From positions 124,001 to 188,000 of the forward strand of contig JACIYT010000002.1 of NCBI GenBank assembly GCA_014359765.1: 64,000 nucleotides of DNA, read 5' to 3'. Of the stretch, positions 1-64,000 are shown piece by piece. Made by a program: the position numbers and the translations under genes. The notes below the pieces were generated by a model. The model worked only from the letters and a program-made list of their open reading frames with translations, had not been told where the DNA came from and made no database searches. Each line of letters starts with the position of its first letter. The stretch's first letter is position 1. The DNA comes from Roseovarius sp. (GTDB lineage: Bacteria; Pseudomonadota; Alphaproteobacteria; Rhodobacterales; Rhodobacteraceae).

Positions 1-72
1 TCGTCGGATGACGCGGGCTTCATCACCGGGCAGGTCATTTCCGTCTCGGGTGGCCTGTCGATGCACGGCTGA
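1..72 (+). CDS. SDR family oxidoreductase, C-terminal fragment (truncated by window edge)
   Basis: Frame 1 reads SSDDAGFITGQVISVSGGLSMHG*, typical of an SDR C-terminus (FITGQ...V.GG). Confidence 0.75.
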   Translation, partial: SSDDAGFITGQVISVSGGLSMHG

Positions 73-109
73 GCCGTGCCTGCGGGTGTTCAGGGTTACC
101 TCCCCAACT

Positions 110-134
110 GGCCGCGCTGCATGCGCGGCCTTTT
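110..134 (+). terminator. Rho-independent terminator
   Basis: Perfect 8-bp stem GGCCGCGC-TGCAT-GCGCGGCC followed by TTTT, just after the SDR stop. Confidence 0.8.
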
Positions 135-179
135 CTGCCGGGGGGATTTCTGCAAGGCTGCAAACAGGAGGGGGAACGC

Positions 180-2117
180 ATGTTTCATCCCGCGCCCGAC
201 ATTCAGCGCACCAGCACGCTGGCCGCATTCCTGAGCGATTGCGGCGCTGACAGCTACGAGGATCTCGACGCCCGCGCCAATGCCGATCCGGAGTGGTTCT
301 GGGAGCGGATCATCGCGCTTGCCGGTATCCGTTTTGCGCGCCCCTATACCCGGCTGCGCGACAGTTCCGCGGGGCCGGAAGCGATCCGCTGGGCGATCGG
401 CGGGGCGCTGAACCTGACGGAGACCTGCCTAGATGCGCGCATCGCCGAGGGGCTGGGCGACAAGACCGCGATCGACTGGGTCGGCGAGGACGGGAGCCGG
501 CGCCGCTGGAGCTATGCCGAGCTGGGCGCCGAGGCGGCGCGCGTGGCCTCCGCCCTTGCCCGGCGCGGCGTCCGGCCCGGAGAGGCGGTGGGGATCTACA
601 TGCCCATGATCCCCGAGATCCAGGCGGCGCTGCTTGGCATTGCGCGGCTGGGGGCCATCGCGGTGCCGCTGTTCTCGGGCTTTGCCGGGCCCGCCATCAT
701 CAGCCGGCTCAACGATGCCCGCGCCGTGGCGGTGCTCACGGCGGATGCGACCCCCCGGCGGGGCAAGCCGGTCTGGATGGAGGCCACCCTTGCCGAGGCG
801 CTGGCCGAGGTGCCCTCGGTGCACACGGTGCTCAGCCTGCGGCGCTTTGGCGGGGCGGTGGCCGATCCGGCCCGCGATCTCGACTGGCAGGAGACCGTGG
901 CCGGCGCGGATACCGATTTCCCCGCCCATCCCGTGGCGACGGATGCGCCGCTTCTCATTGCCTACACATCGGGCACCACCGGCAGGCCGAAGGGCGTGGT
1001 GCACACCCATCTCGGCGTTCAGGCCAAGGCCACGGCCGATTTCCTGCTCTGCCTCGATCTCAAGCGCGAGGATCGCCACCTGTGGATGACCGACATGGGC
1101 TGGGTCATGGGGCCGCTCACGGTCCTGTCGGTGCTGCTCGCGGGGGCGACGCTGGTTCTGGCCGAGGGGGCGCCCTCGATGCCGGGGGATCCCTTCCGGC
1201 TCCTGCGGCTGGCTGACAGTATGGAGGTCACGCATATGGGGATCGCCCCGACCCTCGTGCGCCAGTTCATGACCCAGGATCCCGCGCCGCTCGGGGGCTT
1301 TGATCTCTCGCGGCTGCGCGTCGTCGCCGCCACTGGCGAGCCGTGGACCGACGATGCCTGGCTCTGGCATCTTGCGCATGTCTGCCGCCATCGCGCCGTG
1401 CCGCTCAACATTTCGGGGGGGACCGAGCTTTTCGGCGCGATCCTGACCTCGACCGTCCTGCACGAGATCAAGCCCTGCGGCTTCTCGGCGCAGGCGCTCG
1501 GTGTGGGTGCGAAAGTGCTGCGCGCCGACGGCACCGAGGCGGCGCCCGGCGAGGTGGGCGAGCTGGTCGTGACCCAGCCGCCGCCTGGCCTTGCCCGGAC
1601 GATCTGGGGCGATCACGAGCGGTATCTCGAGACCTACTGGTCCACCTTTCCCGGGGTCTGGCGGCATGGCGACTGGGTCCGCCGCGATCCCGACGGCACA
1701 TGGTATATCCTTGGCCGCTCGGACGATACGCTCAACATCGCAGGCAAGCGCATCGGCCCCCCCGAGATCGAGGCCGCCCTGACCGCAACCGGCGAGGTGG
1801 TGGATGCCGCGGCGATCGCCGCCCCCGATGAGATCAAGGGCGTGGCCGTGGTCTGCATCTGCGTGGCGGCGCCGGGTGTTGTGCCCGACGCGGCGCTGAT
1901 CGCGCGCCTCAAGGACCGGGTGGGCGAGATCGTGTCGAAACCGTTCCGCCCGCGCGAGATCCATTTCGTCGAGGCGCTGCCCAAGACGCGCAGCATGAAA
2001 ACGATGCGCCGGATCGTGCGCGCGGCCTTTCTCGGCGAAGACCCGGGAGACCTGTCATCGGTCAGCAACCCCGAAACCATGCAGGCCATTGCCCGATTGC
2101 GAAAGGAAAGCCCATGA
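180..2117 (+). CDS. AMP-binding acyl-CoA synthetase (acetyl/acetoacetyl-CoA synthetase-like)
   Basis: 645 aa; YTSGTTGRPKGVVHTH AMP-binding motif, GRSDDTLNIAGKRIGPPEIE motif, C-terminal PKTRSMKTMRR. Confidence 0.9.
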   Translation: MFHPAPDIQRTSTLAAFLSDCGADSYEDLDARANADPEWFWERIIALAGIRFARPYTRLRDSSAGPEAIRWAIGGALNLTETCLDARIAEGLGDKTAIDWVGEDGSRRRWSYAELGAEAARVASALARRGVRPGEAVGIYMPMIPEIQAALLGIARLGAIAVPLFSGFAGPAIISRLNDARAVAVLTADATPRRGKPVWMEATLAEALAEVPSVHTVLSLRRFGGAVADPARDLDWQETVAGADTDFPAHPVATDAPLLIAYTSGTTGRPKGVVHTHLGVQAKATADFLLCLDLKREDRHLWMTDMGWVMGPLTVLSVLLAGATLVLAEGAPSMPGDPFRLLRLADSMEVTHMGIAPTLVRQFMTQDPAPLGGFDLSRLRVVAATGEPWTDDAWLWHLAHVCRHRAVPLNISGGTELFGAILTSTVLHEIKPCGFSAQALGVGAKVLRADGTEAAPGEVGELVVTQPPPGLARTIWGDHERYLETYWSTFPGVWRHGDWVRRDPDGTWYILGRSDDTLNIAGKRIGPPEIEAALTATGEVVDAAAIAAPDEIKGVAVVCICVAAPGVVPDAALIARLKDRVGEIVSKPFRPREIHFVEALPKTRSMKTMRRIVRAAFLGEDPGDLSSVSNPETMQAIARLRKESP

Positions 2118-2968
2118 TCACCGTCTTTGGCGCGACCGGGACCACCGGCGCACCGCTTGTCGAGGCGCTTCTGGCGCGGGGCGCGCGCGTGCGCGCGGTG
2201 ACCAGCGACCCGGCGAAGATCGCCCCGCTCGAGGCGAGGGGCTGCGAGGCCGTCATTGCCCGCTTCGACGCGCCCGAGACGCTCGCGCGTGCCTGCGAGG
2301 GGGCGGAACGGATCTATCTGGTGACGCCCGCGCATCAGGACATGCGCCGCTGGAAGGCCGATACGATCGCGGCGGCGCAGGCCGCCGGCGTGCGTCACGT
2401 GGTGCTTGCCACCGGGCTCGGCGCCTCGCCCAAGGCGCGGCTGACCTTTGGCAGGTGGCATTCCGAAACGCAGGAATGCCTCAGGCAGAGCGGCCTGGAG
2501 TGGACCTTCATCCAGCCTACCTATTTCATGCAGAACCTGCTGTGGCAGGCGGGCGCGATTGCGCGCGACGGGGTGTATCACGACGATCTCGGTGGCCCCG
2601 TGGCCTGGATCGACGCGCGCGACATCGCCGAGGTCGCCGCCGAGGCGCTGACCGGCCCGGGCCATGCGGGCAAGGCCTACGGGCTGACCGGCCCCGAGGC
2701 CCTCGGCGGCGCGGAGATCGCGGAGATCCTGTCGGATGTGACCGGGCGTCCGGTGCGGTGCGTGCCGCTCGCGGCGCAGGACGCGAAGGCCGCGATGATG
2801 GCGAACGGCATGGCCGAGGAGGTCGCCGCGGCCATGGTCGAACTCGCCTCCATCGCGCCGAAGGGCTATCTCGCGGGGATCGAAACGACCGTGAGCGACG
2901 TGCTGGGCCGCCCGGCGCGGCGCTTTCGCGATTTCGTGGCCGAGCACCGGGATGCCTTTGTCGGCTGA
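2114..2968 (+). CDS. NmrA-like NAD(P)-binding oxidoreductase
   Basis: N-terminal FGATGTTGAPLVEALLARGARVRAVTSDP Rossmann motif; overlaps upstream stop by 4 bp. Confidence 0.85.
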   Translation: MITVFGATGTTGAPLVEALLARGARVRAVTSDPAKIAPLEARGCEAVIARFDAPETLARACEGAERIYLVTPAHQDMRRWKADTIAAAQAAGVRHVVLATGLGASPKARLTFGRWHSETQECLRQSGLEWTFIQPTYFMQNLLWQAGAIARDGVYHDDLGGPVAWIDARDIAEVAAEALTGPGHAGKAYGLTGPEALGGAEIAEILSDVTGRPVRCVPLAAQDAKAAMMANGMAEEVAAAMVELASIAPKGYLAGIETTVSDVLGRPARRFRDFVAEHRDAFVG

Positions 2969-3698
2969 TCTGGCGGCGGCGGCACCGCTCTATCTCGAAC
3001 TGGCGCCGCCCGAGGGCGCCGCGACCGAGGTCGTGCATCTCTTTTTCCTCCGCGACGAGGGCGCGCTGAGCCGCCGCGGGACCGGGCGTTTCGCGACCGA
3101 CCTGTTCACCCTTTCAGTGATGCACCGGCCCGAAGATCCCGACGCCCCCCGGGTGACGCTCGCGCCGCCCCGCCCGGCATTCGTGCCCCGCAAGGCGCCC
3201 TTTTGCGGCGTCGTGGCCGGGCTGCGCCTCGCTGCGGGGCCGCAGGACGCGCCCCCTCCCGAGGCGCTCGCGCGGTTGAATGCCGCGCTCGGGCATGTCC
3301 TTGAGGGCGATGCGCCCCTCGCCCCGGTGGTCGCCGCGCTCGACCATCTGGCGAGGGGGCTGCGCTTTGCCGGACCGCCGCGGGCGGTCAGCGACCGCAC
3401 CGGGCGGCGCAGGGCGCGGGCGGATACCGGCGTGTCGCGGCGGCGGCTCGTCGTCACCCGGCGCTTTCGCCTCCTGCTCGGCGGGCTGGCGGACGACCGG
3501 CAGCGACTGAGCGATCTGGCGCTGGCGGCGGGGTATTGCGATCAGTCGCACATGTCGGCGTCCTGCCGCGCCTGTGCCGGCCAGCCGCCCGGCGCGCTTC
3601 GCGCGCAGGCGACGGCGCGTCGCTTTGGCCTTTCGTTACAAGATTCGCACCTCGCCGGGCGGCTAGGATTGGTCATCTCGGATCAATGCACGGAGTGA
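2952..3698 (+). CDS. AraC-type helix-turn-helix regulator
   Basis: C-terminal RLSDLALAAGYCDQSHMSASCRACAGQPPGALR matches the AraC HTH consensus. Confidence 0.7.
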   Translation: MPLSADLAAAAPLYLELAPPEGAATEVVHLFFLRDEGALSRRGTGRFATDLFTLSVMHRPEDPDAPRVTLAPPRPAFVPRKAPFCGVVAGLRLAAGPQDAPPPEALARLNAALGHVLEGDAPLAPVVAALDHLARGLRFAGPPRAVSDRTGRRRARADTGVSRRRLVVTRRFRLLLGGLADDRQRLSDLALAAGYCDQSHMSASCRACAGQPPGALRAQATARRFGLSLQDSHLAGRLGLVISDQCTE

Positions 3699-3707
3699 GA
3701 TGACACC

Positions 3708-4163
3708 ATGACGCAGTTCCAGCCCAAATCCCCCGATTTCGAGGCGCGTGTGCGCGACAGTTTCGATCGCCAGCAGGCGATGCACACGCTCGGGATCGGT
3801 ATCGCCGATCTCGCGCCCGGCCATATCGTGCTGGAGATGGCGCACCGCCCCGCACTGACCCAGCAGCACGGGTTCCTTCATGCCGGGATCGTCTCGACCG
3901 CGCTCGACAGCGCCTGTGGCTATGCCGCCTTTTCGCTGATGCCTGCCGAGGCCGCAGTGCTGACGGTGGAATTCAAGATCAACCTGCTGAACCCGGCGGA
4001 TGGCGAGCGGTTTCGCTTCGTCGCCGACGTGGTGAAGCCGGGCCGAACCCTGACCGTCTGCGAGGCCCGTGCCCATGCCGTGAAGGGCGGGCGGGAAACG
4101 CTCGTCGCCACGATGACCGGGACGCTGATGGCGCTGGTGGGGCGGACGGGCGTCGCCGGCTGA
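3708..4163 (+). CDS. PaaI-family hotdog thioesterase
   Basis: QQHGFLHAGIVSTALDSACGYAA motif; 151 aa. Confidence 0.85.
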   Translation: MTQFQPKSPDFEARVRDSFDRQQAMHTLGIGIADLAPGHIVLEMAHRPALTQQHGFLHAGIVSTALDSACGYAAFSLMPAEAAVLTVEFKINLLNPADGERFRFVADVVKPGRTLTVCEARAHAVKGGRETLVATMTGTLMALVGRTGVAG

Positions 4164-4173
4164 GGCGGGGCTG

Positions 4174-4204
4174 CCGGGCGGGTCCGGCCAGCCCCCCCGC
4201 CCGG
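4174..4204. terminator. Inverted repeat between convergent genes
   Basis: CCGGGCGGG ... CCCGCCCGG 9-bp arms between stops of 3708..4163(+) and 4208..6250(-); no clear T-tract. Confidence 0.5.
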
Positions 4205-4207
4205 TTC

Positions 4208-6250
4208 TCAGAGGCTCTGCGCGAGGCGCACCCCCTCGTCGATGGCGCGCAGCGCGTCGAGCTCGGCGGCCTCCTTCGCCCCGCCGATCATCGTGGCGGC
4301 GATGCCACGCGCGGCGAGGTCTTCGGCGAGGGAGCGTTCCGGTTCCTGCCCGGTGCACAGCACGATCGTGTCGGCGGCGATGGTCCTTGGCTGCCCGTCC
4401 ACGAGGATGTGCAGGCCGGCATCGTCGATGCGCTCATAGACCACCCCGCCGATGGCCTCGACCCCGTGCTTGCGCAGCGCGTTGCGCAGGATCCAGCCGG
4501 TCGAGACGCCCAGCCCGGCCCCGGCCTTGGCGGTCTTGCGCTGGAGCATGATGACCTTGCGCCGCGCCGGGCGCGGCGCCAGCGGATCGCCCGCGAGCGC
4601 GCCCGGGGCGGCGAATGCAGGGTCCACGCCCCATGTCTCGCAGAAGACCGCGGGATCGTGGGCCTCGGCCGGATCGGTCACGAGGAACTCGGCCACATCG
4701 TGGCCGATGCCGCCCGCGCCCATCACCGCCACCGTATCGCCCGCCACCCGCTCGCCCGAGAGGATCTGCGCATAGGTGGCAACCCTGGGATGGTCCACGC
4801 CCGGCAGGTCGGGGATGCGCGGCACGACGCCGGTGGCGATAACCACGTGATCAAAGCCCGCCAGATCCGCCCCGCCGGCCCGCTGCCCGAGCCGCAGCGT
4901 GACCCCGTGCCTGGCGATCTGGGAGGCATAATAGCGCAGCGTCTCGTCGAACTCGTCCTTGCCGGGGGCTGCGCGCGCGAGGTTCAGCTGCCCGCCGAGC
5001 CTGTCGCCGGCCTCGAACAGCGTGACCCGGTGGCCGAGCCGCGCCGCCTCGGCCGCTGCGGCCATGCCCGCCGCGCCGCCACCGACGACCGCCACGTTCC
5101 TCGGCTGCGCGGCGGGTGTGTCGCGGAACATCGTCTCGCGCCCGGCCCGGGGATTGACGAGGCAGCTCACCGTGCGGTCCGAGAAGATGAAATCGAGGCA
5201 GGCCTGGTTGCAGGCGATGCAGGTGTTGATCTCGTCGGCGCGGCCTTCGCGGGCCTTCCTGACGAAATGCGGATCGGCCAGGAAGGGTCGCGCCATCGAC
5301 ACCATGTCGGCATCGCCCGAGGCGAGGATGTCCTCGGCGATGTCCGGGGTGTTGATCCGGTTGGAGGCCACCACCGGGATCGACACGGCCGCCTTCACAT
5401 TGGCGGCGGCCTTGCGCCAGACGGCGCGCGGCACCGGGTAGGCGATCGTCGGCACGCGCGCCTCGTGCCAGCCGATCCCGGTGTTGAGGATATCCGCGCC
5501 TGCCGCCTCGATGCTGCGGGCGAGGGCCGCGATTTCCTCGGCCGGGGCGCCGCCTTCGACCAGGTCGGCGGCCGAGATGCGGTAGATGATCAGGAAATCC
5601 GGCCCGCATCGCGCGCGCACGGCGCGCACGATCTCGACGGGAAAGCGGTGCCGGTTCGCGACGCTGCCGCCCCAGTCATCCTCGCGCCGGTTGGTGTGGG
5701 TGACGGTGAATTCGTTGATGAGATAACCCTCGGAGCCCATGATCTCGACCCCGTCGAAACCGGCGGCCTGCGCGTTGGCGGCGGCGGTGGCGAAATCGTC
5801 GATGGTGCGACGGATGTCGGCATCGGTCATTTCGCGCGGCGTGAAGCGGTTGATCGGCGCGCGGATCGGCGAGGGCGCGACACAGCCCTCGATCTTGGCG
5901 TAGCGCCCGGCATGGAGGATCTGGGCGCAGATCAGGCTGCCCTCGGCCTGCACCGCCGCGCAGATCGGGCGCAGCGCGCGCGCCGCTTCGGGATCGTCGA
6001 GGCGCGGGCCCTCGGGGTCGAAGATCCCCTCGGCATTGGGCGAAAATCCGCCCGTGACGATGATCGCCGCCTCGCCCCGGGCGCGTTCGGCATAGAATGC
6101 GATCTGCCGCTCGATCCCGTCGGGTTCGGTCTCGAGCCGCGTGTGCATGGAGCCCATGACCACGCGATTACGCAGCTCCCGCGTCCCCGCGCGGATCGGC
6201 GAGAGCAAGGTCGCAAAGCGCTCTGTCCCGGTCTTCGGCATTGTCGGCAT
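4208..6250 (-). CDS. NADH:flavin oxidoreductase, 2,4-dienoyl-CoA reductase (FadH)-like
   Basis: N-terminal OYE barrel plus Cys-rich CIACNQACLDFIFSDRTVSCLVNPRAGRE, then GGGAAGMAAAAEAARLGHRVTLFEA pyridine-nucleotide domain; start MPTMPKTG at 6250. Confidence 0.9.
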   Translation of the reverse strand: MPTMPKTGTERFATLLSPIRAGTRELRNRVVMGSMHTRLETEPDGIERQIAFYAERARGEAAIIVTGGFSPNAEGIFDPEGPRLDDPEAARALRPICAAVQAEGSLICAQILHAGRYAKIEGCVAPSPIRAPINRFTPREMTDADIRRTIDDFATAAANAQAAGFDGVEIMGSEGYLINEFTVTHTNRREDDWGGSVANRHRFPVEIVRAVRARCGPDFLIIYRISAADLVEGGAPAEEIAALARSIEAAGADILNTGIGWHEARVPTIAYPVPRAVWRKAAANVKAAVSIPVVASNRINTPDIAEDILASGDADMVSMARPFLADPHFVRKAREGRADEINTCIACNQACLDFIFSDRTVSCLVNPRAGRETMFRDTPAAQPRNVAVVGGGAAGMAAAAEAARLGHRVTLFEAGDRLGGQLNLARAAPGKDEFDETLRYYASQIARHGVTLRLGQRAGGADLAGFDHVVIATGVVPRIPDLPGVDHPRVATYAQILSGERVAGDTVAVMGAGGIGHDVAEFLVTDPAEAHDPAVFCETWGVDPAFAAPGALAGDPLAPRPARRKVIMLQRKTAKAGAGLGVSTGWILRNALRKHGVEAIGGVVYERIDDAGLHILVDGQPRTIAADTIVLCTGQEPERSLAEDLAARGIAATMIGGAKEAAELDALRAIDEGVRLAQSL

Positions 6251-6278
6251 CCTCCTCAAAACTCCTCTTGCCCGCCAT

Positions 6279-6294
6279 TCTAACATTTGTTAGA
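6279..6294. promoter_or_regulatory. Perfect inverted repeat, candidate operator (TetR-like)
   Basis: TCTAACA-TT-TGTTAGA, 7-bp perfect arms, in the 86-bp divergent intergenic region between the FadH-like gene and the ACAD operon. Confidence 0.65.
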
Positions 6295-6336
6295 TTTTTG
6301 GGAAGTCCAATATTTCGATCAGGGAGGAAACATCGG

Positions 6337-7512
6337 ATGCACTTCCAGCCAACTGAGGACCAGAAGGCGTTTCAGGAAACGGCCAGGCGATTCGCCTCCG
6401 AGAAACTGGCGCCCAGCTACCTGGAGCGCGCGCGCGGTCACACGCTCGACCGTGATCTGCTGCGCGAGATGGGCGCGCTCGGGCTGATCGGCCCGGACCT
6501 GCCCGAGGATCTCGGCGGGCTTGGCGAGAGCTCGGTCACGGCGGGCCTCATCACCGAGGAGATCGCGCGCGCCGATTTCAACGTGAGTTACATCCAGCTT
6601 CTCGGGTCGCTCATGGGCGGGATGATCGCCAAGCACGCCTCCCGGGAAATCGCCTCCGAATGGGTTCCCAAGGTGGTCGCGGGCGAGGCTATCGTCGGCC
6701 TCGGCCTGACCGAGCCGCGCGGCGGGTCGGACGCGGCCAACCTGATCCTCAAGGCCGAGAAATCGGGCAATGGCTGGCGGCTCAACGGGGAGAAGACCTC
6801 GATGAGCTTCTCCGAACAGGCCGATGTCGCGGTGGTCTTTGCGCGCACCGGCGATCCTGCGGGCGGCTCGCGCGGGGTGAGTGCCTTTTTCGTCGATCTC
6901 AACCAGGAGGGCGTCAAGCGCACGCATTTCGACGATATCGGCACGAGGCCGGTGGGGCGCGGATCGGTGTTCTTTGACGATGTGTTCGTCCCGGCCGAGA
7001 ACATGATGGCCGAGCAGGACCGCGCCTTTGGCACGATCATGGCGGGGTTCGATTATTCGCGCGCGCTGATCGGTCTGGAATGTCTCGGCGCGGCGCAGGC
7101 ATCGGTGGACGAGACCTGGGAATATGTGAAGGGGCGCGAGGCGTTCGGCGCGCCCATCGTGCAGTATCAGGGCGTGAGCTTTCCGCTGGCGGAGGCCGAG
7201 ACCCAGCTGACCATGATGCGCCAGCTCTGCTACTACACGCTCGACCTGCGCGACCGCGGCCTGCCCCACACCGCCGAGGCGGCGATGTGCAAGTGGTATC
7301 TGCCCAAGACCGCCTGCGAGATCATCCACCAGTGCCTGATCCTGCACGGCCATTACGGCTATACCACCGACCTGCCGCACCATCAGCGTTACAATGACGT
7401 GCTCGGCCTGCAGATCGGCGATGGCACGGCGCAGATCCAGAAGCTGGTGATCGCCCGCGAGAAGGCTGGTCGCGTCGTGCTGCAATACGACCAGAAGGCG
7501 AAGGCGAAATGA
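6337..7512 (+). CDS. Acyl-CoA dehydrogenase
   Basis: LGLTEPRGGSDAANL and ACAD C-terminal fold; GGAGG RBS upstream of ATG at 6337. Confidence 0.9.
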   Translation: MHFQPTEDQKAFQETARRFASEKLAPSYLERARGHTLDRDLLREMGALGLIGPDLPEDLGGLGESSVTAGLITEEIARADFNVSYIQLLGSLMGGMIAKHASREIASEWVPKVVAGEAIVGLGLTEPRGGSDAANLILKAEKSGNGWRLNGEKTSMSFSEQADVAVVFARTGDPAGGSRGVSAFFVDLNQEGVKRTHFDDIGTRPVGRGSVFFDDVFVPAENMMAEQDRAFGTIMAGFDYSRALIGLECLGAAQASVDETWEYVKGREAFGAPIVQYQGVSFPLAEAETQLTMMRQLCYYTLDLRDRGLPHTAEAAMCKWYLPKTACEIIHQCLILHGHYGYTTDLPHHQRYNDVLGLQIGDGTAQIQKLVIAREKAGRVVLQYDQKAKAK

Positions 7513-8288
7513 GCAGTCCCGTCAATGTGAGCGTGGAGGGCAGCACCGGCATCATCGAGCTGGCGCGCCCGGAGAAATTCAACTGCCTGTCGCTCGAGGT
7601 GCATGAGCATATTTCGGACGCGCGCGCGCGGTTCGAGGCGGACCGGGCGATTCGCTCGATCCTCATCCGGGCGCAGGGCAAGCATTTCTGCACCGGGGCC
7701 GACCTGACCGAGGTCAAGGGCAAGCTCGGCGATCCCGCGGCGCTGGATCACTTCATCGCCTTCGGCATGAAGAACCTGCGCGCGCTGGAGACCTCACCGC
7801 TGCCGGTGATCGTGGCGGTTCAGGGGCTGTGCCTCGCCGGGGGGATCGAGCTCATGCTGTCATGCGACGTGTGTTTCGCCGCCGAGACCGCGCAGTTCGG
7901 CGACCAGCACGCGCAATTCGGCCTGATCCCGGGCTGGGGCGGGTCGCAGCGGCTGACGCGGCTGATGGGGCTGCGCCGGGCGCTCGACCTGATGTTCTCG
8001 GCTCGCTGGCTCAAGGCCGCAGAGGCAAGGGAGGCGGGGCTGGTCAATCACATCGTGCCGGATGCGGATCTGCATCAGGCGGCGCTCGAATATTGCCAGA
8101 CCATCGCCACCCGTTCGCGCACCGGCATCGCCGAGATGAAGCGCCTCGCGCGCGAGGGCGCCGATCTCGGCATCGATCAGCAGATGCGGCTGGAACGTGA
8201 CGCCGCCGTGCGCGCGCTGCCCGGGGTGGATGTGGCCGAGGGGCTCGATGCCTTCGAGAACCGCCGCAAGCCGGTCTTCAAGGGGTAA
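7509..8288 (+). CDS. Enoyl-CoA hydratase/isomerase family protein
   Basis: GKHFCTGADLTEV and LAGGIELMLSCDV crotonase motifs; overlaps previous stop by 4 bp. Confidence 0.9.
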   Translation: MSSPVNVSVEGSTGIIELARPEKFNCLSLEVHEHISDARARFEADRAIRSILIRAQGKHFCTGADLTEVKGKLGDPAALDHFIAFGMKNLRALETSPLPVIVAVQGLCLAGGIELMLSCDVCFAAETAQFGDQHAQFGLIPGWGGSQRLTRLMGLRRALDLMFSARWLKAAEAREAGLVNHIVPDADLHQAALEYCQTIATRSRTGIAEMKRLAREGADLGIDQQMRLERDAAVRALPGVDVAEGLDAFENRRKPVFKG

Positions 8289-8297
8289 GGTGAGCAG

Positions 8298-9458
8298 ATG
8301 GATTTCACACTGAACGACGAACAGCGCCAGATCTACGAATACGGTGGCCAGCTGGCGCAGAAATACGACAATGCCTATTGGCGCGACCACGCCCGCCGGC
8401 ACGCATTTCCGCACGAGATGTTCCGCCAGATCGCCGATGATGGTTTTCTGGGGATCATGGTGCCCGAGGAATACGGCGGTGCGGGCCTTGGCATGACCGA
8501 AATGGCGCTGTTCATGGAGGGCACCGCCAATCACGGGATCCCGCTCCTGATGATGGTGGTGGGGCCGACGATGTCGCTGGCCCATATCGCCCATCACGGC
8601 ACCGAGTTTCACCGAAAGGAGCTCCTGCCGGCCGCATGCCGGGGCGAGATCCAGTTCTGCTTTGCGATCACCGAGCCGGGCGCCGGATCCAACACGATGA
8701 AGGCCACGACGCTGGCGAAGCGCCGGGGCAACCGGTTCAGCCTGTCGGGCGAAAAGACCTTCATCACCGGGGCGGAGGTGGCGGATTACTGCCTCGTCGT
8801 GGCGCGCACGAAGCCGCATACCGAGGTCAGCCGCAAGACCGACGGCTTTACCCTTTTCGCGGTGGACCTGAAGAAGAAAGGCGTGGAAAAACAGCGGGTG
8901 AAGATCGCGATCCCGCTGCCCGAGGAACAGTGGACGCTGTTCTTCGACGATGTCGATCTCGGCCCCGAGGATGTGGTCGGCGAGGTGGACGAGGGGTTCT
9001 CGATCCTGTTCGACAGCCTCAACCCCGAGCGCATCATCCTCGCCGCGCTGTGCTGTGGCATCGGTCGCTTCGCGCTCGGCAAGGGGGTGGCCTATGCCTC
9101 CGAGCGCAATGTCTTCGGCCAGCCGATCGGCGCCCATCAGGGGGTGCAGCATCCGATGGCCCGGGCCTATACGGCGATCGAGATGGCCAGCCTCATGACT
9201 CGCCGCGCGGCATGGGAATTCGACAACAAGCTGCCGGCCGGCGCCTCCTCGAACATGGCCAAATATGCCGCCGCCGAGGCCGGGATCGAGGCGGTCGATG
9301 CCGCGCTTCAGGCGCATGGCGGCTCGGGCTTTACCGAGGATACCGGGCTTTACGAGATGTATCCGATGATGCGCCTGCTGCGCACCGCGCCGGTCAACCG
9401 CGAGCTCTGCCTCAGCTTCATCGGGGAAAAGGTCATGGGCCTGCCGAGATCCTATTGA
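8298..9458 (+). CDS. Acyl-CoA dehydrogenase
   Basis: CFAITEPGAGSNTMKATTLA, QPIGAHQGVQHPMARAY ACAD motifs. Confidence 0.9.
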   Translation: MDFTLNDEQRQIYEYGGQLAQKYDNAYWRDHARRHAFPHEMFRQIADDGFLGIMVPEEYGGAGLGMTEMALFMEGTANHGIPLLMMVVGPTMSLAHIAHHGTEFHRKELLPAACRGEIQFCFAITEPGAGSNTMKATTLAKRRGNRFSLSGEKTFITGAEVADYCLVVARTKPHTEVSRKTDGFTLFAVDLKKKGVEKQRVKIAIPLPEEQWTLFFDDVDLGPEDVVGEVDEGFSILFDSLNPERIILAALCCGIGRFALGKGVAYASERNVFGQPIGAHQGVQHPMARAYTAIEMASLMTRRAAWEFDNKLPAGASSNMAKYAAAEAGIEAVDAALQAHGGSGFTEDTGLYEMYPMMRLLRTAPVNRELCLSFIGEKVMGLPRSY

Positions 9459-9484
9459 TCGGGGGCCTGGCAAGGGAGGACGAC

Positions 9485-10876
9485 ATGCAGTTCGGGATGC
9501 GTTTTCGGCGCGCGGATGCCGCCGACAGGGCGAAAGAGAGATTCTGGCACGCGATCGAGGGTGCGCCCCTCGACGAGGTGCGCCGCATTCAGGAGGAGCG
9601 GCTGCGCGCGCAGATGGCCTGGCTCAAGGCGAAGTCGCCCTTCTACCAGGAGAAATTCGCCGCCGCCGGTGTGGATTTCGACGAGATCCGCACCATCGCG
9701 GACCTTCCGAAGCTGCCCTACACCTACAAGACCGAAATCCGCGAGAGCCTCGCCGCGGAGCCGCCTTTCGGCCGGCACCGCGCCGCGCCGATGGCCGACA
9801 TCATCCAGATGCAGGCCTCTTCGGGCACCACCGGAAGCCCGTCCTACGTCGCCCTGACCGAGGCCGATGCCGAGATGTGGCACGAGATGACGGCGCGCTG
9901 CTTCTTTGCCAACGGGGTGCGCCCGGGCGATCTGGTGCTGCACGCATTTTCGCTGGCCAAGGGCTTTGTCGGGGGCATCCCGGTGATGCAGGGCCTGCAA
10001 TACATGGGCGCGATCGACGTGCCGATCGGGGCCGATGGTGGCGCGGAGCGGCTGTTGCGGGCCTGTGCCGATACGCGCCCGCGCTGTATCGTCGGGGCGC
10101 CGAACTTCGTGCTGCACCTCGCCGAGAAGGCGCCCGAAGTGCTGGGCCGCAAGGCCAGCGAGCTGGGCGTGGAGCGGGTGATCGTCGGCGGCGAGCCGGG
10201 CGGCGGCATTCCGGCGATCCGGGCCAAGATCGAGGCCGCCTGGGGCGCGACCTGCACCGAGATGCTGGGCGGCACCGATCTGGGCGTGACCTACTGGGCA
10301 GAATGCGACGAACAGTCGGGAATGCATATGGTCAACATGGACTATATCATCACCGAGCTGCTCGACCCCGACAGCGGCGAGATCATCCCATGGGAAAAGG
10401 GCGCCGAGGGCGAGATGGTCTATACCGCGCTCGGCCGGCAGGCGAGCCCGCTGGTGCGGTTCCGCTCGGGCGACCATATCGAGGTGCTCGGCACGGATTG
10501 CACATGCGGGCGCACCGGCCCGAAGATCCGCTGCACCGGGCGCACCGATGACATGCTGATCGTGCGCGGTGCCAATGTGTTCCCCTCGGCGATCAACAGC
10601 GTGATCAATGAAATGGTGCCGGAAACCAACGGCGTCATGCGCATCGTCGCCGATTTCGAGGGCCATACCACGCAAGACGCGCTCAAGGTGATCGTCGAGC
10701 GCGGCCCGGGCCGCGACCCTGCCGACGATGCCGCCCTCAAGCGCAGGATCGAACAGCGCCTGCGCGATGCTCTCGTGTTCAAGGCCGACGTTCATCTCGT
10801 CGCGCCCGACACGTTTGAAAAACCCGGCGCCGCCAAGGTTGCCTTTGTCCTGAGAGAATATCCGGACCTGCCATGA
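9485..10876 (+). CDS. PaaK-like (phenylacetate-CoA ligase family) AMP-forming ligase
   Basis: QASSGTTGSPSYVAL motif; C-terminal GRTDDMLIVRGANVFPSAI typical of PaaK family; start 9485 after GGGAGG RBS. Confidence 0.88.
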   Translation: MQFGMRFRRADAADRAKERFWHAIEGAPLDEVRRIQEERLRAQMAWLKAKSPFYQEKFAAAGVDFDEIRTIADLPKLPYTYKTEIRESLAAEPPFGRHRAAPMADIIQMQASSGTTGSPSYVALTEADAEMWHEMTARCFFANGVRPGDLVLHAFSLAKGFVGGIPVMQGLQYMGAIDVPIGADGGAERLLRACADTRPRCIVGAPNFVLHLAEKAPEVLGRKASELGVERVIVGGEPGGGIPAIRAKIEAAWGATCTEMLGGTDLGVTYWAECDEQSGMHMVNMDYIITELLDPDSGEIIPWEKGAEGEMVYTALGRQASPLVRFRSGDHIEVLGTDCTCGRTGPKIRCTGRTDDMLIVRGANVFPSAINSVINEMVPETNGVMRIVADFEGHTTQDALKVIVERGPGRDPADDAALKRRIEQRLRDALVFKADVHLVAPDTFEKPGAAKVAFVLREYPDLP

Positions 10877-12480
10877 CACGCATGAAATCCCTTCTCGATA
10901 CCGGGTCCGACGACTTCCGGGAAAACGATGCCTTTTATCGCGCGAAGATCGGCGAGCTTCACGCCCTGCGCCTGCAACAGCGGGTGGGTGGCCCCGAAAA
11001 GGCACGGCAGCGGCATGTGCAGAAGGGCAAGATCCTGCCCCGCGAACGGGTCGAGCGGCTGATCGACCCGGGATCGCCGTTTCTCGAACTGGGCGAGCTG
11101 GCCGGTCTGGACAAGTATGACGACGTGCCGCCCGGTGCCGGGATCATCACCGGCATCGGCATGATCGAGGGCCGCCAATGCATGATCATCGCCAATGACG
11201 CCACGGTGAAGGGCGGGACCTATTTCGGCATGACCTGCCGCAAGCATGTCCGGGCGCAGCGGATCGCGTGGAACAACCGCCTGCCGGTGATCACGCTGGT
11301 CGATTCCGGCGGCGCGTTCCTGCCGGAACAGGCCAATATCTTTCCCGACGAGGGCCAGTTCGGCTCGATCTTTCACCAGCAGATCGGCATGTCGGGCGAT
11401 GGCATTCCGCAGATCGCCGTGGTCATGGGACCCTGCACCGCGGGCGGCGCCTATATCCCGGCGCTCTGCGACGAGGTGGTGATCGTGCGCGGCCAGGGCT
11501 TCATGTATCTGGGCGGGCCGGAGCTGACCTTTGCGGCCACCGGCGAAAAGGTCGATGCCGAGACGCTGGGCGGCGGCAAGATGCATTGCTCGGTCTCCGG
11601 CGTGACCGACCACCTGGCCGAGGATGACGCCCATGCGCTCGCGATCACGCGCGAGATCGTGAGCCACCTGGGCGAACGGCCCCAACCGCGCAAGACGCCC
11701 CGCCCCCCGCGCCCGCCCGCCTACCCGGTCGAGGAGATCCACGGCATCATCAGCCGCGATCCCAAGGTGCCCACCGACAACCGCGAGATCGTCGCGCGGC
11801 TGCTCGATGACAGCGATTTCCACGAGTTCAAGCCGCTTTACGGCGACACGCTGATGACCGGCTGGGGCCGTATCCACGGCCACGAGATCGGCATTCTCGC
11901 CAATACCGGGGTGCTGTTCGTCGAGGCGGCGCTCAAGGCCACGCATTTCATCAACCTGTGCGTCCAGCGCGATATCCCGCTGCTGTTTCTCGCCGATGTG
12001 AACGGCTTCATGGTCGGGCGCGAGGTCGAACAGATGGGCATCGCCAAGGCGGGCGCCAAGATGATCACGGCCATGTCCTCGGCAAGGGTGCCGAAATTCA
12101 CCATCATCACCGGCGGCTCCTACGGGGCGGGATATCTGGCGATGCTGGGCCGGCCCTTCCAGCCCGACGCGATGTTCGCCTGGCCCACGGGCCGGTCCGC
12201 GATCATGGGGCCCGAACAGGCCGCCAGCGTGCTGGCGCAGGTCCGCGCGCAGATCAACGAACGGGAGGGCAGGAGCTGGACCGCCGAGGAGGAAGAGGCG
12301 TTCAAGGCGCCGATCCGCAAGGAATACGAGGATTTTCAGGGGGCCTACAATTTCGCGTCGAATCTCTGGATCGATGGCGTGATCACGCCGGGCGAAACCC
12401 GCGACGTCATGGCGCTCCTGCTCGATGTGACCGCGCGCCGACCGAAGGTCGAGACGCATTTCGGCGTGTTCAGGATGTGA
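10873..12480 (+). CDS. Biotin-dependent acyl-CoA carboxylase, carboxyltransferase (beta) subunit (MccB/AtuC/PccB-like)
   Basis: 535 aa; GGTYFGMTCRKHVRAQRIA, DSGGAFLPEQANIFPDEGQFGSIFHQQ, GPCTAGGAYIPALCDE. Confidence 0.92.
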   Translation: MTRMKSLLDTGSDDFRENDAFYRAKIGELHALRLQQRVGGPEKARQRHVQKGKILPRERVERLIDPGSPFLELGELAGLDKYDDVPPGAGIITGIGMIEGRQCMIIANDATVKGGTYFGMTCRKHVRAQRIAWNNRLPVITLVDSGGAFLPEQANIFPDEGQFGSIFHQQIGMSGDGIPQIAVVMGPCTAGGAYIPALCDEVVIVRGQGFMYLGGPELTFAATGEKVDAETLGGGKMHCSVSGVTDHLAEDDAHALAITREIVSHLGERPQPRKTPRPPRPPAYPVEEIHGIISRDPKVPTDNREIVARLLDDSDFHEFKPLYGDTLMTGWGRIHGHEIGILANTGVLFVEAALKATHFINLCVQRDIPLLFLADVNGFMVGREVEQMGIAKAGAKMITAMSSARVPKFTIITGGSYGAGYLAMLGRPFQPDAMFAWPTGRSAIMGPEQAASVLAQVRAQINEREGRSWTAEEEEAFKAPIRKEYEDFQGAYNFASNLWIDGVITPGETRDVMALLLDVTARRPKVETHFGVFRM

Positions 12481-12490
12481 GGGGAAGGCC

Positions 12491-14497
12491 ATGAAGATCA
12501 GGACACTCCTCATCGCCAATCGCGGCGAAATCGCCTGCCGGATCGCGCGCACCGCGCGGGCCTGCGGGATCACCCCGGTCGGTGTGCATTCCGAGGCCGA
12601 TGCCGACGCCCTCCATGTCCGCGAGATCGGGCGCTCGGTCTGTGTCGGCGCCGGGCCGGCCTCCGAGAGCTATCTCAGGATCGACGCCGTGATCGACGCC
12701 GCCCGCGCCGTGGGCGCCGACGCGATCCATCCCGGCTATGGTTTCCTGGCCGAGAACCCCGATTTCGCCCGCGCGGTCGAGGCCGCCGGCATGATCTTCA
12801 TGGGGCCGACGCCGGAGACGCTCGAACGATTTGGCGACAAGGCCAGCGCCAAGCAGGCGGCGATTGCCGCCAGCGTCCCGGTGATCGCCGGTGTCGAGGG
12901 CGCGCGCTCGGACCCCGACGAGATCGCCGACGAGGTGCGCAGGATGGGCCTTCCGGTGCTTCTCAAGGCGGTCGGCGGTGGCGGCGGGCGCGGCCAGCGG
13001 CTGGTGACGAGCGAGGCCACGCTGATCGAGGATATCGAGGGGGCGCTGCGCGAGGCGCGCTCGACCTTCGGATCCGAGGGGCTCCTGCTGGAGCGTTTCC
13101 TGCCGGAGGCGCGCCATGTCGAGGTGCAGATCGCAGGCGACGGCAAGGGCCATGTCGTGCATCTGTTCGAGCGCGACTGCACGCTCCAGCGCCGCCACCA
13201 GAAGGTCATCGAGGAGGCCCCCGCCTGGGGCCTGCCCCGGACGCTGCTCGACGATATCGCGCGCGACGCGGTGCGCCTCGGCGAGACGCTCGACTATCGC
13301 GGCCTGGGCACGGTGGAATTCCTCGTCGCGGGGGAGGCCTATTTCTTCCTCGAGGTGAACCCGCGTATCCAGGTGGAACATCCGGTCACCGAGGCGATCA
13401 CCGGGCTGGACCTCGTGGCGCTGCACCTGCGCATCGCCGAGGGTGCCGGGCTTGGCCTGCGGCAGGAGGATCTGCGGATCGACGGGCACGCGATCGAGGC
13501 GCGGCTCTATGCCGAGGACCCCGCCATGGAGTTTGCCCCATCGACGGGCCGGCTGGGCACGCTCAGCCTGCCGGCGGGGCTCCGGATCGACAGCGGCGTG
13601 GCCGAAGGCGACGAGGTGACGCCCTATTACGACCCGATGATCGCCAAGCTGATCGTCCACGCGCCGGACCGGGAAACCGCGCTGGCGCGGCTGGCGGCGG
13701 CGCTCGATCATGTCGCGGTCGAGGGGGTGGAGACCAATCGCGCCTTTCTCGGCGCGCTGGTCCGGGCGCCGGAATTCGCCGGGATGCAGGTGCATACGCG
13801 CTGGATCGACGGGCGCATCGAGGCGCTGACGCGCCCCGCGCCGATCGCACGCCCGGCCCTGTGGAAGGCGGCGGCGGCCATTCTCTTCGTGGCCTCGGGC
13901 CGCACCGATCAATGCCCCGAGCCCTGGAACAATCGCGACACCTTTGCCGGCTGGCGGCTGGGGCTGGGCGGCGATCCGCTCGAGGCGGGGCAGCGCGTGA
14001 CGCTGACCGATGCCGCCGGGGCATCGGAGGAATTGCGCGTGGGTCCCGTCCGGCCCGGCAGCCGATACGAGGTGCTGTCGGAGGATGGCAGCGCAATCAC
14101 CCTGAACATGCGCGAGATCAGCCCCGGGCGCTGGCGGCTCGGCGAGGGGCGCGAGGTCCATCTGATCGACGCGCGGCTTCACGCCGGGGTGATCGAACTC
14201 GACACGCCCGAGGGCCGGCTCGTGTTCCGCCCGGCGGCGGCGCTCGACTATGCCGGCGGCGAAGGCGCGGCCGAACGCAGCGTGGTCTCGCCGCTGACCG
14301 GCATGATCGTCGAGGTGAAGGCCGCCGAGGGCCAGGCCGTGGCCGAGGGCGATGTCATCGCGGTCATGGAGTCGATGAAACTCGAAATCTCGATCCGCGC
14401 CGCGGCCGCAGGCACGGTCGGGTCCGTCACCGTCACAAAGGGCGACATGGTCGATCGCGGCCAGGTCATCGCCGAAATCCTGCCGCCAGAGGAGTGA
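12491..14497 (+). CDS. Biotin-dependent acyl-CoA carboxylase, biotin carboxylase + BCCP (alpha) subunit
   Basis: IANRGEIACRIARTARACGI, GGGGGRGQRLV, FLEVNPRIQVEHPVTE and C-terminal biotinyl motif VMESMKLEI. Confidence 0.93.
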   Translation: MKIRTLLIANRGEIACRIARTARACGITPVGVHSEADADALHVREIGRSVCVGAGPASESYLRIDAVIDAARAVGADAIHPGYGFLAENPDFARAVEAAGMIFMGPTPETLERFGDKASAKQAAIAASVPVIAGVEGARSDPDEIADEVRRMGLPVLLKAVGGGGGRGQRLVTSEATLIEDIEGALREARSTFGSEGLLLERFLPEARHVEVQIAGDGKGHVVHLFERDCTLQRRHQKVIEEAPAWGLPRTLLDDIARDAVRLGETLDYRGLGTVEFLVAGEAYFFLEVNPRIQVEHPVTEAITGLDLVALHLRIAEGAGLGLRQEDLRIDGHAIEARLYAEDPAMEFAPSTGRLGTLSLPAGLRIDSGVAEGDEVTPYYDPMIAKLIVHAPDRETALARLAAALDHVAVEGVETNRAFLGALVRAPEFAGMQVHTRWIDGRIEALTRPAPIARPALWKAAAAILFVASGRTDQCPEPWNNRDTFAGWRLGLGGDPLEAGQRVTLTDAAGASEELRVGPVRPGSRYEVLSEDGSAITLNMREISPGRWRLGEGREVHLIDARLHAGVIELDTPEGRLVFRPAAALDYAGGEGAAERSVVSPLTGMIVEVKAAEGQAVAEGDVIAVMESMKLEISIRAAAAGTVGSVTVTKGDMVDRGQVIAEILPPEE

Positions 14498-14501
14498 GCA
14501 C

Positions 14502-15461
14502 ATGAGCGACTTTCCGAAATTCGTCGAATTCCGCGAGGAGGGTCCGCGCGAGGGCTTTCAGATCGAAAAGAAGATCTACCCGATCGAGCAGCGCGTCGAA
14601 CTCATCGACATGCTGAGCGAAACCGGCCTCAAGCGTATCCAGGTCGGCAGTTTCGTCAGCCCCAAATACGTGCCGCAGATGGCCGATACCGGCGAGCTGT
14701 TCCAGCGCATCAAGCGCAAGCCCGGCGTGAACTACACCGCGCTCTGGCTCAACGACAAGGGCTTTCGCAAGGCGCTGACGGCGCATGAGGTCGATATCGA
14801 CCCGCGCCTGCTGTTCTACCCGTCCGAGGCCTTTGCCCAGGCCAACAACAACTGCTCCTCCGCCGAAATGCGCGAGCGGCAGCGCGACTGGGTGCGTCTC
14901 TACAAGCAGGAGGGCTACACCGTCGATGCGGCCTATGTGATGACGGCCTTCGGCTGCAATTACGAGGGGCCGATCCCGCAGGAGCGTATCCTCGACGATT
15001 TCCGCTTCATCCTGCAACTTTGCGGCGAAGAGGAGATCCCCGTGCCGATCCTGGTGATCGCCGACACGATGGGCTGGGGCAATCCCGAGGCGGTCAAGCG
15101 CATGATCGGTGCCCTGCGCGAGCTGGCCCCGGAGGCGCGCATCGGGATGCATATTCACGATACGCGCGGGCTGGGCATCGCCAATCTCCATGCCGCCCTG
15201 TCGATGGGGGTGGACATGTTCGAAAGCTCGATCGCGGGGCTTGGCGGCTGTCCGTTCGCGGGCCACGGCCATGCGCGCGCGGCTGGGAATGTCTGCACCG
15301 AGGATGCGGTTTTCCTGTGTCATGAACTGGGCATCGAGACCGGCATCGATCTCGACAAGCTGATCGCCGCCGCGCTCAAGGCCGAGGAAATCATCGGCGC
15401 GCCGCTGATGGGCCGGGTCATGCATTCGGGCGGTCTCGACAAGTATCGCAAGGCAAGCTGA
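14502..15461 (+). CDS. HMG-CoA lyase-like protein (divergent)
   Basis: DRE-TIM type: EEGPREGFQIEKK, MHIHDTRGLGIANLHAALSMGVD, SIAGLGGCPFAGHGHARAAGNVCTED. Confidence 0.85.
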   Translation: MSDFPKFVEFREEGPREGFQIEKKIYPIEQRVELIDMLSETGLKRIQVGSFVSPKYVPQMADTGELFQRIKRKPGVNYTALWLNDKGFRKALTAHEVDIDPRLLFYPSEAFAQANNNCSSAEMRERQRDWVRLYKQEGYTVDAAYVMTAFGCNYEGPIPQERILDDFRFILQLCGEEEIPVPILVIADTMGWGNPEAVKRMIGALRELAPEARIGMHIHDTRGLGIANLHAALSMGVDMFESSIAGLGGCPFAGHGHARAAGNVCTEDAVFLCHELGIETGIDLDKLIAAALKAEEIIGAPLMGRVMHSGGLDKYRKAS

Positions 15462-15472
15462 GGAGGACAGAA

Positions 15473-16387
15473 ATGGCAAAGGCACTTGACGGAAAGGTCG
15501 TGCTGGTCACCGGCGCGGGGGGCGGGATCGGCCGCGATATCGCCCTGATGGCCGCGGCCGAGGGGGCGGCGGTGGTGGTCAACGATCTGGGCGCGTCGCT
15601 GAAGGGCACCGGCCAGTCCGAGACCGCCGCCGACAAGGTTGTCGAGGAGATCCGCGCCGCGGGCGGCGAGGCGATCGCCGATGGCGGGTCGGTCGCGGAC
15701 CCGGAGGCCGCGCGCGCCATGGTGGAGGCCGGGGTGAAGGCCTTTGGTCGCATCGACGCGGTGGTGAACAATGCCGGCATCCTGCGCGACGGCTTCTTCC
15801 ACAAGATGACCTACGAGGATTTCGACGCGGTGGTAAAGGTCCATCTCTACGGCGCCTTCAACACCAGCCGCGCGGCGGCCGACTATTTCCGCGAGCAGGA
15901 AAGCGGCGCGCTGGTGCACATGACCTCGACCTCGGGGCTGATCGGCAATTACGCCCAGGCGAATTATTCCGCGGCGAAGCTGGGCATCGCGGCCTTCTCC
16001 AAGTCGGTCGCGCTGGACCTGAGGCGCTGGAACGTGCGCTCCAACTGCATCGCGCCCTTTGCCTGGAGCCGGATGATCTCGTCCATCAAGACCGACACGC
16101 CCGAACAGCAGGCGCGCGTCGAGAAGATCAAGCAGATGACCCCGGCGAAGGTCGCCCCGATGGCCTGTTTCCTGATGTCCGACAAGGCCGAGGGCGTGAG
16201 CGGACAGATCTTCGCAGTGCGCATGAACGAGATCTTCCTGTTCAATCAGCCCCGCCCCGTTCGCTCGGTCCATTCCGGCGAGGGCTGGACCGCCGATGCC
16301 ATCGCCGAGCGCGCCATTCCCGCCCTCAGGTCGCAATTCACCCCGCTCGAGGTATCGGCGGACGTGTTTTCGTGGGATCCGGTCTGA
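15473..16387 (+). CDS. SDR family dehydrogenase (multifunctional-enzyme-2/hydroxyacyl-CoA dehydrogenase-like)
   Basis: VTGAGGGIGRDIALMAA, NNAGILRDGFFHKM, YSAAKLGIAAFSKS. Confidence 0.9.
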   Translation: MAKALDGKVVLVTGAGGGIGRDIALMAAAEGAAVVVNDLGASLKGTGQSETAADKVVEEIRAAGGEAIADGGSVADPEAARAMVEAGVKAFGRIDAVVNNAGILRDGFFHKMTYEDFDAVVKVHLYGAFNTSRAAADYFREQESGALVHMTSTSGLIGNYAQANYSAAKLGIAAFSKSVALDLRRWNVRSNCIAPFAWSRMISSIKTDTPEQQARVEKIKQMTPAKVAPMACFLMSDKAEGVSGQIFAVRMNEIFLFNQPRPVRSVHSGEGWTADAIAERAIPALRSQFTPLEVSADVFSWDPV

Positions 16388-17187
16388 TGGGCAAGCGCAA
16401 GGACAAGATCACGTCGAAGATCGGCTGGAGCACGCCGGACAGGATCAACGTGCGGGGGCTCGACCTGCCGAACGAGATCCTCGGCCACATGAACCTCGGC
16501 GATCTGGCATTCCTGCAAGTGACGGGCCGCAAGGCCACGCCCGAGGAAAGCCGGGTCTTCAATGCCATCATCATCACCCTCGTGGAACATGGCATCACCC
16601 CCTCGGCGATGGTTGCGCGGATGACCTACATGGGCGCGCCCGAATCGCTTCAGGCGGCGGTGGCGGCGGGGCTCTGCGGGCTGGGAACGGTGTTTGTCGG
16701 CTCGATGGAGGGCGCGTCGCGGATGCTCTACGAGGCGCTGCCGCGCGAGGCGCTCGGCACCGGGGCGGATCTCGACGCCATCGCGCGCGAGACGGTCGCG
16801 CAGTTCCGTGCGCGCAACGCCATCGTGCCGGGGCTGGGCCATCCGGTGCACAAGCCGGTCGATCCGCGCGCCCCGCGCCTGTTCGAGATCGCGGCGGAGA
16901 ACGGCATGTCGGGCGAATATGTCGCGCTGATCCAGAAGATCCAGGCCGAGGCCGAGGCAAGATCCGGCAAGATGCTGCCGATCAACGCCACCGGGGCGAT
17001 CGGCGCGATCTGCTGCGAATTCGGCTTTCCGTGGAAGATCGTGCGCGGTTTTGGCGTCATGGCACGCGCCATCGGGCTGGTCGGGCATATCCTCGAGGAA
17101 AGCGAGAACCCGATTTCCTTCGAGCTGTGGCAGCGCGCCGAGGAGGAGATCCTCGAGACATCGGGTCCCGGCGCGGATCAGGCGTAA
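16372..17187 (+). CDS. Citrate synthase superfamily protein, citryl-CoA-lyase-like
   Basis: GLGHPVHKPVDPRAPRLFE and LPINATGAIGAICCEFGFPWKIVRGF; ~270 aa, lacking full-length citrate synthase N-terminus; overlaps SDR gene. Confidence 0.8.
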   Translation: MGSGLMGKRKDKITSKIGWSTPDRINVRGLDLPNEILGHMNLGDLAFLQVTGRKATPEESRVFNAIIITLVEHGITPSAMVARMTYMGAPESLQAAVAAGLCGLGTVFVGSMEGASRMLYEALPREALGTGADLDAIARETVAQFRARNAIVPGLGHPVHKPVDPRAPRLFEIAAENGMSGEYVALIQKIQAEAEARSGKMLPINATGAIGAICCEFGFPWKIVRGFGVMARAIGLVGHILEESENPISFELWQRAEEEILETSGPGADQA

Positions 17188-17309
17188 TCGCCCCTGGCCG
17201 GGCGTCGCATGGCCGCGACGCCCGGCAAGCCGTCGGCGCGGGCGCGCGGGCGGCGGATCGCTGGTGATGTGATCCTTTCGTGACAGGGCGGATCGGGCGT
17301 TGTCATGCG

Positions 17310-17337
17310 CCATATTTCCAATATACGTGAAATATGG
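17310..17337. promoter_or_regulatory. Inverted repeat overlapping the arsR-arsC start codon, candidate ArsR operator
   Basis: CCATATTTC-N10-GAAATATGG, 9-bp perfect arms; the ATG at 17334 lies in the right arm. Confidence 0.7.
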
Positions 17338-18191
17338 AAAAAGAAATTCCCGCCCGCCTGTCCATCCTCGGCCATCCGCAGCGGCTGGCGGTTTTCCGGC
17401 TTCTGATGCGGCGCTATCCGGATCGTGTGCCCGCCGGGGAGCTTGCCGAGGCGCTCGATCTCAAGGCCTCGACGCTGTCGGCATATCTCTCGGCGCTGGG
17501 CCGGGCCGGGCTGGTGGTGCAGGAGCGGGCCGGGACATCGCTGCGCTACCAGATCGCCATGACGGAGGTGCGACGCACCCTCGATTACCTGCTCCATGAC
17601 TGCTGTCGCGGTCGGCCGGAGCTTTGTTCGCCTGTCCCCTTGTCCCGCGCCACAGGAAATCCGCCCATGTCCGACCACAAGTTCAGGGTGCTCTTCATCT
17701 GCACCGGCAATTCCGCTCGCTCGATCTTTGCGGAGTCGATTCTGCGCAAAGAGGCGGGCGACCGTTTCGAGGCATACTCTGCCGGCACCAGGCCGCGCTC
17801 GGAGCTGAACCCGTTCGCGCTCGATGTGCTGCGGCAGAAGGGCCATGACATTTCGGTTCTTCGCGCAAGGAACATCGCCGAGTTCCAGGGTGAAGGCGCG
17901 CCGAAATTCGATTTCGTCTTTACCGTCTGCAACCGGGCGGCGAACGAGGCATGCCCGGCCTGGGAGGGGCAGCCGGTCAGCGCCCATTGGGGGATGCCCG
18001 ACCCGGTAAAGGCCGAAGGGACCGATGCGCAGAAGAGCCTCGCCTTTCATCAGGCTTACGGGATCCTGCGCAACCGGATCGCGATCTTTGCGGCGCTGCC
18101 GATCGCGGCGCTCGATCGTCTCTCGCTCCAGAAGGCGGTGGACGATATCGGGCAGGTCGCGACCGGGGCCGAGGCGGGGGCGCGCGCATGA
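17334..18191 (+). CDS. ArsR repressor fused to low-molecular-weight phosphatase-type arsenate reductase
   Basis: N-terminal winged helix ([47 protein letters not shown]...[10 protein letters not shown]), then [21 protein letters not shown]-loop; one continuous frame. Confidence 0.9.
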
Positions 18192-19186
18192 CCGTCATCG
18201 CCCTCAACGGCCTCGGCCGCATCGGCAAGCTGGCGCTCAGGCCGCTTCTGGAGCGCGGCGCGCGGATCGCCTGGATCAACGATGCGGTCGGCGATCCGGC
18301 GATGCACGCGCATCTGCTGGAATTCGACACCGTGCACGGGCGATGGGATGCTGCATTCGCGCATGACGCCGAAAGCGTGACCATCGACGGCACGCGGCTG
18401 CCTTTCGTCGGCGCAAGGGAGCTGTCGGCGCTGCCGCTGGAGGGGGTGGACCTGGTGATCGACTGCACGGGCGCTTTCAAGAATGCGGCGCGGCTTGCGC
18501 CCTATTTCGAGGCAGGCGCGAAAAAGGTGGTGGTCTCGGCCCCGGTCAAGGACGGGGGCGCGGCCAACATCGTCCAGGGTGTCAATCACGCCAGCTACGA
18601 TCCGGCGAAGCACCGGATCGTGACGGCGGCGAGTTGCACGACGAACTGCCTCGCGCCGGTGGTCAAGGTCATCCACGAGGCGATCGGCATCCGTCACGGC
18701 ACGATCACCACGATCCACGATGTGACCAACACCCAGACCATCGTGGACCGCCCCGCCAGGGACCTGCGCCGCGCGCGCTCGGCGCTGAATTCGCTGATCC
18801 CGACCACGACCGGCTCGGCTAGCGCGATCACGTTGATCTACCCCGAGCTGACGGGGCGGCTGAACGGCCATGCCGTGCGCGTGCCGCTCCTGAACGCCTC
18901 GCTCACCGATTGCGTCTTCGAGGTGGATCGCCCGACGACGGTCGCGGAGGTCAACGCACTCTTCAAGGCCGCGGCCGAGGGGCCGCTTGCGGGGATCCTC
19001 GGCTATGAGGAGCGCCCGCTCGTTTCCGCAGACTATACCAACGACACGCGCTCGGCCATCGTGGATGCGCCGTCCACGATGGTGGTGAACGGCACCCAGG
19101 TGAAGATCTATGCCTGGTATGACAACGAGATGGGCTATGCGCATCGCCTCGTGGACGTGGCGATGATGGTGGCGGCCTCGCTGTGA
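18188..19186 (+). CDS. ArsJ-associated glyceraldehyde-3-phosphate dehydrogenase
   Basis: [44 protein letters not shown]; overlaps neighbours by 4 bp and precedes arsJ. Confidence 0.9.
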
Positions 19187-20460
19187 GCGGTCGTCGTCGC
19201 GCGCGTCCCGAAGGCCTGCCGGCCTATATCGCCGTCACGGCCGCCTACTGGGCGTTCATGCTCACCGATGGCGCGCTGCGAATGCTGGTGCTGCTGCATT
19301 TCCACACGCTCGGCTTCACGCCGGTGCAGCTTGCCTGTCTTTTCGTGCTCTACGAGTTCGCGGGGATGGTCACCAACCTTTGCGCCGGCTGGATCGCGGC
19401 GCGCTTCGGGCTGAGCGTGACGCTTCATGCGGGGCTCGGCCTTCAGGTGGTGGCGCTGATCGCGCTGGCACAGCTCGATCCGGGCTGGGCAATCGGCGTC
19501 TCGGTCGGCTTCGTCATGGTCGTGCAGGGCGTGAGCGGCGTGGCCAAGGATCTTGCCAAGATGTCGTCGAAATCGGCGGTGAAGATCCTCGCGCCGGGCA
19601 CCGACGGCGGCCTCTTCCGCTGGGTCGCGATCCTGACGGGATCGAAGAACGCGGTGAAGGGCCTCGGCTTTCTCCTTGGTGCGGGGCTGCTGGCCACGAT
19701 CGGTTTCGTCGGCGCCGTCCTCGCCATGGCCGCGGTCCTGGCCGCAATCCTCGTCGCGGTGCTGGTCGCCATGCCGCCGGGCCTGCCGAGGGGCCGCAAG
19801 GGCGCGAAATTCTCGGAGGTGTTCTCGAAATCCGCCAATGTCAACCGGCTCTCGGTTGCGCGGGTCTTTCTGTTCGGGGCGCGCGATGTCTGGTTCGTCG
19901 TCGGCATCCCGATCTATTTCCACGCTGTCCTGTCGGATGGAACGCCCGAGGGCAATCGCACGGCCTTTTTCACGATCGGCACCTTCATGGCGGTCTGGAT
20001 CATCCTCTATGGCGCGGTGCAGGCCGCCGCGCCGCGGCTGCTGCGCGCCGCCACCACGCCCGAACCCGACCTCGTCGCCACGGCGCGCGGCTGGGCCTGG
20101 GCGCTCGCGGCGATCCCCGCGGTCCTGGGCGCCGCGGCGCTTGCCGCGGGTGGACCACAGCCCTGGCTCACGGTCATGCTGGTGGCGGGGCTTCTGATCT
20201 TTGGCGCGGTCTTCGCGGTGAACTCGGCGCTGCATTCCTGGCTGATCCTCGCCTTCACGAAGGCCGAGCGCGTCACGATGGACGTGGGATTCTACTACAT
20301 GGCGAATGCGGGCGGGCGGCTTGTCGGGACGGTGCTGTCGGGGCTGACATATCAGCTTGGCGGGCTGGCGCTCATGCTCGGCACCGCGACGGCGATGCTC
20401 GCGCTCAGCGCCCGCGCCGCCGGACGCCTCGACGCGACGGAAGCGCGCAGCCCGCGCTGA
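19183..20460 (+). CDS. arsJ: Organoarsenical (1-arseno-3-phosphoglycerate) efflux MFS transporter ArsJ
   Basis: Multi-TM MFS protein ([27 protein letters not shown]..., [19 protein letters not shown]) directly after GAPDH; GTG start overlaps TGA. Confidence 0.85.
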
Positions 20461-20615
20461 CGGCGATCCCCGTGCCGGGCGTTGCAACCTTGCGCTCACG
20501 CGCGGCTTTCGGGCCGAGCCCCGGGAGCAGGACCGTCACGCACGAAAAGCCATGCCGCACGCGCCATCCCCCCTTGCCAAGCGCCGGGCTGGGGTATATT
20601 CGCCCGTCTCACGGT

Positions 20616-20692
20616 CGGAGTGTAGCTCAGCCTGGTAGAGCACTGTCTTCGGGAGGCAGGGGCCGGAGGTTCGAATCCTCTCACTCCGACCA
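20616..20692 (+). tRNA. tRNA-Pro (anticodon CGG)
   Basis: CGGAGTG...CACTCCG acceptor stem, anticodon loop TTCGGGA, GGTTCGAATC T-loop, encoded CCA. Confidence 0.95.
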
Positions 20693-20701
20693 ATGAAACA
20701 A

Positions 20702-20725
20702 GGCGCCTTCGGGCGCCCTTTCTGT
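20702..20725 (+). terminator. Terminator after tRNA-Pro
   Basis: GGCGCC-TTCG-GGCGCC stem-loop followed by CTTTCTG. Confidence 0.6.
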
Positions 20726-21318
20726 TTCCTGATCGGTGCCGGCAACGATATTCGCAACCTTTCGCGCCGGGGCTGTGCCCGGTCCCTCGTCACCTGTCGG
20801 TTTTGGCGAGCGTGCAAACACATCATATCCTTCAGGCCATGATCCGCCACAATGGCTGCGGCCATGCGGTTCCTCCCGACGATCCCGAAGCCTTTGGTGA
20901 TGCCCCGATCGGATTGCCGCCGCCGGTGATCGCGAGGGATTGCATGTCATGGGGAAAAGGGCGGAGGATCCGGCCACCAGCCGGTTCGCGCGCTCAAGGC
21001 CGGCGCGCGAATGGGTGGCCCGGGTGTGCGGGGCGGATATCCGGAATCACGCGCCCGGCCAGCCCGGTATCTTCGCGCACGGCATCCTCCGGCGTTTCCG
21101 CCGCAACCGCCGATACCGTAGCACGCAGGTCACGATGCGTCGGGGTGTCAGCGGGCAGTGTTCCACCCGGTCGTGCAAGAGGCCGCGCGCGGCGCCCCCG
21201 GCGTAGCGCAGCGCGCGGGCGGTGGTGACGCGCACGATTGCAATCCCGTGATCGATCACGCAGAAAGACAGCAGTTCCGTTGACAGGGCACATGTCAGCC
21301 AGGGAGATTGTCAACCTG

Positions 21319-21912
21319 ATGAAACGGGTCCTTGATATTCTCGGGGCAGGGTTCGGATTGCTGGTCCTGGCTCCTGTGCTGCTCATTGTCGCCCTGCTGA
21401 TCCGCCTGCAGATGGGTCCGCCGGTGTTTTTTCGTCAGACCCGGCCCGGGCTGCACGGCGAGCCATTCGAGATGATCAAGTTCCGCTCGATGCGCGATGC
21501 TCATGACGCGGACGGCAATCCCTTGCCGGATGAGGACCGCATCACGGGCGTCGGACGGTTCCTGCGCGCCACCTCGCTCGACGAGTTGCCCGAGCTGTGG
21601 AACGTGCTGAAGGGGGAGATGAGCCTTGTCGGCCCGCGCCCTCTGCTGATGGAATACCTGCCGCTCTATTCCCCCCAGCAGGCCCGCCGCCACGAGGTCC
21701 GTCCCGGCGTCACCGGCTGGGCGCAGGTGAACGGCCGCAACGCGATCTCCTGGGACGAGAAATTCGCGCTCGATGTCTGGTATGTGGACAATCGCAGCCT
21801 CTGGCTGGATCTGAAGATCATCTGGCTGACGCTGCGCAAGGTGCTCAGGCGCGAGGGGATATCGGCGGCAGGGGAGGCCACGATGCCGAAGTTCATGGGA
21901 ACTGAAGAATGA
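21319..21912 (+). CDS. Undecaprenyl-phosphate sugar transferase (PglC/WbaP-like)
   Basis: MKRVLDILGAGFGLLVLAPVLLIVALLIRLQMGPPVFFRQTRPG...PFEMIKFRSM...SLVGPRPLLMEYLPLY; start could be 21292. Confidence 0.9.
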   Translation: MKRVLDILGAGFGLLVLAPVLLIVALLIRLQMGPPVFFRQTRPGLHGEPFEMIKFRSMRDAHDADGNPLPDEDRITGVGRFLRATSLDELPELWNVLKGEMSLVGPRPLLMEYLPLYSPQQARRHEVRPGVTGWAQVNGRNAISWDEKFALDVWYVDNRSLWLDLKIIWLTLRKVLRREGISAAGEATMPKFMGTEE

Positions 21913-22556
21913 ATTTATACGGCGTGTATGGTGCCAGCGGTTTCGGCAGGGAAGTGATGCCCCTGTTGCGCGCCCAGGTTGCCAACGATCCCGAAGCCCT
22001 GTGCGTTTTCGTCGATGATTCCGGTGCCGAAGATACCGTCAACGGCCACAGGTGTTTGACCTTCGATCAGTTCGTTGGCCTGCCGGCAGAAAACAGGGCA
22101 GTTACCCTTGCGATTGCCGACGGATGTATCCGTGAAAAACTGGCTGACAAATGCGAGGCAGCAGGTGTCCGGTTCATCGAGCTGCGGGCACGGAATTGCA
22201 TGGTCCTTGACGAAACGCATGTCGCGGAAGGGCTGATCCTGTGTGGATTCGCGACGATTACTGCCAATGCCTCGATCGGTCGCCATTTTCATGGCAACAT
22301 CTACTCTTATGTCGCCCATGATTGCGTCATCGGCGATTTCGTCACCTTTGCGCCGGGCGTCAAATGCAATGGGAATGTTCATGTCGAGGACCATGCCTAT
22401 ATCGGCACAGGTGCAATCCTGCGTCAGGGAAAGCCGGGCAAGCCGCTGATCATCGGCGCCGGTGCGATCGTCGGCATGGGGGCTGTTGTTACCAAAGACG
22501 TGCCGCCCGGCGTCACCGTCGTCGGCAATCCGGCCAGACCCCTGGTCAGGGACTGA
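21909..22556 (+). CDS. NeuD/PglD-family acetyltransferase
   Basis: Left-handed beta-helix hexapeptide repeats (IGRHFHGNIYSYVAHDCVIGDFVTFAPGVKCNGNVHVEDHAYIGTGAILRQG) ending VVGNPARPL; 4-bp overlap with sugar transferase. Confidence 0.9.
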   Translation: MNLYGVYGASGFGREVMPLLRAQVANDPEALCVFVDDSGAEDTVNGHRCLTFDQFVGLPAENRAVTLAIADGCIREKLADKCEAAGVRFIELRARNCMVLDETHVAEGLILCGFATITANASIGRHFHGNIYSYVAHDCVIGDFVTFAPGVKCNGNVHVEDHAYIGTGAILRQGKPGKPLIIGAGAIVGMGAVVTKDVPPGVTVVGNPARPLVRD

Positions 22557-22580
22557 CCCCATGCGCATCCACCTTTCCCG

Positions 22581-22610
22581 TCCGCCCATGTCCGCCCATG
22601 TCCGCCCATG
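22581..22610. repeat. Tandem repeat, 3 exact copies of a 10-mer
   Basis: TCCGCCCATG x3. Confidence 0.95.
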
Positions 22611-22801
22611 AGGTGCGGCGCGTGGCCGAGGGTCATTCTGCCTTCCGGGATGTGACCGGCACAAAGTCGTCCTTGATGGCGGTGGAGGACTGCGACAAAC
22701 TCGGGCCAAGGCTGTTCGGGAAGCAGCCATGTTGCCTTCGGGGGTGCGGCAGGTGATCCCCCCGGGCGGCAGTGATGAATCGGGGAATCGAGGAGGACAT
22801 C

Positions 22802-24430
22802 ATGGGCTGGATGAAGGACGAGACCGGGCTGGAGAAATGCGCGGCCAATCATGTCGCGCTCACGCCGCTGTCGCATCTGCGGCGCGCGGCGCATGTCCAT
22901 CCAGACCGGCTCGCCATGGTCTATCACACCCATCGCAAGACCTATGCCGAATATTACGCGCGCTGCTCGCAACTGGCCTCGGCGCTGGTGAATATCGGGG
23001 TGGAGCCGGGCGATGTGGTGGCCACGATCCTGCCCAATATCCCCGCCCAGTGCGAGGCGCATTTCGGGGTGCCGGCGGCGGGGGCGGTGCTCAATGCGAT
23101 CAACACGCGGCTCGACGCCGACACCATCGCCTATATCCTCGATCATGGCGAGGCGCGGGTGGTGCTGTGCGACACGCAGTTCCTCCCCGTGCTCGGCGCC
23201 GCGCTCGAGCGGATGGAGCGCCCGGCGCCGAGGATCATCGAGGTGCCCGACGATGCGGCCGGGGTTCATGCCCATTCCGATTACACGCGCTACGAGGCGT
23301 TCCTCGCCACCGGCGATCCCGAATTCGCGTGGATCATGCCCGAGGACGAATGGGAGAGCCTCGCGCTCAACTATACCTCCGGCACGACGGGGCGGCCCAA
23401 GGGGGTGGTCTGTCACCATCGCGGCGCCTATCTCACGACGATGGGCACGGCGCTGAGCTGGCAGCTGCCGCGTTATCCGGTCTATCTCACCATCGTGCCG
23501 CTGTTTCATTGCAACAACTGGAACCATGTCTGGCTCATGCCGGCGATCGGCGGGACGGTCGTGTGCTGTCGCGACATCACCGCGCGGGCGATTTATGACG
23601 CCATCGCCGACGAGGGGGTGACGCATTTCGGGGCCGCGCCCATCGTTCTCAACATGATCGTCAATGCCCGCGACGAGGAGCGGCGCGACTTCGATCATGT
23701 CGTCGATGTATTCACCGCGGGCGCCCCGCCGCCCGCCGCCACCCTCGCCGCGATCGAGCCGCTGGGCTTCGAGGTGACGCAGGTCTATGGGCTGACCGAG
23801 ACCTACGGCCATGTCACCGAATGCCTCTGGCAGCCCGCCTGGGACGATCTCCCCGCGGAGGAGCGCTATGCGATGAAGGCACGCACCGGCGTTCTCATGC
23901 CGATGATGGAGGCAATCACCGCGCGCGATCCCGAGACGATGGAGCAGATCCCGATGGACGGCGAGAGCCTGGGCGAGATCATGATTCGCGGCAATTCGGT
24001 GATGAAGGGCTATCTCAAGAACCCCGAGGCCACCCGCGAGGCATTTCGCGGCGGCTGGTTCCATTCGGGCGATATCGCGGTCCAGTCACCCGACGGCTAT
24101 CTGCGGATCGTCGATCGGGCCAAGGACATCATCATCTCGGGCGGCGAGAACATCTCTTCGGTCGAGGTGGAGGGGGTGCTGATGCGGCATCCGGCGGTGC
24201 TCTTGTGTGCGGTGGTGGCCAAACCGGATGCGAAATGGGGCGAGGTGCCCTGCGCCTTTGTCGAGCTCAAGGACGGCGCCATGGCCACCGAGGCCGAGAT
24301 CATCGCCTTTGCGCGCGAGCGGCTGGCCGGGTTCAAGACGCCGAAATCGGTGGTGTTCCGGGAATTGCCCAAGACCTCGACCGGCAAGATCCAGAAATTC
24401 GAGCTGCGCCAGATCGCCCGGGAAATGTGA
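22802..24430 (+). CDS. Acyl-CoA synthetase (AMP-binding, FadD-like)
   Basis: LNYTSGTTGRPKGVVCHHRGAYL, GYLRIVDRAKDIIISGGENISSVEVE; GAGGAGG RBS before ATG at 22802. Confidence 0.92.
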   Translation: MGWMKDETGLEKCAANHVALTPLSHLRRAAHVHPDRLAMVYHTHRKTYAEYYARCSQLASALVNIGVEPGDVVATILPNIPAQCEAHFGVPAAGAVLNAINTRLDADTIAYILDHGEARVVLCDTQFLPVLGAALERMERPAPRIIEVPDDAAGVHAHSDYTRYEAFLATGDPEFAWIMPEDEWESLALNYTSGTTGRPKGVVCHHRGAYLTTMGTALSWQLPRYPVYLTIVPLFHCNNWNHVWLMPAIGGTVVCCRDITARAIYDAIADEGVTHFGAAPIVLNMIVNARDEERRDFDHVVDVFTAGAPPPAATLAAIEPLGFEVTQVYGLTETYGHVTECLWQPAWDDLPAEERYAMKARTGVLMPMMEAITARDPETMEQIPMDGESLGEIMIRGNSVMKGYLKNPEATREAFRGGWFHSGDIAVQSPDGYLRIVDRAKDIIISGGENISSVEVEGVLMRHPAVLLCAVVAKPDAKWGEVPCAFVELKDGAMATEAEIIAFARERLAGFKTPKSVVFRELPKTSTGKIQKFELRQIAREM

Positions 24431-24445
24431 GGTCGGGCGCCGGTC

Positions 24446-25480
24446 CTACCCGCCGCAGATCCCCTGAAGGCGCAGCCAGTCGGCATCGCTCAGGACCGGC
24501 GGCGGGATGCTGCCCTCGGGAAAGGGATCGGCCTCGATCAGGCCGAGCACCGTCTCGCCGGTCACGTCGCGCGCATAGGCATAGGGCCTCGCGGGGACCT
24601 GCCAGCGGGCAAACCCGCCGAGGAGCACCGCATCGGGCAGGGGTTCGGGCGGCGACTTGAGCAGCGTCTCGGCATGTCCGGCCAGCGCCGCGTCGCCGAT
24701 CCGGCCCGTGGCCAGCAGGCGCAGCACCTCCCACAGCCCCGCCTCGGCGAGCAGCCGGTCGAGCGGGTCGCGCGCCTCGGCGCGCAGATATGCGGCGATG
24801 ATGTGGCCCGCGACCACATCGGCCGTTTCGTGATCCTCGACCAGCGCCGCGCGCAGCAGGATCGTGCCGCCCGGCAGGCGCAGCGCGTCGGGAACGCCGC
24901 TGCGCACCACCGCCATTCTCACCCGCCCCGTTCCGGGCGGCAGGCGCCGCTCCAGCGCCGCAAGCGCCGCCGCCCCGCCCGGCGCCCGGCAGGGCGGCCC
25001 GGTCACGCGCGTCACATGCGCCAGCAGCGCCGTGCCGATCTCGGCGCGCTTGGCCGCGGGGACGACGCGCAGCGCGTGCTCGCGCGCGGCGCCCGGCAGC
25101 CACAGCCCGATCACCAGCACCACCGCCAGCAGGCTCGTCAGCACCCCCCAGAGGCGGAGGCGGCCGGGATGCGGGCGCTGCCGGTCGATGGCGCCGCGCA
25201 GTTTCTCGATGGCGGCGATCATCTCGCTCTCGTCGCCCGGCAGCTCGAGCGTCTCGTCGGGGTCGCCGTCGGGATGGTAGAGCGCCGGCAGCCTGTCGGG
25301 ATTGGCACGCGCGATGGCCGCGAGCGACCAGTGCGCCTTGACGCGCTCGCGCATGTCGGCGATGGTCAGCGTTGCCTCGCCCAGGGACACGATCACGTCG
25401 ATGCGCTGTGCCTCGGCGTCGGGCCGCCAGAGACCGGCGGCCTCGAGCCGCTCGTATTTCCTGAGTGCCGTCTTCGCCAT
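24446..25480 (-). CDS. Membrane-anchored protein with a degenerate M48-metallopeptidase-like domain
   Basis: TM segment LWGVLTSLLAVVLVIGLWLPGA; DALRLPGGTILLRAALVEDHETADVVAGHIIAAYLRA resembles the M48 LPGG..V..GLL....DELA.VLAHEI.H block but lacks HExxH. Confidence 0.6.
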   Translation of the reverse strand: MAKTALRKYERLEAAGLWRPDAEAQRIDVIVSLGEATLTIADMRERVKAHWSLAAIARANPDRLPALYHPDGDPDETLELPGDESEMIAAIEKLRGAIDRQRPHPGRLRLWGVLTSLLAVVLVIGLWLPGAAREHALRVVPAAKRAEIGTALLAHVTRVTGPPCRAPGGAAALAALERRLPPGTGRVRMAVVRSGVPDALRLPGGTILLRAALVEDHETADVVAGHIIAAYLRAEARDPLDRLLAEAGLWEVLRLLATGRIGDAALAGHAETLLKSPPEPLPDAVLLGGFARWQVPARPYAYARDVTGETVLGLIEADPFPEGSIPPPVLSDADWLRLQGICGG

Positions 25481-25612
25481 GGGCTGCCCTGCCTCGTTGG
25501 CGCCGACGATAGCACGGTTGCGCGCAGGCCGGCAATCGCCCGGCCGCGCGGGGGCAGGGGCGGCGCGGGGGGCTGGCGCAGGGCGCAAACGGGCCGGAAC
25601 AGGAGTGCCGCC

Positions 25613-26497
25613 ATGAAGATCGCCACCGCCGCCTATCCGCTCGATGTCCTGGGCTCATGGGCGGATTATGCCGCGAAGCTCGGAACATGGGTGGCCGAGG
25701 CCGCCGCGCAGGGGGCGGACCTCGCGGTGTTCCCGGAATATGGCGCGATGGAACTGGCGACGCTCAGGGGGCCGGAGGTGGCGGGCGATCTGGAACGCTC
25801 GCTTCATGCCGTCTCGGAGGTGATGGGCGATGTGGCCGATCTCCATGCCGATCTCGCCGCGCGCCACGGGCTGCATATCCTCGGGGCCTCGGCCCCGGTC
25901 CTCGATCCCGCGATCGGGCCGCGCCCGGTCAACCGCGCGATCCTCTATACGCCGACCGGCGCGCGCGCCCATCAGGACAAGCAGATCATGACCCGCTTCG
26001 AGCGCGAGGACTGGCATGTTGCCCCCGGCGGGCCGCTGCGGATTTTCGATACCGCCTTGGGCAAGATCGGCATCCTGATCTGCTATGACAGCGAATTTCC
26101 CCTGCTGGGCCGCGCCCTCGCGGAGGCGGAATTGCTGCTCGTGCCGTCCTGCACCGAGGCGCTGACCGGCTATTGGCGGGTGCGCATCGGTGCCATGGCC
26201 CGCGCGCTCGAGGCGCAATGCGTGAGCGTCATGGCCTCCACCGTGGGCAATGCCGCCTGGTCGCCCGCGGTCGAGACGAATACCGGCATGGGGGGGATCT
26301 TCGGCCCGCCCGATACCGGCTTTCCGGCCACCGGCGTGCTGGCGCAGGGCACGCTCGACACGCCGGGCTGGACCCTGGGCGAGGTGGACCTGGCCCGCGT
26401 GGCCCATGTGCGCGCCGATGGCGTGGTTCTCAACCGCCGCCACTGGGACGATCAGGCAGGGCGCGACGGCGCGGCCAAAGTCACGCGGCTGCGCTGA
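25613..26497 (+). CDS. Carbon-nitrogen hydrolase (nitrilase superfamily)
   Basis: LAVFPEYGAMEL (Glu), HQDKQIMTRFE (Lys), IGILICYDSEFP (Cys). Confidence 0.92.
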   Translation: MKIATAAYPLDVLGSWADYAAKLGTWVAEAAAQGADLAVFPEYGAMELATLRGPEVAGDLERSLHAVSEVMGDVADLHADLAARHGLHILGASAPVLDPAIGPRPVNRAILYTPTGARAHQDKQIMTRFEREDWHVAPGGPLRIFDTALGKIGILICYDSEFPLLGRALAEAELLLVPSCTEALTGYWRVRIGAMARALEAQCVSVMASTVGNAAWSPAVETNTGMGGIFGPPDTGFPATGVLAQGTLDTPGWTLGEVDLARVAHVRADGVVLNRRHWDDQAGRDGAAKVTRLR

Positions 26498-26509
26498 TTA
26501 GACCTTGAA

Positions 26510-26532
26510 AAATGCGCGCAAGAGGCGCATTT
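26510..26532. terminator. Stem-loop between C-N hydrolase and infA
   Basis: AAATGCGC-GCAAGAG-GCGCATTT, 8-bp perfect arms; could be terminator or infA 5'UTR structure. Confidence 0.5.
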
Positions 26533-26580
26533 ACTGTCGCGTTCCGCACCTCTGGCGGGACGCGACTGCAAGGAGAGACC

Positions 26581-26799
26581 ATGGCCAAGGAAGACACGCT
26601 CGAATTTCCCGGTGTCGTCAAGGAACTCCTGCCGAACGCGACATTCAGGGTCGAGCTTGAGAACGGCCATGAGATCATCGCACATACGGCAGGCAAGATG
26701 CGCAAGAACCGGATCCGCGTTCTCGCGGGCGACAAGGTTCAGGTGGAAATGACCCCCTACGATCTGACCAAGGGCCGGATCAACTACCGCTTCAAGTAA
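26581..26799 (+). CDS. infA: Translation initiation factor IF-1
   Basis: [72 protein letters not shown]. Confidence 0.98.
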
Positions 26800-26808
26800 G
26801 CGCGCCCG

Positions 26809-27387
26809 ATGCTCCTGATCCTCGGATCGGCCAGCCCGCGCCGCCGTGACCTGCTGGCGCAGCTTGGCGTCGTGCCGGACGCGATCCGCCCGCCCGAGAT
26901 CGACGAGACCCCCGCCAGGGGCGAATTGCCCCGGCCCTATTGCGCGCGAATCGCCCGCGAAAAGGCGCGCGCCACCGAGGCGGGCGAGGATGATATCGTG
27001 CTCGCCGCCGATACCACCGTCGCCATGGGCCGGCGCATCCTCGGCAAGCCCGAGAGCGCGGGCGAGGCGGCGCAATTTCTCCACGCGCTTTCGGGACGGC
27101 GGCACCGGGTGATTACTGCCGTGGCGGTGCGCCGGGGCGAACGCCTGTGGGTGCGCGACGTGCCGAGCGCGGTCAGGTTCAAGCGCCTCTCCGACGAGGA
27201 GATCAACACCTATCTCGCCTCCGGCGAATGGCAGGGCAAGGCGGGCGGCTACGGCATTCAGGGCCTGGCCGGGGCGTTCATCCCGTGGATTTCGGGCTCT
27301 TTCACCGGGATTGTCGGCCTGCCGCTGGCCGAGACCGCGGGCCTCTTGCAGGCGGCGGGCTATCCGGTCTGGAAGGACAGGCCATGA
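26809..27387 (+). CDS. maf: Maf-family nucleotide pyrophosphatase
   Basis: [74 protein letters not shown]. Confidence 0.95.
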
Positions 27388-28403
27388 CCACCATCGCGCT
27401 CGATCATGTCGCGGGCCGCGAGGCGGCGGCGCTGCTGATTGGCGGCAGGCTTGACGATCTGCTGATCGACAGCGACACGCCGCGCCCCGGCACGATCTAT
27501 CGCGCCATCGCCGACCGGCCGGTGAAGGGGCAGGGTGGCATGTTCCTGCGCACGCCCGACGGCGCGGCCTTTCTGCGGCAGGTCAAGGGGCTCGCCCCCG
27601 GGCAGCCGATCCTCGTGCAGATCACCGGCCATGCCGAGCCGGGCAAGGCGATCCCGGTCACCGCGCGCGTGCTCTTCAAGAGCCGCTACGCCATCGTGAC
27701 CCCCGAGGCGCCCGGCCTCAATATCTCTCGCGCCATCAAGGACGAGCAAGAGCGCCTGCGCCTGCACGAGATTGCCCATGAAGAGATGGGGGAGGGGGCC
27801 ATGGGCCTCATTCTGCGCTCGGCCTGCGAGGGGGCGGCCGATGAGGCCATCGCCGAGGATATCCGCGCCATGCGCGATCTGGCGCAGGCGGTTCTGGCCG
27901 ATGCGAGCGGGCGTGAGCCGGAAAAACTGGTCGAGGGCGACGGGCCGCACGCGCTGGCATGGCGCGACTGGCCGGAGCCTGCGGAGCTTGTCGATGGGGA
28001 GGGGAGCTTCGCCACGCTGGGTGTGCTCGACGCGCTCGACGCGCTGCGCTTGCCCGAGCTGCGCCTCGCGGGCGGCGGCATGGCCTGTATCGAGCCGACG
28101 CGCGCGCTGGTGGCGGTCGATGTGAATACCGGCGCCGACACGAGCCCCGCCGCAGGCCTCAAGGCCAATCTCGCGCTGGCACGCGCCCTGCCGCGCGAAT
28201 TGCGGCTGCGCGGTCTTGGCGGGCAGATCGTGCTGGACCTCGCCCCGATGCCAAAGAAGGACCGGCGGCTTTTCGAGGACGCGCTGCGCGCCGCATTCCG
28301 CCGCGACGAGATCGAGACGGTGCTCGCCGGCTGGACGCCGCTCGGCCATTACGAATTGCAACGCAAGCGCGCGCGCCTGCCGCTGGCGGATCTGCCCGGC
28401 TGA
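27384..28403 (+). CDS. Ribonuclease E/G family protein
   Basis: [47 protein letters not shown] catalytic-site motif. Confidence 0.9.
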
Positions 28404-28480
28404 CGCCTGCTGCAACCCCTTGCCCGAATTCCTTTTTCGGTGGCACGCCCTGACGTGCTGATCTGGCCTGTTCGAGATGT

Positions 28481-30700
28481 TCAGGGCCGGTTCCCGCTCT
28501 CGTGAAACGTCTCCTGGTTCGCTCCGGGTGTGCAGGTGATCGTGGCGGGACCCTCGGTCAGCGCCCCGATGCAGGCGGCGCGGTGGCCTGCCGCGCGCAG
28601 CCGCGCGAGGATCGCCTCTGCCTGTCCGGGCGCGACCGCGGCCAGCAGCCCGCCGGCGGTTTGCGGATCGTGCAGAAGCTCGTGCCTGGGGCCGCTGCCG
28701 CCCGCGACCGGGGCCGCCGCGCGGTTCGCCTCCAGGATGGTCGAGCGCACGCCCGCCGCGGCCAGCGCCTCGGCCCCCCGATAGGTCGGCACCGCCGCCA
28801 GATCGAGCCGGGCCGCCACCCCCGAGGCGCGGCACATCGCCATCAGATGCCCGGCAAGGCCGAAGCCCGTCACGTCGGTCATGGCATGGGCAGGACCGGC
28901 GAGGATCTCCGCCGCGTCGCCCTGTGGCACCTGAAGGATCCCGAGCAGCGCAGCGATGTCGCGCCCCTCCGCCAGCCCGCGCATCTCGGCGGCCAGCAGC
29001 ACCCCCGCGCCGATCGGCCGCGTCAGGATCAAGGCATCGCCCGTGCGCGCGCCGCCGATGGTGATCGGGTCGCGGGTGAGCAGGCCGGTCAGGGTCAGGC
29101 CGATGCTCGTCTCGGCCCCCATGGTGGAATGGCCGCCGACGATCTCGGCCCCGGCCGCGCGCAGCGCCGCGCCCGCATGTGCCATGATCTCGGCCATGCT
29201 GCGCGCCTGGAGCGTCTCGGACATGCGCGGCAGCGTGACAGAAACGAGCGCCGCCTGCGGCGCGGCCCCCATCGCCCAGATATCGCCCAGCGCGTGCAGC
29301 GCGGCGATGCGCGCCATCACGCCCCAGTCCTCGGTAAAGCCGCGCAGATGATCGGTGGTCAGCACCTGCCGCGCGCCCCCGACCGCGATCACCGCCGCAT
29401 CGTCGCCCGGCCCGCTCAGCACGTCGGCGCGGCGCACGGGCCCCTGCGCCGAGAGCACCGAGGCCAGCACACCGGGCGAGACCTTGGCGCCGCAGCCACC
29501 GCAGAGCGGCGCCGTCTCCGCGGTGTCGGCAAGGGCGCGCAGGCGCGGCATGGCGGGCGCGGGCATCGCGGGCAGATCGTGGAATTTCGCCATGAACTTG
29601 CGGTCGATCCGGTCCTTGAGCCGCCACAGGACCGGCCCGCCAATGGCCACGCCCAGCTTCTCGCCGAGCGCCGATTTCCCGCCCAGCGAGATCAGCTTGA
29701 GGTAATCGCGCTGGGGATGAAAGGCGCGCGTGCGCCCGCCGCTGAGCACCGCGCGCAGATTGTCGCGCAGCACCGGGGCGGCGCGCACGGCAAAGACCCC
29801 GGCCCTGGGGCGCGGCGCATGGGTGAGATGCGCGCAATCGCCTGCGGCAAAGAGCGCCTCCTGCCCCTCGACGCGCAGATCGGCGCCGACGCGCAGAAAA
29901 CCCTCCGCCGTCACCGGCAGGCCGCTCTGCGCCAGCCAGCCATGCGCCCGCGCCCCTGCCGCCCCGGCGACGAAGCCGGCGGCGATCGTGCGGCCATCCC
30001 TCAGAACGACGCCCCCGCCGGTGAGTTCGGTCACCTCCGCACCGGTCAGCACCCGCACCCCCGCCGCGCCGCAGGCGCGGGCAAGCCGCGCGCGCACAAC
30101 CGGCGTGTCGGGGGCGAGGGTTGCGGCGCGCTCGATCAGCGTGACCTCGGCGTGGCCCGCGACCTGCCGCAGCCGAAAGGCCATGGCCAGCGCCAGCTCG
30201 ATCCCGGCGATGCCGCCGCCGATGACTGCCGCGCGCGGCGCAGCCCCCTCCGCCACCTGCTGCACGAACCCTTCCCACGCCTCGGCGAAGGGGCCGAGCG
30301 GCTTGGCCGCCGCGCCATGCTCGGCAAAGCCGGGCAGGTCGGGCATCGCGGAATGGATGCCCACATCGACCGAGGCCACGTCAAACCCCAGATCGCCGCG
30401 CCCCGCGACCGTCAGGCGGCCTGCCTCCGCGTCGATGGCCGTGACTGCCCCCACGATCAGCCGCGCACCCGCAAAGCGCGCCAGCCGCACCAGGTCTATC
30501 TCCAGCTCCGCGCGCCGGTAATGCCCCGCCACCAGCCCCGGCAACATGCCGGTATAGGGCGCGACGGGGTTCGGGTCGATCACCGTGAGGCGCGCGCCGG
30601 GCAGCGGGTCCATCCCCCACATCCGCAGCACGAGCGCATGGGCATGGCCACCGCCGATCAGGACGAGATCGCGCGACAGGGGGATCGGGCTGTGCATCAT
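28481..30700 (-). CDS. selD: Fused FAD/NAD(P) oxidoreductase (NDH-2-like) - selenide, water dikinase
   Basis: N-terminal LVLIGGGHAHALVLRMWGMDPLPGARLTVIDPNP; C-terminal LCGGCGAKVSPGVLASVL, GPGDDAAVI, LTTDHLRGFTEDWGVMARIAALHALGDIWAMGA. Confidence 0.93.
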   Translation of the reverse strand: MMHSPIPLSRDLVLIGGGHAHALVLRMWGMDPLPGARLTVIDPNPVAPYTGMLPGLVAGHYRRAELEIDLVRLARFAGARLIVGAVTAIDAEAGRLTVAGRGDLGFDVASVDVGIHSAMPDLPGFAEHGAAAKPLGPFAEAWEGFVQQVAEGAAPRAAVIGGGIAGIELALAMAFRLRQVAGHAEVTLIERAATLAPDTPVVRARLARACGAAGVRVLTGAEVTELTGGGVVLRDGRTIAAGFVAGAAGARAHGWLAQSGLPVTAEGFLRVGADLRVEGQEALFAAGDCAHLTHAPRPRAGVFAVRAAPVLRDNLRAVLSGGRTRAFHPQRDYLKLISLGGKSALGEKLGVAIGGPVLWRLKDRIDRKFMAKFHDLPAMPAPAMPRLRALADTAETAPLCGGCGAKVSPGVLASVLSAQGPVRRADVLSGPGDDAAVIAVGGARQVLTTDHLRGFTEDWGVMARIAALHALGDIWAMGAAPQAALVSVTLPRMSETLQARSMAEIMAHAGAALRAAGAEIVGGHSTMGAETSIGLTLTGLLTRDPITIGGARTGDALILTRPIGAGVLLAAEMRGLAEGRDIAALLGILQVPQGDAAEILAGPAHAMTDVTGFGLAGHLMAMCRASGVAARLDLAAVPTYRGAEALAAAGVRSTILEANRAAAPVAGGSGPRHELLHDPQTAGGLLAAVAPGQAEAILARLRAAGHRAACIGALTEGPATITCTPGANQETFHESGNRP

Positions 30701-30908
30701 TGGGGGCGTCTCCGTGTCATGTCTTCGTGTAGGACATTCCCCGCGGCTGGAAAAGCGCCGGCATCGGCCGGGCCTGCCGGGCGCGAGAGGGCTGGACACC
30801 GGCGCGGGGCGGGGGCACATCGTCCCTGCGCCGCGCGCGGGCATACCGACGGCGGCCGGACGTACATCAACGCGCGGCGGAATGCCGACACCCGGGGGAA
30901 GGCGGAAC

Positions 30909-31718
30909 ATGGCGCATATCATCGTCGTCGGCAACGAGAAGGGCGGCGCGGGAAAATCGACGGTCTCGATGCACCTGGCAACGGCGCTGGCGCGGCTTGG
31001 CCACCGGGTGAGCGCGATCGACCTCGACCTGCGCCAACGCAGCTTTGGCCGCTATGCCGACAATCGCGCGCGTTTCATGGCGCAGGAGGGGCTGGACCTG
31101 CCGGGTGCGCGGCTGGTCGATCTGCCCGGGATCGCCCCCGCGCAGGTCGATCCCGGCGAGAACATCCACGAACGCCGCCTCGCCGCGGCCATGGCCGAAG
31201 CGGGCCCCGACAGCGATTTCATCGTGATCGACTGCCCCGGAGCGCACACGCCCCTGAGCCAGATGGCGCATGGCCTCGCCGATACGCTGGTCACGCCGCT
31301 CAACGACAGTTTCATCGATTTCGACCTGCTGGCGCATACCGATTCCGATGGGCTCAAGGTGCTCGGCCCCTCGGTCTATTCCGAGATGGTCTGGAACGCG
31401 CGGCAGGCGCGCGCGCAGGCGGGGCTGCGGCCGATCGACTGGGTGGTTCTGCGCAATCGCGTCGGCGCGCAGGCGATGGTGAACAAGGAAAAGATGGGGC
31501 GCGCGCTCGATGCGCTGGCAAAGCGGATCGGCTTTCGCGTGGCGCCCGGCTTCAACGAGCGGGTGATCTTTCGCGAGCTGTTCCCGCGCGGGCTGACGCT
31601 GCTCGACCTCAGGGATATCGGTGTCCGGCAGCTCAATATCTCGAATATCGCGGCGCGGCAGGAATTGCGCGACCTCGTGAAGGCGCTCAACCTGCCGGGC
31701 GTGACGGCAAGGTTCTGA
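30909..31718 (+). CDS. mipZ: Division-plane positioning ATPase MipZ
   Basis: IIVVGNEKGGAGKSTVSMHLATALARLGHRV; DLDLRQRSFGRYADNR; LNDSFIDFDLLA. Confidence 0.95.
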   Translation: MAHIIVVGNEKGGAGKSTVSMHLATALARLGHRVSAIDLDLRQRSFGRYADNRARFMAQEGLDLPGARLVDLPGIAPAQVDPGENIHERRLAAAMAEAGPDSDFIVIDCPGAHTPLSQMAHGLADTLVTPLNDSFIDFDLLAHTDSDGLKVLGPSVYSEMVWNARQARAQAGLRPIDWVVLRNRVGAQAMVNKEKMGRALDALAKRIGFRVAPGFNERVIFRELFPRGLTLLDLRDIGVRQLNISNIAARQELRDLVKALNLPGVTARF

Positions 31719-31755
31719 TCCCCCGGGGGCGGCGATGCCCTCCCGCGCGCGATCC

Positions 31756-32655
31756 TCAGACCGGCGGGCCGGTGCGCGGGTGGGGGCGGATGCGCATCCG
31801 GCGCCCCATCCCGAGCGCCCAGAGGTTCGACACCAGCAGCACCGAGATCACCACCGCCCCCCCGATCAGCGCCCAGCCCCCCGGATCCTCGCCGATGACC
31901 GCCCAGGCCAGGAGCGGCGCCAGAACCGATTCGAGCAGGATCAGCAGCGCCACCTCCGGCGCCCCGATATAGCGCGGCCCGAGCGTCATCAGCGAGGTTG
32001 CCACGCTGATGAACGCGCCATGCGCCAGCAGCAGCGGCCAGCTCTCCGCCCAGACCGCCATCGGCCGCGCCAGCGGCCAGACGACGAGCGAGGCGCCGAT
32101 CATCGCCACCGGGATCGCCGGCACGAGCGAGACCGCGCGCAGCCGCCGCGCCGTGGTAATTGCGCCTGCGAAACTGGCCGAAACGGCAAGCGCCACCAGA
32201 TCGCCGCGCCAATGCGCGCCATGCGTCTCGCCCGAGCCGCGCAGGATCAGCGCGAGCCCGGCAAAGACGCCGATCATGGTCACGATCATGCGCGCGCTGA
32301 TCGTCTCGCCCAGAAACACCCGACTCAGGATCGCGGCAAAGACCGGCATCGAGGCGAGGATGAACACCACATTGGCGACGCTGGTCCAGCTCACCGCCAG
32401 CACGAAGCCCGGCGCCGCCGCGCCGAGGAGCACCGTGTAGAGCGCCCCCTTGGCGCCGGTCGCCGCCACCGCGCGAAAGCCGCGCGTGCCCTGTGTGGCC
32501 AGCACGGCGATCAGGATCACGCTGCCCGCCGTGAGCCCGCGCCAGAAGGCGACGGAGGCCGGATCGGCCGCGATCAGCCGCACAAAGAGCGAATCGGGCA
32601 CGATGAAGAGCACGCCCGTCGCGGTGATCAGAAGGCCCTTGAGGTGATCGCTCAC
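31756..32655 (-). CDS. DMT-superfamily (EamA) transporter
   Basis: Repeated hydrophobic helices, two EamA-like halves; GTG start VSDHLKGLLITATGVLF at 32655. Confidence 0.85.
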   Translation of the reverse strand: MSDHLKGLLITATGVLFIVPDSLFVRLIAADPASVAFWRGLTAGSVILIAVLATQGTRGFRAVAATGAKGALYTVLLGAAAPGFVLAVSWTSVANVVFILASMPVFAAILSRVFLGETISARMIVTMIGVFAGLALILRGSGETHGAHWRGDLVALAVSASFAGAITTARRLRAVSLVPAIPVAMIGASLVVWPLARPMAVWAESWPLLLAHGAFISVATSLMTLGPRYIGAPEVALLILLESVLAPLLAWAVIGEDPGGWALIGGAVVISVLLVSNLWALGMGRRMRIRPHPRTGPPV

Positions 32656-33038
32656 GGGGCCCGACCCGCGCCGGCGCAGGGCACGGTCCCATCGCCCGCT
32701 GCCCTGCGATGGCCCGCAGCCCCGGTCCGGAATTTGCCCATCGTCATGCCCCCTCCGCCACGCGGCCGCCTGCGATGCCCGAGCGAACCACGCGCCAGCG
32801 CGATTGTCCACCGCCGCCACGGCGCTGCCATTCCTTCGCCATGGCCTGCTGCCGGTCCGGGCGCGCGCGCGGGAGGCGGTGTTGCACAACCCTGACGCCG
32901 GGGGATTTGCCACGCCAATCCATGCTGCTGCACGAGGTGGATGAGACAGCCATCTCCGGCCCGCTATCGCAGGGTGAACTGGCGGACAGGTCTGGGGATG
33001 CACCGCGCCGTTGAACCTGCTCGTGGACGCGCCCGGGC

Positions 33039-34019
33039 TCAGGCGCAGAGCGCATCCCTTGCGGTATGGTATTCGCGCTCGAGCCGGTCGATATATTCGG
33101 CCGTGGACATGACCCCATGCACCGCGCCGATGCCCTGGCCGCTGCCCCAGATGTCGCGCCATGCCTTGGGCCGGATATCGCCGGTGGCCAGGTCGAGCCT
33201 GTTGCCCTCGCCCGTCAGATTGTCCGGATCGAGACCGACCGCCCGGATGGAGGGCTTGAGGTAATTGGCGTTCACCCCGCTGAAATGGCTGGTGTAGAGG
33301 ATATCATCGGCGGTGCCCTCGACGATCATCTGCTTGTAGGCCTCGCTGGCGGCGGCCTCGGCGGTGGCGATGAAGGCCGAACCGATATAGGCGAAATCGG
33401 CCCCCATGGCCTGTGCCGCGAGGATCGCGCGCCCGCTGGCGATCGACCCGGACAGGGCGAGCGGGCCGTCGAACCATTCCCGGATTTCCTGGATCAGCGC
33501 AAAGGGCGACAGGGTGCCGGCATGGCCGCCCGCGCCCGCGCAGACCGCGATCAGGCCGTCGGCCCCCTTGTCGATGGCCTTCCGGGCAAAGCGGTTGTTG
33601 ATCACGTCGTGCAGCACGATCCCGCCGCAGTCATGCGCCGCCTGGTTGACATCCTCGCGCGCGCCCATCGAGGTGATCCAGACCGGCACTTTCCAGCGTG
33701 CGCAGATCTCGATGTCCCGCTCGACCCGGTCGTTGGAGCGATGAACGATCTGGTTGACGGCAAAAGGCGCTGCCGGCCGGTCGGGATTGGCCTGATTATG
33801 TGCGTCGAGCTCTTCGGTGATGCGTTTCAGCCACGCCTCGAGCTGCGGCGGCTCGCCTTCGCCCTCGCGTGCGTTGAGCGCCGGAAAGCTGCCTATCACG
33901 CCGGCCTTGCACTGGGCGATGACAAGCTCCGGACCCGAAACCAGAAACATCGGCGAACAGATCACGGGCAGGCGCAGGCGGCCCAGTGGCGTGTCGGAAT
34001 ACATCATTTTACCTGCCAT
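33039..34019 (-). CDS. Nitronate monooxygenase (2-nitropropane dioxygenase family)
   Basis: RLPVICSPMFLVSGPELVIAQCKAGVIGSFPALNAR; CAGAGGHAGTLSPFAL; GADFAYIGSAFIAT. Confidence 0.92.
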   Translation of the reverse strand: MAGKMMYSDTPLGRLRLPVICSPMFLVSGPELVIAQCKAGVIGSFPALNAREGEGEPPQLEAWLKRITEELDAHNQANPDRPAAPFAVNQIVHRSNDRVERDIEICARWKVPVWITSMGAREDVNQAAHDCGGIVLHDVINNRFARKAIDKGADGLIAVCAGAGGHAGTLSPFALIQEIREWFDGPLALSGSIASGRAILAAQAMGADFAYIGSAFIATAEAAASEAYKQMIVEGTADDILYTSHFSGVNANYLKPSIRAVGLDPDNLTGEGNRLDLATGDIRPKAWRDIWGSGQGIGAVHGVMSTAEYIDRLEREYHTARDALCA

Positions 34020-34219
34020 AACATAAGGCTGCGTTTTTTCTCATCACCGTTTCCGGCGCGCATCAGGGGCGCGTGGATGGCAGGACCGAACCATCCCCGA
34101 GCCCCGATCACAATGCAAAACACCGCGGGAGTCAATTTCGCATAGATATGATTTTCGCCCCCAGGCCATGGCATGGGGGTAGCCCGGTGCCCCGCCGGCC
34201 CCTAGCGTGACGGGAGCGG

Positions 34220-35017
34220 GTGCAATCCTCGAAGGGGGCGGACGCGGTGCCATTGCTCTACAGCCACTCGGACGGTGTCGGTCGGATGACCTTCGACTTT
34301 CCCGAGAAGAAGAACGCGCTCGATCAGGAGGCGCGCAGGGAGATGGAGCGCATTGTCGCACAGGTGCGCGACGATTCCCGGGTTCGTGCGCTGCTGATCA
34401 CGGGGACCGGGGGCGCGTTCTGCGCCGGTGGCGACATCAACACCTTCGCCAGCGCCTCGGCCATGGCGATGCGCGACCGGATGAAGCAGCAGCACCGGGT
34501 CACGCGGATGCTCCATGACCTTGAAAAGCCGGTGGTCGCCGCAGTTGCCGGGCCGGCCTTTGGCGTGGGTTTCAACATCGCATTGCTGGCCGACATCATC
34601 CTTGCCTCTCCCTCGGCGCGGTTCTGCCAGGCCTATGCACGGGTGGCGATCGTGCCCGATGGTGGCGGGCTCTATCTGTTGTCGCGGGTGGTCGGGGCGC
34701 AGCGCGCCAAGGCCATGTTCCTCACCGCGCAGGTGATCGACGCCCGGGAGGCGCGCGATCTCGGGATCGTCCACGCGATCCACGAGGAGGACGCGCTGGA
34801 GGCGGAAGCCCTCGCGCTCGCCGCGCGACTGGCCGCGGGGCCGACCCGTGCCTTCGGGCTTGGCAAGGCGATGCTGAACCGCGGCATGGATTGCGATTTC
34901 GCCACCTACCTGGAAATCGAGGCCACCGGAGAGGCCTTCATCATGCAGACCGAGGACCACCGCGAGGCCGTGTCCGCCTTCGGGGAAAAGCGCCCGCCGC
35001 GCTTTGTCGGCGCATGA
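34220..35017 (+). CDS. Enoyl-CoA hydratase/isomerase family (PaaG-like)
   Basis: GAFCAGGDINTF; GPAFGVGFNIALLADIILASPSARFCQAYARVAIVPDGG. Confidence 0.88.
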   Translation: MQSSKGADAVPLLYSHSDGVGRMTFDFPEKKNALDQEARREMERIVAQVRDDSRVRALLITGTGGAFCAGGDINTFASASAMAMRDRMKQQHRVTRMLHDLEKPVVAAVAGPAFGVGFNIALLADIILASPSARFCQAYARVAIVPDGGGLYLLSRVVGAQRAKAMFLTAQVIDAREARDLGIVHAIHEEDALEAEALALAARLAAGPTRAFGLGKAMLNRGMDCDFATYLEIEATGEAFIMQTEDHREAVSAFGEKRPPRFVGA

Positions 35018-36204
35018 GCGGGGCGGCGGCCGGCGGGCCGCTGGCCGGGCTGCGGGTGATCGACCTGGGTCAGGTCTATCTCGGGCCGTATTGCGGGCTG
35101 ATGTTCGCGCTCATGGGCGCCGAGGTCCTCAAGATCGAGCCCCCCGGCGGCGACAGCATCCGCGGCATCGCCGCGGGCTGCGAGAATCCCGCGGCGATGA
35201 TGCTCAATTCCAGCAAGCAGAGCGTGACGCTCGACCTGCGCAGCGAGGAGGGGCGCGCGGCGCTGCTGGCGCTGGTGGAGGGCGCCGATGTCCTGATCGA
35301 GAATTTCCGGCCCGGTACCATGGAGAGGCTCGGCCTCGGCTGGGAGACGCTGAGCGCGCGAAACCCGCGCCTGGTCATGGGATCGGGCAAGGGATACGCG
35401 GCCGATTCGGTCTATCGCGACGCGGCGGCGATGGATTTTCCCATCCAGGCCCTGAGCGGGCTCATGTCGGTGACTGGCTTCGCCGACGGCCCGCCGGTGA
35501 AATGCGGCGCGGCGATCACCGATTTTCTCGGCGGGATCCACCTCTTCGGCGGTATCATGGCGGCGCTCCACGCGCGCGGCCGGAGCGGGCAGGGCGATTT
35601 CGTGGAGATCGCCATGCAGGACGTGGCGCATCACGCGCTGGCCTCCAACATCGCCAGTCTCCTGCTCGCGACCGACGGGTTCATGGACCGGGCCGGCAAC
35701 AGTCAGGCGGTGCTCAAGGTCGCGCCCTATGACCTGTTTCCGGCGCGGGACGGGCAGGTGGCGATCATGTGTCTGACAGACCGGCACTGGCGCGAACTGC
35801 TGCGCGCCATGGGCCGCGCGGATCTGACCGAAGATCCCGGGCTGGCCAGCGCCCCGGCGCGCTGCGCCCGGCGGGCCGAGGTCGATGGGCTGGTGGCGGC
35901 GTGGACATCGGGGCTGACCCGCGCCGAGATTTTCGCGGCGCTGAACGCGGTGCATGTTCCCGGCGCGCCGGTGCGCACCCTCGCCGAGGTTGTGGCCGAT
36001 GCCGAGATGCGCGCCCGAGGCATGATCCACGACCTGCCGCATCCCGATCTCGGCACGGTTCCGGTCCCGGGATTGCCCATGCGTTTCGCGCGCCACCGCC
36101 CCGAGCCCCCCAGACCCCTTCCACCCGCCGGCGCCGATACGGTGCGCGTGCTGCGCGCGCTGCGCGATGCCCCGCCACATTCTCACGAAAAGGACACAGG
36201 CTGA
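35014..36204 (+). CDS. CaiB/BaiF (family III) CoA-transferase
   Basis: LRVIDLGQVYLGPYCGLMFALMGAEVLKIEPPGGD; AAMDFPIQALSGLMSVTGFADGPP. Confidence 0.93.
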   Translation: MSGAAAGGPLAGLRVIDLGQVYLGPYCGLMFALMGAEVLKIEPPGGDSIRGIAAGCENPAAMMLNSSKQSVTLDLRSEEGRAALLALVEGADVLIENFRPGTMERLGLGWETLSARNPRLVMGSGKGYAADSVYRDAAAMDFPIQALSGLMSVTGFADGPPVKCGAAITDFLGGIHLFGGIMAALHARGRSGQGDFVEIAMQDVAHHALASNIASLLLATDGFMDRAGNSQAVLKVAPYDLFPARDGQVAIMCLTDRHWRELLRAMGRADLTEDPGLASAPARCARRAEVDGLVAAWTSGLTRAEIFAALNAVHVPGAPVRTLAEVVADAEMRARGMIHDLPHPDLGTVPVPGLPMRFARHRPEPPRPLPPAGADTVRVLRALRDAPPHSHEKDTG

Positions 36205-36205
36205 C

Positions 36206-37387
36206 ATGACCAGCTTCAAGCTCGATCCCGAACTGGAGGACTTTCGCCAGGAGGTGCGCAAGCTCGCGGAACGGGAATTCGCCCCGAAGGCCGCTTACTG
36301 GGACGAGAAGGAGGAGTTTCCCGCCGTCAATCGCGACAAGCTGGCCGAGCTGGGCTATCTGGGGATGTTCATCCCCGAGGAATACGGCGGCTCCGGCGCT
36401 CCGGTGATCCAGGGCACCGTCTTTCTCGAGGAAATGGCCCGGGTCTGCTTCAACACGGCGCTGGTCTCGCAGCTCTATCTCAACGGGCCATCGCGGGCGA
36501 TCAGCGTGCTGGGCAATGACGAGCAGAAGCAACGGTTTCTGCCGGACATGGCGGCGGGGCGGAAATTCATCGCCATCGCGATCAGCGAGCCCGAGGCCGG
36601 ATCGGCGGTCACCGACCTGCGCACGACGGCCACGCCGGATGGCGACGGCTGGGTGATCAACGGCAACAAGTGCTGGTCCACCGGCGCGCATGTGGCGGAT
36701 TACGCGCTGGTCTTCTGCCGGTTCGGCAAGGCGAGCGGGGCAAGGGGGATCGGCGCCTTCATCGTCGATCTGAAGAAGCCGGGCGCGCGGATCGGCCACA
36801 TATCGCTGAAGATGGGGGGGCGGGGGCTGACCGAGGCCGAGATCATCCTCGAGAATTACCGCGCCGGCCCCGAGGATGTCCTTGTCGAGGGCGATCCGGG
36901 GAGCTCCCGGTCCTTTGCCCTGCTGATGAGCAGCTTCGGGCCGGAGCGGGTGGGCAACGCGGCGATGTGCGTGGGGCTGGCACAGGGCGCGTTCGAGGCC
37001 GCCAGGGACTATTCCGAAATCCGCCATCAGTTCGGGCGTCCGATCAAGGAATTCCAGGGCCTGCAATGGAAGATCGCCGACATGGCCACCCAGATCCACG
37101 CGGCAAGGCTGATGGTCTATCGGGCCGCGACCAACCCGGCGCCGAACGGCTTTCCCGATCCGATGGATGCAACCATGGCCAAGCTCTATGCCAACGAGAT
37201 GGCGCAGCGCGTCACCAACGAGGCGCTCCAGATGCATGGCCATAACGGCTATACGCGCGAATACCCTCTCGAACGAATGGTGCGCGATGCGCGCGGCTTT
37301 GCGCTGGGCGGCGGCACCGTGGAGATCCTGCGCAACACGATCGCCGCGATGGTCTATGGCCACAGCTTCAACCAGCGGCGGGAGTAG
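36206..37387 (+). CDS. Acyl-CoA dehydrogenase
   Basis: AIAISEPEAGSAVTDLRTTA; RHQFGRPIKEFQGLQWKIADM. Confidence 0.92.
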   Translation: MTSFKLDPELEDFRQEVRKLAEREFAPKAAYWDEKEEFPAVNRDKLAELGYLGMFIPEEYGGSGAPVIQGTVFLEEMARVCFNTALVSQLYLNGPSRAISVLGNDEQKQRFLPDMAAGRKFIAIAISEPEAGSAVTDLRTTATPDGDGWVINGNKCWSTGAHVADYALVFCRFGKASGARGIGAFIVDLKKPGARIGHISLKMGGRGLTEAEIILENYRAGPEDVLVEGDPGSSRSFALLMSSFGPERVGNAAMCVGLAQGAFEAARDYSEIRHQFGRPIKEFQGLQWKIADMATQIHAARLMVYRAATNPAPNGFPDPMDATMAKLYANEMAQRVTNEALQMHGHNGYTREYPLERMVRDARGFALGGGTVEILRNTIAAMVYGHSFNQRRE

Positions 37388-37392
37388 GGCCG

Positions 37393-38547
37393 ATGCATCC
37401 CTCATTGCTGAGCGAGGAACAGATCGCTCTCAAGGATGCGGCGCGCAGGCTGGCGCAGGGCGAGTTTCGCGAGCGCGCGGCGCGCTGGGACCGCGAGGGC
37501 ATCTACCCGGAGGAAAACCATCACCGCCTGGGCGCGCTCGGCTATCTGGGCATGACCATCCCCGAGGAATACGGCGGCGGGGGCGCCGCGCTGGTGGATT
37601 GCTACCTGGTGATCGAGGAGCTGGCCAAGGTGGATTTCAACACCGCGCTGATCGTCCACGATCAGAATGTCTCGCCGCGGATCATCGCCACCTGCGGCAG
37701 CGACGCGCTCAGGCGCGCCTTCCTGCCGCGCCTTGCGGCGGGCGAGATCGAATGCGCGATCGCCTGGACCGAGCCGGGCGCCGGTTCGGACGCCACCGCG
37801 ATCACCACCTCGCTGCGCCCCGAGGGGAACGGTTATGTGCTCAATGGCGGCAAGATTTTCACCACTTTCGGCGACCGGGCCGATTTCCTCCTGGTCTATG
37901 CACGGTTTTGCGACAGCAAGGGCGCGCGGGGCATCGGCACGGTGCTGGTGCCCCGCGAGAGCCCCGGCGTGAGCGTGACCACCCTCGAGCAGAAGATGGG
38001 CGCGCGCGGCTGCAACGAATGCGAAATCCATTTCGACGACGTGCGGGTGCCCACCGACAATATCGTGACCGAGGGGCTGGCAGAGAATTCCAGCGGCTTT
38101 GTCCGCCCGCTGGGCGTCTATAACGCCACGCGCGTCGGGATGGGGGTTCTCGCGCTGGGCGTGGCCGAAGGGGCGTTCGATCTCGCGCGGGACTACATGA
38201 AGACCCGCCGCCAGTTCGGCGCGGCGCTCGCCGACATGCAGGGCCTTCAATGGATGATGTCGGACATGAAGGTGCAGATCGAGGCAGCGCGGTCGCTTTG
38301 CTATACCGCCCTGTCGCTGATCGACCGGGGCCAGCCCGATCCGACGCTGTGCTCGATCGCCAAGGTCCAGGCCACCGAGATGGCGCAGCGCGTGACCCAT
38401 GACGCCATGCAGATGTTCGGCGGCTATGGCTATTTCGGCTCGTTGCCGCTCGAGCGGATGGTGCGGGACGTACGGATGCTGACGATCACCGGGGGCACGA
38501 CGCAGATCCACAAGAACGGGATCGCGCGGGCGGTGTTCGCCGACTGA
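37393..38547 (+). CDS. Acyl-CoA dehydrogenase family protein
   Basis: CAIAWTEPGAGSDATAITTSL; RRQFGAALADMQGLQWMMSDM; GGTTQIHKNGIAR. Confidence 0.92.
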   Translation: MHPSLLSEEQIALKDAARRLAQGEFRERAARWDREGIYPEENHHRLGALGYLGMTIPEEYGGGGAALVDCYLVIEELAKVDFNTALIVHDQNVSPRIIATCGSDALRRAFLPRLAAGEIECAIAWTEPGAGSDATAITTSLRPEGNGYVLNGGKIFTTFGDRADFLLVYARFCDSKGARGIGTVLVPRESPGVSVTTLEQKMGARGCNECEIHFDDVRVPTDNIVTEGLAENSSGFVRPLGVYNATRVGMGVLALGVAEGAFDLARDYMKTRRQFGAALADMQGLQWMMSDMKVQIEAARSLCYTALSLIDRGQPDPTLCSIAKVQATEMAQRVTHDAMQMFGGYGYFGSLPLERMVRDVRMLTITGGTTQIHKNGIARAVFAD

Positions 38548-38575
38548 CGGGACCTTGCCAAGGGGGAGGAGGCAC

Positions 38576-39352
38576 ATGACAGGCGACATCGTGGTGGAAC
38601 GCGGGGGCGGGCTGGCGACGGTGACCCTGTCCCGGCCGGAGAAGCTCAACGCGCTGACCCTGGAGATGCGCACCGAGCTGCGCGATGCGTTCCGCGATTT
38701 CAGCACCGACCCCGAGGTGCGGGCGGTGCTGCTGCGCGCCGAGGGGCGGGCCTTCTGCGCCGGCGCCGACATCACGACGATGGGCAAGGATGACGTCTGG
38801 GGGGATCGCGCCCGGCTCTGGCGGGCGCATCAGATGATCCTCGCGATCTACAACTGCGAAAAGCCGGTGGTCGCGGCGGTGCGCGGCCCGGCGGTGGGCA
38901 TCGGCCTGAGCATCGCGCTGGCCTGTGACGTGGTGATTGCGTCGCAGACCGCGCAGCTCGGCCAGGTCTTTCGCCGGATCGGCCTTGCCCCCGATGGCGG
39001 CGCCGCCTTCTTCCTTCAGAACCTGATCGGGCGGCAGCGGGCCACCGATCTCGCCTTCACCGCGCGCATGGTGCCGGCCGAAGAGGCGCTGGGCCTCGGG
39101 CTGGTCAGCCAGGTCCACCCCGATGCGGCGCTGGACAGGGCGGCACATGCCTATGCCGAGGACCTCGCCAGCGGGCCGACCCTCGCGCTGGCCGGGGCCA
39201 AACGCCTCATGCGCGCGGCGATGCAGCCGGCGCTGGAGAGCTTTCTCGATACCGAGGCGGTGATCCAGGGCCAGATCATCAAGAGCGCCGATCACGCCGA
39301 GGGGATCGATGCCTTTCTGAACAGGAGGGAACCGCGGTTTCGTGGTGTCTAG
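38576..39352 (+). CDS. Enoyl-CoA hydratase/isomerase family (PaaG-like)
   Basis: AFCAGADITTM; GPAVGIGLSIALACDVVIASQTAQLGQVFRRIGLAPDGG. Confidence 0.9.
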   Translation: MTGDIVVERGGGLATVTLSRPEKLNALTLEMRTELRDAFRDFSTDPEVRAVLLRAEGRAFCAGADITTMGKDDVWGDRARLWRAHQMILAIYNCEKPVVAAVRGPAVGIGLSIALACDVVIASQTAQLGQVFRRIGLAPDGGAAFFLQNLIGRQRATDLAFTARMVPAEEALGLGLVSQVHPDAALDRAAHAYAEDLASGPTLALAGAKRLMRAAMQPALESFLDTEAVIQGQIIKSADHAEGIDAFLNRREPRFRGV

Positions 39353-39445
39353 GGCATGTCGCGCGGGCCGGGCGAGGACACATGACCTCGATCCGCACGG
39401 CTCCGCCGGCACTGCCGGGCGCGACGACAGGGGAAGGAAACGGAG

Positions 39446-39967
39446 ATGGACACGCTAATCGCAGCACTTGGCCGGGTATCGCGGATCGTCACCTATGTTG
39501 CGGCGGCGCTTGCGGCGCTGATGATGGTGCATGTCGCCGTCGATGTCATCCTGAGTCAGTTCATCGCCGAGCCGCTGCCGGGAACCGTGGACTATGTGTC
39601 CTACTATTACATGGTCGGCCTCGTCTTTCTGCCCCTCGCCTTCGTCGAATCCGGCAACGAGCATATCCGGGTTGACCTGCTCCACGATCGGCTTCCGCCG
39701 CCGGCACGGACCGTTCTCGACATGCTGGCCCTCGCTCTGTCGATGGTGTTCTATGGCCTGCTCACATGGCAGACCTGGATCGACGCGGTGGAGAAATACG
39801 CCATCGGGGAACGCTCGATGGGGATGGCGGCGGTGACGGTCTGGCCGGGCCGCTTCTTCGTGCCTCTCGGCGCGGGGCTCATGGTGATTCTCCTGCTGGC
39901 CAAGCTGATCCGGCGGCCGTTCACCGAGGCGGTCATGCTCCGCCCCGATCATGACATGCACGAATAG
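39446..39967 (+). CDS. dctQ: TRAP transporter small permease (DctQ)
   Basis: 4-TM protein with YYYMVGLVFLPLAFVESGNEHIRVDLLHDRLP, directly upstream of DctM. Confidence 0.88.
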   Translation: MDTLIAALGRVSRIVTYVAAALAALMMVHVAVDVILSQFIAEPLPGTVDYVSYYYMVGLVFLPLAFVESGNEHIRVDLLHDRLPPPARTVLDMLALALSMVFYGLLTWQTWIDAVEKYAIGERSMGMAAVTVWPGRFFVPLGAGLMVILLLAKLIRRPFTEAVMLRPDHDMHE

Positions 39968-39977
39968 GAGCGCAACG

Positions 39978-41285
39978 GTGAGCTTTTTCCAGATCGGCCT
40001 TTGCGGCATTTTCTCGGTCATCATCCTGGTCCTGCTGCGCGTCCCGATCGCGGTGGCGCTGGGGATCGTGTCCTTCTTCGGGTTCTGGGCGATGCTGGGC
40101 AGCGGCGCGGCCTTCGGTCTGCTCACGGCGGTGCCATACAACTTTGCCGCGCACTGGACGCTGAGCTCGATCCCGATGTTCCTTCTGATGGGCTATGTCT
40201 GTTACCAGACAGACATCACCCGAGGGATCTTCAGGGCGGCGCGGGTGTGGCTGTCGTTCCTGCCCGGGGGGCTGGCAGTCGCGAGCGTCGCCGGCGCCGC
40301 CCTGTTCTCGGCTGCCGCGGGATCGAGCCTCGCCTGTGCCGCGGCGATGGGGCGGATCGCCGTGCCCGAGATGCTGAAGCGCAACTATGATCCCGGGCTG
40401 AGCACGGCAGTGGTGGCCGCGGCAGGCACGATGGGATCGCTCATCCCGCCGAGCATTCTGCTGATCATCTATGGAATTCTTGCCGAGGTCTCGATCAGCA
40501 AGCTGTTTCTTGCCGCCATCGTGCCGGGGCTTCTGACGATGTTCGGATATGTCGGGGTGATCGTCATTCGTGCCAGGATGAATCCCGACATGGCGCCGCC
40601 GCTCGACGAGCGCGGGACATGGTCCGAACGCCTGGCGGCGCTGGGCGATACCTGGCCGGTTCTGCTTCTGGTCGTGGGCGTGTTCGGGGGCCTTTTTACC
40701 GGGATCTTCACACCCACCCAGGCCGGCGCCGTCGGCGCCGCGTTGTCCTTCGTGATCGCGGCGGCACGCGGCACACTGAACTGGAGGGTCTCGAAGATCG
40801 CGCTGATGGACACCGCGAAGATGACCGCGGCGATCTTCATCATCGCGGTCGGTGCGAACCTGTTTTCCCGGTTTCTGGCGATCAGCGGGGTTCCCGATGC
40901 GATGTCGGGCCTGGTGATCGACATGGGCGCCAGCTACGTGATGCTGGTCGTCGGGACGGCGGTGATCTTCTGCCTGCTGGGCATGATCCTCGATCCGCTG
41001 GGCATCATGTTGCTGACGCTGCCGATCCTGCTGCCGATTTTCGAGGCGAACCACATCAGCCTGATCTGGCTTGGCGTTCTCGCCACCAAGCTCGTCGAGA
41101 TGGCGCTGATCACGCCGCCGGTGGGTCTCAACGTCTTCGTGATCAAGGGGATCGTCGGGGATGCTGTGCCGATCGGGCGGATCTTCAAGGGCGTCATGTG
41201 GTTCCTCGCGGCCGATGTTCTGGTGCTGGTCGTCATGATCGCCTTTCCCGAGCTGATCATGTTCCTGCCGGGACTTGGAAAGTGA
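39978..41285 (+). CDS. dctM: TRAP transporter large permease (DctM)
   Basis: GTG start; AAGSSLACAAAMGRIAVPEMLKRNYDPGLSTAVVAAAGTMGSLIPPSILLIIYGI; GLFTGIFTPTQAGAVGA. Confidence 0.93.
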   Translation: MSFFQIGLCGIFSVIILVLLRVPIAVALGIVSFFGFWAMLGSGAAFGLLTAVPYNFAAHWTLSSIPMFLLMGYVCYQTDITRGIFRAARVWLSFLPGGLAVASVAGAALFSAAAGSSLACAAAMGRIAVPEMLKRNYDPGLSTAVVAAAGTMGSLIPPSILLIIYGILAEVSISKLFLAAIVPGLLTMFGYVGVIVIRARMNPDMAPPLDERGTWSERLAALGDTWPVLLLVVGVFGGLFTGIFTPTQAGAVGAALSFVIAAARGTLNWRVSKIALMDTAKMTAAIFIIAVGANLFSRFLAISGVPDAMSGLVIDMGASYVMLVVGTAVIFCLLGMILDPLGIMLLTLPILLPIFEANHISLIWLGVLATKLVEMALITPPVGLNVFVIKGIVGDAVPIGRIFKGVMWFLAADVLVLVVMIAFPELIMFLPGLGK

Positions 41286-41350
41286 GGCGGCCCCGGAGGG
41301 CCGCGGTGAAACCCGCGCAAAGGCGGATTGTGATGAAGAGGAGGAGAAAG

Positions 41351-42484
41351 ATGATGCTGAACAGGATGCTGGCGGTGCTGGCTGCGGGCGCGGTGCTCGG
41401 GGCGGCGCCGGCCCTGGCGGAGAAACGCGTGACGGTCAGCACATGGACCTCGCCCAATCACGCGGCCTCGCGAGGCCATACCGCCTTTATCGAGATGACG
41501 GACGCCGAATCTCCAGGGACATTCAAGTTCCATCAGTTCACTGGCGGCGCGCTGCTCGGCCCCAAGCCGACGCTGTCCGGGCTCCGCGACGGCGTGGCCG
41601 ATGTGGGCCTGCTGGCATTTACCTATTTCCGCTCGGAAATGCCCTATGCGCAGATGGTCGCCGATCTCGCGCTTCTGGGCGACGACCACTATGTGATGGC
41701 CGGGGCGACCAGCGAATTCGTGATGCTGCACTGTCAGCCCTGCAAGGACGAGTTCGCCCGGAACGGCATGGTGGCGCTCAGCGGGCTCAGCACCGCGCCC
41801 TATGTTCTGCTGACGACCGTGCCGATCGTGGAGATCGCGGACATGAAGGGCGTCAAGGTGCGCACCGGGGGATCTGTCTGGGATCGCTGGGCGGTCCGGC
41901 TCGGGGCCGAGCCGGTGAACGTGCCGTCGAGCGAGATGTATGACACGATGAGCCACGGGGTCGTGACCGCGGCGGTGCAGCCTGTTGGCGCGCTCAAGGG
42001 CCACAGCCTGATCGAAGTGGCCAGGCATCTCACGAACCTGCCCCTCGGCACCTATCATTCCGGTTCGATCTTTGCCGTCGGCCCGAGGTTCTGGCGGGGG
42101 CTGTCGCTCGAGGAGCGCGAGAAGTTCACTGCCAGAATGCCCGAAGCCCTCGCCCAGACCGAGGTCTATTACGAAACCGACGATCTCGCCGTGCTCGAGG
42201 AAGCGGGGACACTGGGCCTGACGGTCCACGAGCCGTCGCCGGAGTTCCTCCAGGATCTGCTGGATTTCCGCGTCGCCGATCTGGACGAGATCGCGCGCAT
42301 CTCGCGCGAGGAGCGCGGGATCGAGGATCCCGAGGCGCTGATCGCGACCTACCGGGGGCTGATCACGAAATGGCAGGACCTGGTGGCGCCGCTGCACCCG
42401 ATCCGCGACAATCCCCAGCCCTACGCGGATCTTCTGCGGCAGGAAATCTATTCGAAGATCGACCTCGCAACCTATCCGGATTGA
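41351..42484 (+). CDS. dctP: TRAP transporter substrate-binding protein (DctP)
   Basis: Signal peptide MMLNRMLAVLAAGAVLGAAPALA; VPIVEIADMKGVKVRTGG; follows DctQM (alternative start 41333). Confidence 0.88.
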   Translation: MMLNRMLAVLAAGAVLGAAPALAEKRVTVSTWTSPNHAASRGHTAFIEMTDAESPGTFKFHQFTGGALLGPKPTLSGLRDGVADVGLLAFTYFRSEMPYAQMVADLALLGDDHYVMAGATSEFVMLHCQPCKDEFARNGMVALSGLSTAPYVLLTTVPIVEIADMKGVKVRTGGSVWDRWAVRLGAEPVNVPSSEMYDTMSHGVVTAAVQPVGALKGHSLIEVARHLTNLPLGTYHSGSIFAVGPRFWRGLSLEEREKFTARMPEALAQTEVYYETDDLAVLEEAGTLGLTVHEPSPEFLQDLLDFRVADLDEIARISREERGIEDPEALIATYRGLITKWQDLVAPLHPIRDNPQPYADLLRQEIYSKIDLATYPD

Positions 42485-42504
42485 GAACCGGGCGCTGTGC
42501 GGGC

Positions 42505-42534
42505 ACTGCGGCCCTCCCGTGGGAGGGCCGCAGT
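42505..42534. terminator. 28-of-30-bp perfect inverted repeat between convergent genes
   Basis: ACTGCGGCCCTCCC-GT-GGGAGGGCCGCAGT (14-bp arms) between dctP stop (42484) and thiolase stop (42540). Confidence 0.7.
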
Positions 42535-42539
42535 CCGGA

Positions 42540-43685
42540 TCAGAGCGTGGCCCCGGTGCCGAGGATATTCGTCACCTGGCTCGACAGGACGCCGCCGTTG
42601 CCATGCGCCAGCGCGATCTCGGCGCCGGGGATCTGACGCTCTCCGGCCTCGCCGCGCAGCTGCCGCACCGCTTCGACCAGGGTAAAGATGCCATACATGC
42701 CGGGATGCACGCAGGACAGCCCGCCGCCATTGGTGTTCACCGGCAGGTGACCACCGGGCGCGATGCCGCCCCCCTCGACAAAGGCACCGCCCTCGCCCTT
42801 GGCGCAGAATCCGAGATCCTCGAGGAACAGGATCACGTTGATCGTGAAGGCATCGTAGAGCTGCACCACGTCGATATCCGCGGGCCGCAGGCCGGCCATC
42901 GCCATCGCGGCACGACCCGACTGCACGGCGCCGGTCACGGTCAGATCCGCCATTTCCGAGATGTCCCGATGAGTCGTGCCCTCGCCGCCGCCCAGCAGAT
43001 AGACCGGCGGCTGCGGGTGGTCCCTCGCCGTCTCCGCGCGCCGCATCACCAGCGCGCCGCCGCCATCGGTGACCAGACAGCAGTCGCGCACCCGCAGCGG
43101 ATCCGACACGAGCCGCGAGGCCATGACATCCTCCCGCGTCAGCGGGTCGCGCACAAAGGCATCGGGGTTCTTGCGCGCCCAGGCACGGGCGGCGACCGCC
43201 ACATCGGCGAGCTGTTCGCGCGTGGTCCCGAACTGCGTCATGTGACGATCCGCGGCAAGCGCGTAGGAGGACAGCGGGAACAACGGCCGGTAGGGCGCCT
43301 CGTGGGTCGGCAGCCCGAGCGCGGTCATCAGCTTGCCCGAGGCGGTGCGCTGGTTCGAGCCGTAACAGATGAGCACGGTATCGGCGAGGCGCAGCTCGAG
43401 CAGCATGGCCGCCCAGAGCGTGTGCGACAGGAAGGACGATCCGCCCATCCGGTTGTTCATCGTGAACTTTGGCCGCAGGCCCAGCTCCTGCGCCAGGGTC
43501 AGCCCCGAGAGCATGTCGAGCGGCTGGCAGGTGGCGATCGCGTCCACCTCGTGCAGCGACATCCCGGCATCGGCGAGCGCGCCATGCGCCGCCTCGATGG
43601 TGATTTCCATCGAGGTCTTGCCATGTGCCTCGCCACAGCCGGCGAGCGCGGCCCCGACGATGGCGGCCCTTCCGCGCAGGCTCAT
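42540..43685 (-). CDS. Thiolase-superfamily / lipid-transfer-protein-like acetyl-CoA acetyltransferase
   Basis: AAIVGAALAGCGEAHGKT; VQLYDAFTINVILFLEDLGF; NTNGGGLSCVHPGMYGIF; ILGTG. Confidence 0.88.
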   Translation of the reverse strand: MSLRGRAAIVGAALAGCGEAHGKTSMEITIEAAHGALADAGMSLHEVDAIATCQPLDMLSGLTLAQELGLRPKFTMNNRMGGSSFLSHTLWAAMLLELRLADTVLICYGSNQRTASGKLMTALGLPTHEAPYRPLFPLSSYALAADRHMTQFGTTREQLADVAVAARAWARKNPDAFVRDPLTREDVMASRLVSDPLRVRDCCLVTDGGGALVMRRAETARDHPQPPVYLLGGGEGTTHRDISEMADLTVTGAVQSGRAAMAMAGLRPADIDVVQLYDAFTINVILFLEDLGFCAKGEGGAFVEGGGIAPGGHLPVNTNGGGLSCVHPGMYGIFTLVEAVRQLRGEAGERQIPGAEIALAHGNGGVLSSQVTNILGTGATL

Positions 43686-44077
43686 GACATGGCTCCTTCG
43701 GGCCGGAACACCACCGCCGGTTCGCCATCCGCACCCTTGCCGATTGTCGCCGTCACCCGGAGGCCCGCGGTAATGTCGTCATTGGCGATGCCGTCCACGC
43801 GCGACATCATGCGCACGCCCTCCTCGAGGTCCACCAGAACCACGTTGTAGTCGCCGCCCTTCTCGGGTCTGCGGCGGACGATCGTGCGTGCGTGAACGGT
43901 GCCGCGCCCCGTGGGCGCCACCCAGCCGAGCGCGGCGCCGCCGCAGGCCGGGCAGATCACGCGCGGATGAAAGACATGCGTGCCGCAGCCATCGCATTTC
44001 TGTATCTCGAAGACGCCTTCCGCCAGCCTGGCGGCAAAGACGGCATCGGGCCCCGGGCCCTCGAATGCTGTTCCCAT
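43682..44077 (-). CDS. Zn-ribbon OB-fold protein (DUF35)
   Basis: QKCDGCGTHVFHPRVICPACGGAALGWVAPTGRGTVHARTIV; overlaps thiolase start by 4 bp. Confidence 0.92.
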   Translation of the reverse strand: MGTAFEGPGPDAVFAARLAEGVFEIQKCDGCGTHVFHPRVICPACGGAALGWVAPTGRGTVHARTIVRRRPEKGGDYNVVLVDLEEGVRMMSRVDGIANDDITAGLRVTATIGKGADGEPAVVFRPEGAMS

Positions 44078-44079
44078 GA

Positions 44080-44844
44080 TCAGAACCCGATGTGATACCC
44101 GCCGTTCACGCTCAGGTGCTGGCCGGTGATGTAGGATGCCGCCTCCGACAGCAGGAAGCAGACCGGCCTTGCAACCTCGTCGGGGGTGCTCATCCGGCCC
44201 ATCGGGATCTGTGCCATGTATTTGTCCACGAACTTGTCGGAGCGGATCGTCTCGGTCATCGGCGTCTCCACCATCCCGAAACAGACCGAGTTGACGCTGA
44301 TCTGGTAACGGCCCCATTCCCGGGCCGCGCTCATCGTCAGGCCGAGCACGCCGGATTTCGCCGCGCCATAGTTGATCTGCCCGATCGTGCCGCGGCGTCC
44401 GGCATCCGACGAGATGTTGACGATGGCGCGTCGCGCGGGCGCGCCAAGGTTCTTCTCGGCCTGCGCGCGGTAATAGCTGCCCACCGCCTGAAGGCAGGCA
44501 AAGACGCCGGTGAGGTTCACGTCGATGACCTGCTGCCATGTCGCGCGGTCCATCTTGTGGATCATGGCGGCGCGCACGATCCCGGCGTTGTTCACCAGCC
44601 CGTTGATGTCTCCGAAGGCGTCGAGGGTGAATTTCACCAGCTGTTCCGGAAATGCCGGGTCGGCCACATCGCCGGCGATGGCGCGGGCATTGCCGCCGAT
44701 TTGCTCGGCGGTTTGCGCCGCGTTGGCCTCGTTCACGTCGTTCACCACCACCCGGGCGCCGAGGTCGGCGGCGAGCATGGCGATGCCGCGTCCGATCCCC
44801 TGGCCGGCGCCGGTGACGATGACCACCTGGTTTTCCAGTGACAT
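44080..44844 (-). CDS. SDR family oxidoreductase (FabG-like)
   Basis: VTGAGQGIGRGIAMLAADLGARVVVNDV; NNAGIVRAAMIHKM; YGAAKSGVLGL. Confidence 0.92.
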   Translation of the reverse strand: MSLENQVVIVTGAGQGIGRGIAMLAADLGARVVVNDVNEANAAQTAEQIGGNARAIAGDVADPAFPEQLVKFTLDAFGDINGLVNNAGIVRAAMIHKMDRATWQQVIDVNLTGVFACLQAVGSYYRAQAEKNLGAPARRAIVNISSDAGRRGTIGQINYGAAKSGVLGLTMSAAREWGRYQISVNSVCFGMVETPMTETIRSDKFVDKYMAQIPMGRMSTPDEVARPVCFLLSEAASYITGQHLSVNGGYHIGF

Positions 44845-44852
44845 CGGGTTGA

Positions 44853-45311
44853 TCATGTATCTTCCTCCTCGGTTTTCCCGGTTTTCCCGGTTCGGTCTGT
44901 CGGGGGCGGCGCGAGCCGCTTGATCACCGCGTCGCCATGGGCGAGGCGGCGGCCTTCCTGGTTGACGATCTCGCCCTGCACGAAGACCAGCTTGCGCCCG
45001 CCGCCGGCGATGCGGGCGCGCGCGTGCAGCACGTCGCCCTCGAGTGCCGGGGCGACAAAGCTCGTGGTGAGCGACAGCGTCAGGCAGCGATGACCGGGCT
45101 TGCCTTCGCCGGCGAAGGCCGCGCAGAAGGTCACCGCGTTGTCGAGCATGGTCGCAAAGACGCCGCCATGCACGGCGAAGGCACCGTTGAGATGGTCCCG
45201 CGTGATTGTCAGCTGCAATTCGGCGGCGTCGTGCGACCAGGACACGAAGCGCACACCCAGAAGGGCGTTGAACGGGGCGGGGATCTCGGGTCTGCCGTCC
45301 TGTGCGCTCAT
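44853..45311 (-). CDS. PaaI-family thioesterase
   Basis: LNGAFAVHGGVFATMLDNAVTFCAAF hotdog motif; start MSAQDG at 45311. Confidence 0.85.
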   Translation of the reverse strand: MSAQDGRPEIPAPFNALLGVRFVSWSHDAAELQLTITRDHLNGAFAVHGGVFATMLDNAVTFCAAFAGEGKPGHRCLTLSLTTSFVAPALEGDVLHARARIAGGGRKLVFVQGEIVNQEGRRLAHGDAVIKRLAPPPTDRTGKTGKTEEEDT

Positions 45312-45312
45312 G

Positions 45313-47280
45313 TCATGCCACCTTCCAGCGATGCGATACGCGCACCATCCCCGCCGCCGCCATCGCCAGCACGAGCCCCGCGCCGACCGCCGCCGGAATG
45401 GGAATCGGCAGCATCGCGGTCTCCGGCAGGGCGAGCGCCAGACCGGCCATCGCGAGCAGGATCCGCGCCAGAACGCCTGCCGGGCCGGGCTCGATCCGGC
45501 CAATGCGGAGCAGATAACCCTGAAGCGCCGCGCAGATCAGCAGGACCCCGATACCCGCGCGGGCGATCGTCACCACGCTGTCGAGCAGCCCCGACTGAAG
45601 GGTGAAGGCGGGATCGAGAACGAAGAAGAACGGCAGGACGTAGATGACCGTGCCCAGCTTCATCGCCTCGAAGGCCGCGGCAAAGGGCCGTGCCCGGGCG
45701 ATCGCCGCGGCGGCGAAGGCCGCCAGCGCCACCGGCGGCGTGATGAAGCTCAGCATGCTCCAGTAGAGGATGAACAGATGGACCCCGATCGGATCGAGCC
45801 CGCCGGCAATCAGCGCCGGGGCGAGCGATACGGCAAGGATCACATAGGCGGCCGTCACCGTCATGCCCATCCCGAGCACGAAGCTCGTCAACGCGCCCAG
45901 CAGCAGCAGCAGCAATGTGTTGCCGCCGGCGATATAGAGCAGGTCGTTCGAGATCGTGCCCGACATCCCGGTGACCGCCAGCCCGCCCACGATCAGCCCG
46001 ACCGCCGCGAGAATGGCGACCAGTTCGACGAACAGCCGCCCCGTGGCCACCAGGAAGTTCATCAACTCCTGCCAGCCCCAGCGCGATTTCGAGAGCAGCT
46101 GGTTGAGGACAAGCAACAGCGCGGTGGCATAGAACGGGGCGATGGCCTCGCGCTTGAGGTAGAGCAGCATCCAGATCAGAAGCGCGAAGACGGCGAGGAA
46201 ATACCAGCCCTCGCGCAGCACCTTGCCGATGCGGGGGAGATCGGCCCGCGGCACGCCTTGCAGCCCGTTGCGCGCCGAATAGGCGTCGATCTGGGCGAAG
46301 AGGGCGAAGAAATAGAGTATCGAGGGCAGGACCGCCGCGACGACGATATTGGCGTAATCGGTCATCAGGAAGGTCGCCATGACAAAGGCGGTGGCCCCCA
46401 TGATCGGCGGCATCAGCACCGCGCCGGTCGAGGCCGCCGCCTCGATCCCGGCGGCGTAGCTTGGCCGGAAACCCACCTTCTTCATCGCCGGAATGGTGAT
46501 CGAGCCGGTGGTGAGCACGTTGGTGATGACGCTGCCGCTCATCGAGCCGGTCAGCCCGCTGGTCAGCACACCCACCTTCGCCGGCCCGCCCCGGACATGG
46601 CCGAGCGCGGCAAAGGCGATGTCGATGAAGAACGGCCCCGCCCCGGTATGCTGCATCGCGACCCCGAAGATCATGAAGCCGATCACGAGGTTGACGAAAC
46701 TGCGCATCGGGATGCCGAGCACGCTCTCGCCGCTCATCGCGTGAAAGATCGCCGTCTCGACGGGGGGGCGCTGGAAACCCTGGATCGGTCCCGGCGCATG
46801 GTCGGCGATCATGGGATAGACGGAAAACAGCAGGATGATCACGAAGAGCATCCAGCCGCCGGTGCGCCGGGCCGCCACCAGCAGCAGGAACCAGAAGGTG
46901 AAACTGGCGATCACGGCATGGGTCGGGGCGGCAAAGTCCCACCCCTTGTTCACCACGCTGCGCCCGAAATAGACGAAGAACGCGCAGGTCGCGAGCGCCA
47001 GCAGCGCCAGGAAGTAATCCCACCACCGGGTCGGTCCCTGCGGGTTGGTGGCCGAACAGGGGAACACCAGATAGACCAGCGGCAGCGTGAGCAGCAGCAT
47101 CACGTAGAGGTAGTGAATCTCGAGCAGGCGGATGTTCATGAAGAACCCGAGATTGAACAGATGGTTGATCGAGGCCGCCGACAGCAGCAGCGCCGATGCC
47201 GCGAGTATCCAGCGCAGCGGCTCTGGTGGGGTGCCCGTTATGGCCGGCGCGGCCTTCCTGTCCTGCGCGTCCTGTGACAT
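45313..47280 (-). CDS. TRAP transporter fused permease (4TM/12TM, TAXI-type)
   Basis: 655 aa, many TMs; GLTGSMSGSVITNVLTTGSITIPAMKKVGFRPSYAAGIEAAASTGAVLMPPIMGATAFVMA. Confidence 0.94.
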   Translation of the reverse strand: MSQDAQDRKAAPAITGTPPEPLRWILAASALLLSAASINHLFNLGFFMNIRLLEIHYLYVMLLLTLPLVYLVFPCSATNPQGPTRWWDYFLALLALATCAFFVYFGRSVVNKGWDFAAPTHAVIASFTFWFLLLVAARRTGGWMLFVIILLFSVYPMIADHAPGPIQGFQRPPVETAIFHAMSGESVLGIPMRSFVNLVIGFMIFGVAMQHTGAGPFFIDIAFAALGHVRGGPAKVGVLTSGLTGSMSGSVITNVLTTGSITIPAMKKVGFRPSYAAGIEAAASTGAVLMPPIMGATAFVMATFLMTDYANIVVAAVLPSILYFFALFAQIDAYSARNGLQGVPRADLPRIGKVLREGWYFLAVFALLIWMLLYLKREAIAPFYATALLLVLNQLLSKSRWGWQELMNFLVATGRLFVELVAILAAVGLIVGGLAVTGMSGTISNDLLYIAGGNTLLLLLLGALTSFVLGMGMTVTAAYVILAVSLAPALIAGGLDPIGVHLFILYWSMLSFITPPVALAAFAAAAIARARPFAAAFEAMKLGTVIYVLPFFFVLDPAFTLQSGLLDSVVTIARAGIGVLLICAALQGYLLRIGRIEPGPAGVLARILLAMAGLALALPETAMLPIPIPAAVGAGLVLAMAAAGMVRVSHRWKVA

Positions 47281-47343
47281 GCCTGCCTTTCGGTGTTGTC
47301 GCGGTTGCCCGTATGGCCGTTCATGGCCGTGTGCCCGATGGTC

Positions 47344-47373
47344 CTGGCGCCCCCGCCAGAGGGGGGGCGCCAG
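47344..47373 (-). promoter_or_regulatory. Stem-loop between TAXI substrate-binding protein and fused permease
   Basis: CTGGCGCCCCC-N8-GGGGGCGCCAG, 11-bp perfect arms, immediately 3' of the SBP stop (47380, minus strand). Confidence 0.75.
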
Positions 47374-47379
47374 CTGGTG

Positions 47380-48528
47380 TCAGCGGAAATAGACTTCGAG
47401 CCCAGCCGCCTCCAGCGCCTCGGCGCGCGCCTTCATCCAGCCCGCGACGAACGCCTCCTCGCCGTCCGGGGCATCCTTGACAAAGCCGCTCCAGGCGGTG
47501 GCCAGAACCTGCTGCCGACCCACAAGCATGTCCTGATGCGCCTGCGCCTCGGGCGTCCAGATTCCCTTTTCCTTGAAATAGGCGACGCTGCCATCGCTCC
47601 AGGGCATCACCCAGTTCAGGATCTGCCGGTCGATCGCGTAGGCATTGGCACCGGGCGCCGCATCCTTGTAGTCGTCAAAGCCCGCGTCGAGTGCGGCGAG
47701 GATGTTGCGCACCTCGGCGGGATCCTGATCGTCCTCGGTCACGAGGATCGGATAGGGATATTGCGCCATTTCCAGCGGCGCGGCAGGATCGATGCCCGGC
47801 CCGACCGACACCATATGCGGCGTCACGAAAGGCGCCACCGCCTGAAAACGGGCCCAGCCCTCGGTATCGTCCGCCGGCGTCTCAAGCCACTTGAGGCCGC
47901 GCGGGCTGGCCTCGATCTGGTAGTTCACAGTGGTCGTCGTGAGCGCGAAGGCGGCATCGACGCGGTCCTCCAGGATCCCCTGAAGCGAGTTCACATAGCC
48001 CGAGAACTCCACGGCGTTCACGTCCTCCCAGCCCAGGTCGGCAAAGGCCAGAAGGCCCTCCATGTTGACATCGACCGCGGGCGAGCTCGCGGCGCGTCCG
48101 ACCCGCTTGCCCTTGAGATCGGCAATCGTCTCGATGCCGGCATCCGCGGCGGCGGCCACGCCCAGCCCGTAGTCGCCGACCGCCTGAAGAACCGCCCGGA
48201 TCGGCTGCGGTCCCCATTCGGGGGCGGCAAACAGGAACACCCCCTCCCAGGCGAAATAGGCGGCAACGCCGCACAGGCAGTAATCCACCGTGCCGTCCCT
48301 GAGGGGTGTCATCCGCGAGACGTCGTTGCGCCCCGGGAGGACGCGAACCGTCGTGCCGTAGCGGCTGCGCATCATGTTGCCGATGGCGATCGAATGCGCG
48401 TGACCGGCCGAGCCCGTGTCATAGGCCGACCAGGCGATCACCCGTGGCAATTCGATGTCCTGCGCGCCGGCCGGCGCGGCGAGCGCAAAGCACGCGGTGG
48501 CCGCGATTCCCGTCCATTTGAAATTCAT
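47380..48528 (-). CDS. TAXI-family TRAP substrate-binding protein
   Basis: Signal peptide MNFKWTGIAATACFALAAPAGAQ; AYDTGSAGHAHSIAIGNMMRSRYGTTVRVLPGRND; precedes fused permease. Confidence 0.88.
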   Translation of the reverse strand: MNFKWTGIAATACFALAAPAGAQDIELPRVIAWSAYDTGSAGHAHSIAIGNMMRSRYGTTVRVLPGRNDVSRMTPLRDGTVDYCLCGVAAYFAWEGVFLFAAPEWGPQPIRAVLQAVGDYGLGVAAAADAGIETIADLKGKRVGRAASSPAVDVNMEGLLAFADLGWEDVNAVEFSGYVNSLQGILEDRVDAAFALTTTTVNYQIEASPRGLKWLETPADDTEGWARFQAVAPFVTPHMVSVGPGIDPAAPLEMAQYPYPILVTEDDQDPAEVRNILAALDAGFDDYKDAAPGANAYAIDRQILNWVMPWSDGSVAYFKEKGIWTPEAQAHQDMLVGRQQVLATAWSGFVKDAPDGEEAFVAGWMKARAEALEAAGLEVYFR

Positions 48529-48583
48529 GTCTTTCTCCTCCTCCTTGCTGGTCCCTTGCCGTGGCAGTAGTCCCGCGACCGGC

Positions 48584-49810
48584 TCAAAGCTCCGCGAAGG
48601 GCACGTCCTTGTCCACGCGGATTTCCGGCGGCAGTCCGAGGATGCGCTCGCCGATGATCGTTCGCTGGATCTCGTCCGATCCGCCGGCGATCCGGTTTCC
48701 GGGGGCGGTGAGATACTCGTTGCGCCAGCGCGCCACATCGTCTCCCTCCGCTGACGCGATCCCCGCCGCGCTCCCCGCCAGTTCCATCCCGAAGCTGCCC
48801 ATCTCCTGGCGCAGCCGGCCGAGCAGCAGCTTGCCGATCGAGCCTTCCTCGCCCGGGGCCTCGCCGCGCGAGAGCGATGTCATGACCCGGTAGGAGGTGA
48901 ATTCGAGCCCGCGCTGGCGCGCGACGAAATCGGCGATGCGCGCGCGCACCTCGTCATCCTCGATGGCCGGGCGGCCGTTGCGCTGGACGCGGCGGGCGAG
49001 GGCGATGAGCTCTTCGGCCCGCGCGCCGCCGCTGGCGCGCCCGATCGAGATGCTGAACCGCTCGTTCATCAGCGTCGTCAGCGCCACCTTCCAGCCATCG
49101 GACACGTCGCCCAGGCGGGCGCTGTCGGGCAGGCGCAGCTCGTCGATGAACACCTCGTTGAAGCTCGCCCCGCCCGAGATCTGGCGGATCGGGCGGGTCT
49201 CGATCGCGGGATCGGACATGTTCACGAGGAACATGGTCAGGCCCTTGTGCTTGGGCACTTGCGGATCGCTGCGCGCCAGCAGGATGCCATGGCTGGAATA
49301 ATGCGCCCCCGAGGTCCAGACCTTCTGGCCGGAAATCACCCAGCCGTCGCCATCGCGCCGCGCGCGGGTGCGGATGCCGGCCAGGTCGGACCCGGCGGCA
49401 GGCTCGGAAAACAGCTGGCACCAGATGTCCTCGCCGGTCAGGGCGCGCGGCAGGAAGGTGGCTTTCTGCGCCTCCGTGCCATGAACCATGATCGTCGGCC
49501 CCACCAGCCCGATACCGATGAGAAACACGTTGGGCGGCACGCCATAGCGCGCCTCCTCCTGGTTCCAGATCACCTGTTCGATCGGGGTGGCCTCGCGCCC
49601 GCCAAAGGCGCGGGGCCAGGTCAGCCCGGCCCAGCCCGCCCGCGCCTTGCGCGCCTGCCAGTCCCGTGCGCGCGCGACCTCTTCGGCGTCGCGGGCCATG
49701 AAATGATCCTGCGCCTTCTCGCTGCCGTCGCGCAACGTGGCATTGGCATCGAGCCATGCGCGGACCTCGGCGCGGAACGCGGCTTCTTCGGGGCTGTCGC
49801 TGAAATCCAT
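48584..49810 (-). CDS. Acyl-CoA dehydrogenase (possible catalytic subunit of a heteromeric pair)
   Basis: CQLFSEPAAGSDLAGIRTRA; APGNRIAGGSDEIQRTIIGERILGLP. Confidence 0.92.
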   Translation of the reverse strand: MDFSDSPEEAAFRAEVRAWLDANATLRDGSEKAQDHFMARDAEEVARARDWQARKARAGWAGLTWPRAFGGREATPIEQVIWNQEEARYGVPPNVFLIGIGLVGPTIMVHGTEAQKATFLPRALTGEDIWCQLFSEPAAGSDLAGIRTRARRDGDGWVISGQKVWTSGAHYSSHGILLARSDPQVPKHKGLTMFLVNMSDPAIETRPIRQISGGASFNEVFIDELRLPDSARLGDVSDGWKVALTTLMNERFSISIGRASGGARAEELIALARRVQRNGRPAIEDDEVRARIADFVARQRGLEFTSYRVMTSLSRGEAPGEEGSIGKLLLGRLRQEMGSFGMELAGSAAGIASAEGDDVARWRNEYLTAPGNRIAGGSDEIQRTIIGERILGLPPEIRVDKDVPFAEL

Positions 49811-49825
49811 CTTCGGGCGTCCCTG

Positions 49826-50938
49826 TCAGGTTGCGGCGTGCCCGGAGGCCGCCAGGTTGTCGAGCAGCCGCTCGCGCCACATCGGGGTGAGCCCGAGCTC
49901 TGCCTTGAGCTGCCAGCCGCGCCGCAGGAAGAGATGCGGATCAGCCGCCCAGGTAATGCCGATCCCGCCGTGGAGCTGGATCGATTCCTCGGTGGCGAAC
50001 TGCACCGCATCGAGCGCGGCAAGCCGCGCGACGGCCGCCGCCTCGCCGAGGCGGCTGTCGCCGCTGGCAAGGGCCCAGGCCCCGAAGAAGGCATTGGAAC
50101 GCGCCAGCTCGATCCGGGCGAACATGTCGGCGAGGCGGTGCTTGACCGCCTGAAAGCTGCCGATCGGGCGCCCGAAGGCGCGGCGCTCGCGGGTATAGGC
50201 CGTGGTCAGCGCGAGCGCGCGCTCCGCGAGGCCGATCTGTTCAAAGGCCCCGAGCACCGCAGCGCCGTCCAGAAGCCGGGAGATCACCGCCCCGTCCGAG
50301 CCCGGCAGCAATTCGGCCGGGGCGCCGTCGAGGGCGATTTCCGCCGCCGGGCGCGTCCGGTCGATCGGGTCGAGGGCGCGGATCGTCACGCCGGGGCCGG
50401 ACAGATCGACAAGACAGAGGCGCACGGCGCCGCCCTCGTCCCTCGCGGCGACAAGGGCGTGGGTCGCGTCGGCGCCAAAGCCCACCGGCGCCTTGCGCCC
50501 CGACAGCCGGCCATGCGCCAGCGTGGCCGTGACCGTCTCCGGCGCGAGCCCGCCCGCCTCGGCAAGCGCGGTGGCAATGATCACGCGCCCCTCGGCGATG
50601 CCGGGCAGGAGCGATCTGCGCTGCGCCTCGGTCCCGGCCGCCTGAAGCGCCGGCACCGCGAGGCCCAGGACCGGGAGGAACGGCACGGCGGCGAGGCTCC
50701 GGCCGATTTCCTCGGCGAGGATGGCCAGTTCCACCGCGCCCATCCCGGCGCCGCCTTCCGCCTCCGACATGGCCAGGCCAAGCCAGCCGCCATCGGCCAG
50801 CGCCGACCAGGTCGGCCTGTCGAACCCCTCGCCGCTATCGAGCCGCGCATGTGCCACCGCGAGGGTGGCGTGATCGCCGAGCAACCGCGCCAGCGTGTCG
50901 CGGATGGTCTCCTGCTCTTCGGAAAATCCGAAATTCAT
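49826..50938 (-). CDS. Acyl-CoA dehydrogenase family protein (possible non-catalytic subunit)
   Basis: MNFGFSEEQETIRDTLARLL; RRAFGRPIGSFQAVKHRLADM; LHGGIGITWAADPHLFLRR. Confidence 0.88.
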   Translation of the reverse strand: MNFGFSEEQETIRDTLARLLGDHATLAVAHARLDSGEGFDRPTWSALADGGWLGLAMSEAEGGAGMGAVELAILAEEIGRSLAAVPFLPVLGLAVPALQAAGTEAQRRSLLPGIAEGRVIIATALAEAGGLAPETVTATLAHGRLSGRKAPVGFGADATHALVAARDEGGAVRLCLVDLSGPGVTIRALDPIDRTRPAAEIALDGAPAELLPGSDGAVISRLLDGAAVLGAFEQIGLAERALALTTAYTRERRAFGRPIGSFQAVKHRLADMFARIELARSNAFFGAWALASGDSRLGEAAAVARLAALDAVQFATEESIQLHGGIGITWAADPHLFLRRGWQLKAELGLTPMWRERLLDNLAASGHAAT

Positions 50939-51241
50939 GCGCGCCCCCCCGGTTTGCCGCGGGCAGCACAGGCCCGCCCGGACACGCTAGAGGCGCGGCA
51001 GGGCGGCACCAAACGATATCGGCGCGGCCTCCTCCAAAACCACATATGTGCAATGCCGCCCCGAAACCGGGCAGCCGGGCCGCGGGGCGGCATTCATCAT
51101 GAATGTGCTCGATGCGCCTGGCGGCCACGAAAACGCGCCCTTCGATTGATCGCGGCGGGTCTTGCGCCCTAACCTTTCCCCGGGATTGGCCAGTGCGGGC
51201 GATGCATTGGAATACCAGATTTGGAATGTCAGGGGAAAACA

Positions 51242-51751
51242 ATGACAAGTCAGGGAAAAGAGAGCGACATGGAAATCGTGGGGCTCGGGTTCTGCTATGA
51301 GGATCTGCCGGTGGGGCGCAGGTTCCGGACCGTCGGCCGCACCGTGACCGAGGCCGACATCACCAATTTCGTCAACGCCACCGGGATGCTCGAGGTCTTG
51401 TTCATCAACGCCGAATTTCGCGCGAAGGAATCGAGCATGTCGGGCTTTGCCGCCCCTGGCGCGCTGGTCTATACCTTCATGGAGGGGCTGCTCACCCAGT
51501 CCACGATGCAGCACACGGGCTTTGCCTTTCTGGAAATGGAACTCAAGGTGCTGGGGCCGACCTTTGCCGGGGACACGATCCACTGCGAGGTCGAGGTGAC
51601 GGAATCGCGCCGCTCCAGGAGCCGCCCGAACCGTGGCCTCGTCCGGACCCGGAACCGCGTCTTCAAGCAGACCGGGGAGCAGGTCCTGGAATATACGCCG
51701 TTGCGGATGATCAAGGCCCGCACGACGGATCAGGAACCGGGACAAGGCTGA
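51242..51751 (+). CDS. MaoC-like (hotdog) hydratase/dehydratase
   Basis: YEDLPVGRRFRTVGRTVTEADITNFVNATGM; LKVLGPTFAGDTIHCEVEVTESRRSRSRPNRGLV; alternative start 51269. Confidence 0.88.
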   Translation: MTSQGKESDMEIVGLGFCYEDLPVGRRFRTVGRTVTEADITNFVNATGMLEVLFINAEFRAKESSMSGFAAPGALVYTFMEGLLTQSTMQHTGFAFLEMELKVLGPTFAGDTIHCEVEVTESRRSRSRPNRGLVRTRNRVFKQTGEQVLEYTPLRMIKARTTDQEPGQG

Positions 51752-51850
51752 CCTGCGCCGGATGCGTCGCGGCGGGGCGGTCGGAAATGGTTGAAGGTCC
51801 GCCCCGCCTCGGGCAGGAGCGGGTGCGTCGCACAACGGGAGACGAAGACC

Positions 51851-52669
51851 ATGACAACAGCGCAGTCCGACCGGGTTGGCGCAGCCGGGCAGGCATCGGA
51901 GGGGCCGCGGTCGCTGACACGGATCCTCGCGCTCTTCGATCTCCTCGCGCAAAGCGACCGGCGCATGACGCTCGCGGAACTGAGCACCGCGCTGGACTGC
52001 CCCAAGAGCAGCCTGCTGGTGCTGCTGCGCCCGCTCGTCGAAAAGGGCTATCTGATGCGCGAGCAGGACAGCTATGCCCTCGGGCCGACGATTTTCCGCT
52101 TTGCCCAGACCATCCTGACCAATCACCCGTTCGAAACGGTGCTGCGCGGGGTGATGGCGGAACTCGCCCGGCAGACCGGCGAGACGGTCCTGTTCGCCGT
52201 GCGGGAGGGCGATCGCGTCGTCTATTCCTCCGTCGTCGAAAGCGCGCAGCCGGTGCGCTATGTCGCGCAGACCGGGATCGACCGGCCGCTGTTCTGTTCG
52301 GCATCGGGGCTGGTCATGCTGGCCCATGATTCGCCCGAGAAGCTCGACGCCTATTTCCGGCGCACCGAACTGACGCCGCTGACCGCCAATTCGGTCACCG
52401 ATGAGGGCGAGCTGCGGCGCATCATCGCGCAGATCCGCAAGCTCGGATATTCGAGCACGGTCGGCACCGCCCATGCGGACGCGGCCGGGTTCGGTGTTCC
52501 GGTGTTTCGTGCCGACGGGAAACTTGCGGGGGCGCTCGTGATCGGCGCGCCGGTGGAGCGCGCCACGCGCAACAAGACGGCCAACCTGGCCGCCGCCCGC
52601 GCGAGCGCCGACAAGCTGTCGATGGCACTCGGCTATCGCCCGGACGCGCCGCGCAAGGCGATGCACTGA
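51851..52669 (+). CDS. IclR-family transcriptional regulator
   Basis: SLTRILALFDLLAQSDRRMTLAELSTALDCPKSSLLVLLRPLVEKGYL wHTH; C-terminal IclR effector domain. Confidence 0.92.
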   Translation: MTTAQSDRVGAAGQASEGPRSLTRILALFDLLAQSDRRMTLAELSTALDCPKSSLLVLLRPLVEKGYLMREQDSYALGPTIFRFAQTILTNHPFETVLRGVMAELARQTGETVLFAVREGDRVVYSSVVESAQPVRYVAQTGIDRPLFCSASGLVMLAHDSPEKLDAYFRRTELTPLTANSVTDEGELRRIIAQIRKLGYSSTVGTAHADAAGFGVPVFRADGKLAGALVIGAPVERATRNKTANLAAARASADKLSMALGYRPDAPRKAMH

Positions 52670-52800
52670 CGTGGGGACGAGGGCCGATGCTTTCAGGTCC
52701 TTTCCGTTGCCGATCGCATCATTTGCCCAGGGCGGGCCGGAGGGCGAATGACTTGTCGCCCTGGAGGCAACCCCGGTCAGTCAGCGTGTCTTGTGGAACA

Positions 52801-52877
52801 TGGTAGCGGAGGAGGGACTTGAACCCCCGACACGCGGATTATGATTCCGCTGCTCTAACCAACTGAGCTACTCCGCC
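52801..52877 (-). tRNA. tRNA-Met (anticodon CAT)
   Basis: Reverse complement GGCGGAGTAGCTCAGTTGGTTAGAGCAGCGGAATCATAATCCGCGTGTCGGGGGTTCAAGTCCCTCCTCCGCTACCA; elongator-type (lysidine Ile2 not formally excluded). Confidence 0.95.
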
Positions 52878-52956
52878 GGACCGGGGGCTAGGTATGCCAG
52901 CGGCGCGAGAGCGTCAAGGTGGAAAATGTCGTGCGCAGGGTCGGGGCGCGCGGGGC

Positions 52957-53904
52957 CTATCCGCGCCAGTCGAAGAACCCCGGCCCGGCCTCGGCCAGAA
53001 GCCGCGCGGCCATCTCGCGCCCCAGTGCCGCGCCATCCTCGACGGGGGCGGTCGCGTCGTCCATGTGCCTTGCCCGGCCGTCGGGGCGCAGGATCTCGCC
53101 GCGCAGGCGCAGCGTGCCACCTGACAGCTCGGCGAGCCCCGCGATTGGCGTCTCGCAGGAGCCGTCGAGCGTCGCGAGAAAGGCGCGCTCGGCCGCGAGC
53201 CGCGCGCCCGTCGGCCCGTCATGGATCGCCGCGAGCATATCGGCGGTGCGGGTGTCGCCTGTCCGCCGCTCGATCCCGATGGCGCCCTGGGCCACCGCGG
53301 GCAGCATCACCTCGGGCGCGACCGGCGCCGTCGCCACATCCGCCCGGCCCAGCCGGTTGAGCCCCGCCATGGCGAGAAAGGTGCAGGCTGCCACGCCATC
53401 GGCGAGCTTCTTCAGCCGGGTCTGCACATTGCCGCGGAATTCGACCACCTCGAGATGCGGGAAGGCCAGCAGCACCTGCGCCCGGCGCCGCAGCGACGAG
53501 GTGCCGACGCGCGCCCCTTCGGGCAGATCGGCAAGCCCCGCAGCGCCGCCCGAGACGAAGGCATCGCGCACATCCTCGCGCGGCAGGTAGCAATCGAGCG
53601 TGAGCCCCTCGGGCTGCACCACCGGCATGTCCTTCATCGAATGCACGGCGATATCGATTTCGCCTGCCAGCAACGCCGCCTCGATCTCGCGGGTAAAGAG
53701 CCCCTTGCCGCCGATCTCGCGGAGGGGGCGATCCTGCACCCGGTCGCCGGTGGTCCGGATCACCACGATCTCGAAGGCCGCCGCGGGCAGGTCGAACGCC
53801 GCCTGCAAACGGTGCTGCGTCTCATGGGCCTGCGCGAGCGCGAGCGGCGAGCCGCGCGTGCCGATCTTCAGCGGATGGGTCGGGGTGGGCAGATCGCGTG
53901 TCAT
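52957..53904 (-). CDS. hemC: Hydroxymethylbilane synthase
   Basis: LKIGTRGSPLALAQAHE; SMKDMP; VGTSSLRRRAQVL; RGNVQTRLKKLADG. Confidence 0.96.
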   Translation of the reverse strand: MTRDLPTPTHPLKIGTRGSPLALAQAHETQHRLQAAFDLPAAAFEIVVIRTTGDRVQDRPLREIGGKGLFTREIEAALLAGEIDIAVHSMKDMPVVQPEGLTLDCYLPREDVRDAFVSGGAAGLADLPEGARVGTSSLRRRAQVLLAFPHLEVVEFRGNVQTRLKKLADGVAACTFLAMAGLNRLGRADVATAPVAPEVMLPAVAQGAIGIERRTGDTRTADMLAAIHDGPTGARLAAERAFLATLDGSCETPIAGLAELSGGTLRLRGEILRPDGRARHMDDATAPVEDGAALGREMAARLLAEAGPGFFDWRG

Positions 53905-54013
53905 GCGCGCCGGTTTAGACCCGCGCCAGGGTCGAGGCAAGCGCGCTTGGCATGGCTCGCGGCCTTGACAAGGCGCGCGCGGGGGGGGACCACGGGGCCA
54001 AACGGAGGACGAG

Positions 54014-55048
54014 ATGCCGAAAACCAAGCCGATCCTGCGCGCGCTCGGCGGCGAGACGCTGCCCGTGCCGCCCATCTGGATGATGCGGCAGGCGGGGCGT
54101 TACCTGCCGGAATACCGCGCCACGCGGGCCGAGGCGGGCGATTTCCTGTCGCTGTGCTACAACAGCGACCTGGCGACCGAGGTCACGCTGCAACCGATCC
54201 GGCGCTACGGGTTCGACGCGGCGATCCTGTTTGCCGATATCCTGCTCTTGCCGCAGGCCCTCGGGGCCGATCTGTGGTTCGCTGCGGGCGAGGGGCCGCG
54301 CCTCTCGACGATCACCGACCGCGCCGGGCTGGACCGGCTGCGGCCGGTGGCGGATATTCACGAGACGCTTGCGCCCGTCTATCAGACCGTGCGCAACCTC
54401 GCGGGCGCGCTGCGCCCCGAGGTGGCGCTCATCGGCTTCGCGGGCGCGCCCTGGACCGTGGCCACCTACATGATCGCCGGGCGCGGCACACCCGATCAGG
54501 GCCCGGCGCACGCGCTCAAAGACAGCGACCGCGCGACCTTCGAGGCGCTGATCGACCTGCTGACCGAGGCGACGGTCGAATATCTCTCGGCGCAGATCGA
54601 CGCGGGCGCCGAGGTGGTCAAGCTCTTCGACAGCTGGGCCGGATCGCTCCGGGGCGCGGATTTCGACCGCTACGCGATCGAACCCACGCGCCGCATCATC
54701 GCCGCGCTGAAAGAGCGGCACCCGACCATCCCGGTCATCGCCTTCCCGCGCGAGGCCGGGGAGCGGTATATCGGCTTTCATCGTGCGACCGGCGCCGATT
54801 GCGTCGCCGTGGACGATTCGGTGAGCGCCGAGTGGGTGGCCGAAAAGGTGCAGGTGGATGGCTGCGTGCAGGGCAATCTGAGGTCGTCGCACATGGTCAC
54901 GGGCGGCGAGGCGCTCGTGTCCGAGACGCGGCGCATCGTCCGGGCGCTCTCGGGCGGGCCGCATATCTTCAACCTGGGCCACGGCATCACGCCCGATGCC
55001 GATCCCGACAACGTGCAGCGGATGATCGACGCGGTGCGCGGCGGCTGA
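54014..55048 (+). CDS. hemE: Uroporphyrinogen decarboxylase
   Basis: [53 protein letters not shown]. Confidence 0.97.
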
Positions 55049-55051
55049 GGA

Positions 55052-55678
55052 TCAGCCGGCGGGCTGCCGGGCGGCCAGCACGCGGCTGACCTCGGCCGCG
55101 GCGGCGGCCACTGCCTCGTCGATGGTCATTGCCGAGGTGTCGAGCAGCAGCGCATCGGGCGCGGGGCGCAGCGGGGCCGTGGCACGCGCGCTGTCGCGCG
55201 CGTCGCGCTGGCGCAGGTCCTCGGCCACCTCCTGGAGGGTGACGGCATGGCCCGCGCGCAGCAGTTCGAGATGCCGCCGCCGGGCGCGTTCGGCGTCGGA
55301 GGCGGTGACAAAGAGCTTGACCTCCGCCTCGGGGCAGATCACCGTGCCGATGTCGCGCCCGTCGAGCACGGCACCGCCCGCGCGCCGGGCAAAGGCGCGC
55401 TGGAAATCGAGGAGCGCCTGGCGCACCTCGGGGATGGCGGCGACCCGGCTCGCGGCGAGGGCGACCTCGGGGCTGCGCAGATCCTCGGCATCGAGATCCT
55501 CGGCCCGGAGCGCGCGCGCCGCCGCCACCGCATCCATCCCCCCGAGCATCCGCCGCCCGGTGGCGCGATAGAGCAGCCCGGTGTCGAGATGGGCAAAGCC
55601 GAACCGCGCCGCCAGCGCCCGCCCGATGGTGCCCTTGCCCGCCGCTGCCGGCCCGTCGATTGCGATGGTGAACGCCAT
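55052..55678 (-). CDS. cmk: Cytidylate kinase
   Basis: [61 protein letters not shown]. Confidence 0.96.
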
Positions 55679-55775
55679 TTCCTGCCCCTTTCGGTGGACC
55701 CCCTTGCTAGCCGATCCGCGCCCCTGCCTCAAGCATCGCTTGACGGGGGGGCGGGCGCGGGGCATCACCGCGCTC

Positions 55776-56114
55776 ATGCTGATCTACAAGATTTTCCGCG
55801 CCCATGAATGGGCCGAACTGCGCGACAACGGCGCCACGCGCGGCGCGCCCGTCGATCTGGCGGATGGCTATGTGCATTTCTCCACAGCCGCGCAGCTCCC
55901 CGAGACGGCGGCCCGGCATTTCGCGGGGGAGGAAGGGCTGATGCTCGTCGCCGTCGCGACCGAGCCGCTCGGCGCCGCCCTCCGGTGGGAGCGGTCGCGC
56001 GGTGGCGCGCTGTTTCCCCATCTCTACCGGGAATTGCGGCTCCCGGATGTGGTCTGCGCACAGCCGCTGCCGTTCGAGGATGGCGCGCACCGCTTTCCGG
56101 AGGGGCTGGCGTGA
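55776..56114 (+). CDS. DUF952 family protein
   Basis: [49 protein letters not shown]. Confidence 0.9.
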
Positions 56115-57172
56115 GCGGCGGGCTGGAGAGGCTCGGCCTCGGCCTCCTGCACCGGCTCGACCCCGAGCGCGCGCATGGGCTCGCACTCGGGGCGCTGCGG
56201 CTCGGGCTTGTGCCGCTGCCGGGGCCGGTGAGCACACCGCGCCTGCGCACCACGCTGGCGGGGCTCGACCTGGCCAACCCGGTGGGCCTCGCCGCGGGTT
56301 TCGACAAGAACGCCCGCGCTCTCACCCCGCTCTGCCGTGCGGGGTTCGGCTTTGTCGAGGTGGGGGCGGTCACGCCGCGCGCGCAGCCGGGCAATCCACG
56401 CCCGCGCCTCTTTCGCCTGACGGAGGATCGCGCGGTGATCAATCGCTTCGGCTTCAACAACGAGGGGATGGCAGCGGTGGCGCGGCGCCTTGCCCGGCGT
56501 CCGGCCGGCGGCGTGATCGGGCTCAACCTCGGCGCGAACAAGGACAGCGCCGACCGTGCCGCCGATTTCGCGCAGGTGCTGGCGCATTGCGGCGCGCATC
56601 TCGATTTTGCCACCGTCAATGTCAGCAGCCCCAACACCGAGCGCCTGCGCGAGTTGCAAGGCGCCGAGGCGCTCTCGGCGCTGCTCGAAGGGGTGATGGC
56701 GGCGCGCGCGCGGCTGGCGCGCCCGATCCCGGTCTTTCTCAAGATCGCGCCCGATCTCGATGACAAGGCCCTCGCCGAAATCGCCGGGGTGGCGCTCGGG
56801 AGCGGGCTTGCGGGTATCATTGCGACCAATACGACGCTGTCGCGCGACGGCCTCGAGAGCGCGCATCGCGGGCAGGCTGGCGGCCTCTCGGGGGCGCCGC
56901 TCTTCGCGCGATCGACCCGCGTTCTGGCGCGGCTGTCGGAGCTTTTGGGCGGGCGGCTGCCGCTCATCGGGGTGGGCGGCGTGGGTTCCGCCGAGGATGC
57001 CTATGCCAAGATCCGCGCCGGCGCGAGCGCCGTGCAGCTCTATTCCGCGCTGGTCTATCAGGGGCTGTCGCTGGTGCCGCGGATCGCGCGCGGGCTCGAT
57101 GCGCTGCTGGCGCGCGATGGCTTTGCCTCGGTGGCCGAGGCAGTGGGAACGGGGCGAAAGGAATGGCTGTGA
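56111..57172 (+). CDS. pyrD: Dihydroorotate dehydrogenase (quinone, class 2)
   Basis: GTG start overlapping DUF952 stop; [55 protein letters not shown]. Confidence 0.96.
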
Positions 57173-57510
57173 TCGCATATTGGCATAACCCGCGCTGTTC
57201 GAAGTCGCGGCAGGGGCTTGCGCTGTTGCGCGAGCACGGCGCGCAGGTCGAGGAGCGGCGTTATCTCGAGGATGCGCCCTCGGTCGCGGAATTGCATTCG
57301 GTGCTGGCGCGGCTCGGCTGCGCGCCGATCGCGATGATGCGCACGGGCGAGGCGCGCTTTCGCGAGCTGGGGCTCGGCCGCGACAGCGATCCCGAGGCGC
57401 TGATCGCCGCCATGGCCGCGAATCCCGTCCTGATCGAGCGTCCCATTGCCATATCGGGCAGCCGCGCCGTGATCGGCCGCCCGCCCGAGGCGCTGCTCGC
57501 GCTGCTCTGA
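57163..57510 (+). CDS. arsC: ArsC-family (glutaredoxin-fold) arsenate reductase
   Basis: [46 protein letters not shown]. Confidence 0.9.
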
Positions 57511-57605
57511 GCGCATCGCCGCCTGCGGTGTTGGACAGGTGCGCCGCGCCGCGCTAAGAGGTGGCCAAACGGCCCATTCTGCAAACGCATTTTCAGGAGG
57601 CCCGC

Positions 57606-58946
57606 ATGGCCAGGAAACTTTTCGGCACCGACGGGATTCGCGGACAGGCCAATGCCTGGCCGATGACCGCGGACATGGCATTGCGCCTCGGGGCGGCGGC
57701 GGGGTGCCATTTCCGCACCGACAAGAAGGAACACCGCGTCGTCATCGGCAAGGATACGCGCCGCTCGGGCTACATGATCGAATATGCGCTGACTGCCGGG
57801 TTCACCTCGACCGGCATGGACGTGTTCCTGCTCGGCCCGGTTCCGACGCCCGCGATCGGCTATCTCACCCATGCGCTGCGCGCCGATGTGGGCGTGATGA
57901 TCTCCGCCAGTCACAACCCCGCCTGCGACAACGGGATCAAGCTGTTCGGTCCTGACGGTTTCAAGCTGAGCGATGCGGCTGAGGCCGAGATCGAGCGTTT
58001 GCTGGAGGAGGGGGTGAGCCCCGTAGCGCCCGGGAATATCGGCCGCGCCCGCCGGATCGAGGATGCGCGCGGGCGCTATGTGGAATATGCCAAGACCACC
58101 TTTCCGCGTGGTCGCCGCCTCGAAGGGCTGCGAATCGTTGTGGATTGCGCCAATGGCGCCGCCTATCGCACCGCGCCCGATGTGCTGTGGGAACTGGGCG
58201 CCGAGGTGATCGCGATCGGGGTGGCGCCGGACGGCTACAACATCAACCTCGATTGCGGCTCCACCCGGCCCGAGGCGGCGGCGCGCAAGGTGCTGGAGAC
58301 GCGCGCCGATCTCGGAATCTGTCTCGATGGCGATGCCGACCGGGTGGTGCTGATCGACGAGACGGGCAGGGTGGCCGATGGCGATCAGATCATGGCGCTC
58401 ATCGCGACCCGCTGGGGGCGCGAGGGGCGGCTGGCGGGCGATACGCTGGTGGCCACGGTCATGTCCAATCTCGGGCTGGAGCGGTATCTGGCCGCGCAGG
58501 GGATCGCGCTCAGGCGCACGCCGGTGGGCGACCGGCATGTGGTCGAGGCGATGCGCGCGGGCGGGCACAACCTGGGCGGCGAGCAATCGGGCCATATCGT
58601 GATGACCGATTTCGCCACCACCGGGGACGGGCTCATCGGGGCGCTGCAATTCCTTGCCGCCATGGTCGAGACCGGCAAGCCGGCGAGCGCGCTGGCGCAG
58701 GTCTTTGCCCCGGTGCCGCAGCGCCTCGTCAACGTGCGCTTTGGCGAGGGCAAGACCCCGCTTGCGACCGATATCGTCCAGAGCGCCGTCGCCGAGGCCG
58801 AGGCCGCGCTCGGCGGTGACGGGCGGCTGCTGATTCGCGCCTCGGGCACCGAGCCGCTCATCCGGGTAATGGCTGAGGCGCTCGATCCCGGGCTGCTCGA
58901 GCAGGTGATGACCCGGGTCGTCGGCGCGGTCGAAGCGGCGTCCTGA
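57606..58946 (+). CDS. glmM: Phosphoglucosamine mutase
   Basis: [67 protein letters not shown]. Confidence 0.97.
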
Positions 58947-58982
58947 CGCGCTCAGCGGCAGGCAAGCGCCGCGCGCATCGGA

Positions 58983-59345
<363 letters not shown>

Positions 59346-59418
59346 CTAGCCAAGCTCCCGCCCCGAGACCAGTCCCATTTGCCGCGCATGTGGAAAAGAG
59401 TTGCCGCGCGCGGCAGGC

Positions 59419-59433
59419 GTTCTATTATTGTTC
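59419..59433 (+). promoter_or_regulatory. LexA (SOS) box, alphaproteobacterial GTTC-N7-GTTC, overlapping a -10
   Basis: GTTCTATTATTGTTC; putative -35 TTGCCG (59401-59406), 16-nt spacer, -10 TATTAT (59423-59428) inside the box. Confidence 0.8.
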
Positions 59434-59435
59434 TC

Positions 59436-59846
59436 ATGTTTCTGCCGCGTCCCCCCGCCGCCCTCGTCGCCGCCCGCCTGCCCCGGGTGCCGCCCGGCGC
59501 GCGCGTCGCGGTGGCGGGGCTCGTCCTGGTGCGCCAGCGGCCCGGCACGGCCAAGGGGGTGGTGTTCCTCACCCTCGAGGATGAGACCGGCGTGGTCAAT
59601 GTCGTGATCTGGCGAAAGGTGTTCGAGCGGTTCCGCCGCGCGGTGATCGCCGGGCGCCTCCTGCGGGTGACGGGGCGGGTGGAGCGGCAGGCGGATGTGC
59701 TGCACCTCGTGGCCGAGGAAATCGAGGATATCTCCGACCTGCTCGACCGCCTCGCCGATCCCGATTTCACACCCGCGGCACCCGATCCGGCGCGGGTTTT
59801 CCCGGGGGGCGGGGGTCAATCGACCCCCTGCCAGTCATCGGGGTGA
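59436..59846 (+). CDS. Orphan OB-fold protein corresponding to the C-terminal domain of error-prone polymerase DnaE2 (remnant or standalone)
   Basis: RVAVAGLVLVRQRPGTAKGVVFLTLEDETGVVNVVIWRKVFERFRRAVIAGRLLRVTGRVERQADVLHLVAEEIEDISDLL resembles the DnaE2 C-terminal OB domain; polymerase domains absent. Confidence 0.8.
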   Translation: MFLPRPPAALVAARLPRVPPGARVAVAGLVLVRQRPGTAKGVVFLTLEDETGVVNVVIWRKVFERFRRAVIAGRLLRVTGRVERQADVLHLVAEEIEDISDLLDRLADPDFTPAAPDPARVFPGGGGQSTPCQSSG

Positions 59847-60169
59847 TATGCCGCGCCGATGGCCAGCCAGCGCAGACGAATCCGCGCCACGCGGGTATCG
59901 CTCCAGGTGCGGAACACCACGTCAAACCCTTCGGCCGTCACGTTCTCGGCGCTGATATCGATGCGCGTGTTGGCGCCGTGGTCGATATCCCAGAGCGACG
60001 GCGTCACCTGCACGACGGGCGGGGCGCGAAAGGCCGGCGAGAAGGTGATGCGCTTGCGCCGCTCGCGCGGGCCGGTGCCTTTCCACATCTCGCCATCGTT
60101 GTGGTAATCGGAAAAGAGCACCTCGTCGCCCTGGGCGACCCCTATGGCCTCTCTGAGAAATACCTGCAT
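59816..60169 (-). CDS. H-type lectin domain protein
   Basis: KRITFSPAFRAPPVVQVTPSLWDIDHGANTRIDISAENVTAEGFDVVFRTWSDTRVARIRLRWLAIG. Confidence 0.85.
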   Translation of the reverse strand: MQVFLREAIGVAQGDEVLFSDYHNDGEMWKGTGPRERRKRITFSPAFRAPPVVQVTPSLWDIDHGANTRIDISAENVTAEGFDVVFRTWSDTRVARIRLRWLAIGAAYHPDDWQGVD

Positions 60170-60225
60170 TTGCGTCCTGTCGCGAACTGACCTCAAATAA
60201 TACAGGTTTTCGGCAGGATTGTGGC

Positions 60226-60263
60226 AAAAATATGCAAGGGGCCGCGCGTGGCGGCCCCTTGCA
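60226..60263 (-). terminator. Rho-independent terminator of the atp operon
   Basis: Minus strand: 13-bp stem TGCAAGGGGCCGC / GCGGCCCCTTGCA followed by TATTTTTG, 18 nt after the atpC stop. Confidence 0.9.
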
Positions 60264-60281
60264 GCATACGGCGCGCGCGGA

Positions 60282-60707
60282 TCAGCGCGCCGAGATCCCG
60301 ATCTCGTCACCCATGGCGACCATATCGGCCAGCAGCTTGGCCGCGTCATCGACGATGCCCGCCGCGCCCGACTGGCTCTCGCGGGCCTGGGCGAGGCGGT
60401 CGGTCGCCTCGTCCACCATGGCCTTGAAGGTCTCGGCGGTCATGTCGGCGCGCGGCACGGCGCGTTCGGCCAGAACCGACACGCCCGCGCCACTGATCTC
60501 GGCGAAGCCGCCGGTAACGATGAATTCCTGCGTGCCGCCATCGGCAGTGACGCGGACCATGCCGGGGCGCAGGGTGGTGATGAGCGGCGCGTGATCGGCC
60601 ATCGCCGTCAGGTCGCCCGCGGCGCCGGGGATCTGCACCTCGCGCGCGGCGAGCGACGCGAGACGACGCTCGGGGCTCACCAGATCGAATTGCACTGTCT
60701 CAGCCAT
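60282..60707 (-). CDS. atpC: F1Fo ATP synthase epsilon subunit
   Basis: [46 protein letters not shown]. Confidence 0.97.
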
Positions 60708-60759
60708 TCACAGGCCTCCCTTGGGTGTGGGGCGGGCCACCGGGGCCCGCCGCAATGGC

Positions 60760-62202
<1,443 letters not shown>

Positions 62203-63090
62203 TTACAGCGCCTCGGCGCCGGAAATGATTTCGATGAGCTCGTTGGTGATCACGGCCTGACGCGAGCGGTTGTATTCGATGGTCAGCTTGTCGATCATCT
62301 CGCCGGCGTTGCGGGTGGCGTTGTCCATCGCGGACATGCGCGCGCCCTGTTCGGAGGCCCCGTTCTCCAGCAGCGCGCTGAAGATCTGCGTGGCCACGCC
62401 GCGCGGCAGGAGATCGGCGAGGATCGCCGTCTCGTCCGGCTCGTAATCATAGACCGTGCCGGCATCGCCCGCCTCGGCCGCGGCCTCGGCCTCGCCCATA
62501 TCGGCAGGGATGATCTGCTGCATGGTCGGGATCTGGCTCACCACGTTCTCGAACCTGGAATAGAAGATCCTGGCCACGTCGAATTCGCCCGCGTCAAAGC
62601 GCCGGAGCACGTTGGCGGCGATCGCCTGCGCCTCGGCATAGCCGATGCGCTTGACCTCGGAGAGGTCCACATGCTCGATGAACTGCGCGCCGAAGTCACG
62701 GCGCAGCGCATCGCGGCCCTTCTTGCCGACGGTCAGGATCTTGACCGTCTTGCCCTGCGCCATGAGGCGTGCCGCCTCGGCCCGGGCGAGCTTGGCGATA
62801 TTGGCGTTGAAGCCACCGCAAAGGCCCCGCTCGGCGGTCAGCACCACCAGCAGCTGAACCTTGTCCGAGCCGGTCCCCGCCAGAAGGCGCGGCGCGTTCT
62901 CGCCGTCACCCACCGAGGCGGCGAGCTTCCGAACCACGGCGTTGAACCGCTCGGTGTAAGGCCGCGACATTTCCGCGGCCTCCTGCGCGCGGCGAAGTTT
63001 CGCCGCGGCGACCATCTGCATGGCCTTGGTGATCTTGCGGGTCGATTTGACCGACTCGATCCGGTTTTTCAGGTCCTTGAGAGAGGGCAT
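62203..63090 (-). CDS. atpG: F1Fo ATP synthase gamma subunit
   Basis: [51 protein letters not shown]; start 63090. Confidence 0.98.
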
Positions 63091-63103
63091 TGCCTGATCT
63101 CCC

Positions 63104-64000
<897 letters not shown>

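Follow-up and report, generated by a model that had tools for sequence, protein, structure and literature searches.

A standalone gene for the OB domain of the error-prone polymerase DnaE2, with its own conserved LexA-type box, in Roseovarius and other Rhodobacteraceae

The window, a stretch of 64,000 nucleotides from the genome of a Roseovarius sp. (labelled G000 below), contains an open reading frame encoding 136 amino acids, which by ORF reading runs from an ATG at 59436 to a stop codon at 59844-59846 and is preceded by a LexA-type box and promoter-like hexamers (Table 1). A divergent ferredoxin gene lies upstream, and synteny across relatives placed this gene next to the frame's counterpart, within approximately 550 nt, in 43 of 47 cases. 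Downstream, a convergent frame with an H-type lectin domain (PF09458, 3e-22; 59816-60349, minus strand) overlaps the 3' end by 31 bases, and no Rfam match was found across 58500-60800.

Table 1. Features of the OB-domain locus, in window coordinates.
Feature	Position	Strand	Basis or remark
Standalone DnaE2 OB-domain gene, 136 aa	59436..59846	+	NF004225 profile, genus identity, dN/dS
LexA (SOS) box GTTCTATTATTGTTC	59419..59433	+	Conservation in 44/47 relatives
-35-like hexamer TTGCCG	59401..59406	+	TTG at equivalent place in 33/44 relatives
-10-like hexamer TATTAT within LexA box	59423..59428	+	Predicted transcription start at about the ATG, from spacing
Divergent 2Fe-2S ferredoxin gene (synteny anchor, outside the system)	58983..59306	-	Pfam Fer2

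An earlier note, made from the sequence alone, had taken this frame for the C-terminal OB-fold of DnaE2, and the family searches bore this out. The best family was NF004225 (error-prone DNA polymerase; E = 7e-33), matched over positions 944-1040 of the 1047-position profile with 113.7 bits, as against 30.1 bits (E 1e-07) for the second-ranked family. The generic OB fold PF01336 was found by Pfam (E = 5.6e-14), the SSB family PF00436 scored 16.4 bits, under its cut-off of 26, so that the frame is not an SSB member, and no non-DnaE2 family in Pfam or NCBIfam outscored DnaE2; other OB families were therefore rejected on profile score. Standalone OB relatives within the genus were 70-81% identical to the window OB, and OB domains fused to DnaE2 in the genus were 49-65% identical. 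When 20 standalone OBs were modelled with AlphaFold2, the prediction was an OB barrel preceded by a short extra N-terminal stretch (mean pLDDT 81.8), whose structural neighbours were nucleic-acid-binding OB folds (RPA, Stn1-Ten1 and aminoacyl-tRNA synthetases including class II) with similar scores; as many OB folds score similarly in such a search, the family cannot be told from the fold by itself.

The LexA box ends 2 nt upstream of the start codon and contains the -10-like hexamer, which is separated from the -35-like hexamer by a 16-nt spacer. The pattern GTTC-N7-GTTC alone was not significant in the 64-kb window, with 3 found versus 0.99 expected; the other two perfect copies, at 26623-26637 (minus strand) and 28479-28493 (plus strand), have GC-rich spacers and are within chance expectation. 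Among 47 relatives a perfect box stands upstream of the OB frame in 44. The gap between box and start is 1-3 nt in 40 of these 44, and 33 of the 44 have a TTG 18-19 nt further upstream. Though the single-window count is at chance level, the conserved position across relatives argues that the window box is real and not a chance occurrence. The box, the overlapping hexamer and the spacing described in the earlier note were all upheld, and its suggestion of a near-leaderless transcript fits the spacing, which would place the start of the OB mRNA at about the ATG. The same type of box, GTTCTACACTCGTTC, was found upstream of lexA in G000 (C1:255199-255894). As the box and the promoter arrangement recur across genera, control of the OB gene by the SOS response, as the note had proposed, appears likely.

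When the whole genome was searched for an imuA-imuB-dnaE2 system, as the note had recommended, the DnaE2 profile matched three places in G000: DnaE1, the window ORF (944-1040) and, on contig C34, the only DnaE2 of this genome, which covers profile positions 3-938 and then ends. The C34 protein scored 1209 bits against a curated cut-off of 939, which places its PHP-Pol3-(HhH)2 core in the DnaE2 group, and the motifs PDIDVDFEH and DKDD were found in its translation. Its C-terminus reads ...LRAHPLALLRPILSPAPDHGS, at which point fused relatives continue into the OB domain; OB-less cores generally terminate in ...LRAHPxALLRxxLTPP, precisely where fused relatives pass into the OB. The core and the C-terminal OB domain of DnaE2 in G000 are thus not in one polypeptide, and by its sequence the window ORF is the OB domain and the exact piece that the genome's DnaE2 is missing. 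Mu-like phage genes, recognised by eye, lie immediately upstream of the C34 core (L123:8315-9918), with a one-mismatch LexA-type box retained between them and the core gene.

ImuB is encoded on contig C17 (49% identical to the operon type) and ImuA on C10 (38%), so that imuA, imuB, core and OB lie on four contigs and do not form one LexA-controlled operon or cassette. The earlier statement that imuA, imuB and a polymerase were absent therefore holds for the surroundings of the ORF in the window, but the genome encodes all of them elsewhere. The idea that the locus is a collapsed imuA-imuB-dnaE2 operon was rejected, because the C34 DnaE2 stops at 938 and the window ORF is its missing piece, with imuA, imuB and the core at other loci and the OB gene beside the ferredoxin gene in most relatives. 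The note's alternative, a standalone damage-inducible OB protein, was favoured instead, with the OB-less core of the same genome, on its separate contig, as probable partner; of its two suggested roles, assisting a DnaE2 or ImuB encoded elsewhere is retained, but competing with a full-length DnaE2 is not, as G000 has none.

In other genomes with the split, imuB and imuA are likewise each at their own locus, and in three of them (G016, G032 and G035) the four loci lie on a single chromosome, tens of kb to more than 1 Mb apart. A LexA-type box was seen at imuA in 15 of 16 genomes (a set that includes G110 and G103), at imuB in all 14 split genomes with an imuB start in hand, and at the dnaE2 core in 17 of 17 assessable genomes, where it is of the type GAACAAAA, with one mismatch in 16 and perfect in 1. 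Full-length DnaE2 is also accompanied by imuA and imuB, there without a standalone OB, as in G003, in which a full-length dnaE2 lies downstream of both genes. Compared with the operon type, the ImuB of the split clade (L234, L229) shows approximately 49% identity, and the alignment falls into two segments with a break near residues 155-165, which suggests a clade-specific insert.

The distribution of the two halves was read by hand from search listings. Usable data were obtained for 34 genomes of the genus, two further genomes being too incomplete. The standalone OB was found in 19 of the 34, all 19 of which also carry an OB-less core (in pieces or broken in G005, G019 and G024); full-length DnaE2 without a standalone OB was found in 11, and neither core nor OB in 4 (G007, G011, G017 and G022), so that OB and OB-less core are jointly present or absent in 34/34. 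In a family set of 249 genomes, about one per genus, the standalone OB occurred in 103 (approximately 40% of sampled genera). Relatives known by name in which gene and box are both present include Roseovarius tolerans (DSM 11457), Defluviimonas salinarum, Palleronia spp., Pseudooceanicola spp. and Aestuariivita boseongensis. The gene is thus far from being confined to a single strain, which the earlier note had named as a sign of decay. Of these 103 genomes 97 have an OB-less DnaE2 core, four have partial cores in fragmented assemblies, and one (G297) has a core fragment alongside an intact full-length gene. A near-complete assembly, G110, carries a boxed OB gene (G110:C4:2083582-2083983; L094, L241), imuA and imuB, with no DnaE2 core found, and may reflect either recent loss of the core or a role of the OB without it. 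Conversely, three draft assemblies (G103, G222 and G240) have a core in which no accompanying OB was detected. The OB genes of G019 and G024 lie away from the ferredoxin site and have no box, and in G024 (C6:200614-203485; L091) the core is broken across two frames, so decay of the system may be under way in these two genomes. Outside the family, the matches listed for a class-wide sample showed DnaE2 fused or in short frames, mostly in fragmented assemblies; one candidate split in a single-contig genome (G581) was rejected as a frameshifted DnaE2.

Pairwise dN/dS values for the OB gene were 0.03-0.32 among relatives, indicating purifying selection, and the OB signature was invariant across 20 genera-level relatives. 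In a 72-row tree built by a quick method, the OB-less cores formed one clade (37/37, SH-aLRT 99) adjoining the operon-type full-length DnaE2 of the family. The standalone OBs, together with the OB of G254, separated from the fused OBs with an SH-aLRT of 98 over only 100 columns, and a WPRPP-like motif was present in 44/47 standalone OBs as against 0/39 fused OBs. G254 looks like an intermediate arrangement: its gene order is boxed core, one divergent gene and boxed OB, its imuA has stayed next to imuB, and its OB combines a standalone-type WPRPP start with the KRLFPSRDFH tail of DnaE2.

Mapping the split state onto a DnaE1 tree of the genus gave no fewer than five changes along supported branches, and seven when the best tree was taken. 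Core and OB changed together in 5/5 supported independent pairs (p = 0.0625, five pairs being too few for p < 0.05). In 16 genomes, OB and core distances also correlated once DnaE1 was accounted for (partial r 0.46; p 0.0004 by permutation), a co-divergence that we regard as no more than supportive. The ferredoxin site of OB-less genomes was inspected by eye, with no formal control, and a perfect or one-mismatch LexA box was seen in 10 of the 14 that could be assessed; such fossil promoter boxes at the empty site include those of G020 (L323), G007 (L317), G025 (L321) and G014 (L330), and at the same site G020 carries an OB pseudogene, also recognised by eye. These remains suggest that the OB gene was probably ancestral in the genus and was lost several times with its partners.

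Because a tail-less core is paired with a distant OB gene under its own putative damage switch, DnaE2 in these bacteria probably works as two pieces. The comparisons themselves show the fission of the gene, the match between the OB and the exact part that the core lacks, conserved SOS-type promoter motifs, purifying selection, and gain and loss of the two halves together. The reading that we strongly favour is that the OB domain, once split off, became a component with SOS control of its own in a dispersed ImuAB-DnaE2 mutasome, and that it would act in trans alongside the core, within or together with ImuA-ImuB. An ancestor in the family underwent the fission at the linker between polymerase core and OB domain, after which the detached OB would have gained its own start, the conserved N-terminal WPRPP segment and a LexA-type near-leaderless promoter, and come to adjoin the ferredoxin gene. 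The genes imuA, imuB and core likewise separated, and each has a LexA-type box. Such promoters are derepressed when LexA is cleaved after damage, and the OB domain of C-family polymerases contacts the single-stranded template. We would thus expect LexA to bind these boxes, its cleavage upon DNA damage to induce all four genes, and the free OB subunit to associate physically with the core and/or ImuA-ImuB to give a translesion polymerase, in which it would bind single-stranded DNA and be needed for mutagenesis.

The main rival accepts the same fission and has the OB serving mainly ImuA/ImuB or the replisome as a damage-induced single-stranded DNA-binding adaptor, not the DnaE2 core. G110, which keeps OB, imuA and imuB without a core, speaks for it, as does the WPRPP segment peculiar to standalone OBs, a possible new interface; the co-occurrence of OB and OB-less core throughout the genus set, and nearly so in the family, speaks against it, as does the lack of a standalone OB where imuA and imuB accompany full-length DnaE2, and we consider it unlikely. 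A more specific idea, to which we give only a small chance, is that the OB is a damage-controlled licensing subunit which, through its perfect box and near-leaderless mRNA, is dose-limiting and activates the core as a mutator; ImuAB or another polymerase might borrow it as well. Dose limitation is suggested by the perfect box at the OB compared with the imperfect one at 16/17 cores; such borrowing is hinted at by G110.

Decay, with the OB gene as debris of a truncated DnaE2 whose core works alone, could draw on the cores without a detected OB in G103, G222 and G240 and on the existence, in the passages of PMC3919608 concerned, of some DnaE2s and many DnaE3s without an OB. Debris would hardly keep such low dN/dS values, an invariant signature, a promoter held 1-3 nt from the start and retention in 103/249 genomes of the family, and actual decay differs in look, as in the G020 pseudogene; truncation debris was rejected on dN/dS and conservation, and this explanation is very unlikely. 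That the gene encodes an unrelated OB-fold protein (SSB, aaRS-like or other), whose likeness to the DnaE2 OB is due to chance or to deep homology, would fit the many OB folds with similar structure-search scores, but the large lead of the DnaE2 model over the next family, the identity to fused OBs of the genus and a G000 DnaE2 lacking exactly this part leave it extremely improbable.

The favoured two-piece system resembles the ImuA-ImuB-DnaE2 (ImuC) mutasome, as outlined for M. tuberculosis ImuA'-ImuB-DnaE2 in PMC10421592 and PMC12926913, in its three families, LexA-type boxes and DnaE2 catalytic core. It differs in that DnaE2 is two genes and in that no two of imuA, imuB, core and OB are linked, each of the four loci having a box of its own. 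DnaE2 sequences without an OB were noted in the 2013 survey of Timinskas et al. (PMC3919608), and the core half described here would belong to this class; the relevant passages of that survey do not mention the OB surviving as a separate gene, or an SOS link. The split cyanobacterial DnaE (mentioned in the same survey) is likewise a C-family polymerase from two genes, but both the split and the joining of its halves are the work of an intein; since no intein-like extension was seen by eye on either end here, these halves would stay separate proteins. UmuD' for UmuC, and the standalone ImuB-C of PMC12926913, are likewise small damage-controlled partners of error-prone polymerases, alike in working only: they are not homologous, and in the present case the partner was once a domain of the polymerase itself. 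PMC12926913 lists 11 types of mutasome modules, and no mention of a separate OB gene was found in main-text passages or by term searches of it and PMC3919608. Our partial coverage of the literature gave no description of a standalone DnaE2 OB, so that the detached gene appears, within that coverage, to be without an earlier description; OB-less DnaE2 is already known.

As the OB is a gene of its own, separately regulated, it could be removed or varied in dose while the polymerase is left intact, making the role of the OB domain in error-prone C-family polymerases directly testable. The split is common in the family, so these DnaE2s would count as truncated in surveys that see the core alone. 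The system also offers an example of stepwise domain fission, from an operon through an intermediate such as G254 to four dispersed genes that would act in one SOS response.
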